The translations under genes were made by a program, and so were the position numbers. A stretch of 42,277 nt of DNA, from positions 1 through 42,277 of the forward strand of contig REDL01000033.1 in NCBI GenBank assembly GCA_007693505.1. The letters run 5' to 3'. How positions within the stretch are numbered: position 1 is the first letter of the stretch; every line of letters starts with the position of its first letter. Of this stretch, positions 1 through 42,277 are shown in pieces. This stretch comes from Desulfovibrionales bacterium (lineage in GTDB: Bacteria; Desulfobacterota; Desulfovibrionia; Desulfovibrionales; Desulfonatronaceae). A model generated the notes under the pieces. That model did not search any database and was not told the origin of the DNA. It saw only the letters and a program-made list of their open reading frames with translations.

Positions 1-38
1 GAGCGCCGCATGCGCCGGGCATATGGGTGATGGATCTC

Positions 39-72
39 AAGTCATCTGGCAAGTCATCTGGCAAGTCCTCTG
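39..72. repeat. 12-bp tandem repeat, about 2.8 copies
   Basis: The unit AAGTCATCTGGC occurs twice in direct succession, followed by a degenerate third copy beginning AAGTCCTCTG. It lies upstream of the antitoxin gene, in sequence with no supported gene. Short reading frames entering from the left edge end at 30 and 72 and could be the tail of an upstream gene, but nothing in them is recognisable. Confidence 0.6.
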
Positions 73-218
73 AGCTGAAGAGTTGGATCGCGGAAAAAGG
101 CACTCGCCGTGGCAAGCCAATGGCTTGGGTGCAAAACAGCTTGGGCGCAAAACGCTTGCAGCCACAGTTGTTCCTGGCTAAAATCATGACAAATCAAAAT
201 ATTGCTGGAGAGACGTCT

Positions 219-443
219 ATGACCCCCACGGTCCAACAAATTCTGAAAAATGCCTCGCTCCTCTCGCCGATTGATCGCGCGGAGTTGATTGAGCAACTTT
301 TTTTGAGTTTTGATCGCTCCGAGGAACAATCCGTCGATGCGGCCTGGAGACAAGAAATTGAGGATCGGCTTGATGCCTATGATGCCGGTCAAATCGAAGC
401 CTCACCGGCTGAAGATGTTCTGGCAAGGATCAGCCAGCGCTGA
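219..443 (+). CDS. Addiction module antitoxin (ParD-like, unstable antitoxin family)
   Basis: A 74-residue acidic protein resembling the short antitoxins of the addiction-module component family that pair with RelE/ParE toxins. The N-terminal half contains the typical pattern LSPIDRAELIEQLFLSFD, and the C-terminal half is a charged segment with WRQEIEDRLDAY that would wrap the toxin. The ATG at 219 is chosen because GGAGAG at 207-212 sits just upstream; an in-frame ATG at 186 and open frame back to 27 are less likely. The toxin gene overlaps its stop codon, the usual two-gene arrangement. Such pairs normally autoregulate their own promoter through the antitoxin; no clear operator is visible here. 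Confidence 0.8.
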   Translation: MTPTVQQILKNASLLSPIDRAELIEQLFLSFDRSEEQSVDAAWRQEIEDRLDAYDAGQIEASPAEDVLARISQR

Positions 444-763
444 GACTGCTCGTCCTCGCGAGCGCGGAAGACGAGTTTGCTGAAGCCGTTGACGATTATA
501 ATGGACAGTGCCCTGGTCTGGGCTACGAGTTTGCCGCCGAAGTCAGACGGTGCTTTGAACGGATGCGTCGCCATCCGGGTGCTTGGCCCGCATTCACTTC
601 CCGCTCCAGGCGGTGTTTAATGAATCGTTTTCCGTATGGGGTATTGTACAGAGCCGCAGACGATCCCTTAATCATCGGCGCGATCATGCACCTCAAACGG
701 AATCCAACACGCTGGCAAAAACGCGCGCATCGTGTTTTTGGCGATCAGAACAGCTCACTCTGA
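440..763 (+). CDS. RelE/ParE-family toxin, probable CTG start
   Basis: About 107 residues of RelE/ParE toxin type. The N-terminal part reads LRLLVLASAEDEFAEAVDDY and the C-terminal core has RFPYGVLYRAADDPLIIGA followed by HLKRNPTRW, the conserved ending of this fold. Members either cleave mRNA at the ribosome or inhibit gyrase; the sequence does not decide which. The frame is open upstream of 440 but has no ATG, GTG or TTG in a sensible place. CTG at 440-442 overlaps the antitoxin stop (CTGA) and has AAGGA at 425-429. It is therefore either an unusual-start gene or a toxin silenced by loss of its start codon. Confidence 0.7.
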   Translation: MRLLVLASAEDEFAEAVDDYNGQCPGLGYEFAAEVRRCFERMRRHPGAWPAFTSRSRRCLMNRFPYGVLYRAADDPLIIGAIMHLKRNPTRWQKRAHRVFGDQNSSL

Positions 764-838
764 AAGGGCACCTACCCAAATTCCGTTAAATCTTGCTCTC
801 ATCCCTCGGCTTGTCATCCTCAGGCTGCTCCATGTTTT

Positions 839-1552
839 TTACCTCGCGCCCCCCAGGTACGCGTTCTGTACTTCCTGGTTGGTCAACAGGGCCTTGGCCT
901 CGTCTTCCAGCACGATCTTGCCCAGTTCCAGGACGTAGCCTCGGTCAGCCAGTTTCAGGGCCAGACGGGCGTTTTGCTCCACAAGGACGATGGTCACGCC
1001 GGATTTGTTGATTTCCCTGACCGTGGCAAAAATGGATTTGACCAGGATCGGCGCCAGGCCCAGACTGGGTTCGTCCAGGAGCAGAATCTTGGGGCTGGCC
1101 ATCAGGCCGCGGCCAATGGCCAGCATCTGCTGCTCACCGCCGCTCAGGGTTCCGGCCAGTTGGCTGCGGCGTTTGCGCAGAATGGGAAACATTTCATAGA
1201 CCCAGTCCAGATTTTTTTGAATCAGGGCTAGATCCGTGGCCGTGAAGGCCCCCAGCCGCAGGTTTTCGTGTACGCTCAGGGTGCCGAAGACCCGTCGCCC
1301 CTCCGGAACCTGGGCCAGACCCAGCTTGACAATCTGGTGGGCCTCCAGCTTGTGCAGGGGTTTGTCCTCCAGGAAAATGCCTCCGCTGAATGGTTTGACC
1401 AGTCCGCTGATGGTCATCAAGGTGGTGGACTTGCCCGCGCCATTGGCTCCGAGGATGGTCACGATCTCCCCCCGTTTCACGGCCAGGTTCAATCCGTGCA
1501 GCACCTGCACGTTGCCGTACTTCACCTCCAGGTTCTCAATACGCAGGAGCAT
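839..1552 (-). CDS. livF: Branched-chain amino acid ABC transporter ATP-binding protein LivF
   Basis: Second ATPase of a LivFGHMK-type importer, 237 residues, the usual LivF length. Walker A GANGAGKST is at about residues 35-43, the signature reads LSGGEQQ, Walker B is LLLDEPSLGL, and the H-loop position carries Q in LVEQN, as usual in LivF. The C-terminus ends AYLGG, a family hallmark. The ATG at 1552 lies two bases after the livG stop; a TTG at 1558 overlapping livG is the alternative. It is the last gene of the liv operon, acting on the inner face of the membrane with LivG, LivH and LivM. No terminator is visible in the 75 bases between it and the toxin gene. Confidence 0.93.
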   Translation of the reverse strand: MLLRIENLEVKYGNVQVLHGLNLAVKRGEIVTILGANGAGKSTTLMTISGLVKPFSGGIFLEDKPLHKLEAHQIVKLGLAQVPEGRRVFGTLSVHENLRLGAFTATDLALIQKNLDWVYEMFPILRKRRSQLAGTLSGGEQQMLAIGRGLMASPKILLLDEPSLGLAPILVKSIFATVREINKSGVTIVLVEQNARLALKLADRGYVLELGKIVLEDEAKALLTNQEVQNAYLGGAR

Positions 1553-1554
1553 GA

Positions 1555-2346
1555 TCAAAAATCCTCGTCTTCATCGTCATCAGGGGCCCCCAGGTAGGCA
1601 TCGATGACCCGTTGATCCTTCTGGATTTCCATGGGCGCTCCCTGGGCGATCATGACCCCGTACTCCAGCACCACCAGTTTTTCACAAATTTTCATCACCA
1701 GGTTCATGTCATGCTCAATGAGCAGGACAGTGATGCCGCGCTCTCGGATCTGATTGATCAGATCCACCAGAACCTGTGTCTCGTAATCGTTCATCCCCCC
1801 CGCCGGTTCATCCAGAATCAGGAAGCGGGGCTTGGTGGCCAGGGCCCGGGCAATTTCCAGGAGGCGCTGGTTGCCGTAGGACAAATTCCGGGCTGCCTGG
1901 TCCAACTGGGAACGCAGCCCGACAAATTCCAGTTCCCCCACGGCAATTTCCAGGGCTTGGCGCTCCTCCCGCTTCTGCCAGGGCAGACGAAGCATGGCCC
2001 CGATCGCCCCGGATCGCATCCGGCAGTGGCACCCGGCCAGGACATTTTCCAGAGCGCTCATGTTCTGGAACAGCCGGATGGTCTGGAACGTTCGGGCAAT
2101 GCCCAGGGTGACGATCCGGTTGGTGCGCATGTTCACGATATTTCGCCCATCAAAAAGAATCTCTCCCGAATCCGGACGATAATTGCCGGTGATGAGGTTG
2201 AACACCGTGGTCTTGCCAGCACCGTTGGGACCGATCAAACCGACGATGGTGCCGTGGTCCACGTCAAAGCTGACCTGGTTCACGGCCATGACCCCGCCGA
2301 ATGATTTGGTCAGCTGACTTAGTCGCAGGAGCGGCGATGCACTCAT
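1555..2346 (-). CDS. livG: Branched-chain amino acid ABC transporter ATP-binding protein LivG
   Basis: First ATPase of the importer, 263 residues. Walker A is GPNGAGKTT near residue 40, Walker B is FLILDEPAGGMN, and the switch histidine lies in LLIEHDMNLVM; all are characteristic of LivG. The ABC signature reads LSYGNQR where LSYGQQR is more common, a conservative change. The C-terminus carries an acidic tail (DDDEDEDF) beyond the usual AYLG ending. Its start overlaps the livM stop by four bases (ATGA), indicating translational coupling. Substrates expected from the family are leucine, isoleucine, valine or other hydrophobic amino acids. Confidence 0.94.
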   Translation of the reverse strand: MSASPLLRLSQLTKSFGGVMAVNQVSFDVDHGTIVGLIGPNGAGKTTVFNLITGNYRPDSGEILFDGRNIVNMRTNRIVTLGIARTFQTIRLFQNMSALENVLAGCHCRMRSGAIGAMLRLPWQKREERQALEIAVGELEFVGLRSQLDQAARNLSYGNQRLLEIARALATKPRFLILDEPAGGMNDYETQVLVDLINQIRERGITVLLIEHDMNLVMKICEKLVVLEYGVMIAQGAPMEIQKDQRVIDAYLGAPDDDEDEDF

Positions 2347-3302
2347 TTTCCGCCTCCCCGTGGTCCGGCCAGAAAGTCCAGGTTGTAGGTTCTGGGCTGG
2401 GCTGGAAGAATGCCCTTGGGCCGAAAGATCATCATCAGGATCATGGCCGCCCCAAAGACGAGCATCCGAGCCCCGGCGAATTCCCGGAAGACCTCGGGCA
2501 AGCCGACAATCAGGAAGGCGCCGAGAAGCACGCCGCGAATGTTCCCGGATCCGCCAAGAATGACAATGGTGAACATGACCACGGACTCCCAGAACGTAAA
2601 GGACTGGGGCGAGACAATGGTCATCTTGGCCGCGAAAATGGTCCCGGCCATCCCGGCCCAGAACGCACCGAGGACGAAGGCCACCAGTTTGTAGTGAGCC
2701 GCGTCGATCCCGCTACCCTCCGCGGCCACGTCGTCCTCACGAATGTAATTCAGGGCCCGACCGAACCGGGAGTTTTCCAGACGCAAAAAAAGCAGGACAG
2801 TGATCGCGGCAAAGCCGAATATCAGGTAGTAGAATTCATGGGGTGTGCGGATCACATAGCCGAACAGTTCGGGCCGGTTGATCCCGAAAATGCCATTGGA
2901 ACCGCCGGTGATCCCGAAAACATTGTTCACCAGGGCAATGCGCACGATCTCCACAATACCGATGGTTACGATCAGCAGGTAGTCCCCGCGCAGGTGGATG
3001 ATCGGCCGGGCCACCAGCAGAGCGAAAAAGCCGGCCGTCAGTCCGGACAAGGGCATCAGCCAGAGCACCGGAATGCCGAACTGGGTATTCAAAATTGCCG
3101 TAGTGTAGGTGCCCACAGCGAAAAACGCGGCATGACCCATGTGGAACAAACCGGCATAGCCAAGAATGACGTTCAGGCTCAGGGCAAGCACCGCGTAGAT
3201 TCCGATGGAATTGAGCACGTCCACCCAGTACGCGTTCAACCAGTACGGGGCCACGAGTAGCGTGGCCACGACAAGGACGTTGATGATGGTTGCCGGCTTC
3301 AT
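2343..3302 (-). CDS. livM: Branched-chain amino acid ABC transporter permease LivM
   Basis: A 319-residue polytopic membrane protein of the LivM family. Several hydrophobic segments are visible, with the typical SLNVILGYAGLFHMGHAAF region near residues 42-60 and the coupling loop around DDVAAEGSGIDAAHYKL, which contacts the ATPase. It pairs with LivH to form the channel. It overlaps both neighbours by four bases (livH stop, livG start), so the four transport genes are translated as one unit. Confidence 0.93.
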   Translation of the reverse strand: MKPATIINVLVVATLLVAPYWLNAYWVDVLNSIGIYAVLALSLNVILGYAGLFHMGHAAFFAVGTYTTAILNTQFGIPVLWLMPLSGLTAGFFALLVARPIIHLRGDYLLIVTIGIVEIVRIALVNNVFGITGGSNGIFGINRPELFGYVIRTPHEFYYLIFGFAAITVLLFLRLENSRFGRALNYIREDDVAAEGSGIDAAHYKLVAFVLGAFWAGMAGTIFAAKMTIVSPQSFTFWESVVMFTIVILGGSGNIRGVLLGAFLIVGLPEVFREFAGARMLVFGAAMILMMIFRPKGILPAQPRTYNLDFLAGPRGGGK

Positions 3303-4204
3303 ACCTTGTCCGCCACGCGTTCACCCAGGAGCCCCGTGGGGCGAAAGATCAGGATCAGGATCAGAACCATGAAGGAAATGGCGTCTTTCCAGGCCAGGGA
3401 GATATAGGTCGCCCCCATGGCCTCGATCACCCCCAGCAGCAAACCGCCCAGCATGGCGCCGGGGATGTTTCCGATGCCGCCAAGGATGGCCGCTGTAAAG
3501 GCTTTCAGGCCGTAAACCCAGCCCATGGTGAAGTTGATCTGCCCGTAGTACATCCCGACCATCACCCCGGCTGCGCCGCCCAGGGCCGGGCCGATCAGGA
3601 AGACGTACATGATCACCCTGTTGACATCGATGCCCATCAGTTTGGCTGCGCCCTGATCAATGGCCGCGGCCCGAATGGCCGTCCCGGTCTTGGTTCGCTG
3701 CACGAAATAGTACAACCCGGCCATCATCACCAGGGAGGCACCGAAGAGGACGATTCGCATCACCGGGATGCTCACTCCGAGAAAGGACACCGTCGTGGTG
3801 GGCAGCAGATCGTGGGGATAGACTCGAAACCTGGCGCCATAGATCAACATGATCGCGTTCTGAAAAAATATGGAGGCACCCAGCGCGGAAACCACCGCGG
3901 ACAACCTGGGTGAGGTGCGCAAGGGCCGATATGCGACCCGCTCCAGCAATGCACCGATCAGGGCCACCAGCCCCATGACCATGAGTACCAACACGATAAT
4001 TCCGGCCACCGGTCCGATATGGCTGGTCAAGCCCAGGGACAGCAATAGGGTCAGGCCGAAAAACGCCCCGATGGTGAACAGGTCGCCGTGAGCGAAGTTG
4101 ATCAACTTGAGCACACCATAAACCATGGTATAGCCCAGGGCGATCAACGCGTAGATCCCGCCCACGGCCAAGCCGTTGGTCAGTTGTTCGAGGAAAAGTT
4201 GCAT
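3299..4204 (-). CDS. livH: Branched-chain amino acid ABC transporter permease LivH
   Basis: A 301-residue polytopic permease with the LivH hallmarks NGLAVGGIYALIALGYTMVYG near the N-terminus and INFAHGDL shortly after. The GIGNIPGAMLGG segment near the C-terminus is also typical. The start at 4204 is supported by AAAGGA a few bases upstream. Unlike the tightly overlapping downstream genes, livH is separated from livK by 269 bases containing repeat copy A and a palindrome, so it may depend on read-through or on its own promoter. Confidence 0.93.
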   Translation of the reverse strand: MQLFLEQLTNGLAVGGIYALIALGYTMVYGVLKLINFAHGDLFTIGAFFGLTLLLSLGLTSHIGPVAGIIVLVLMVMGLVALIGALLERVAYRPLRTSPRLSAVVSALGASIFFQNAIMLIYGARFRVYPHDLLPTTTVSFLGVSIPVMRIVLFGASLVMMAGLYYFVQRTKTGTAIRAAAIDQGAAKLMGIDVNRVIMYVFLIGPALGGAAGVMVGMYYGQINFTMGWVYGLKAFTAAILGGIGNIPGAMLGGLLLGVIEAMGATYISLAWKDAISFMVLILILIFRPTGLLGERVADKV

Positions 4205-4224
4205 GGGGTGTCCTTTAGCTGCTT

Positions 4225-4363
4225 GTTGAAAAAGTCCTTATCCACAGTTCGTTCAAAAACCCCAAAGTGCCGGGAGCAAAAAAAGTTCAAGGTCGAAGCG
4301 TATTTATTCATACGTGAGAGTTTGAACTTTTTATAGCGACGCAGCAATTGGGAGTTTTTCAAC
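4225..4363 (-). repeat. Dispersed inverted-end repeat, copy A (short form)
   Basis: A 139-bp copy of the family also seen at 14212, 18984, 33103, 37972 and 40434. On the minus strand it runs from GTTGAAAAACTCCCAATTGC to a TTATCCACAG-type end with complementary GGACTTTTTCAAC. It keeps the outer ends and the CGTATG hairpin segment but lacks the CCGGACAC hairpin found in the long copies. It lies between livK and livH. Confidence 0.85.
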
Positions 4364-4428
4364 GAAGTGTTAGGGGTGGTGGTCGATGATGGGTGGCTGA
4401 TATTGCACCAGCAGGCACCCATCACGAT

Positions 4429-4456
4429 GCAGGGGCGGTTCATGAACCGCCCCTGC
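4429..4456. repeat. 28-bp perfect palindrome 3' of livK
   Basis: GCAGGGGCGGTTCA is followed directly by its own reverse complement, giving a perfect 28-bp palindrome 17 bases beyond the livK stop. As RNA it would fold into a strong GC-rich hairpin, but no T-run follows on the minus strand. It may therefore protect livK mRNA or cause partial termination rather than act as a complete terminator. Similar GGGGC-ended palindromes are common dispersed repeats. Confidence 0.6.
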
Positions 4457-4473
4457 CCGGAGAATGGTGCGTT

Positions 4474-5598
4474 CTACGGTTGCAGGATGAAGCGGCCTTC
4501 GCCGTCCACCTTGTACACGCGATAAAGTTCGCCGATGCGGTCGCCTTTGTCGTCAAAAGCGATGGTGCCGGTCAGGCCCTGGAAGTCCTCCAGGCCGGTG
4601 CGCAGGAATTCAGCAATCTTGTCCGGCTCGGTGGAGCCGGAGCCTTCGATGGCGGCCACGATGACATTGAAGGCATCACCGGCCAGAACAGCCCACACCG
4701 AGGCGGGATCATCATTGAACCTGGCCCGATAGGCAGCCATAAATGCGGAGGCTTCCGGGGAATCCAGATCCTGGGGTACGGGAGGGCTCAGGAACATGAA
4801 GCCCTCGGCAGCTTCCCTGCCGGCGATGCTCACCAAATCCGGATTGTTCGTGGCGTCGCCGCCGACAAAGGGTACATCCCAACCCATGGCATGCCGCTGA
4901 CGCAGCAACAGTCCGGCCTCGGGAAAATACCCGGTAAACAGGACGACTTCAGGATTGCGGGCCCGCAGTTGGGAAAGAATGGCGCTATAGTCCCGCTCAC
5001 CGGGGGTCAAGGCGTCGAAAAAGACGATTTCCACATCACCTTCCACGAGCAGCGCCCTGGCCTCATCCGCCAACCCACGGGCATAGGTGGTGTTGTCGTG
5101 CAGGATGGCCACTCTGCCGAACCCCATGTCTTTCAGGGTGTTGGCCGCAACCAAACCCTGCTCATCGTCTCGAGGGGACGTACGGAAAAAGTAACGCAGG
5201 CCCTTTTCGCTGAGGCGAATGGCCGTGGAGCCCGTGGCGACCTGAACGATGCGATTCTCGTCGAAAATGTTCTGGCTGGCCTCGGTAATCGAGGAGCCAT
5301 AGGTTCCGATGACCGCGACGATGCCTCGGGTGGAAAGCCGCTGGGCCGCCAAAGCTGCTGTGCGCGGGTCACCGGCGTCGTCCTCGGCAATGATCTGTAT
5401 CTGCTGCCCCAGGACACCACCAGCGTTGTTCACTTCCTCGGCCAAGAGATCAACAATCTGCCTCATGGCCTGGCCTTCACTTGCCCAGGAACCAGTCAAT
5501 GGCGCCATCAGGCCAATCCGGATCTGCGCGTGAGCCTGGCCCACCAACAGGGACACGGCCAGCATGCCGGCCAACACGATCAGCATAAACTTTTTCAT
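4474..5598 (-). CDS. livK: Branched-chain amino acid ABC transporter substrate-binding protein LivK/LivJ
   Basis: A 374-residue periplasmic binding protein. Residues 1-24 are a clear Sec signal peptide ending GQAHA before QIRIGLMAPLTG, the first strand of the Leu/Ile/Val-binding fold. Later hallmarks include AVIGTYGSSITEA and FFRTSPRDDEQG. The start has an excellent ribosome site, AAGGAGG, at 5606-5612, seven bases upstream. It is the first gene of the liv operon and is probably the most highly expressed. Ligand specificity cannot be read from sequence; homologues bind branched-chain or aromatic amino acids, amides or urea. Confidence 0.92.
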   Translation of the reverse strand: MKKFMLIVLAGMLAVSLLVGQAHAQIRIGLMAPLTGSWASEGQAMRQIVDLLAEEVNNAGGVLGQQIQIIAEDDAGDPRTAALAAQRLSTRGIVAVIGTYGSSITEASQNIFDENRIVQVATGSTAIRLSEKGLRYFFRTSPRDDEQGLVAANTLKDMGFGRVAILHDNTTYARGLADEARALLVEGDVEIVFFDALTPGERDYSAILSQLRARNPEVVLFTGYFPEAGLLLRQRHAMGWDVPFVGGDATNNPDLVSIAGREAAEGFMFLSPPVPQDLDSPEASAFMAAYRARFNDDPASVWAVLAGDAFNVIVAAIEGSGSTEPDKIAEFLRTGLEDFQGLTGTIAFDDKGDRIGELYRVYKVDGEGRFILQP

Positions 5599-5997
5599 GC
5601 AAGAGCCTCCTTAACGGGAAAAAGGGTTGTCACGCCCGCCAACATCAATTGGCTTTGATAAAAAAACCGGCATGGCCCCAAAACAAGCAAGGGGATAAGC
5701 CTGAAACACACCCTGAGCCTTGATGTGCAGCCAGATTCTCCTAATGTTGGACGTTGCGGAGTTCATACGGCGAAAATTCAGGAAAATCAACCACCTTGTC
5801 AAAAAAGCCTGCATGCGATATTTTTTATATTCATCAGATTGAACTGTCTGTCATTGCAATTCAATCTGCAATGCACTTTTTTTTAAGCATCCCTCTTGCC
5901 AAGTCTTTACGGAATGTACACCTAGTTCTTTACGTTCCAACGAATATATTCCCCCACTCCACCCCACTCCCACAACCCGAAGAGGTTCTGCCCAAAT
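5599..5997. other. Divergent intergenic region between livK and the M16 peptidase gene
   Basis: About 400 AT-rich bases hold the divergent promoters of livK and the peptidase operon. On the minus strand a TTGACA at 5797-5802 could be a -35 element for liv, but no good -10 follows. On the plus side a 9-bp inverted repeat, CAGATTGAA (5835-5843) and TTCAATCTG (5860-5868), could be an operator or a hairpin. No gene or RNA was recognised. Confidence 0.4.
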
Positions 5998-7407
5998 ATG
6001 TCCAATCCCAAAATCCTTATCCTGTTTTGTTGGCTGATGACCATTTGTGGTATATCCACAGCCTCTGCCGAGGTGGTGACTCACCGTTTGGATAACGGCC
6101 TGACCGTTCTGGTGTTGCGCGATTCCCGTGCCCCGGTGGTCACGAACCAAATCTGGTACGAAGTCGGCTCCAGACACGAGCACAGCGGCATTACCGGTAT
6201 CTCCCACATGCTTGAGCACATGATGTTCCGCGGCAGTGAAGCCTATCCCCCCGGCGAATTCACTCGGATCATCTCCCGTCTCGGTGGCAGCCAGAACGCC
6301 TTCACCGGCCAGGACTTCACGGCCTATTTCCAGGTCCTGGGCAGTGACCACTGGTCAACGGCCATGGCCATGGAGGCGGAACGAATGCACGCGCTACGTC
6401 TTACAGAGGAAGAATTTCAGCCGGAGCGCAACGTGGTTATCGAAGAACGGCGGCTGACCCGGGATGACCGCCCCACGGCGTTGCTGCATGAACAACTGAT
6501 GGCCGCGGCCTTTCTGAACAGCCCGTATGGCCATTCCGTCATCGGCTGGATGAACGACATTGAAAACTATACCCTGGAAGACCTCCAGGCCTGGTACGAC
6601 GCCTGGTATGCCCCGAACAACGCCGTGGTCGTGGTGGTCGGCGACGTGGAACCCTCTGAAGTGATCGCGGCGGCCCAGCGCTATTACGGCCCCATTCCCG
6701 CCCGGAGCATGCCGGAGATCAAGCCTCGGACCGAGGTTGCCCAGCGGGGCGAGCGCAGGGTGTTCCTGCGGATTCCAGCGGAACAGCCGCATCTGCTCAT
6801 GGGCTGGAAAGTGCCGACCATTCCAACACTTCTGGAAGCACAGGCCGAACCCGATGATGCCTACGCGCTCATGGTTGCCGCTGGGCTGCTCAGCTCCGGG
6901 CGGTCGTCCCGCCTGGACCGCGAACTGGTTCGCGGACACGAGTTGGCCCTGGGCGCCACCGCCTCATATGGAGGCTACAGCCGGCTACAGACCCTGTTCA
7001 CCCTCTCCGCGACCCCTTCCTCGCAGACGGAAATGGAAACCCTGGAGCAGGCCCTGTTGCACCAGATCCAGCGACTGATCGAGGTCCCCGTGGGCGAAAC
7101 GGAACTGCAGCGCATCAAGGCCCAGGTTATCGCCTCGGAAGTCTATCGCCAGGATTCCCTGAACGCCAGGGCTTTTGAATTGGGCATGCTGGAAACCATC
7201 GGCCTGGGTTGGCAAATCAGCGAAGAATACGCCGAGCGGATCCGGGCCGTAACCGCGGAAGACGTCCAACGGGTGGCCATGACGTACTTTGTCCCGGATA
7301 CCCTCACTGTCGCAATCCTCGATCCATTGCCCCTGCCAGGAACAATGCCCGGTTCCGAGACCTTGCCGGAAAACGGGCGCAGCGCCCCAGAGCCCCCCGA
7401 GGAGTAG
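5998..7407 (+). CDS. M16 family zinc peptidase, catalytic subunit, secreted
   Basis: A 469-residue processing-peptidase-like protein. Residues 1-24 form a signal peptide (hydrophobic, ending STASA), so it should act in the periplasm. The inverted zinc motif HMLEH is at residues 70-74 and the third ligand is Glu150, 76 residues after the second histidine, exactly as in active M16 enzymes. It encodes one half of the clam-shell; the downstream gene supplies the inactive half. The start follows GAAGAGG at 5979-5985, a rather long 12-base spacing. Substrates are unknown; homologous pairs degrade peptides. Confidence 0.9.
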   Translation: MSNPKILILFCWLMTICGISTASAEVVTHRLDNGLTVLVLRDSRAPVVTNQIWYEVGSRHEHSGITGISHMLEHMMFRGSEAYPPGEFTRIISRLGGSQNAFTGQDFTAYFQVLGSDHWSTAMAMEAERMHALRLTEEEFQPERNVVIEERRLTRDDRPTALLHEQLMAAAFLNSPYGHSVIGWMNDIENYTLEDLQAWYDAWYAPNNAVVVVVGDVEPSEVIAAAQRYYGPIPARSMPEIKPRTEVAQRGERRVFLRIPAEQPHLLMGWKVPTIPTLLEAQAEPDDAYALMVAAGLLSSGRSSRLDRELVRGHELALGATASYGGYSRLQTLFTLSATPSSQTEMETLEQALLHQIQRLIEVPVGETELQRIKAQVIASEVYRQDSLNARAFELGMLETIGLGWQISEEYAERIRAVTAEDVQRVAMTYFVPDTLTVAILDPLPLPGTMPGSETLPENGRSAPEPPEE

Positions 7408-7476
7408 CTTTCCGCGCAATCCGTTTTTCCATCGCACCGCACTCTATCAATCAACGCACGCCACAAGGTTTTACCT

Positions 7477-8874
7477 ATGATCCTCCACCATACCCACGTT
7501 GCCCGCAACCTGCGGAAGCCCGGCTCCCTGGTCGGCCTCTGCCTGACAATGCTTTTTGTCCTTGCCCCCGGCTTCGTTTCCCCGGTGCAAAGCGCAGAAT
7601 TTCAAACATGGACCACGGAGAACGGGATGACTGTCCTGTTCGCTCCGGCCCCGACCCTGCCCATGCTGGACGTCCGGCTGATCTTCGATGCCGGGTCGGC
7701 TCGGGACGGTGTGCACAATGGCTTGGCCAGACTCACGAACCTGGCTTTGGCTTTCGGCACGTCGGATATGGATGCGGACACCGTGGCCGAGCGTTTCGAA
7801 TCCTTGGGCGCCCAGTTCAGCGCCAGTGCGGCCCGAGATATGGCCACGCTCCGCCTGCGCACACTCACCGAGCCGGACTGGATGGAAGCCGCGCTGGCGA
7901 CCATGCTCTCCCTGCTTGAAGAACCGGCTTTTCCTGAGGATGATCTGGCCAGGGCCCGCCGTCAGACTCTTCAGGTCATCCAGCGAGAGCGTCAGGAGCC
8001 CGGAGCCATCGCGTCCCGGCTTTTCTTTCAACTTGCCTACGGCGACCACCCCTATGCCCGCCACCCTTTGGGCACGGAGGAAAGCGTACCCGGCCTGACC
8101 AGGATGCTGGTCCAGGATTTTTTTCAGAACCACTACACGACGCAAAACGCCGTCCTGGCCCTGACCGGTGACCTTTCCGAGGATGCTGCCAGAAAACTCA
8201 GCCAACGGATCGACGCTGCCCTCCCCAAGGGTGGGCGGCCTGCGGCCCTCCCAGCCCCGCAAGCACCGGAGGAACCGATCCTGCGCCATATTCCTTTCCC
8301 TTCGGAGCAAGCCCATATCTTTATGGGAAAACCGCTTTTGCGCCAGGGTGACCCGGACCGCTTTTCCTTGACCACGGCCAACCATGTTTTTGGTGGCGGC
8401 GGGTTCACCTCGCGACTCTTTCAGGATGTACGCACCAGACGTGGGCTGGCCTACTCCGTGTCCAGCCATATTCAACCCCTGGCGGCCGAGGGGCCATTCC
8501 TGGTCACCATGCAGACCGGAGTTCACCAGGCTGCCGAGGCCTTGGGCGTATTGCGCGAGGCCCTCGCCGTTTTCATCGACAAGGGCGTTACCGAGGAAGA
8601 GTTGGCAGCCTCCAGGGACAACATCATTGGCCGGTTTCCCCTGGGTCTGGCCTCCAACAGCGGCATTGTCGCCACTCTGGGGATAATCGGATTTTACAAT
8701 CTTGCCCCGGACTATCTGGAAACCTACACCGAGTACGTTGCCCGAGTCAGCCCGGAAATGGTCATGGACGCCCTTTCCCGGCGAATGACGGCGGACCGGA
8801 TGGTCACGGTGGTCGTGGGTGGGCCGGAAGGCCTGCTGGACGAGCACATGAACGAACACCCAGATAGCCACTAG
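7477..8874 (+). CDS. M16 family peptidase-like protein, non-catalytic subunit
   Basis: A 465-residue homologue of the preceding gene with an N-terminal signal peptide ending near VQSA (about residue 40). At the position of HMLEH it has RLTNL (residues 85-89), so it cannot bind zinc. It keeps the second-domain pattern GGGGFTSRLFQDVRTRRGLAYSV in part; its Arg and Tyr are the substrate-contacting residues contributed by the non-catalytic partner in two-subunit M16B peptidases. The gene lies 69 bases downstream of the catalytic subunit. Together they very probably form a periplasmic heterodimer. Confidence 0.88.
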   Translation: MILHHTHVARNLRKPGSLVGLCLTMLFVLAPGFVSPVQSAEFQTWTTENGMTVLFAPAPTLPMLDVRLIFDAGSARDGVHNGLARLTNLALAFGTSDMDADTVAERFESLGAQFSASAARDMATLRLRTLTEPDWMEAALATMLSLLEEPAFPEDDLARARRQTLQVIQRERQEPGAIASRLFFQLAYGDHPYARHPLGTEESVPGLTRMLVQDFFQNHYTTQNAVLALTGDLSEDAARKLSQRIDAALPKGGRPAALPAPQAPEEPILRHIPFPSEQAHIFMGKPLLRQGDPDRFSLTTANHVFGGGGFTSRLFQDVRTRRGLAYSVSSHIQPLAAEGPFLVTMQTGVHQAAEALGVLREALAVFIDKGVTEEELAASRDNIIGRFPLGLASNSGIVATLGIIGFYNLAPDYLETYTEYVARVSPEMVMDALSRRMTADRMVTVVVGGPEGLLDEHMNEHPDSH

Positions 8875-8934
8875 CTCAACCCGCGGGTGAGCCCTCAGAC
8901 CAGCCCTACTGGTGCCACTCGCCAAACAAGCAGC

Positions 8935-8962
8935 GGACTGTGGATAAGAACGTTTTCAACAC
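8935..8962 (+). repeat. Fragment of the dispersed repeat (3' end)
   Basis: GGACTGTGGATAAG followed by a near-match to GGACTTTTTCAACAC corresponds to the right-hand end of the repeat family (compare 19117-19148). Only this end is present, in the spacer between the M16 pair and the DUF1007 gene. Confidence 0.6.
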
Positions 8963-9018
8963 CCAGGAACCCGTGCACATGGCCCACTGTGGATATCACT
9001 GAACCAAGGACCAACGCC

Positions 9019-9630
9019 ATGCACCAGCTTCGCTGGGCCAGCATCCTTGTTCTGGCCGTAATGACCCTGGTCTTCATGAAAACACAGCCGGCACGGGCCC
9101 ACCCGCATGTGTGGGTGGATTACGCCATCGAAGCCCGGTTTGATGCCTCTGGTCTGAAAGGATTTCAGCATCGCTGGACGTTTGACGAAATGTTCAGCAG
9201 CCAGATCATGGAAATGTTCGACAGGGACGGGGATGGCGTTTTTTCAGCCCAGGAAATTGAAGAGGTTCGCCAAGGGGCATTTGAGTACCTCAGCGAATAC
9301 GACTACTTTATCCAGATCAAGATCAACGGTGCGCCGTTTCACGTGGCCACTGTCACGGACTTTCGGGCCACAATCCAGGGACATCAGGTGGTCTACGAAT
9401 TCTTCGTTCCTTGTCCCGTCCCGGCCAAAAACGCCCCTCAGACCGTCCACCTCCTGGTCGCGGATATGGAATACTTTGTCGACCTGGGGCTCAAGCCAAA
9501 CGGGGTGGCCATCAGCGGCGACACCCATCTCTCTGTTTCCACCACCTTCCAGAGCAGTGAGGCGTTTTCCTTTTGGGGCGGAGCCTGGGAACCGCGGCAT
9601 CTGACCGTGACATTTCAGAGTGCCTCTTGA
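9019..9630 (+). CDS. DUF1007 family periplasmic protein with EF-hand-like loop
   Basis: A 203-residue protein starting MHQLRWASILVL, with a signal peptide ending ARA near residue 27 and mature N-terminus HPHVWVDY, a His pair typical of DUF1007. Residues 68-79 (DRDGDGVFSAQE) form a canonical 12-residue EF-hand-type calcium loop. The start at 9019 is supported by AAGGA at 9006-9010; an upstream GTG-like extension runs through a repeat fragment and is not believed. DUF1007 genes often accompany nickel/cobalt or other metal transporters, but none is adjacent here. The function is unknown; metal binding is inferred. Confidence 0.8.
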   Translation: MHQLRWASILVLAVMTLVFMKTQPARAHPHVWVDYAIEARFDASGLKGFQHRWTFDEMFSSQIMEMFDRDGDGVFSAQEIEEVRQGAFEYLSEYDYFIQIKINGAPFHVATVTDFRATIQGHQVVYEFFVPCPVPAKNAPQTVHLLVADMEYFVDLGLKPNGVAISGDTHLSVSTTFQSSEAFSFWGGAWEPRHLTVTFQSAS

Positions 9631-9839
9631 TCTGCGGACCGCGAAACAAAAGCATTCTCCCAAGCCAGACAGATTATATCGATTCCCTCCCGTACTTCCA
9701 GTATCCAAGGCAATGGCCCTTGAACATAACCGTAAGGCGATATAACGGTGGCCCTCATCTCAAATTTGGCCACACCAAATACGGATACCCGCGCCATGAG
9801 CGGGAATGCAACCATTCACCTGCCTAACAAAATCACTCC

Positions 9840-10673
9840 ATGACCACCACCACACCACTCTCCCGTTCTCCGCGTGACCGACTCCTGGACCTCGTCCAAA
9901 GTAGCCGGTTTCAAAATGCGATTATATTCATAATCATCATCAACGGCATTGTCCTCGGCCTGGAGACATCGGCCCAGGCCATGGAATTGGCCGGACCGCT
10001 GCTTCTGAGCATTGACCGGATCTGCCTGACCATCTTCATCGTGGAAATCGGCCTGAAGCTGTACGTCCTGCGCGGACGCTTCTTCCGCGAGGGCTGGAAT
10101 ATATTCGATTTCCTGGTGGTGGCCATCTCCCTGGTACCCAGCGAAGGCGGGTTGGCGGTGCTACGTTCGTTGCGGGTGCTGCGCGTGATGCGGATGATTT
10201 CCACGCTGCCGAACATGCGCCGGGTCATCGCGGCCATGCTTCACGCCCTGCCCGGTGTCAGTTCCGTGGCCGGAATCGTGGGCATCATCTTCTACGTCGG
10301 CGCGGTCATCTCCACCAAATTGTTCGCAGCATCCTTCCCGGAATGGTTCGGCTCCGTTGGGAGCTCTTTATATACCCTCTTCCAGGTCATGACTCTGGAG
10401 AGCTGGTCCATGGGCATCGTGCGCCCGGTCATGGACGTCTATCCCTTCGCGTGGTTGTTCTTTGTGCCGTTCATTATCGTGACCACGTACACGGTCGTCA
10501 ATCTGGTTGTGGGGATAATTGTCGGTGCGATGGAGGAGAAGGCCATCGAGGAAGGGACCAAAGAGGACCCGGCCAAGGTCTGGCTCAAGCTGGAGAACCG
10601 CTTGGACAGCGTGGATGCCAAACTCGCTGAACTCTTGAAAGAACGGGATGAACGGCGAGTTCCCCCCAGGTGA
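9840..10673 (+). CDS. Voltage-gated sodium channel, BacNav (NaChBac/NavMs) type
   Basis: A 277-residue six-helix ion channel subunit. S1 is at about 25-42. S4 carries Arg109, Arg112, Arg115 and Arg118 at three-residue intervals, the voltage sensor. The pore loop reads TLESWS at 185-190, the sodium-selectivity filter of bacterial Nav channels; potassium channels have TVGYG instead. The last 35 residues after S6 are charged and predicted to form the tetrameric coiled coil seen in this family. It functions as a homotetramer in the inner membrane. Homologues serve sodium homeostasis, pH response and motility in alkaliphiles. The gene stands alone and has no strong ribosome site. Confidence 0.92.
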   Translation: MTTTTPLSRSPRDRLLDLVQSSRFQNAIIFIIIINGIVLGLETSAQAMELAGPLLLSIDRICLTIFIVEIGLKLYVLRGRFFREGWNIFDFLVVAISLVPSEGGLAVLRSLRVLRVMRMISTLPNMRRVIAAMLHALPGVSSVAGIVGIIFYVGAVISTKLFAASFPEWFGSVGSSLYTLFQVMTLESWSMGIVRPVMDVYPFAWLFFVPFIIVTTYTVVNLVVGIIVGAMEEKAIEEGTKEDPAKVWLKLENRLDSVDAKLAELLKERDERRVPPR

Positions 10674-10924
10674 TGACATGGAGGGCGGAGACATAGGGGG
10701 TGAGGGGGTGGCGTGGATAGTGGATTATTGAAAAAGCTCCTGCCAGGCGGCCCGTTCAGCAATCACCTCTCACGAAGCTCTCCCCTCCGGATCGGAGGGT
10801 CGAGAAACAGACGGAAATAGGCAAACTTCATGCGGTGAAACGGTGATCAGCCTGTGTCCGGTGGGATGAATGCCAGCCTGGAGACCGGCGTTCTGTTTGA
10901 AGGTTGGAGCCGTCCACGGCACAG
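10674..10924. other. Spacer between convergent sodium channel and mreB genes
   Basis: It contains a short hairpin, CCCTCCG/CGGAGGG (10783-10799), without a T-run, and at 10727-10740 a TTGAAAAAGCTCC motif matching one end of the dispersed repeat. No gene or convincing terminator is visible. Confidence 0.4.
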
Positions 10925-11950
10925 CTAGTTGATAAACACCGAATCAAAGCGCTTCTGGTTCTCCAGAACTTTTCCGACTCCGCGGACCACGGTGGTCAAC
11001 GGGTCATCATCCGTGATCACCTGGATATGAGAATTTTTGGAAATCAGCTCAGCCAAGCCCTTGAGCAACGCTCCACCGCCGGCCAGGTACAACCCGTTGG
11101 AAGCCACGTCCGCCACGAGTTCCGGCGGGGTCTTTTCCAGGGCCCGGCGCACGGCCAGAACAATGGCATTGACCGGCTCCTGGATTGCCTCCCGGATCTC
11201 CGGGTCGTGCAGGGTGAGGGTTCTTGGGTTCCCGTCCACCATGTTTTTTCCAGCGACTTCGATGTGTAAAGGCGCTTTCAGCACCGAAGCGGAGCCGATG
11301 GCGATCTTGGTTTTTTCGGACATGTTTTCGCCAATAAGCATTTGATATTTATCTTGTACGAACCGCTGAATAGCCTCGTTCATCTCATCGCCGGCAATGC
11401 GCACGGATTCAGAGTAGGCCACCGAGGAGAGGGAAATAACAGCAACCTCGGTGGTGCCGCCGCCGATGTCCACCACCATGTTTCCAATGGGCTGGTCAAT
11501 GGGCAGCCCAGCCCCGATGGCCGCGGCCATGGGCTCCTCGATCAACCGAACGTCCCTGGCTCCGGCCTGGGTTCCGGACTCGATGACCGCCCGCTTTTCC
11601 ACTTGAGTAATTCCGGCCGGCACGCCGATGATGATCATCGGCTTGATCAACCGCATCCCCCGAATCACCTTGCGGACAAAATAGGCGATCATCTCCTTGG
11701 TCACCTCGAAATCCGCGATCACTCCGTCCTTGAGCGGTCGAACAGCCCGGATGCTTTTTGGGGTCCGTCCCAAAAACTCCTTGGCCTCCTTGCCCACGGC
11801 CAGCACGTTCCCGCTGCGATTGTCCAGAGCCACGACAGACGGTTCGTTGAGGACGATCCCATCCTTGGGGGTGTAGACCAGAGTATTGGCCGTCCCCAGG
11901 TCCATGGCCAGATCCTTGCTCATGAAGGAGAAAAAACGCTGCAGAAACAT
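10925..11950 (-). CDS. mreB: Rod-shape-determining actin-like protein MreB
   Basis: A 341-residue bacterial actin. The N-terminus MFLQRFFSF resembles a short membrane-binding segment and is followed by AMDLGTANTLVY, the first phosphate loop. The second is DIGGGTTEVAVISL, and the adenosine motif is LAGGGALLKGL. The start at 11950 has AAGGTGG upstream; an in-frame extension to 12061 has no family similarity. MreB filaments organise lateral cell-wall synthesis. Unlike many genomes, mreC, mreD, rodA and pbp2 are not adjacent, at least not within this window. Confidence 0.95.
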   Translation of the reverse strand: MFLQRFFSFMSKDLAMDLGTANTLVYTPKDGIVLNEPSVVALDNRSGNVLAVGKEAKEFLGRTPKSIRAVRPLKDGVIADFEVTKEMIAYFVRKVIRGMRLIKPMIIIGVPAGITQVEKRAVIESGTQAGARDVRLIEEPMAAAIGAGLPIDQPIGNMVVDIGGGTTEVAVISLSSVAYSESVRIAGDEMNEAIQRFVQDKYQMLIGENMSEKTKIAIGSASVLKAPLHIEVAGKNMVDGNPRTLTLHDPEIREAIQEPVNAIVLAVRRALEKTPPELVADVASNGLYLAGGGALLKGLAELISKNSHIQVITDDDPLTTVVRGVGKVLENQKRFDSVFIN

Positions 11951-12188
11951 TGTGGAATTCCACCTTGCTGATGTGGAGGGGTACGGCTCACGCCGAAAAG
12001 GCTTACTGTCCGGTACGAGGCTCTGACGGGCTTCAGAAACCGGATGGCATGACGGAAGCATGCCTATGGAACCACCACCGAGGCATCACCTGGTGCTTGA
12101 TCCTGGAACACGGCTGCCAGTCCAATGAACATAGGCCTGTTTCATTTCGCTCCTCATGCACCCGGAGACGCAGTCTGATACAGCCGCT

Positions 12189-13250
12189 TCAGCGTGGTGG
12201 CAATGGGGCATCATCAGAGTGCCCGGCATCAGGTGTCGGTTGCGGAGCAACCTGGGCACGCAATCGGTTCAGCTGATTCTTGAGATAGAGGTTTTCCAAA
12301 AAAAACTCCAGGTACTCGGTAACCAGTCGCAAAAAGACCCGCATTTCCGCGCCTGGGTCGCGGGGAGCCTCGTCGGCGAGAATCAGTACGGCCCTGGTTC
12401 GTTTATGCACGCTCAAGGGCAGACAGATCACCGTATGCAGGGCCAGGGAGCCAATAACGTCCTTGGCGAAAAGCGTGACCCCGGTGTGGCTGGTCTCAGC
12501 GTCAACGGAAAAAAGCGGTTTCTCGTTTTTGAACACCCAGCCCACCAGCCCGCTGCCAAAAGGATACGTTTCCCCCTTGGTGCGCTGGTTGATCGGAAAA
12601 TCCTCCGTCCATCCCTCAATAAAAAAATTTTGTCCGTATTCATCGCGGGCTGCCAGGGCAACATGCTTGATTCCCGTGGTCCCGGCCAGAATTCGCAGAT
12701 AATGCTTCAGGTAGGCGGACCAATGAGGATAGCGTTGACGCAGATCTTGCAGTTCTTGCAAAGCTTGGTAGTACAGGAAATCCTGCCGGCTGCTCTCCTG
12801 TCTGAAGGTATCCAGTTGCAGTTTGGCGATAAATTCCGCGAACTGGTGCAAAATCTTTTGGTCTTTGGTGCTGAAAGAATAGCTTTTCTTGCTGTCGACG
12901 CAAACGATCCCTTGCCCGTCACGAAGCGGGCACCCCATGAATGACTTGACCGCGGATTCACTTTTGCCGGAATAGTATCCCAAGGACTCGGTCTGTAGTT
13001 CGAAATTATTGACCAAAAGTGGCTGATTGTTGCGCAAAATCCAACCCACCAGCCCCTTGCCAGCCCGGACCTCAACCTCTTGATCCAGGTCGTCACCAAG
13101 ACTGAAGTAGGCGGCCATCCGTAAAACACCCTCGTCGTCGGCCAGAAACAGCACCGCTGAATAGGCATCAAACGAGTTGGCGACGATGCCGAGAAGGTGC
13201 TTCAAGCATCCCAGGTTCATGGCGTCCATTGGGCTAGAAACAGGATTCAT
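12189..13250 (-). CDS. Double GAF domain protein
   Basis: A 353-residue soluble protein with two GAF-like modules, about residues 14-150 and 185-330. Both contain the pattern of an amphipathic helix followed by GLVGWxxxNxxPL (GKGLVGWILRNNQPL and GSGLVGWVFKNEKPL). There is no histidine kinase, cyclase or DNA-binding domain, so it is a stand-alone sensor or scaffold. The Pro/Asp-rich C-terminal tail is probably disordered. It starts immediately after the stop of the Cys-rich gene (no spacer), so the two are co-expressed and may act together. The ligand is unknown. Confidence 0.82.
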   Translation of the reverse strand: MNPVSSPMDAMNLGCLKHLLGIVANSFDAYSAVLFLADDEGVLRMAAYFSLGDDLDQEVEVRAGKGLVGWILRNNQPLLVNNFELQTESLGYYSGKSESAVKSFMGCPLRDGQGIVCVDSKKSYSFSTKDQKILHQFAEFIAKLQLDTFRQESSRQDFLYYQALQELQDLRQRYPHWSAYLKHYLRILAGTTGIKHVALAARDEYGQNFFIEGWTEDFPINQRTKGETYPFGSGLVGWVFKNEKPLFSVDAETSHTGVTLFAKDVIGSLALHTVICLPLSVHKRTRAVLILADEAPRDPGAEMRVFLRLVTEYLEFFLENLYLKNQLNRLRAQVAPQPTPDAGHSDDAPLPPR

Positions 13251-13463
13251 CTATTTTGGTGTGCGACGAAGCACGAAAAATTCTATGCTCCGATTATAGG
13301 AGCGTTCTTCTTCTTCCGTGAAGTAGCACGCCGGCAATTCACGGCGCTGGCGATGATAGTGCAGGCACTCGCAGCAAAGTCCATGCTTGGAGCAGTCCTG
13401 GGACGAACAGGTACAAAACTTGGTATTGATCCGAATTCGTGGACATTTACTGTTCTTGGTCAT
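13251..13463 (-). CDS. Small cysteine-rich protein (DUF6485-like)
   Basis: About 70 residues, beginning [19 protein letters not shown]. It has eight cysteines: two (CTC) and one in KCP near the N-terminus, then [18 protein letters not shown] spacing, and PACYF near the middle. The pattern suggests one or two structural zinc or Fe-S sites. It resembles the small conserved DUF6485 proteins of anaerobes; I am not certain of the family name. The start at 13463 is favoured by GGAG six bases upstream. It is the first gene of a two-gene unit with the GAF protein. Confidence 0.7.
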
Positions 13464-13699
13464 GGATGCTCCAAAAGTCAAAAATCAGGAAGTGCTTGTC
13501 GACAAGGGGACGTTGTGCCGTAACGCTTCTCACACCTTTTGGACCGGGATGCTGTATTGATTTCGGCCCGCTCAATGCCGTCCAGCCTGCCATGCGTGTG
13601 CATATCTCCATAATTTTTCCAGATATCAATGTCAATATTTTGAAATTACTAATTTTTTAACCAAACCTCCACTTTCACCGGCAAGAACAGGACGTGTTA

Positions 13700-13729
13700 T
13701 TGACAGGAGTGAGCGAAGCACTGTACAGG
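13700..13729 (+). promoter_or_regulatory. Possible sigma-70 promoter of fur
   Basis: TTGACA at 13700-13705 matches the -35 consensus perfectly; 18 bases later TACAGG (13724-13729) is a weak -10. It would give a short leader ending at the GGAG at 13747-13750. The call rests mainly on the -35 match. A 12-bp palindrome, CTTGTCGACAAG (13495-13506), lies in the same divergent spacer and might be an operator. Confidence 0.22.
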
Positions 13730-13759
13730 GCAGGTAAACTTCGCGTGGAGAACGACGTC

Positions 13760-14200
13760 ATGCTTGATGCCCGAAACCAGTTTTTTCATTTCTTGAGTAA
13801 AAAGAAGCTTAAGTTCACGGCCCAACGTGGACTGATTTTTGACGTTTTCTGGAACACCAAGGACCACGTCTCCCCGGAAGAGCTTTACAATCTGGTCAAG
13901 CAGATCGATTCACATGTTGGCCAGGCCACGGTCTATCGGACCCTCAAACTGCTCTCCGATTCCGGGATCGCCCGGGAAGTAAATTTTGGGGACGGCGTTT
14001 CCCGCTACGAACCGACCTTTGGCCAAGCCCATCATGACCATCTGATCTGCACCAGTTGCGGACGCAGTGAGGAAGTCGTGGACCATCAGATTGAAAGCCT
14101 TCAGGAGCAGTTGGCCAAAGACCATGACTTCACCTTGACCGGCCATAAAATGTACCTTTTCGGCCTCTGCCCGCAGTGTCGAGGCAGTGGAAAGCGATAG
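13760..14200 (+). CDS. fur: Fur family metalloregulator
   Basis: A 146-residue ferric-uptake-type repressor. A winged helix spans about residues 15-75 with VGQATVYRTLKLL as recognition region. The sensing site contains Glu84 (RYEPTF) and the HHDH motif at 91-94; structural zinc cysteines are CTSC at 97-100 and CPQC at 137-140. Glu at position 84, rather than the Asp of PerR, favours iron sensing over peroxide sensing. The start at 13760 follows GGAG (13747-13750); an upstream GTG at 13694 lies inside the likely promoter. Targets are not visible here. Confidence 0.85.
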   Translation: MLDARNQFFHFLSKKKLKFTAQRGLIFDVFWNTKDHVSPEELYNLVKQIDSHVGQATVYRTLKLLSDSGIAREVNFGDGVSRYEPTFGQAHHDHLICTSCGRSEEVVDHQIESLQEQLAKDHDFTLTGHKMYLFGLCPQCRGSGKR

Positions 14201-14211
14201 GTCTCACGTAA

Positions 14212-14370
14212 CAGTTGAAAAACTCTCAATTGTTGCGTCGCGACTCCGGCACTTCCTTTTATCAACGACGCTTTCTCATATTTTGGCAGGAGACTATCCG
14301 GTAAGTGCCGGATTGCTCCTTGCTCTTGTTTTTTTGAACCGACCGTGGATTAAGGACTTTTTCAACACTC
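14212..14370 (+). repeat. Dispersed inverted-end repeat, copy B (alternative middle)
   Basis: It begins CAGTTGAAAAACTCTCAATTG and ends with GTGGATTAAGGACTTTTTC followed by AACACTCAG. The ends match the family, but the middle (CTCCGGCACTTCC, then AGTGCCGGA) is the alternative module shared only with copy C. It separates fur from the htpX-like gene. Confidence 0.85.
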
Positions 14371-14481
14371 AGATAAGACAACTGGAAGCCTCTCCCCCGT
14401 CTTCCCGCTCATTCCTCCGCTCACAACACAAAATGCACTGGTCTTGCCCGGTATCCCCGGCAGGACCCACGCTGACCATCC

Positions 14482-15450
14482 ATGCTTTCCAGCGGTGTTG
14501 ACCATTCGGTCTGGACACGCCACCACACGCACAATCGCCAGCAAGCACTCCTGCTTCTTGTCGCCATGACCGGCTTTCTCGGTCTTTTGGGCTATATCCT
14601 GTTGGGACAGAAAGGTTTGTGGCTGATGGCGATCGCCGCTATCGTCCCCCTGTTCCTGACTCCATCGGGATCACCACGACTGGTTCTGCGGTTGTACAAT
14701 GCCCGGCAACTGTCCCCGGCAGAGGCCCCGGCCCTGTTCGGCGTGGCCCACGAACTCGCCCGCCGCGCCCGGCTTCCCAGGCCGCCGGAACTGTTTTTGG
14801 TTCCCAGTGCGGTACTCAATGCGTTTGCCGTGGGCCATCGCGACACATCGGCCATCGCCGTGACGCATGGTCTGCTGACAACCCTGCACCCGCGGGAGAT
14901 TGTCGGCGTCCTGGCCCATGAGATCAGCCATGTGGCCAACAATGACTTGCAGGTCATGGGCTTGGCAGACCTGATTACCCGAATGGCCAGCGTTCTCTCA
15001 CTCATCGGCCAGTTTTTCCTGCTCCTGAATCTCCCGCTGATTCTCATGGCCGAGGTTCACGTCAATTGGTGGGCCGTGGCCCTGTTGGTCTTTGCCCCGC
15101 AAATAATGCTCCTGGCGCAGTTGGGACTCTCCCGCACCCGTGAATTCGCCGCGGACATCCAGGCCGTGCAGCTGACAAATGATCCGGAAGCCCTGGCCAG
15201 TGCTTTGTCCAAGATCGAACACCGCCAACAATCGCTGTTTCAGCGACTTTGGCCTGGACTTGGACTGCCTCAACCCTCCTGGTTGCGCACCCATCCCGCG
15301 ACAGAGGAGCGGATCCGGCGTCTGCTCTCATTGCGTCCCGCCGCCCTGGGCAGCCGAGCGCAAATCCTGGCCGCGCATTTCCCTTCAGCATCCTTTCCAA
15401 GACATCCAGCCCCTCCGCGGTTCCATTGGACCAAAGGTCTCTGGTACTGA
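14482..15450 (+). CDS. htpX: M48 family membrane zinc protease, HtpX-like
   Basis: A 322-residue membrane metalloprotease. Two hydrophobic segments at about 22-42 and 46-62 precede the catalytic domain. The zinc motif HEISH is at 146-150 and the third ligand is Glu221 in SRTREFAADI, the M48 pattern. Two further hydrophobic stretches lie between them (about 168-190 and 194-214), as in HtpX. The C-terminal region THPATEERIRRL is also typical. HtpX cleaves damaged inner-membrane proteins, complementing FtsH. The start has only a weak ribosome site. The next gene (methionine sulfoxide reductase) suggests a stress-related neighbourhood. Confidence 0.87.
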   Translation: MLSSGVDHSVWTRHHTHNRQQALLLLVAMTGFLGLLGYILLGQKGLWLMAIAAIVPLFLTPSGSPRLVLRLYNARQLSPAEAPALFGVAHELARRARLPRPPELFLVPSAVLNAFAVGHRDTSAIAVTHGLLTTLHPREIVGVLAHEISHVANNDLQVMGLADLITRMASVLSLIGQFFLLLNLPLILMAEVHVNWWAVALLVFAPQIMLLAQLGLSRTREFAADIQAVQLTNDPEALASALSKIEHRQQSLFQRLWPGLGLPQPSWLRTHPATEERIRRLLSLRPAALGSRAQILAAHFPSASFPRHPAPPRFHWTKGLWY

Positions 15451-15624
15451 ACCGCCTCCAAAATACACGGATTGGCCCAACGGATTGATCCAACGGGCTG
15501 AGAGTACGGACAGACACCACGGATTAGACGTGGCACACGGCTTGCCAAAGCACTTCTCGACATTATTCTCCGGGTCACCGCTGGATTCGATTTCCCCAAC
15601 GCTCTGCCCAAGCACGAGGCGCCT

Positions 15625-16743
15625 ATGCCCCACGTTTTCACAAGAACTCTTCCTGTCCCGCTTCTCGCGGCTCTCATTCTTTTTTTCGCGACGGCTTCGG
15701 CCGATCTTAAGGAGTCTCACATGCAAGAACCCCCTATCACGACTGAATTGGCCACCTTTGCCGGCGGATGTTTCTGGTGCCTGGAATCCGACCTGAACAA
15801 ACTGGACGGCGTGTTGGAGGCCATATCCGGATATACCGGCGGCCACGTTGACCACCCCACCTACCAGCAGGTGGTCGGTGGCGATACCGGCCACGTGGAA
15901 GCGGTCCAAGTGCGATTCGACCCGTCCAAAGTGACCTACACTGCCATTCTGGACGCCTTCTGGCGCTCCATCGACCCCACCGATCCCGGCGGACAATTCG
16001 CGGATCGTGGTTCGCAGTACACGACGGCCATTTTTTACCACAACGATTCCCAGCGCATTGCCGCCGAGGCTTCCAAGCAAAGCCTGGAAGCCTCGGGACG
16101 ATTTGCCAAGCCCGTAGTCACGCCAATCCTCGCGGCCCAGATCTTTTACCCCGCTGAAGACTATCACCAGAACTACTCCGCGACCAACCCGGCCCACTAT
16201 CAGCGCTATCGGGTGCTCTCCGGACGCCAACCCTTTCTCGATGCCCACTGGAGCCAGACCGAAGTCCGCCAAAATACATCCAGCAATCAAGGATTCACCC
16301 CGCCGTTCACCAAGCCGTCCCAGGATGTGTTGCGCACGAAACTGACCCCATTGCAGTTCCAGGTCACCCAGGAAGACGGAACCGAGCCACCGTTCAAGAA
16401 TGCCTACTGGGACAACAAGCACCCGGGCATCTATGTGGACATTGTTTCCGGCGAACCACTGTTCAGCACCGTGGACAAATTTGATTCCGGCACGGGCTGG
16501 CCCAGCTTCTCCAAGCCCCTTGTCCCGGAAAACATCACCGAGCACGTGGACCGCAAACTGTTCATGCGCCGCACCGAGGTTCGCAGCAAGCACGCCGACT
16601 CCCATCTGGGCCACGTCTTTCCGGACGGTCCGCCCCCCACTGGATTGCGCTACTGCATCAACTCCGCGGCCCTGCGGTTTATTCCCAAGGAAGATTTGGT
16701 TCGGGAGGGGTACAGTGAATTCATGAGCCTCTTTCCGGAGTGA
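15625..16743 (+). CDS. msrAB: Bifunctional peptide-methionine sulfoxide reductase MsrA-MsrB, probably exported
   Basis: A 372-residue fusion repairing oxidised methionine. The MsrA domain (about 40-195) has the nucleophile Cys49 in GGCFWCLE. The MsrB domain (about 235-372) has the catalytic Cys344 in [11 protein letters not shown] and the HLGHVF motif; both CxxC zinc pairs are missing, so it is a zinc-free MsrB. Residues 1-26 ([18 protein letters not shown]) look like a signal peptide. However Met33, codon 15721, has a much better ribosome site (AAGGAG, 15709-15714, six bases before it) than the upstream ATG, so a cytoplasmic form may also be made. Confidence 0.92.
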
Positions 16744-16765
16744 GCCCCTCTCTCACGTTTCCACT

Positions 16766-16803
16766 AACGCAAAAAGGCGGCCAATTGGCCGCCTTTTTGC
16801 GTT
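16766..16803. terminator. 38-bp perfect palindrome, bidirectional terminator
   Basis: AACGCAAAAAGGCGGCCAA is followed directly by its reverse complement. On either strand the GC core GGCGGCC/GGCCGCC is followed by TTTTT, so it can terminate the convergent msrAB (plus) and thioesterase (minus) transcripts. It lies 22 bases after the msrAB stop and a few bases from the thioesterase stop. Confidence 0.9.
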
Positions 16804-16807
16804 GCAT

Positions 16808-19148
<2,341 letters not shown>

Positions 19149-19175
19149 AGTCATGATGGCGAGGCGTCGGGGCGC

Positions 19176-20291
19176 TCAGGATTGCCACTGGGCCGCTGCC
19201 CGGTGCAGCAGGAGCATGTCCGTCAGGGTCAGGCAAACCATGGCCTTGAGCACCGGGACAATCCTGGGAATGGCGCAGATGTCGTGTCGCCCGCCAATGC
19301 GCAGTTCCTGTTCGTGGCCGTCCTGGTCCACGGTGACCTGGGATCGGGCGATGGAAGGGATGGGCTTGACGGCGACCCGGATGACCAAGGGCTGCCCGGA
19401 GCTGATCCCCCCGAGCACTCCTCCGGAATTGTTGGAGGCAAACCCCGCAGGCAGAATCGGGTCATTGTTGGTGCTGCCCAGCATGCGTGCGGCCGCGAAT
19501 CCGGCTCCGATCTCCACGCCCTTGACCGCGCCCACGCCCATCAGGGCGTAAGCCAAGCGCGCATCCAGCTTGTCCAACACCGGCTCTCCCAAGCCCGCCG
19601 GCACTCCCTGGGCCTGCACTTCCACAATGCCGCCCAACGTGTCGCCCTGACTGCGTACGGTCTTGATCCGGTCCTCCCAGATTTCGACCAAATCCGGATG
19701 AGCGGCAAAAAACGGGCGATTTTGCAGCGCGTCCGGCGCGTCTGCATCGACCGACACGGCATCCCTGTCCCGCGGTATTCCAGAACCGGCCACGGCTTCC
19801 AAACCGATCCCGCCCAACTCCACGGTGGAGGCACTCACGAAAATTCCAGCCATGGCCAATACCTCCTGGGCCACGGCTCCACCCACCACCCGACAGACCG
19901 TTTCCCGACCAGAGGATCGACCACCGCCACGGTAATCACGAATGCCGTATTTGGCCTGATAGGTGATGTCCGCATGTCCGGGGCGGAAAAGATGTTGCAA
20001 CGGGCCGTAGTCCCGGGATCGGTGATCCTCGTTGGCAATAAAAAAGCCAATGGCTGTCCCTGTTGTCGTGCCCTCGAAAACACCGGACATCAGCCGGACC
20101 TGGTCAGACTCCCGGCGGCTGGTGGTTCCGAAGCCTTGCCCGGGCTTGCGTCGGTCCAGCTCCCGCTGGATCATCCGCTCATCCAGGGCAATGCCCGCGG
20201 GACAACCGTCCACGACACCGCCCAGCCCAGGTCCGTGGGATTCGCCAAAGGTGGTGAGACGAAACAACCGTCCAAACGTATTCCCGCTCAT
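19176..20291 (-). CDS. aroC: Chorismate synthase
   Basis: A 371-residue enzyme catalysing the last shikimate step, EPSP to chorismate, using reduced FMN. Hallmarks: LTTFGESHGPGLG near residue 13, RPGHADITYQAKYGIRDYRG around 103-122, GGGRSSGRET directly after, and SNNSGGVLGGISSGQP near 300. It is preceded by the capD-like gene, whose stop it overlaps by four bases (ATGA), an unexpected operon partner. It ends before repeat copy C. Confidence 0.97.
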   Translation of the reverse strand: MSGNTFGRLFRLTTFGESHGPGLGGVVDGCPAGIALDERMIQRELDRRKPGQGFGTTSRRESDQVRLMSGVFEGTTTGTAIGFFIANEDHRSRDYGPLQHLFRPGHADITYQAKYGIRDYRGGGRSSGRETVCRVVGGAVAQEVLAMAGIFVSASTVELGGIGLEAVAGSGIPRDRDAVSVDADAPDALQNRPFFAAHPDLVEIWEDRIKTVRSQGDTLGGIVEVQAQGVPAGLGEPVLDKLDARLAYALMGVGAVKGVEIGAGFAAARMLGSTNNDPILPAGFASNNSGGVLGGISSGQPLVIRVAVKPIPSIARSQVTVDQDGHEQELRIGGRHDICAIPRIVPVLKAMVCLTLTDMLLLHRAAAQWQS

Positions 20292-22261
20292 GCCGCCTCC
20301 CTGAGGATGTTTCCTTTCGCCGAAGACGGTTGTCCCAGTTTCCGGAGAGCAGGGTGAAACACCGGCTGACCTTTTTGGGCACTGTACTCAGGCACGATTT
20401 GGCCGAGAAGTTCCTTGATGGCCGGGGTGTCATGCCGCCGGGCCGCGATCTGAAGCTGGTCCACGAGTTTGTATAGCGTCTTCAACCGCTGATTCCATTC
20501 CTCCGCTCCCCCATCCTGGGCGTCCTCGCGCAGGACCATGATCTTTTCATGGCTGGTACTGTCCACACCCTCGGATTCGATGATCAGCTCCTCAAAAAGC
20601 TTTTCTCCCTCACGGGGACCAGTAATCTCGATGGGGATGTCCACGTCCGGAACCTTCCCGGAAAGCCGGATCAGGTCCCTGGCCATGTCCAGGATGCGCA
20701 CCGGCGTGCCCATATCCAGAACGAAAATTTCTCCCCCCTTGCCCAGGGTCGCGCTCTGGAGGATCAACTGAACCGACTCCGGAATGGTCATGAAGTAGCG
20801 AATCATCTCCGGATGGGTCACGGTCACCGGGCCACCCAACTCGATCTGCCGGCGAAACAGGGGAATAACCGAACCCGAAGAGCCCACCACATTGCCGAAG
20901 CGCACGGCCATGAACCGGGTCCGGCCGTTCTGAATGCCCCGGAGCAGCAGCTCGGCCACCCGCTTGCTGGCCCCCATGACATTGGTGGGCCGCACCGCCT
21001 TGTCCGTGGAAACCAAGACAAAACGCTGAACGCCATGGGCCAGGGATTTTTCCATGACCACTTTGCTGCCAAGAATATTCGTCCAGACTGCTTGCCAGGG
21101 GTTGTTTTCCAGCATGGGCACATGCTTGTAGGCCGCGGCGTGGAAGACCACTTCCGGAGCGTACGCGCTGAACACGTCCTCCATCAGCGTCTCGTCCTGA
21201 ACCTGACCCAACACCGGCACATAGGCCTTGTAACGATGCTCGTGCTCCAGTTCCATCTGGATGGAATAGAGATTGGTCTCGCCGGCATCCAGGAGAATCA
21301 ACCTTCTGGGCGCGTAGCGGATAATCTGCCGGCAGAGTTCCGAGCCAATGGACCCACCGCACCCGGTGACCAAAACGATTCTGTCGGCCAGAATCCCCCG
21401 AATTCCGTCATCGTCCAGGGTCACTGCCGGCCGGCCCAGCAGATCCTGAAAATTCACCTCCCGCAACGATCGGACGCTGACTTTGCCGTCGATGATCTCA
21501 CCGATCACCGGCAGTGTTTTGAACGGGACGCCGACCTGTTTGCACAGTTCAACGATGGAACGCATCCGAACACCGCTGACCGAAGGCAGGGCGATCAGCA
21601 GTTCATCCGGTTGAACCTTCTCGACAATGTAGGGCAGCATGGAAATTTCTTCCAGCACCGGAACCCCGTGCAGAGTTCGCCCGCGTTTGCCCGGATCGTC
21701 GTCCAAAAAACCCACCACATGGTGGTCAAGATCTGGATTTTCGATGATTTCCCGCAAAATCTTTTCCCCGGCGTCTCCGGCTCCCAGGATCAGGCAGCGC
21801 TTGCCTTTGGGCATGCGCCGCAACGGTACACACCAGGGAAAATTCCGAATACTGCCCTGCATGGTGTAACCGGAACGGATCACCATCCGCAGCCCACCGG
21901 CGAAAAGCATGGTAAAGGCCGCGTCCAGGACAAACACCGTACGTGGATACCCCTCAAGGCGATTCCAGGTAAACATCAGGGCCACCAGCAGCAGACTGCT
22001 GATCACCGCGGCCTGGACCACAAACCACAGATCGCCCAGACCGGTGTACCGCCACATTCCCCTGTATAGTCCAAAAACAGTGAACACCAACAGCTTCAAG
22101 GGGATGGCGACCAGCACCAGATTGATCATTTGGGCCTGAAAGAATTCATCGACCTGAAAATCAAAGCGGATCAGGTAGCTGAGAATCATGGCCAAGGAGA
22201 ACAGCAGCCCGTCGGTCAAGAACATGACGTACAGCTTGGGATTCTTGAACTGGTAGAACAT
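20288..22261 (-). CDS. FlaA1/WbpM-type nucleoside-diphosphate-sugar 4,6-dehydratase
   Basis: A 657-residue membrane enzyme of the CapD/WbpM family that makes UDP-sugar precursors of surface polysaccharides or glycans. Four N-terminal membrane helices span about 11-128. A first Rossmann motif LILGAGDAGEKI is at 158-169 and the catalytic NAD domain has TGCGGSIGSE at 299-308; the third residue is usually Ala, here Cys. The catalytic region STDKAVRPTNVMGASKR (418-434) contains the TDK and MxxxK residues of the atypical dehydratases. The ATG at 22261 is used (a TTG lies two codons upstream); no strong ribosome site is seen. Confidence 0.92.
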   Translation of the reverse strand: MFYQFKNPKLYVMFLTDGLLFSLAMILSYLIRFDFQVDEFFQAQMINLVLVAIPLKLLVFTVFGLYRGMWRYTGLGDLWFVVQAAVISSLLLVALMFTWNRLEGYPRTVFVLDAAFTMLFAGGLRMVIRSGYTMQGSIRNFPWCVPLRRMPKGKRCLILGAGDAGEKILREIIENPDLDHHVVGFLDDDPGKRGRTLHGVPVLEEISMLPYIVEKVQPDELLIALPSVSGVRMRSIVELCKQVGVPFKTLPVIGEIIDGKVSVRSLREVNFQDLLGRPAVTLDDDGIRGILADRIVLVTGCGGSIGSELCRQIIRYAPRRLILLDAGETNLYSIQMELEHEHRYKAYVPVLGQVQDETLMEDVFSAYAPEVVFHAAAYKHVPMLENNPWQAVWTNILGSKVVMEKSLAHGVQRFVLVSTDKAVRPTNVMGASKRVAELLLRGIQNGRTRFMAVRFGNVVGSSGSVIPLFRRQIELGGPVTVTHPEMIRYFMTIPESVQLILQSATLGKGGEIFVLDMGTPVRILDMARDLIRLSGKVPDVDIPIEITGPREGEKLFEELIIESEGVDSTSHEKIMVLREDAQDGGAEEWNQRLKTLYKLVDQLQIAARRHDTPAIKELLGQIVPEYSAQKGQPVFHPALRKLGQPSSAKGNILREAA

Positions 22262-22380
22262 GGGCAATCAGCAGGTTGGCGATTCCAGAAGACAAACCGT
22301 CGGGAAGAAAACCGGAACGGAGCAGGCGAGCGGGGTACTCGTCGCTATGCACGACATCGTACCGATCCACGAAAACATGA

Positions 22381-23055
22381 TCAAAGGCGGGCGGCCCACA
22401 GTCCGTCCAGGCGTTCCTGGATCAGGATCTGACGGGTGCGCAGGATAATCAGGGCCAACCAGAGCAGGCCCATGCCGGCCAGGGAGATGCCCATGGCCTG
22501 CCACATTTCCGGTTCCATGCCGCCACCGGAGGAGGTAATGACCGAGGGGTGAATGCTGCGCCATAACCGGGTGGAGAAAAAGACAAACGGAATATTCACA
22601 AAGGCGACGATGCCCAATACGGCGCACAAGATGCGCCGTTTGGCGTGGGGGATCGGCGACGTGCGCAAGACCAGGTAGCCGGTGTAGACAAACCACATGA
22701 TCAGGGCCGTGGTCAACCGGGGGTCCCAGGTCCACCAGACATTCCAGATCGGCCTGGCCCACAAGGAACCGGTGATCAAGGCCAGACCGCTGAAGAGCAC
22801 ACCCATTTCCGCGGCCGAACCGGCCAGGGCGTCCCAGGAAGCTGTCTTGCGGAACAGCACGCCCACGCTGCCGACAAAAACCAGAAAAAAGCTGAGCATC
22901 GCCCACCAGGCCAGCGGTAGATGCAGATAGAAAATTTTCTGCACCAGTCCCATGGTCGCCTCCACCGGGGCGTGCAGCCAGATGGCCAGATGTGCTCCAA
23001 CCAGGGTGAATCCCGCGGCCACGGCCAGGATGGAAATCAGCGGAGTAACTTTCAT
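22381..23055 (-). CDS. ccmC: Haem exporter/handling protein CcmC
   Basis: A 224-residue protein with six hydrophobic segments and the tryptophan-rich WWD-type motif NVWWTWDPRLTTALIMW near residues 103-119. Flanking histidines include HLPLAWW (about 45) and IHPSVI (about 168), the expected haem ligands. CcmC transfers haem to CcmE on the periplasmic side. It is the last gene of the ccm cluster; no ccmD-like small membrane protein is visible in the 119 bases before the capD-like gene. Confidence 0.93.
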   Translation of the reverse strand: MKVTPLISILAVAAGFTLVGAHLAIWLHAPVEATMGLVQKIFYLHLPLAWWAMLSFFLVFVGSVGVLFRKTASWDALAGSAAEMGVLFSGLALITGSLWARPIWNVWWTWDPRLTTALIMWFVYTGYLVLRTSPIPHAKRRILCAVLGIVAFVNIPFVFFSTRLWRSIHPSVITSSGGGMEPEMWQAMGISLAGMGLLWLALIILRTRQILIQERLDGLWAARL

Positions 23056-23062
23056 GAACGGA

Positions 23063-23743
23063 TCATCCCTCCCGGAAAACCAGGGGAAACAGAATCAGGG
23101 CCACGGCGGCGAACAGGGCGTCAAAAGCCATAATCAAGGTCATCCACTGGGTTTCATCCTGGATCGAAACGCCCGAAAGCAGCCCGCCACCCAACTTGAC
23201 CCCGCCCAGCAGCAGCGGCACCAGTAATGGAAAAAGGATAACGCTCAGCAACGACTCCCTGGCTGCCTGACCTTGGCTGAGCGCTCCCAACAACGAGCCC
23301 ATGATCACCAGCCCCAGATCCACGGCGAGCACCAGTCCCAGGGCCCACAGCCACTGCCCATACAGGGATTGCCCGAGAAAAACCACCAGGCCGATCAGAA
23401 AAAAAATCTGGGCCAGAACCAGCAGCGCGCCTCCGGCCAAGGCCTTGCCCACAAAGACGGTCGTCGGGCTGATGGGAGCCAAAAGCAACCCCAGCCGGAC
23501 GCCATTGGCTTCTTCCAAGTGGTAAAGGGCATTAAACAGCAATACCAGACCAAAAACCGAGGCCAGCCAGAAGATGGCCGCGGCACCCTGACCGCTCATG
23601 GTCTCGCCAACAGGCAGGGAAAGGCTGAAAACAAAAATGATCAGCAGTCCCAGGAGCACTGTCTGTACCAGTCCCAGCCCCAGGCCGAGCATCAGGCGCA
23701 GATCCTTGTGCGCCAGGATCAGAAACCTGGGCAACCTAGGCAT
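23063..23743 (-). CDS. ccmB: Haem exporter permease CcmB
   Basis: A 226-residue polytopic protein with six hydrophobic segments, starting MPRLPRFLILAHKDLRL. It has the CcmB-like features FLASVFGLVLLFNALYHLEE (partly) and the cytoplasmic EEANGVRLGLLLAPISP loop that contacts CcmA. It forms an ABC complex with CcmA that releases holo-CcmE. The start at 23743 overlaps the end of ccmA by eight bases. The longer open frame upstream is an out-of-frame reading of ccmA. Confidence 0.92.
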   Translation of the reverse strand: MPRLPRFLILAHKDLRLMLGLGLGLVQTVLLGLLIIFVFSLSLPVGETMSGQGAAAIFWLASVFGLVLLFNALYHLEEANGVRLGLLLAPISPTTVFVGKALAGGALLVLAQIFFLIGLVVFLGQSLYGQWLWALGLVLAVDLGLVIMGSLLGALSQGQAARESLLSVILFPLLVPLLLGGVKLGGGLLSGVSIQDETQWMTLIMAFDALFAAVALILFPLVFREG

Positions 23744-24404
23744 CGCACCACCACTGCTGATACGCGGTGGTGGTGCCCAGGAAGGCCTGACCTTTCCCCT
23801 GGAGCACCACCACCCGATCCGCCAGAAGCACGTCGCGTCGGGCGTCGTGGCTGACCCAGACCACGGCTGCTCCCCGCGCCCTGGCCTGGCTGATTTCCTG
23901 GTCCAGGATGGACCGGGAAGCCGTATCCAGGCCGGTGGCCGGTTCATCCAGCAGCAGCAGCTTCGCGTCCAGCAGCAGCACGCGGGCCAGACTGAGCCGT
24001 TGGGCCATGCCCCGGGAAAAAGTGCCGGCCCGCTCCAGAGCCGCGGCTTTCAAGCCCACCCGGTCCAGGACCGTGGTGATGTCTTCGACCGCTGGAGTCA
24101 TGCCGTGCATCCTGGCCCAGAAGAACAGATTTTCCGAGGCGCTCAAGAACGGGTACACGCAGGTGCCGTGACCAAGATAGCCGATCTCCCCAGGTTCCAG
24201 GGTCCAGTCGATTGCGCCGCTGCCGGGAGTGAGCAGCCCGGCAATGATCTGCAACAGCGTGGATTTCCCGGCTCCGTTGGGCCCCAGAACCAGCAGCACC
24301 TCGCCCGGGGCCACGCCCAAGGTAACCTGACGGAAAACCAGTCGCTGGCCGAAGTAATGGCCCACGCCGTTCAGGCTGACGAGTTCCGGATCACTCTGGG
24401 TCAT
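23736..24404 (-). CDS. ccmA: Cytochrome c biogenesis ATPase CcmA
   Basis: A 222-residue ABC ATPase. Walker A is GPNGAGKSTLL near residue 40; the signature FSRGMAQRLSLARVLL, with its unusual SRGM, is characteristic of CcmA. Walker B is KLLLLDEPATGLD, and the switch region is VVWVSHDARRD. The start at 24404 gives the family length. It powers the CcmAB(C) complex at the inner membrane. Confidence 0.94.
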   Translation of the reverse strand: MTQSDPELVSLNGVGHYFGQRLVFRQVTLGVAPGEVLLVLGPNGAGKSTLLQIIAGLLTPGSGAIDWTLEPGEIGYLGHGTCVYPFLSASENLFFWARMHGMTPAVEDITTVLDRVGLKAAALERAGTFSRGMAQRLSLARVLLLDAKLLLLDEPATGLDTASRSILDQEISQARARGAAVVWVSHDARRDVLLADRVVVLQGKGQAFLGTTTAYQQWWCDA

Positions 24405-24441
24405 GCATCTCCAGTACGCATGGGAAGAGGCCTTGCCGCGG

Positions 24442-26358
24442 TCAGGCCGTGGCCGGGTCTGGTTCCGTATCGACGTCCCTGGCCCTTCCCTTGAGGGTGC
24501 GCACGGCGAAAAAGCCCACAACGCAGATGATGATGCAGCCGATCCAGATCCAGTTCACCAGCGGCTGGGTGCTCATGCGCAGGCTGATAATATCCTCCTG
24601 GGTGAACCCCAGAAGCGTGGCGTACAACTCCACGCCCAGGCTGAACCGCGTGTCGACCTTGGTATGGGGGCGATCCCAGGTGCGGTAGACACGCCGCTGG
24701 GGAGCCAGTTCACCGATCACCTGACCATCACGGGCTATCTCCAGTCTGGCGGCATAGACCGTCATGGCCGGCGTGCTCCAGGTCTCCATTTCCAGGTAGG
24801 TCACGGTGAAATCCTGGATGACCATGGACTCGCCGGGAGCGAGCACGGCGTCAACTTCCACCTTGTACGGGCCGGAAATGGCCACGCCCAGAAACATCAG
24901 GGCAATGCCCAAATGCACGCCATGCGCGCCCCAGGCCGTCCGCCGCCGGCGCAGGGACGGGTCCAGGATGAACAGCAGGATCAAACTGGCCACCATGGCC
25001 AAACCCGCACTGGCGCCAACCACGGCCATCGGCAGGCGGATCCCGTTGATCCAGAGCACCACGCCCAGGGCCAGCCAGATCCCGGCCAGAACCGCCAGTC
25101 CCTTGCCAAAGCGGACCCCTCCCCGCCACTGAATCCAGGGGCAGACCACCAGGAGCGCACCAACCACAACGAAAAGCGGTAAGGTGACCCGGTTGTAGAA
25201 TCCGGCGTCCAGGCCCATGGGGTTTTCTGTCCACAGCTTGCTGATCACCGGCCAGAAGGTGCCCAGCAGAACCACCACGCCTACAGTCATAAAAATCCAG
25301 GCCGTGATCACGAGCAGGCCTTGGCGACTGCCCAGTCCGCTCAAGGGGCGATCATCCCGTGCCGGGCCGAAGAACAACACCAGGGCCGTGACCACCAGGA
25401 TGAACATCATGAAAAACATCAATGGATTGCCGACGCCGCCATCCCCAAAGGCGTGCAGGGAATCGATCACTCCGCTACGCACAAGATAGGTGGCCATGAA
25501 GCAGAGCACCAGGGTCAAAACCATCAACAGAACGTTGGTCTTGCCCAGGGCCTTGCGTCCCTGGCCGACAATGGCCGTATGCAGAAAGGCCGTGGAACTG
25601 AGCCAGGGGATCAGCGAGGCGTTTTCCACCGGGTCCCAGGCCCAGTAACCGCCCCAGCCCAGTTCCAGATACGCCCACCATCCGCCGATAATGATCCCGG
25701 CTGCCAGAAAAATCCATGCGGTCAGGGTCCAGTTGTGGGCGATTTCGATCCAGGAGTGCTTTTCCCCGGTGATCCAGCAGGCCAAGGCCAGACAGGCCGG
25801 AATGGTGAATCCGGCGTACCCGATGAACAACGTCGGCGGGTGGATGATCATTCCCGGATGCTGCAGCAGCGGGTTCAGGCCCTGCCCATCCAGGGGCGCG
25901 GGGGAAATTTCCAGAAAGGGGTTCTGGTGGCCGGTGAGCAGGTACATGAAGAACGACTGGACGCCCAGAAAAAAAATCCAGAAAAAAACCCGGCTCTGGG
26001 CCCCGAGAAGGTGATAGCGTTTGGTAAACAGGAAAATCGTCCCGCAGACCACCACCAGCCAAGCCCAGAAGAGCATGGAACCGGCCTGACCGGCCCAAAA
26101 AGCGGTCAGACGGTAGAAGAGCGGCAGGGTCAGGTCCGAGTAGCGACTGACGTACAGCAGGGAAAAATCCTTGACGTAAAACGCCCAAAGCAGAAAAAAG
26201 GAGCTGATGGTTACCAGCGTACAGACCACGATCTGCGCGTTTTCCACCCAGGGCAGCCAGCGGGACCGGCCTTCCCAGGCCTGATGGAGGCAGACCGCCG
26301 CGGCCAGCAAAGAAAGAATCAAGGCAGCCAAAAGACTGAAATAAGGGATGATGTGCAT
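24442..26358 (-). CDS. ccmF: Cytochrome c haem lyase component CcmF
   Basis: A 638-residue multi-helix membrane protein with the WWD motif WGGYWAWDPVENASLIPWL in the central periplasmic loop, and long C-terminal periplasmic region before the last helix. In the standard system CcmF works with CcmH to attach haem from CcmE to CxxCH sites. No ccmH gene is present in the cluster, so CcmF may act with an unlinked or different partner. The start at 26358 follows GGAG about nine bases upstream. Confidence 0.94.
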   Translation of the reverse strand: MHIIPYFSLLAALILSLLAAAVCLHQAWEGRSRWLPWVENAQIVVCTLVTISSFFLLWAFYVKDFSLLYVSRYSDLTLPLFYRLTAFWAGQAGSMLFWAWLVVVCGTIFLFTKRYHLLGAQSRVFFWIFFLGVQSFFMYLLTGHQNPFLEISPAPLDGQGLNPLLQHPGMIIHPPTLFIGYAGFTIPACLALACWITGEKHSWIEIAHNWTLTAWIFLAAGIIIGGWWAYLELGWGGYWAWDPVENASLIPWLSSTAFLHTAIVGQGRKALGKTNVLLMVLTLVLCFMATYLVRSGVIDSLHAFGDGGVGNPLMFFMMFILVVTALVLFFGPARDDRPLSGLGSRQGLLVITAWIFMTVGVVVLLGTFWPVISKLWTENPMGLDAGFYNRVTLPLFVVVGALLVVCPWIQWRGGVRFGKGLAVLAGIWLALGVVLWINGIRLPMAVVGASAGLAMVASLILLFILDPSLRRRRTAWGAHGVHLGIALMFLGVAISGPYKVEVDAVLAPGESMVIQDFTVTYLEMETWSTPAMTVYAARLEIARDGQVIGELAPQRRVYRTWDRPHTKVDTRFSLGVELYATLLGFTQEDIISLRMSTQPLVNWIWIGCIIICVVGFFAVRTLKGRARDVDTEPDPATA

Positions 26359-26432
26359 TGAAGGCGCTCCAAAAAAAACGGCCCGCTCAAGTCATCCGCG
26401 GACCGCTTCTGCAGTGGAAGAGAAAAAGAGGA

Positions 26433-26852
26433 TCAGCCGGAACGATTCTCGGCTTCGTACTTCGAGGGACACTTGGTCATCAGGGTTTTGGCATTGAACA
26501 CCCTATCCTGGACAAGGTACCCACCTTCCAGGATCACCTCCGCGCCAGGCTGAAAGAGATCAGGAACAACCCCACGATACTGGACGGCGATGCGCTGGGA
26601 TGCATCGTCGCTGTCCTCCAGAAGAAACTGCACCCCCATGTGCAGGGGGTCGTAAACCAGGCCTTCCTCAGCCACAGTCCCAAACAAACGAATTTGCTGG
26701 ATATTCTCCGGGGGCATGGCCAGCGCTTCGGAGACGTTGAGGAAGTAAATACTGTTCTGCTTCAAGCCAGCCATCAACAATGTTCCAAAACCGGCCAGAA
26801 AGAGAACCAGGGCCACGGCATAAACCGTACGCGAGCTTTTCTTTTTCCGCAT
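26433..26852 (-). CDS. ccmE: Haem chaperone CcmE, CxxxY variant
   Basis: A 139-residue periplasmic haem chaperone anchored by one N-terminal helix (about 10-30), followed by the OB-fold barrel (QIRLFGTVAEEGLVYDP and RGVVPDLFQPGAEVILEG). The haem-attachment position reads CPSKY (Cys128 to Tyr132); the usual motif is HxxxY. Cys-type CcmE proteins are known from Desulfovibrio and some archaea, and a Desulfovibrio Ccm system lacking CcmG, CcmH and the haem-binding histidine has been shown to work. First gene of the ccm cluster; GAGGTG lies eight bases before the start. Confidence 0.93.
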   Translation of the reverse strand: MRKKKSSRTVYAVALVLFLAGFGTLLMAGLKQNSIYFLNVSEALAMPPENIQQIRLFGTVAEEGLVYDPLHMGVQFLLEDSDDASQRIAVQYRGVVPDLFQPGAEVILEGGYLVQDRVFNAKTLMTKCPSKYEAENRSG

Positions 26853-26950
26853 GTACGTTCACCTCGTTGAAGAGTGCTGAAGGACCTCGAACACTACTGA
26901 TTTCCATGCCGGCTGACAAGAGGCGCGAAAGACCTGTTCCAACTGGCCGT

Positions 26951-28489
26951 TTACCCTGAACCGGCCATCAGCAGGCCGATGCGCTTCATCCGCTCCTGAT
27001 CCTCCACCGGGAAATCGTCCATGATCCTGCCCCGAAAAATAACGGCGATCCGGTCGGCCAGGGTCATTGCCTCGCGCAGATCCCCGGTGACCAGAAGTAT
27101 GCCGGCATGCTCACGGGCTTGGAGCAGTTGCCGCCAGACCTCCTCGGTGGAGCTGATGTCCAGGCCCTGGGTGGGCTGCTCGGCCACGATCAGTCGCGAA
27201 TTGCGGTAGAACTCCCGAGCCAGAACCAGTTTCTGGAGATTGCCGCCGGACAGCCGTCCGGCGAGCATGTCCGGACGCCCTGGTTGAACGTTGAACTCCG
27301 CGACCTTTTCGGCAACGGTTTGCCGGGCCAGCTTGCGCCGCAACCAGGGCCCCCGACAGAATCCCTGGCGGGTCGTCAGCAAAAAATTGTCCGTGAGGGT
27401 CATTTCCCGACACACGGCCACGCCCAGGCGGTCCTCGGGAATGTAGCTCAGGGACTCCTTCCAGGAAGGATTGGCGAAAAAGGCTTTCCAGTCCGTCCCC
27501 AAAATCTTTACGCTTCCGGAACCGGGGGGCCGCAACCCGGCCACGGTCTCCACCAATTCCTTCTGGCCGTTGCCGGCCACTCCCACCAGGGCCATGATCT
27601 CACCCTGACGAACCACCAGATTCACATCATCCAGCCGTGGGCCGGTGAGATGTTCAACCCGCAGGACGGGTTCGCCGGGCATGCGGCTGTCCTTAGCGAT
27701 TTCCAGGGACACCGTACGGCCAACCATCCGGTTGGCCAGCTCCTCCTTGGACTGAATATCCTTCGCCTCCCAGTGCCCCACCAGCTCGCCACGCCGGAGT
27801 ACGGCCACTTCGTCGGCCACGGCGAGGACCTCCTCCAGCTTGTGGCTGATGAAGATGATCGACTTGCCCTGGCCGGCCATGTTCCGCAGGGCTTCGAACA
27901 GATGCTGGGCCTCCACCGGAGTCAGCACTGCCGTAGGTTCGTCAAAGATCAGCACCTGACTTTGCCGGTAAAGCAGCTTGAGAATTTCCACCAGCTGCCG
28001 TTCGCCCATGGACAACTCCCAGATTCCGGCACCCGGATCGATGGGCAGGTTGAAACGCCGGGTCAGTTCGCCCACCTCGCGCTCCATGGCCTTTGGCGAT
28101 ACCCAAAAGTGTTTTTCCTGGCCCAGCAGCACGTTCTCGGCCACGGTCATCCGGTTCACCAGCATGAAGTTCTGATAAACCATGCCAATGCCCGCGGCTA
28201 TGGAATCCTTGGGTGAATCAAACCGCGCCTCTTCACCGCGCAGGAAAATCCGTCCGGAGTCCGGCTGAAGCCGTCCAGCCAGCATGCTCATCAGGGTGCT
28301 TTTGCCGGCACCGTTTTCACCCAGCAGGGCCAGGATCCGTCCTGGCCGGATCGCAAAGCTGATATCATGGCTGGCCCGGACCGGCCCAAAGGATTTGCTC
28401 AAGCCCTCCAGGCGGATCAAGGGGGGATCCGAAGGCGGAATCGCGGTCGGATCAAGGGCAAGGGAGGCAGGCGACGGGTTGGGACTCAT
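26951..28489 (-). CDS. Nucleoside-type ABC transporter, tandem ATPase
   Basis: A 512-residue double ATPase of the RbsA/NupO type. Domain one has Walker A GENGAGKST (57-65) and signature LSMGERQ, with FDEPTAVLTP. Domain two has a degenerate Walker A region (GVAGNGQKELVE), signature LSGGNLQK and AEQPTQGLD, as usual for this class. With the two permeases and the BMP-type binding protein upstream it forms a purine nucleoside or base importer. It begins five bases after the permease stop. The longer frame upstream to 28774 lies inside the permease gene and is rejected. Confidence 0.92.
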   Translation of the reverse strand: MSPNPSPASLALDPTAIPPSDPPLIRLEGLSKSFGPVRASHDISFAIRPGRILALLGENGAGKSTLMSMLAGRLQPDSGRIFLRGEEARFDSPKDSIAAGIGMVYQNFMLVNRMTVAENVLLGQEKHFWVSPKAMEREVGELTRRFNLPIDPGAGIWELSMGERQLVEILKLLYRQSQVLIFDEPTAVLTPVEAQHLFEALRNMAGQGKSIIFISHKLEEVLAVADEVAVLRRGELVGHWEAKDIQSKEELANRMVGRTVSLEIAKDSRMPGEPVLRVEHLTGPRLDDVNLVVRQGEIMALVGVAGNGQKELVETVAGLRPPGSGSVKILGTDWKAFFANPSWKESLSYIPEDRLGVAVCREMTLTDNFLLTTRQGFCRGPWLRRKLARQTVAEKVAEFNVQPGRPDMLAGRLSGGNLQKLVLAREFYRNSRLIVAEQPTQGLDISSTEEVWRQLLQAREHAGILLVTGDLREAMTLADRIAVIFRGRIMDDFPVEDQERMKRIGLLMAGSG

Positions 28490-28494
28490 CAGGC

Positions 28495-29415
28495 CTATTC
28501 CTCCGGCTCCATGTTCACCGCCAGGGCCGCCGGCGCCTCGCCTCCCCGGCCGGTCATGGTCGAAGCGATCAGCACCAGGATGGTCAGGGCATACGGAAGC
28601 ATCATCAGGATCGAGGCGGGAATGTCCGTACCCATGGCCTGCAGGCGAAGCTGAAAGGCCATTACCCCACCGAAGAGATAGGCGCCGAATACCGCCCGGC
28701 CCGGCCGCCAGAAGGCAAAAATCACCAGGGCCACGGCGATCCACCCGCGCCCCGCGGTCAACCCGTTGGTCCACAGGTGGATATACGCCAGGGAAAGGTA
28801 AGCCCCACCCAGCCCCACCAGAAAACCGCCCAACAGCACGCCCAACCAGCGCAGGCCGATGACGTTCAAACCAGCCGTGGCCGCAGCAACCGGGTTTTCG
28901 CCCACCGAGCGCAGGTGCAGACCCAGGCGGGTGTACCGAAAAAAGGCCCAGATCAGCACCGGGAGGGCAAAGGAGAGGTAGACCAGTACGTCCTGGTGGA
29001 ACAGGATTGCCCCCAATACCGGGATGTCCGCCAGGACAGGCAGGGAAACCTTGGAAAAACCGATTCCCTGGGTGCCCACCAGGGGCGTACCCAGGTAGTT
29101 GGCCAATCCGACGCCGAATATGGTCAAGGCCAGCCCGGAGACCACCTGATTGCCCTGAAATCCCAGGCAGACCAGGCCGTGCATCGCGGCCAGCATCGCG
29201 GCGCAGACCCCGCCCATCAGGAACCCCAGCCAGGGGTTGCCCGTGGCCAGACTGATCCAGAACGCCGACAACGCGCCGATCATCATCATGCCTTCCACGC
29301 CCAGATTGAGTACCCCGGACTTTTCCGTGATCATCTCCCCCAAAGTGGCGTAGAGGATCGGGGTCCCGGACTGCACAGCCGCGGCCAACAGCGGGATGAT
29401 CAGTTCAATGGGCAT
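28495..29415 (-). CDS. Nucleoside-type ABC transporter permease (NupQ-like)
   Basis: A 306-residue polytopic permease of the branched-chain/BPD type 2 family that serves BMP-type nucleoside importers. Hallmarks: ATLGEMITEKSGVLNLGVEGMMMIGA near residue 25 in part, and the coupling loop LGLHLRSVGENPVAAATAGLNV. It is the second of two permeases. A purine-rich tandem repeat occupies the junction with the upstream permease gene. Confidence 0.92.
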   Translation of the reverse strand: MPIELIIPLLAAAVQSGTPILYATLGEMITEKSGVLNLGVEGMMMIGALSAFWISLATGNPWLGFLMGGVCAAMLAAMHGLVCLGFQGNQVVSGLALTIFGVGLANYLGTPLVGTQGIGFSKVSLPVLADIPVLGAILFHQDVLVYLSFALPVLIWAFFRYTRLGLHLRSVGENPVAAATAGLNVIGLRWLGVLLGGFLVGLGGAYLSLAYIHLWTNGLTAGRGWIAVALVIFAFWRPGRAVFGAYLFGGVMAFQLRLQAMGTDIPASILMMLPYALTILVLIASTMTGRGGEAPAALAVNMEPEE

Positions 29416-29420
29416 GGCGC

Positions 29421-29463
29421 CCTCTGACTTCTGTCTTCTGTCATCTGCCCTCTGCCCTCTGCC
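29421..29463. repeat. Low-complexity purine/pyrimidine tandem repeat
   Basis: The plus strand is a run of CTCTGCC and TTCTGTC units (about seven degenerate copies). It covers the last codons and stop of the NupP-like permease and the short spacer before the NupQ-like start. On the transcribed strand it is GGCAGAGG- and GACAGAA-rich, and so includes ribosome-site-like stretches. Confidence 0.65.
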
Positions 29464-30523
29464 CCGGCCATTCCAGCCGCAACCGGTAATAATGAAAAAA
29501 CTGACCAGCCAGCACGGTCAGCAGCACAAGCCCTTCCAGAATGTGGCCAAAGGCCGCCGGAACCCGCAGTTCCAGCTGAAGGACCTCCACGCCCACCCGC
29601 AGCCCGGCCAGCAGAAATGCCGCCAGGGCCATGGGGCCGATCTTCAGCCGGGCTACCCAGGCCACGACAATGGCCGTATATCCGTAACCAACCAGGATAC
29701 TCGGCTGCAGGCGATGCGCCACGGCCGAGGTTTCCACGAACCCGGCCCAGCCGGCCAGCATGCCGCAGATGCCCATGACCAGAAACACCAGGAATCCATA
29801 GGGCATAAAGGCATATCGGGCCGTGCGCAGACTCTCGCCACTGGCCCGGATTTCATACCCCAGCCGGGTCTTGTTCAAAAAAAGCCAGGCAAGAACACTG
29901 AGAACCACACACAATACCAAACCCCAATGCAACCGGGTTCCGCCAAGCATTCCGATCTGGGCCGCCGCTGGATACTCCATGGTCATGGGAAACCCCCGCC
30001 CACCTGGATCTCTCCAGGGGCCATAGACCAGATAGTTCAGCAGCAGGATCCCGATGTAGTTGAGCATCAGCGTGGAGATGATCTCGTTCACCCCCAGGCG
30101 GACCTTGGTCAGGGCCGGAATCAAGGCCCAAAACGCTCCGGCCGCGCCGGCGCTGAGCATCATCAGGGGCAACAGGGCCACGGCAGACAGGTGCGGAAAC
30201 GTCAGGACGGCCCAGGCCGCGCCGATGGCCCCCAGGGCGAATTGGCCTTCGGCCCCGATGTTCCAGATCTGCATTCGGAAGGTGAAGGATACCCCCAGGG
30301 CGCAGAGGTAGATGGGAATGGCCTTGCGCAGGGAGTCTTCCAGGGACCAAACGCTTCCGAATCCGCCCTCCCAGAGCAGGGCCAAGGCCCGCAACGGCGC
30401 CACGCCCTGCACGGCCAAGGCCGCGCAGGCCAAAGACAGGGACAGCCCCAAGGCCGCACAAAAAACAAGGACCGAACCCCATCCCAGGGGTTCGGTCCTT
30501 TTGGTGACACGAATCAGGCGCAT
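29441..30523 (-). CDS. Nucleoside-type ABC transporter permease (NupP-like)
   Basis: A 360-residue polytopic permease, larger than its partner as usual in NupP/NupQ pairs. Hallmarks: RMQIWNIGAEGQFALGAIGA near residue 83 and VRLGVNEIISTLMLNYIG near 145 in part, with the coupling loop LGYEIRASGESLRTARYA. Codons 8-20 form a perfect 14-bp hairpin followed by a T-rich run on the coding strand (see 30461-30500), which may limit transcription. The last few codons lie in a low-complexity repeat. Confidence 0.92.
   Translation of the reverse strand: MRLIRVTKRTEPLGWGSVLVFCAALGLSLSLACAALAVQGVAPLRALALLWEGGFGSVWSLEDSLRKAIPIYLCALGVSFTFRMQIWNIGAEGQFALGAIGAAWAVLTFPHLSAVALLPLMMLSAGAAGAFWALIPALTKVRLGVNEIISTLMLNYIGILLLNYLVYGPWRDPGGRGFPMTMEYPAAAQIGMLGGTRLHWGLVLCVVLSVLAWLFLNKTRLGYEIRASGESLRTARYAFMPYGFLVFLVMGICGMLAGWAGFVETSAVAHRLQPSILVGYGYTAIVVAWVARLKIGPMALAAFLLAGLRVGVEVLQLELRVPAAFGHILEGLVLLTVLAGQFFHYYRLRLEWPGQRAEGR
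30461..30500 (-). terminator. Terminator-like hairpin inside the permease coding start
   Basis: On the minus strand AAGGACCGAACCCC (30500-30487) pairs perfectly with GGGGTTCGGTCCTT (30480-30467) across a six-base loop, directly followed by GTTTTTTG. This has the form of an intrinsic terminator, yet it lies within the first 60 coding bases of the permease. It could act as an attenuator lowering permease and ATPase levels relative to the binding protein. Confidence 0.65.
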
Positions 30524-30559
30524 GCCGTCAACAGGGTGTTGAATTTCAGCAACGCCGTA

Positions 30560-31633
30560 CTACCGTGTGGCGCCTACAACGCCCTGGACAAACCAATCCA
30601 TGGCCAACATTTCTTCATCCGTGGCGCGAACCCCCTCGGGAATCCGGACTTCGCCCTGCTGGTCCAGTACCGGCCCAATGAAGACATCCGTCTCACCGGA
30701 GCGAATCTCCTCTTTTTTGGCCAGGACCGCTTCCTGGATGTCCTGAGGAACCATGGGGCCGAACGGCGCCAACCCCACCAACTCCCGATCCAGTCCCCAC
30801 CAAATGGACTCGCTGGCCCAGGTTCCATCCTTCACCTGCTGAACCACATCCTTGTAGACCACGGACCAGTTCCAGATCGGAGCCGTCAAATGGGCGTCCG
30901 GAGCAAAGGCGCTCATGTCCGTATTGTAGCCGATGGAGTAGACACCGCGCTCCTGAGCCGCCACCTGGGGACCGGGCGAATCCTGGTGCATGGCGATCAC
31001 ATCCGCGCCCACGTCCAGCAGGCTGTTGGCCGCCTCTTTTTCCAGGGCCGGATCGTACCAGGTGGAACTCCAGACCACACGGACCTGAACGTCCGGATTT
31101 ACGGCTTGAGCGCCCAGGGTAAACGCGTTGATCCCGCGAATGACTTCCGGAATGGGGAAGGCGGCCACGTATCCCAGGATATTGGATTCGGTCATGGCCC
31201 CGGCAACCATGCCGGAAAGATAGCGCGGCTGGTACATCCGGCCGAAGTAGGTCCCCACGTTCTCGGCCAACTTGTAGCCGGAACAGTGCATGAAGACCAC
31301 ATCCGGAAATTGAGCCGCAACCTTGATCACCGAGTCCATGAACCCAAAGCTGGTGGCAAAGATCAGATTGTGTCCCCGCCGGGCCATGTTCAACAGGACT
31401 CGCTCCGAATCCGGCCCCTCGGACACGGATTCCACAAAGGTGGTCTCCACGCCGTCCAGAGCCTCGATGGCCCGGCGTCCGTCATCATGGGCCCGAGACC
31501 ATCCCGCATCGCCCACTGGCGAAACATAGATGAACCCGGCCTTGATCTCCTTGGCCGCCACGGCCACCGGCACCATCATCAGGGCCAGCACCGCCAAACC
31601 CGCGACCAACATGCTCAACACGCCTCGCTTCAT
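30560..31633 (-). CDS. BMP-family nucleoside-binding protein of ABC transporter
   Basis: A 357-residue periplasmic binding protein of the basic membrane protein (BMP/PnrA) family. Residues 1-27 are a signal peptide ending VAVAA without a lipobox cysteine. The mature part begins KEIKAGFIYVSPVGDAGWS, and NLIFATSFGFMDSVI and DVVFMHCSGYK are family hallmarks. Homologues bind purine nucleosides or bases. The start at 31633 follows GGAGG about nine bases upstream; the frame runs open a further 15 codons. It lies 41 bases downstream of the xanthine phosphoribosyltransferase gene, which supports purine uptake. Confidence 0.9.
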   Translation of the reverse strand: MKRGVLSMLVAGLAVLALMMVPVAVAAKEIKAGFIYVSPVGDAGWSRAHDDGRRAIEALDGVETTFVESVSEGPDSERVLLNMARRGHNLIFATSFGFMDSVIKVAAQFPDVVFMHCSGYKLAENVGTYFGRMYQPRYLSGMVAGAMTESNILGYVAAFPIPEVIRGINAFTLGAQAVNPDVQVRVVWSSTWYDPALEKEAANSLLDVGADVIAMHQDSPGPQVAAQERGVYSIGYNTDMSAFAPDAHLTAPIWNWSVVYKDVVQQVKDGTWASESIWWGLDRELVGLAPFGPMVPQDIQEAVLAKKEEIRSGETDVFIGPVLDQQGEVRIPEGVRATDEEMLAMDWFVQGVVGATR

Positions 31634-31674
31634 GCTCGCATCCTCCGGATAAACGTTAGAATGACAAAAATGGT

Positions 31675-32175
31675 TCACAATGACGTACCACCCCGCTGAT
31701 CCGCCAACGGCTCGACGAATCGGGCCTCTGAATCCCAGGGAAAAAGTATCCAGGTGTCCTGACTGACTTCAGTGATGTACGTGTCCACCATCGGCCGCCC
31801 AGCCGGCTTGGCATAGACCGTGGCAAAATGCGCTTGCGGCAGCATCTCCCGGACAACCTGTGCGGTTCGCCCTGTGTCCACCAGATCGTCGATGATCAGG
31901 GTCTTGGCCGCAACATCCGGGGAAAGGGGCTGAAAGCTTTTGAGCACCCGGCTTTGCCCTTGGTCCTGCCATGCATAGCTGGACACACAGACCGTATCGA
32001 TGACCCGAATTTCCAGTTCCCTGGCAATAATCGCCGCAGGCACCAGCCCGCCGCGGGTGATGGTCACGATGCCATGCCACGGTCCCAAATCCAGTAGCCG
32101 CCACGCCAAAACTTTGGAGTCGCGGTGCAGTTGATCCCAGGAAATGGGGTAGAGCTTGTTGTACCGGTCTTTCAT
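31675..32175 (-). CDS. gpt: Xanthine-guanine phosphoribosyltransferase
   Basis: A 166-residue enzyme converting xanthine, guanine or hypoxanthine and PRPP to nucleotides. The PRPP-binding loop is [14 protein letters not shown], and [16 protein letters not shown] and [23 protein letters not shown] match E. coli Gpt closely along the whole length. The ATG at 32175 is preferred over a TTG at 32211, although the ribosome site is weak. Placed first in an operon with a BMP-type importer, it probably traps imported purine bases. Confidence 0.92.
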
Positions 32176-32265
32176 GCTGATGTATGTTGAGGGTTCAATG
32201 CTCGTGGGCAAATGTCCGGAAGTATCCGTCTGGCCGCGGCCCAGTCGCCGGGGAATGTGGCAAGG

Positions 32266-32577
32266 TTACTGTTTCGGTCTGCCGCGGGACTCACCGGGCT
32301 GTCCATTGGGCGGCTCGTCCAGGCGCTTGATTTCGTAATCATACCCCGAGCGGGTCTGAAATTCCCGGTGCACGGTGGGGCCGCCTTTTCCACCCATCTT
32401 GTACCGCAACCATTTCCAGCGGATCCACATGACCAGGCCGGCGGTGACCACGAAGGCGATGAATACCAGAAAAAAGATCGCACCGAGAAAGATGCCCAGC
32501 ACGGCCAGGGGCAACAGAAAAATCCAGCCCCACCAGGGGAACCGGGGTGACAGAAAGACGATTCGTCGGTGTTGCAT
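32266..32577 (-). CDS. Small membrane protein of unknown function
   Basis: A 103-residue protein. Residues 9-48 are strongly hydrophobic with WWGWIFLLPLAVLGIFLGAI and a second segment FLVFIAFVVTAGLVMWI, suggesting two membrane helices in a hairpin. They are followed by a basic patch (RWKWLRYK) and a hydrophilic C-terminal tail. No family recognised. It lies between the PilZ gene and gpt, in the same direction. Confidence 0.62.
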   Translation of the reverse strand: MQHRRIVFLSPRFPWWGWIFLLPLAVLGIFLGAIFFLVFIAFVVTAGLVMWIRWKWLRYKMGGKGGPTVHREFQTRSGYDYEIKRLDEPPNGQPGESRGRPKQ

Positions 32578-32642
32578 GTTCTGGTCAGATCCTGGCTGAG
32601 CAGGCCCACGGGCATGCATGCCGCGTGGCACGTCTCAAGCCG

Positions 32643-33008
32643 TTAAAACTTGTTCCATTCCGGACCGCCGGGAGCCTCAAGGTATTCCCGTAGCTGGTCG
32701 ATTTGCGCCTGGCTCAGATCCAACGGAACGTGGAATTGAACACCCCAGAGAGGACCGTCCCGGCGGACAATCGTTCCCGAAACGCCATGCAAGGCCAGAG
32801 CCAAAAACTCCGGCACGACCTGGAAGGCAACGTGCTCACCCTCTTGGGCCATGACCAGGCCCACGTCGTTCTGCGAGACATCCACCAGTACACCCGTGCG
32901 ACTGATATCATAGACAATACCCATGATTTTCTCGCCACCGGAAGTGCCCAATACGCTGAAGTCCGGCTCCACATCCACCCGTGGCGCACTGCGTTGTTCC
33001 TGGTCCAT
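32643..33008 (-). CDS. PilZ domain protein (putative c-di-GMP receptor)
   Basis: A 121-residue single-domain protein. The cyclic-di-GMP-binding motifs are present: RxxxR at residues 6-10 (RSAPR) near the N-terminus, and DISRTG about 26 residues later (DxSxxG type). The rest forms the expected small beta barrel with WGVQFHVPL and a C-terminal helix. Partner and process are unknown; this is one of two stand-alone PilZ proteins in the window. Confidence 0.8.
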   Translation of the reverse strand: MDQEQRSAPRVDVEPDFSVLGTSGGEKIMGIVYDISRTGVLVDVSQNDVGLVMAQEGEHVAFQVVPEFLALALHGVSGTIVRRDGPLWGVQFHVPLDLSQAQIDQLREYLEAPGGPEWNKF

Positions 33009-33102
33009 GGCCGTTATCCTTGTCCAAAGCCCACCTGAAGACCGGCACGGCCATCATCTGACGGGCCGCGACGAATGGCCCATGATTGCCGTGGAAACAC
33101 AT

Positions 33103-33327
33103 ACCAGTCCGTTGAAAAACTCCCAATTGCTGTGTCGCTGCAAAAATTTCAAACTCTCACGTATGAATCAATACGCTTCGACCTTGATTCGATTGCCAGG
33201 ACAGCAAATCGAAAATGTGGCGAAGCCACAGCCCGTGAGGGCCGGACACAGGACGTGTCCGGTAGCTTTTTTTGCTCCGTGCACTTGGAGTTTTTGAACG
33301 GACTGCCAGATGAAGGACTTTTTCAAC
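33103..33327 (+). repeat. Dispersed inverted-end repeat, copy D (long form)
   Basis: The best example of the long form. The left end CAGTCCGTTGAAAAACTCCC continuing to 33129 is the inverted match of 33282-33305 (ending TTTTTGAACGGACTG). Inside are three perfect hairpins: CGTAT/ATACG at 33160-33175, GTGGC/GCCAC at 33217-33229 and CCGGACAC/GTGTCCGG at 33242-33262. A further GGACTTTTTCAAC lies beyond the right end. Confidence 0.9.
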
Positions 33328-33330
33328 ACT

Positions 33331-34026
33331 CAGATACCCTCAAAAGCATCTCTGGAAGGCCGTGCGCATCTGGAGGCAAACCGGTTCTGGCCGCAACCTG
33401 GTTGTGTGCTCTCGGCGCAGCCCAAAACATAATCAGGACATGCTCATCCCGGCGAATCCTCGTAACCGGATCAGCGTCGAAAGGCAATGACGCTTGATGA
33501 AGTGCCCAGGGCATTTTTGTTCTGTAATTGCTCAAAAAGGCCGGGCAAACTCTGAAATTATCTCTGTCCCTGGATTCCCGCCTGCGCGGGAATGACTGAA
33601 AATGGCATGTGCTTCCAAGCTCATCATGCCCGCGAAGGCGGGCATCCAGGTCATGCTTGCCACAAGTTTTTGAGAAGTTACTTCGCTCTAACGTAACCAT
33701 ATGAAATTTTTGAGGCTGACTTGCCCTTTTTGGGACGGATCGACCGGCTGCGCCTGTTTGATTGAACCAGGAATCGTTCATCAAGCCGTTGCCCAGCGCC
33801 ACGAGCACAAGCCTCTGTTTTTATAACGCTACGGCTTGATGTTACGAGGCCGGTGAAGGAGTTTTGAGCCGTTCCAAACAGGGCAAGCCAGCCGTCTTTG
33901 CAAGAAAAAATTGGTGAGAACAACATTGCCCTGTGGGCACCTCATTGAGGCATTGCGTTTCCGCCCTGTTTGGTGTCTTCTGGCGCACATCCTTTCCGTC
34001 TAACCCCGCCATCCCCTGACAGCCTA
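33331..34026. other. Gene-poor spacer upstream of the membrane aminopropyltransferase-like gene
   Basis: About 700 bases without a convincing gene. Short minus-strand frames exist, but they run through the repeat at 33526-33680 and have no family features. The stretch may hold decayed mobile DNA. The promoter of the downstream gene should lie here, but none is obvious. Confidence 0.45.
33526..33680 (+). repeat. Second dispersed repeat family, copy 1
   Basis: It runs from TTGCTCAAAAAGGCCGGG to CAAGTTTTTGAGAAGTTA and contains two strong hairpins, ATTCCCGC/GCGGGAAT and GCCCGC/GCGGGC. The reverse complement of nearly the whole unit recurs at 41841-42016. The ends TTGCTCAAAAA and TTTTTGAGAAG are themselves roughly inverted. 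Confidence 0.85.
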
Positions 34027-36654
34027 ATGTCCCCGTTCCGCGCCGTTCCCTGGCACCTTGCGTCCGTCCTGATGCTGGGCCTTGTTTCCCAGCTGGCCCA
34101 GGTCCTGTTGTTGCGGGAACTGCTCATGGTCTTTCAGGGCAACGAACTTTCCATTGGAATCATTCTTTCCGCCTGGCTGGCCTGGACCGGCCTGGGAAGC
34201 TGGCTGGGAGGGCGCCTGGCGCAGCAGCGGCGCCGCACCGGCAGGCTCTTGTTCTCCAGCGCCGCCGGCCTGGTTCCCCTCCTGCCGGCGACCATTGGCC
34301 TGATCCGAAATCTGCGCGATTTTTTCGACGTCCTGCCCGGAGCCGCCCTGGGACTGTGGGAGATGGTCCTTTCCAGCTTTCTGGTCATGGCCCCGGTCGG
34401 GCTGCTGCTTGGTGCGCAGTTTGTTCTGCTGGCCAGGATCTGGCGGGAACATGACGGGACTCGGGATGCCTCCGGGGCGAGCAAGACCTACATGGTGGAG
34501 GCCGCCGGCAACATCATTGCCGGCATCCTGTTCACCTTTCTCCTGGTCCACCTGTTCAACGCCTTTCAGACGGCAACCCTGGCGGCACTGCTCATGGCGG
34601 CGGTTGCCCTGCCCCTGGGGCGGATGCAGGTCAACACCAAGCCGGGCCGGGATCCCCTGCGACGCGCTCCAGTCGTCGCGATCCTGCTTGCCCCGCTGGC
34701 ACTTGCGGTACTTGCCGGGCTGTTCCTGGCCCTGGACCGCTTGGACAAGTGGACCTCCCTGATCCAGTGGGGGCAGTTCGCCCCGGATCATGAGCTGGTG
34801 GAGACCCGCCATTCCCGGCACGGCGCGATAGCCGTACTGCGCCGCGACGACCAGTACAGTTTTTTTCAAAGCGGTCACCTGGTTTTCAGCACCGCGGGGC
34901 GGGAAACGGCCGTACCCGGCCTGGAGGAACAAGATGCCGTCACCGTGGCCCACCTTGCACTGACGCAGCACCCTGAACCCAGGCGCGTGCTGCTCATCGG
35001 CGGAGGTTTGCGGGGCATGCTCACCGAGATCCTCCGCCACCCGGTCCAGGAACTGGACTATGTGGAACTGGACCATGTGCTGACCGCCACGGCCCTGAAC
35101 TTCGCCCCGGCCCGAACCCTTGCGGCCCTGGACCATCCCGGCGTCCGGCTGCTGCATACGGACGCCCGGCTTTTCGTCAAGTCCGGTGGGACGCGAAGCT
35201 ACGACATGATCATCGTGGACGCCCCGGACCCAACCACAGCTGTCCTGAACCGGACATACACCCGGGAGTTCTTTCAGCAGGCCCAGAGCAGACTTGCTCC
35301 GGGCGGGGTGCTGGTGGTGGGGGTCGCATCAACTCCGGATTTGCGGGGGCTTGCGGTAACCAACCGCAACGCCGCGATCTTTCATACCCTGGGAAATGTC
35401 TTTGATCAGGTTCTCGCCGTGGGCGAACGGCACCTGCTACTCTTTGCCACGGATGCTCCGGACCAGGTGACCACGGATCCCCAGGTCCTGCGGGCACGTT
35501 TTGACCAACGGGAAATCCAGGCCGAGGGATTCTCCAGCCTGCATTTTCATATCCTGTTGCATGAACCAACCGTGCGCCGGATCAACTGGATTCTGCGCCA
35601 TCACGGCCGAAATCATCTGGCCCATCTGGAAGGGCCTCCTGCCCCACCCCTGTCGCCTCCTTCCATCGGCGAACAGCTGCAGGCTGAAGAGTCTCTGCCT
35701 CCGGTGGTTCAGCGCTTCTTCATCAATTCGGATTTCCGACCCATCGCCTACCTGTACAGCCTGATGTTCTGGGATGAGCTGACCAGGGTCGGCACCAGAG
35801 ACTCCCTGACATGGGTGCTTCGGATACAACCCTGGTGGCTTCTTCCCGTGCTTCTGGGACCGCTTCTGGTCGTGCTGGCGCTCTCCCGTCTGCCCCCCCG
35901 CAACCACGAACGCCCCGGAGTGCGCACCAAATGCGGTTTGCCAAAAAACCGCTTCCTCAGCTTCCGAAACTGCTCCTGGTATCCATCCTGGCCTGGCCCG
36001 TACTCCGGCATGACCACTGCCGTGCACCTCGCGGCATTGACCACCGGAATGTCCACCATGTTGATGCAAGTGGCCTTGCTCTTCGCTTTTCAGAGCTTAT
36101 ATGGGTTTATATACGAGGCTGTGGGGCTGATCATCGCCGTGTTCATGTCCGGCCTGGCCGTGGGCACCTTTCTGGGGCACCGCCATGTACGTCATCGCCC
36201 CGGCCATGGCCCGGGCCAGACCCAGGGCCAGACCCTGGGCCGGTCCCTGGCCATGGTCCAGTTCGGTATCGCCGCGGCGGCCTGGATAGTTGGGCTGGTC
36301 TTGCCCCAGGCCGCAACGATCGCCTCGCCCTTGGTTGTTTTGGCCTTGTTTTTCATTTTGACCTTTGCCGCCGGACTGGCCGGGGGCGTGGACTTTCCCC
36401 TGGCACTTGCCTGCTCCACGACCCTTTGCGGCAAGCCGGAACAGGCCGCGGGCCGGATCTACGGTATCGAACTGGCCGGTGCCTGTGTTGGTGCGGCCGT
36501 GGCAGGAGTGATGATTGCCCCGGTTCTGGGCATCCCGGCCTGCTTCCTGCTGGCCGGAGTCTTGAACGCCATGGCCGGGCTTGCCCTGCTGACGGCATTT
36601 GCCAAAGGCTCGCCCGTCGGTCTCACATCCTCACCAGCCGTGCGGCACTCTTGA
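34027..36654 (+). CDS. Polytopic membrane protein with spermidine-synthase-like domain
   Basis: An 875-residue protein. The N-terminal third has about six hydrophobic segments, then a soluble domain (about 250-500) resembling polyamine aminopropyltransferases, then a further set of hydrophobic segments. The soluble domain has VLLIGGGLRG for SAM or decarboxylated-SAM binding, ELDYVELDHV, and YDMIIVDAPDP followed by YTREFF, as in SpeE. No SpeD gene is nearby, so polyamine synthesis is uncertain; it may be a methyltransferase-like or non-canonical enzyme. The ATG at 34027 has a weak ribosome site and the frame is open to 33970. It is followed 32 bases later by a radical SAM gene. Confidence 0.85.
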   Translation: MSPFRAVPWHLASVLMLGLVSQLAQVLLLRELLMVFQGNELSIGIILSAWLAWTGLGSWLGGRLAQQRRRTGRLLFSSAAGLVPLLPATIGLIRNLRDFFDVLPGAALGLWEMVLSSFLVMAPVGLLLGAQFVLLARIWREHDGTRDASGASKTYMVEAAGNIIAGILFTFLLVHLFNAFQTATLAALLMAAVALPLGRMQVNTKPGRDPLRRAPVVAILLAPLALAVLAGLFLALDRLDKWTSLIQWGQFAPDHELVETRHSRHGAIAVLRRDDQYSFFQSGHLVFSTAGRETAVPGLEEQDAVTVAHLALTQHPEPRRVLLIGGGLRGMLTEILRHPVQELDYVELDHVLTATALNFAPARTLAALDHPGVRLLHTDARLFVKSGGTRSYDMIIVDAPDPTTAVLNRTYTREFFQQAQSRLAPGGVLVVGVASTPDLRGLAVTNRNAAIFHTLGNVFDQVLAVGERHLLLFATDAPDQVTTDPQVLRARFDQREIQAEGFSSLHFHILLHEPTVRRINWILRHHGRNHLAHLEGPPAPPLSPPSIGEQLQAEESLPPVVQRFFINSDFRPIAYLYSLMFWDELTRVGTRDSLTWVLRIQPWWLLPVLLGPLLVVLALSRLPPRNHERPGVRTKCGLPKNRFLSFRNCSWYPSWPGPYSGMTTAVHLAALTTGMSTMLMQVALLFAFQSLYGFIYEAVGLIIAVFMSGLAVGTFLGHRHVRHRPGHGPGQTQGQTLGRSLAMVQFGIAAAAWIVGLVLPQAATIASPLVVLALFFILTFAAGLAGGVDFPLALACSTTLCGKPEQAAGRIYGIELAGACVGAAVAGVMIAPVLGIPACFLLAGVLNAMAGLALLTAFAKGSPVGLTSSPAVRHS

Positions 36655-36686
36655 TGCAAACATGCGACCTCCAACGGAGTTCCTCC

Positions 36687-37874
36687 ATGCAGCACACTTC
36701 CCCAGCATCGACAACGTCCCCGCCACTGAACAGAAAACAGTTCCTGAAGGCAGCAGCTTGCGGGCTCTGCGCGCCATCCCTGGCCACCATGCTCGCGTCA
36801 CCCAGACAAGCTCAAGCCCAGGCCGGCGGCGCCGCATCCCAGACTGCCCAGCGGGGTCTCGTCCAGCCCCATCCCTCGCCCTGGTTCAGCCCGGTTGACG
36901 GCAATGCCGTCCAATGCGGACTCTGCCCTCGGCAATGCATCCTGGCTCCAGGCCAGCGATCCCCTTGCCGGGCTCGGGAAAACCGTTCCGGACAAGGCGT
37001 CTCGCTGACCTACGCCAATCCGGCCCTGATCCAGGAAGACCCGGTGGAACGCAAACCGTTTTTCCACGTCGTGCCGGGCAGTCGGGCCCTTTCCGTTTCC
37101 ACAGCCGGCTGCAACCTGCACTGCAAATTCTGCGAAGTCTGGGACATGGCCCTGGTCCGTCCCGAAGACGTTCATGCCTACGACCTGCCACCAGAGGCCG
37201 TGGTGGCTCATGCCCAGGCCGCCGGACTGCGTTCCGTGAGCTTTGCCTTTGGGGAGCCGGTCATCTTTTATGAGTACATGCTGGATGTCGCCAGGCTGGC
37301 CCGAAACGCCGGGATGCTCAACCTGCTGCATACCGCGGCCTACATCCGTCCCGAGCCGTTGCAGGAGCTCTGCGAGGTGATCGACGCGGCCAACGTGGAC
37401 CTGAAAGGCTTTGATCCGGCGTTTTACCGGGAGGTGGTCGGCGGGGAATTGCAGCCGGTGCTGGACGCCCTGCGGATCATCAAACGCTCCGGGGTCCACC
37501 TGGAACTGACCAGCGTGGTCATCCCCACGCTCAACGACGACATGAACGCCTTGGCCGAGATGTGTCGGTGGATCGCCGGCGAGCTGGGGCCGGACACCCC
37601 CCTGCACCTGGCCCGCTTCTACCCCCTGTACCGCCTCTCCGCCCTGCCCCGCACCCCGGTTTCCATTCTGGACCAGGCCCGGGAAACCGCCCAAAATGCC
37701 GGACTGCGCTTTGTCTACGTGGCCAAGGTTCCCGGCCATGACGGCGAAAACACCTTCTGCCCGGACTGCGGTCAGGCAGTCATCACCCGGGTGGGATTCA
37801 TCGTGGACCAGATGCGGGTCGACAGTGGCCGTTGTCCAGACTGTCAGCGCGAGATCCCGGGCATCTGGAGCTAA
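36687..37874 (+). CDS. AmrS-like radical SAM protein with Tat-like signal
   Basis: A 395-residue radical SAM protein of the PflA-related AmmeMemoRadiSam type. The N-terminus has NRKQFLK (an RK variant of the Tat motif), a hydrophobic stretch, and ASPRQAQAQA, a plausible cleavage site. Next come an accessory cysteine set C77, C80, C84 and C94 (CGLCPRQC), the radical SAM motif CNLHCKFC (C142, C146, C149), and a C-terminal zinc-type set C358/C361 and C383/C386. The start at 36687 has GGAG seven bases upstream; ATG 36654 overlapping the previous stop is the alternative. Memo and AMMECR1 genes are not adjacent. Confidence 0.88.
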   Translation: MQHTSPASTTSPPLNRKQFLKAAACGLCAPSLATMLASPRQAQAQAGGAASQTAQRGLVQPHPSPWFSPVDGNAVQCGLCPRQCILAPGQRSPCRARENRSGQGVSLTYANPALIQEDPVERKPFFHVVPGSRALSVSTAGCNLHCKFCEVWDMALVRPEDVHAYDLPPEAVVAHAQAAGLRSVSFAFGEPVIFYEYMLDVARLARNAGMLNLLHTAAYIRPEPLQELCEVIDAANVDLKGFDPAFYREVVGGELQPVLDALRIIKRSGVHLELTSVVIPTLNDDMNALAEMCRWIAGELGPDTPLHLARFYPLYRLSALPRTPVSILDQARETAQNAGLRFVYVAKVPGHDGENTFCPDCGQAVITRVGFIVDQMRVDSGRCPDCQREIPGIWS

Positions 37875-37903
37875 GAAAGGCCCCGGTCCAGCCCTCGTCC
37901 ACC

Positions 37904-37949
37904 AAAAGAGAACGCCCGCCTGGTCGCAACCAGGCGGGCGTTCTCTTTT
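37904..37949 (+). terminator. Strong intrinsic terminator after the AmrS-like gene
   Basis: A perfect 21-bp stem begins AAAAGAGAACGCCCGCC, has loop CGCA (37925-37928), and its second arm ends TTCTCTTTT. T-runs exist on both strands, so it can work in both directions, ending the plus-strand operon and insulating the convergent gene at 38192. Confidence 0.92.
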
Positions 37950-37971
37950 GATCAAAGCCTGACTGATAGTA

Positions 37972-38194
37972 ATGAAAAAATCCCTATCCACAGTCCGTTC
38001 AAAAATCCCAAGTGCAAGGAGCAATTAAAGCTACCGGACACGTCCTGTGTCCGGCCCTCACGGGCTGTGGCCTGGCCACATTTACGATTTGCCGTCCTGG
38101 CAATCGAATCAAGGTCGAAGCGTATTGATTCATACGTGAGAGTTTGAACTTTTTGCAGCGACGGAGCAATTGGGAGTTTTTCAACGGACAGCTA
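37972..38194 (-). repeat. Dispersed inverted-end repeat, copy E (long form)
   Basis: A minus-strand copy. It begins at TAGCTGTCCGTTGAAAAACT, where the TAG is the stop codon of the PflX-like gene, and ends with TGTGGATAGGGATTTTTTC. All three hairpins of copy D are present; the GTGGC hairpin has changed its loop bases from GAA to CAG and kept its stem. Confidence 0.88.
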
Positions 38195-39247
38195 GAGCAT
38201 CCGCCGATGGATTTCCAGGTTGGCCAGCGAGCGCGTATCCAGGTTGGTCAGCCCGGCCGCCATGGCCCATTCCATGGCTTCTACGTATTCCTGGGAGGTG
38301 ATGGCCCGGGCAATGGGCTGGTAGTCAAAGGCCATGTGCTCCACCCGATATTGGGACATGATGTTCACGTAGGTGTCCCGGGGCAGGTTGGCCGCCATCC
38401 AATCCACGAACTCCCTGGTACCGGACACCTGGTTGGGCATGACCAGGTGACGGATCATCAACCCCCGCCGGGCAATCGAGTCGCCGGAGACGACCGTGTC
38501 TCCCACCTGGCGGTGCATTTCCAGAATGGCGGCCTTGGCCGTATACGGATAATCCCCCCGGCCCTTGATCACATACCTGGCTGACTCCTCCGGGCTCATG
38601 AACTTGAGGTCCGGCAGATAAATGTCCACAACGCCATCCAGCAGGCGGATGCTGTCCAGGCTGTCGTAGCCCCCTGTATTGTAGCACAGGGGCAGATGCA
38701 GGCCCTGCTGGTGCGCAATGCGCACGGCCCCGAGTATGTTGGGCAGAAAATGCGTGGGGGTGACCACATTGATATTCTGGCAGCCCCGGCGCTGCAGATC
38801 CAGCATCACGTCCGCCAACCGGGCGTCGTCCACCTCTCGGCCGTGGCCCAGGTGGGCAATGGGCCAGTTCTGGCAGAACACGCAACGCAGATTGCAATGG
38901 GAAAAGAAAATGGTCCCGGAACCGCCACGGCCAACCAGGGGCAATTCCTCGCCGTAATGCGGTCCGTGGCTGTGGACCACGGCCCGCGCACCGGCCTCGC
39001 AAAACCCCTTCTCCCCACGAAGCCGGTTCACCCCGCAGCCATGGGGGCAGATGTCGCAGGATTCCAGCCGGGCATAGGCCTGCTCAATGCGCCCGGCCAG
39101 GAGCCCGGCCTCTTCCAATTCAGCATAGGCCGGTCGCCACCCGTCCTTGGGAAAACCTGTATCCAGGGCGTTGGCACACCCCGCGGTGAACAGGGAACCG
39201 GCGGTAACAGCCATTCCCTGTAAAAATTGCCTGCGTGTCGTGGCCAT
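38192..39247 (-). CDS. PflX-like radical SAM protein with twin-arginine signal
   Basis: A 351-residue radical SAM protein of the PflX/COG1313 group related to pyruvate formate-lyase activases. The N-terminus MATTRRQFLQGMAVTAGSLF is a textbook Tat signal (Arg5-Arg6), with a possible weak lipobox TAGC before Cys24. Then follow an accessory set C64, C67, C71, C83, the cluster motif C118, C122, C125 (CNLRCVFC), and PTHFLPNIL and YNTGGYDS, family hallmarks. The start at 39247 has GGAGG six bases upstream. Its stop codon is formed by the edge of repeat copy E. Substrate unknown. Confidence 0.88.
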   Translation of the reverse strand: MATTRRQFLQGMAVTAGSLFTAGCANALDTGFPKDGWRPAYAELEEAGLLAGRIEQAYARLESCDICPHGCGVNRLRGEKGFCEAGARAVVHSHGPHYGEELPLVGRGGSGTIFFSHCNLRCVFCQNWPIAHLGHGREVDDARLADVMLDLQRRGCQNINVVTPTHFLPNILGAVRIAHQQGLHLPLCYNTGGYDSLDSIRLLDGVVDIYLPDLKFMSPEESARYVIKGRGDYPYTAKAAILEMHRQVGDTVVSGDSIARRGLMIRHLVMPNQVSGTREFVDWMAANLPRDTYVNIMSQYRVEHMAFDYQPIARAITSQEYVEAMEWAMAAGLTNLDTRSLANLEIHRRML

Positions 39248-39424
39248 GCTCACCTCCAGGGCTGAGGGGTTCCGAGAACAGCTTGCCTGGAGAGGAAAAT
39301 AAGGCCTTTTCAGACCATGGCAACCAACCTGGAACGGGAAAGCCCTACACTCCGTTGCATCGAGCCAAAATCAACGACACCCGCACGGAATACGCACTCC
39401 GTGACGATCCGTACGATAGCCGAT

Positions 39425-40345
39425 CTACTGAAAAAGATGGGGTTGCCCGGTAACCTTGCGGACAAGCTCCCGATAGTCCTGGGCTCCCTTGGCGCCGGGA
39501 GCATACTCGTAAATGGTTTTCCCATACATGGGGGCCTGGGAAATCACGTTGTTGTATCGAATGGGTTCACAAAGCTTGTCCTTGTACAGGGATTCCAGCT
39601 TCTCCAGAATGGTTTCTGATTTCTTTTTGACCCGCATGTCCATGAAGTTGGGAACAATATATTTGATGTTCAGACCAGCGTGATACTTCTTGATCGCTCC
39701 CAAATTCTTGAAAAAAGACCCCAGGGCCTGGATCGTCATGATCTCCAGGGAAACCGGGACCAGCAGCTCGTTGATATAAAACAAGACATTCACCGTCAGG
39801 GCGTCCCACCCCGGTGATGTATCCACAATCACGAAATCATACCGGCCATCAATGCCGGCGAGCGTTTCCGAAAGCGTATGTTCGGCTCCAAAGTCCTTGC
39901 GGTCGATCATCCGTTTCACGCCGGCCAGCGACTTGCCGCCCGCCAGGAGCCAGAGATTCTCCCGCGCCTGGAACAGGGCCTCTTCGACCCGCAGCTCCTG
40001 GGTCATCAGCTCGGCCAGCCCGCCTGGTGGTTTGACGCCGAGCATGTATGCGGCCTGACCCTGGGTATCCGTGTCCACAAGCAGCACCTTGTACCCGGCC
40101 AAAGCGCAACCAGCCGCCAGATTCACCGCGGTCGTCGTCTTGCCGACCCCGCCCTTGCTCAGGGAAACACCGATTTTTCTTGTTTTCTGTTCAGACTCTT
40201 GGATTGAGTTCTCGGTTGGATTCTTGCTTTTTTCGTACTGAAAGCTGTTGCCACAGGAAGAACAGCGCAGCCGCACGGGATGATCAGGAATGAGGTTTTC
40301 ATCGAGGCGCAGTTTTCGATGGCAATTTGAGCATTCGATAATCAT
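39425..40345 (-). CDS. ParA/MinD-family ATPase with N-terminal zinc ribbon
   Basis: A 306-residue protein. Residues 5-31 hold CSNC...CSSC, a zinc ribbon of the MJ0042 type usually found in regulators or membrane proteins. After a charged linker comes the ATPase with deviant Walker A SKGGVGKTTT (63-72) and VLLVDTDTQGQAA. There is no ParB gene adjacent, so it is an orphan ParA, of the type that positions protein complexes rather than plasmids. A start at 40345 has AGGAG seven bases upstream. It follows the PilZ and basic-protein genes, separated by repeat copy F. Confidence 0.87.
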   Translation of the reverse strand: MIIECSNCHRKLRLDENLIPDHPVRLRCSSCGNSFQYEKSKNPTENSIQESEQKTRKIGVSLSKGGVGKTTTAVNLAAGCALAGYKVLLVDTDTQGQAAYMLGVKPPGGLAELMTQELRVEEALFQARENLWLLAGGKSLAGVKRMIDRKDFGAEHTLSETLAGIDGRYDFVIVDTSPGWDALTVNVLFYINELLVPVSLEIMTIQALGSFFKNLGAIKKYHAGLNIKYIVPNFMDMRVKKKSETILEKLESLYKDKLCEPIRYNNVISQAPMYGKTIYEYAPGAKGAQDYRELVRKVTGQPHLFQ

Positions 40346-40433
40346 CAATGAACTCCTTCTTCACGTTCAGACATCATTGGCCTTGATGAACCGGTACCAG
40401 GTTCCCCACGATGAGGAATCACCTATACAGGAC

Positions 40434-40657
40434 TTTGAATAAATCCTTTTCCACAGTCCGTTCAAAAATCCCAAGTGCACGGAGCAAAAAAAGTTACCGG
40501 ACACGTCCTGTGTCCGGCCCTCACGGGCTGTGGCTTCGCCACATTTTCGATTTGCCGTCCTGGCAATCGAATCAAAGTCGAAGCGTATTTATTCATACGC
40601 GAGAGTTTGAACTTTTTGCAGCGACGCAACAATTGGGAGATTTTCAACGGACTGCTA
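40434..40657 (-). repeat. Dispersed inverted-end repeat, copy F (long form)
   Basis: A minus-strand copy. It starts TAGCAGTCCGTTGAAAATCT, where the TAG stops the gene at 40655, and ends GTGGAAAAGGATTTATTC. It contains all three hairpins; the CGTAT hairpin is lengthened by one G-C pair through an A-to-G change relative to copy D. It separates parA from the preceding gene. Confidence 0.88.
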
Positions 40658-41056
40658 GCCCTGACCATCCAAATATTCCTTGAGCTTGCGAGCAAGGATG
40701 CTCTTCTCCCGGTGTTGTTGAAAATCCTTCAAAATGATCTCCAGGGAGATATCCGTGATCCGGGATTTCGAAACCTGCCCGGACTTCTTCGCTTTCAGGA
40801 GTCGCTGACACTCGCGCTTGACGCGATCCAGCGACTCAAAATTTTGGGGCGTGAGGTAGGAACTGCTCCGCTTTTTCGTTTCCCGGCGCTTTCCCTGCTT
40901 GCGCTTTGTTCCTTCCTTGCGGGGCGGCTGGAATGAATCTCGCATTTCATCGATAAACGCCATGAGTTCCAGCAGTTCAGGGTCGTCAACCTGCTCAACA
41001 TCCAGCAGCACATCCTGCAGGACATCCTTGTCGGGCTTGTCGTTATCGGTGGTCAT
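40655..41056 (-). CDS. Basic hypothetical protein
   Basis: A 133-residue protein of no recognised family. The N-terminal 45 residues are acidic with a helical look (VLQDVLLDVEQVDDPELLELMAF); the middle is very basic (RKEGTKRKQGKRRETKKRS); the C-terminal part is again helical and basic. No membrane segment. It lies nine bases after the PilZ gene stop, so the two are an operon. Its TAG stop codon coincides with the edge of repeat copy F, so its end may have been altered by insertion. The basic linker suggests nucleic acid or protein binding, but this is only inference. Confidence 0.62.
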   Translation of the reverse strand: MTTDNDKPDKDVLQDVLLDVEQVDDPELLELMAFIDEMRDSFQPPRKEGTKRKQGKRRETKKRSSSYLTPQNFESLDRVKRECQRLLKAKKSGQVSKSRITDISLEIILKDFQQHREKSILARKLKEYLDGQG

Positions 41057-41065
41057 GGTGCATCT

Positions 41066-41509
41066 TCATGCTGTCGTTGCATGTTGTCCTTGAAAAAGCC
41101 TCTTGCGGATCACAGCATGGTATTCCTTGAACGCATTGTGCTCCTCCACACCCGGAAAACTGAGCCTGACCCCGTATGTTGCCGCACCGGACTCGGTCGG
41201 GAGGGTATGCACCACAATTCCGGAAGCATAAACTCGGTGCTCCATGAAAGAGAGTTCAATACGTTCCAGGGCGTGATCGACATCCCATTGCATATCCTCT
41301 TTGTACAACAACTTCAGTCCATTCTCTGAACTATCCACAAGCTCCGCCTCCTGACCGTTGACCGTCACCCGTAGCGGGAACGCATCATCCTGCGGAACAC
41401 GGAAACTTTTGCGCACAACCGACTGGTAGCATTCCTCTGGATGCTCGATGATTGCTTCCGCAATGGGCTCCGCTGCCGTCAATTGATCATTCGAGGCGCT
41501 GGTAACCAT
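41066..41509 (-). CDS. PilZ domain protein
   Basis: A 147-residue protein with an N-terminal tail of about 30 residues. It has the PilZ motifs RKSFR (RxxxR) and DSSENG (DxSxxG), about 25 residues apart, followed by beta strands to YGVRLSFPG. The start at 41509 has a strong AAAGGAGAG three bases upstream. Downstream in the same direction lie the basic protein and the zinc-ribbon ParA. Upstream lies the type IV pilin gene, consistent with a role in c-di-GMP control of surface organelles, though this is inference. Confidence 0.78.
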   Translation of the reverse strand: MVTSASNDQLTAAEPIAEAIIEHPEECYQSVVRKSFRVPQDDAFPLRVTVNGQEAELVDSSENGLKLLYKEDMQWDVDHALERIELSFMEHRVYASGIVVHTLPTESGAATYGVRLSFPGVEEHNAFKEYHAVIRKRLFQGQHATTA

Positions 41510-42089
41510 GTTCTCTCCTTTGGTATTCTCCGTGGCATCTGTTTCATGAATCTTTTTCCGGCACCTACATGGCAATGCGTTGATAGGGATGGTTCATTGA
41601 GCGGGTGAAACAGGTTGACACTTTTTGTTGATGGGAAAAAGCGCATCAAGCGTAGGGGCCGCCCTCGCGGCCGCCCTGAGTGGGCGAGGCAGCGAGGTGC
41701 AACGACGCACAAACAATCAATCGTGCCGCCTTGTCGATAGGGACGCAGGGAAGGCGCAAGGCCTGCCCCTACATAGTGCGATCATGTCCACGGTCGACTG
41801 GAACAAGATGCCAGTGTGTCAACCAGTTCTGAACATCCCCATAACTTCTCAAAAACTTGTGGCAAGCATGACCTGGATGCCCGCCTTCGCGGGCATGACA
41901 AGCTTGGAAGCACATGCCACTTTCAGTCATTCCCGCGCAGGCCTGCCTGTGGCAGACAGGTGGGAATCCAGGGACAGAGACAATTTCAGAGTTTACCCGG
42001 CCTTTTTGAGCAATTACCCATTCCCGTTGATAAAGACAGAAAAACTGTCCGATGCACCTGCTTGTTGAAAAAGTCTTCGTTATGATGCG
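41510..42089. other. Repeat-rich spacer between the PilZ operon and the pilin gene
   Basis: 580 bases without a supported gene. It contains a unit bounded by GTAGGGGC (41652-41659) and GCCCCTAC (41765-41772) with an internal GGCCGC/GCGGCC hairpin, a copy of the second repeat family, and a fragment of the first family at 42061-42077. Promoters for the PilZ operon should lie near 41510-41600 but are not distinct. Confidence 0.5.
41841..42016 (-). repeat. Second dispersed repeat family, copy 2 with nested insertion
   Basis: The reverse complement of copy 1 (33526-33680). It is longer because the ATTCCCGC hairpin has gained an inner hairpin, CCTGCCTGTGGCAGACAGG. Otherwise the two copies match closely, including ends and the GCCCGC/GCGGGC hairpin. 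Confidence 0.85.
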
Positions 42090-42277
42090 TTATCGCCAAC
42101 AATCTTCCGTCGTCTCTGCATTCGCGCTGTTGAAGGCCGTTCTTTGTCCGAGATGATTGATTCTCAGGGTCGCGCAGAGCGTATCCGAGGCCATTTTGCC
42201 CCCTGAGACGGGCGTGGCCGATATGGTAAAGCCTGTTGCATTGGCGGAGGTCACGGTCAGGTTGTAATACCCTTCCT
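42090..42277 (-). CDS. Type IV pilin-like protein, C-terminal part (partial)
   Basis: The gene enters from the right edge; 61 C-terminal residues are visible, ending DCWR. The fragment has YYNLTVTSANATGFTI, then DTLCATLRINHLGQRTAFN and a final cysteine, the pattern of the C-terminal half of PilE/PilA-type pilins with a disulfide loop (Cys34 and Cys59 of the fragment). The N-terminal prepilin signal lies outside the window. Major or minor pilin cannot be decided. The stop is close to a fragment of the dispersed repeat. Confidence 0.78.
   Translation of the reverse strand, partial: EGYYNLTVTSANATGFTISATPVSGGKMASDTLCATLRINHLGQRTAFNSANAETTEDCWR

Follow-up and report, generated by a model that had tools for sequence, protein, structure and literature searches.

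A candidate exported branch of the AmmeMemoRadiSam system with putative extracytoplasmic radical SAM enzymes

Introduction

Can radical SAM chemistry take place outside the cytoplasm? The question is raised by a contig of a Desulfovibrionales bacterium, 42,277 nucleotides of which were analysed here (the window), and in particular by positions 34027–39247, which hold three genes: MSTM, AmrS and PflX. Since radical SAM enzymes depend on both SAM and a strong reductant, they are regarded as cytoplasmic. An earlier note on this DNA read the locus as an exported radical SAM system, and the comparisons presented below support that reading. We conclude that the cluster is probably an exported branch of the AmmeMemoRadiSam system, in which both export and catalysis outside the cytoplasm would apply, and the data suggest that radical chemistry may occur in that compartment in many anaerobic bacteria.

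The AmmeMemoRadiSam system is known by name as a set of three genes (TIGR04335, TIGR04336 and TIGR04337, for AMMECR1, Memo and a radical SAM protein, respectively). To our knowledge, there is no agreed molecular function for the human homologues of Memo and AMMECR1. Memo-AMMECR1 contexts were reportedly described by Burroughs et al. in J Biol Chem in 2019. Systems of the Memo-AMMECR1 type are also referred to in a more recent paper (eLife 2020, PMC7159879). Within the portions of the literature covered, to which the key earlier genomic survey does not belong, we found no account of an exported AmmeMemoRadiSam branch or of an exported, periplasmic or secreted radical SAM enzyme, and those portions held nothing on point for radical SAM proteins with a twin-arginine (Tat) signal.

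Organisation of the locus and start sites

MSTM (34027–36654, forward strand) is followed closely on its 3′ side by the gene for an AmrS-type radical SAM enzyme (36687–37874, forward strand), towards which a gene for a PflX/COG1313-like radical SAM protein is transcribed from the opposite strand (38192–39247, reverse strand). Between these two convergent genes lies an inverted repeat (37904–37949) that is perfect over about 20 bp, has A/T at its ends and, from its sequence, is likely to be a two-way terminator for both.

The open frame of AmrS spans 36651–37874, and its best start by sequence is the ATG at 36687, with GGAG 8 nt before it. An alternative ATG at 36654 overlaps the MSTM stop codon (TGA, 36652–36654, in the context TGATG). 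The motif NRKQFLK and the hydrophobic stretch lie inside the protein from either start, and the sole in-frame start seen between the motif and the first cysteine is an ATG within the hydrophobic stretch that has no ribosome-binding site. PflX starts at the ATG at 39247, preceded by GGAGG, and begins MATTRRQFLQ. The earlier note would have fallen had the true starts lain downstream of the signals; they do not in either gene, and no sensible alternative start removes either signal.

The two radical SAM proteins and their N-termini

The N-terminal segment of AmrS, NRKQFLKAAACGLCAPSLATMLASPRQAQ (36729–36815, forward strand), comprises the motif and a hydrophobic helix, and in the structure prediction (a model of 407 residues) it forms a lone helix at residues 28–48 that is followed by a low-confidence linker. 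Tat-like N-termini had been claimed for both enzymes. For PflX the claim holds in full: TTRRQFLQ is a canonical Tat-substrate motif, the arginine pair is found in most orthologues, and the protein matches the TAT_signal_seq profile at 16.8 bits, just above the cut-off of 16.7. For AmrS of the window the likeness is weaker, as the motif has R-K instead of R-R, and R-K motifs are often poorly handled by Tat. A lipobox (FTAGC) was also considered in PflX and is too weak to claim.

AmrS had been named correctly from the sequence: with TIGR04337, the model for the radical SAM component of AmmeMemoRadiSam, it reaches 328.3 bits, where the cut-off is 220. PflX is homologous over its full core to the PflX family (presumably COG1313) and has the cysteine set of that family; no NCBIfam enzyme model reached its cut-off for this protein in the profile scan. 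The cysteine pattern reported earlier, C-x2-C-x3-C plus one cysteine ahead of CxxxCxxC, is indeed present in both proteins, as C89/C92/C96/C106 and C154/C158/C161 in AmrS and as C66/C69/C73/C85 and C120/C124/C127 in PflX.

Export signals follow the trees

For both enzymes the alignments cover the cores and leave out the N-terminal segment, which keeps the signal from shaping the trees. The AmrS tree separates 28 cytosolic from 106 exported-branch sequences (support 0.995), and an RR/KR-type Tat motif is carried by none of the former (0/28) as against 71/106 of the latter, counts that come from related sequences and hence not from independent trials. Among the remaining 35 sequences of the exported clade, 11 begin with a Sec/TM-like segment, and weaker motifs (R-K, for example) or no recognisable signal are seen in the others; some of these missing signals are due to contig edges or uncertain starts. 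The window AmrS belongs to a fully tagged clade of 18 members (support 0.978), made up of the window group and the AmrS proteins paired with tagged PflX. Its nearest relatives (loci L170–L172) have the RR motif, and when MSTM-linked AmrS proteins are aligned, the first arginine is invariant (19/19) and the pair is present in 15/19.

PflX behaves alike. The 31 tagged sequences form one clade and the untagged sequences make up the rest of the tree; one tagged call outside the clade looks like a start artefact. The same genome also encodes a second, untagged copy of each enzyme. Conservation of the signals in orthologues, which the earlier note had named as a check, is borne out by both trees, as is their absence from cytosolic paralogues. 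TatC is encoded in the genome of the window; in one relative that has the cluster, no match to TatC was obtained.

MSTM, a membrane protein with a spermidine-synthase fold

The open frame of MSTM encodes 875 aa and contains a spermidine-synthase (SpdSyn) domain (PF01564, E 2.2e-20), in agreement with the earlier description of a membrane protein of this size. It also matches NF037959, the fused MFS/spermidine synthase model, at 65.4 bits (cut-off 40). In the predicted structure (AlphaFold2, 27 sequences; pLDDT 87, pTM 0.88), seven long helices are followed by the SpdSyn fold and by seven further long helices, which places the domain at about residues 256–590, between TM7 and TM8. The loops carry 490 lysines and arginines on the inside versus 134 on the outside, with the same sign in 27/27 sequences, and by the positive-inside rule the N-terminus is predicted to lie inside and the SpdSyn domain outside. 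The membrane part matches AmpG, an MFS protein (Z 16, rmsd 5.3), a likeness that is only suggestive.

The fold of the SpdSyn domain is close to the SpeE enzymes 3anx and 1uir (Z 29). In SpeE, a Glu and an Asp bind ribose and adenine, and further Asp residues hold the amine substrate. The MSTM family keeps the ribose/adenine-binding Glu and Asp (25/27 each), has the first Asp of DxxDP in 8/27 only, lacks the GGGDG Asp among its common residues and shows a new invariant region, NR-x-[YF]-T-x-E-F. The window protein itself has both Asp residues of DxxDP, but GGGLR in place of GGGDG. Since the nucleoside-binding residues are kept, the amine-binding ones are lost and a new invariant region has appeared, we read the domain as a putative binder of an adenosyl ligand with changed chemistry. 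The naming of MSTM as an aminopropyltransferase is thus not upheld: the GGGDG Asp and the DxxDP Asp pair that hold the substrate in SpeE are not conserved across the 27 sequences.

Distribution and gene linkage

AmrS has a match in 147/149 genomes of the class, and three genomes of another family hold all three genes in the order of the window, with the two radical SAM proteins 59–72% identical to those described here. Within the phylum MSTM is widespread, with a homologue matched in 278/395 genomes, and the two same-genus genomes searched gave no match, which suggests that MSTM was gained by transfer or was lost in these relatives. In other families, 20/40 sampled MSTM homologues have an AmrS gene no more than about 6 kb away, 3 of these 20 AmrS proteins belonging to the cytosolic branch. 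AmrS also adjoins tagged PflX in 10/14 genomes of other families, where the two genes are either convergent or divergent. Because the pair recurs while its relative orientation changes, it would be hard to explain without a shared function of the two enzymes.

A wide scan, covering about 85,000 species genomes, whose query was an alignment of the exported type and whose yield is hence biased towards that type, gave 80 loci with organism names, all metagenome-assembled. They come from Desulfobacterota, Omnitrophota, WOR-3, Planctomycetota, Verrucomicrobia, Lentisphaerae, Acidobacteria, Latescibacterota, KSB1, Bacteroidales, Ignavibacteria and a few archaeal bins. The nearest (L170 and L171) are in bins named Syntrophomonadaceae and have the order MSTM-AmrS-PflX. 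The survey of co-occurrence that the earlier note had called for thus finds, in other lineages, both AmrS paired with PflX and AmrS linked to MSTM.

Partners in related loci

The window cluster contains neither Memo nor AMMECR1, and the three parts of AmmeMemoRadiSam are found together in many relatives of the exported AmrS branch, where Memo and AMMECR1 are encoded in the cluster as one fused protein. Both of the fusions that were scanned score above cut-off for both TIGR04336 and TIGR04335, and a Sec or lipoprotein-like signal is present in 30/33 of those scored. Covariation between the signals of AmrS and Memo is not significant (Fisher p 0.17), because nearly all Memo proteins in the set carry one. 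In the genome of the window, Memo and AMMECR1 are single, separate copies on other contigs, have no evident signal and look cytosolic.

At five loci in other phyla, the gene directly upstream of AmrS encodes a membrane protein with FMN_bind and Fer4_5 domains, fused in three cases to a DsbD_2 region; the two scanned match NapH, NosR and RnfG partially, below the family cut-offs. By analogy, such a carrier could pass electrons to AmrS, a link that is suggestive only, because 2/5 of the AmrS proteins beside a carrier have no signal.

A common gene family occurs near AmrS at seven loci, with DUF362 in the two members scanned. Other recurrent neighbours, considered as partners, looked like ordinary housekeeping genes.

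Proposed mechanism and alternative explanations

Three facts that go beyond the earlier reading point to the outside of the membrane: the signals on Memo-AMMECR1, the predicted outward SpdSyn domain and the carriers next to AmrS in other phyla. In the mechanism that we propose, AmrS and PflX would fold and receive their Fe-S clusters in the cytoplasm, be exported by Tat and remain on the outer side of the inner membrane, where, together with the outward SpdSyn-fold domain of MSTM, they would perform radical SAM chemistry. Electrons would arrive through a NosR/RnfG/NapH-like membrane carrier, as may happen in other phyla, and MSTM would handle the adenosyl ligand, either SAM or a product, through an MFS-like membrane part and the nucleoside-binding residues that it has retained. 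In the lineage of the window, PflX takes the place of Memo-AMMECR1 in the cluster. Besides the R-K motif of the window AmrS, the carrier loci whose AmrS has no signal and the relative without a TatC match, two further findings weigh against this scheme: in about one third of exported-clade AmrS proteins the N-terminus is Sec/TM-like, has a weaker motif or shows no signal, and the window group has no linked, signal-bearing Memo-AMMECR1. The strongest objection to catalysis outside is the supply of SAM, as we know of no SAM pool or SAM exporter outside the cytoplasm; the MFS-like part of MSTM could be the solution.

The supply of SAM also favours the view that AmrS and PflX are exported without being radical SAM catalysts, and have another role outside, whether in electron transfer through their Fe-S clusters, in metal handling or as structural subunits. 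The linked Memo fold would fit metal handling, as the human member binds metal (according to a review). However, a branch that had lost its catalysis would be expected to lose some catalytic residues, and the radical SAM cysteines, auxiliary cysteines, Glu202, Lys252 and C-terminal cysteine pairs are equally conserved in exported and cytosolic AmrS. Among exported sequences, the CxxxCxxC cysteines and Lys252 are present in 106/106, Glu202 in 102/106, the extra cysteine set in at least 105/106 and the C-terminal pairs in at least 102/106, so that the cluster-binding motif and the SAM-contact residues are intact. We regard a non-catalytic role as unlikely.

The location of SAM and reductant would pose no difficulty if the N-terminal segments were twin-basic anchors at the inner face of the membrane, with cytoplasmic catalysis on a membrane-linked substrate, and both the R-K of the window AmrS and the plain TM-like N-termini of some relatives agree with this. 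Anchoring of this kind accounts poorly for the canonical RR in PflX and in L170–L172, for the predicted position of the SpdSyn domain, for the Sec/lipobox-like signals on the Memo-AMMECR1 partner and, by analogy, for carriers of the FMN_bind/Fer4_5 type, which move electrons outward; it seems to us quite improbable. That the segments arose by chance or from mis-called starts, on ordinary soluble paralogues, is very improbable: although a loose rule finds RR/KR-type matches in 45/558 unrelated neighbouring ORFs, the motif is conserved clade-wide, is completely absent from cytosolic AmrS and lies downstream of starts with ribosome-binding sites.

Catalysis outside the cytoplasm is thus the reading that we prefer for the cluster. 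A broader proposal, of a widespread extracytoplasmic system with Tat export of the enzymes, electrons from a membrane flavin/Fe-S chain and an MSTM that carries SAM across the membrane to an outward nucleoside-binding domain, or returns its products, is put forward tentatively, as a possibility that we hold to be on the doubtful side. If a deep branch of this kind is indeed exported in many phyla, both SAM and low-potential electrons would have to be available beyond the membrane. The exported clusters would also offer a genetic handle on Memo and AMMECR1, as they name partners and narrow the substrate by compartment.

Comparison with known systems

The closest known system is AmmeMemoRadiSam, to which the locus is tied by an AmrS above the TIGR04337 cut-off and by related loci with fused A and B proteins above theirs; it differs in the export signals and MSTM link of its AmrS branch, and the window cluster has PflX instead of A and B. 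Among solved structures, AmrS is nearest in both sequence and fold to the pyruvate formate-lyase activating enzyme, PflA, which is cytosolic and, unlike AmrS, has no extra N-terminal cysteine set, C-terminal cysteine pairs or signal. PflX of the window is about 50% identical to cytosolic homologues and shares their cysteine pattern, whereas it belongs to a separate Tat-bearing clade that is paired with AmrS. MSTM resembles the fused synthases of NF037959 and SpeE in profile score and domain fold, and departs from them in lacking the conserved GGGDG Asp, in its NR-x-[YF]-T-x-E-F region and in its 14 TM helices with a domain predicted outside. Finally, the FMN_bind/Fer4_5 proteins of relatives, which are not encoded in the window, resemble NosR, RnfG and NapH in part, but score below the cut-offs of these families and in some cases carry a DsbD_2 fusion.

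Gene neighbourhoods and signal motifs of AmrS homologues

Exported AmrS, the branch of these AmmeMemoRadiSam-type radical SAM enzymes that is rich in Tat-like signals, is adjoined by members of one common gene family in seven loci (L177, L209, L210, L215, L217, L222 and L238). A DUF362 domain was found in both of the two members scanned, and the L215 member has a Tat-like start of its own. The Tat-like motif of AmrS of the Bacteroidales/Ignavibacteria type has KR instead of RR (L225, L229, L231-L234, L239 and L244). Electron-carrier-like genes also occur upstream of AmrS: the gene directly 5′ of it encodes a DsbD_2, FMN_bind and Fer4_5 fusion in L190, L197 and L203, and an FMN_bind/Fer4_5 protein lacking DsbD_2 is encoded at that position in L206 and L208, where AmrS carries no signal.

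Other features of the window

Three copies of an intergenic element of 204-223 nt, 92-94% alike, lie at 37973-38195, 40436-40658 and, inverted, 33102-33305; together with a second, inverted pair (33580-33680 and 41842-41942, 97% alike), they are regarded as mobile or regulatory repeats. A domain search identified a ParA-like ATPase (39425-40348) that carries a zinc ribbon at its N-terminus; a PilZ-domain gene lies near it. On the minus strand, genes at 29441-32211 encode a substrate-binding protein of the BMP/PnrA type together with a protein resembling ABC permeases and a phosphoribosyltransferase (Bmp and phosphoribosyltransferase domains were matched by domain search), a set that looks like one for purine or nucleoside uptake. 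Finally, the first helices of MSTM, the MFS/spermidine-synthase-like membrane protein encoded at 34027-36654, contain polar or aromatic residues that are invariant across the family (Gln25, Arg30, Glu31, Glu40 and Trp50), as in a transporter core.
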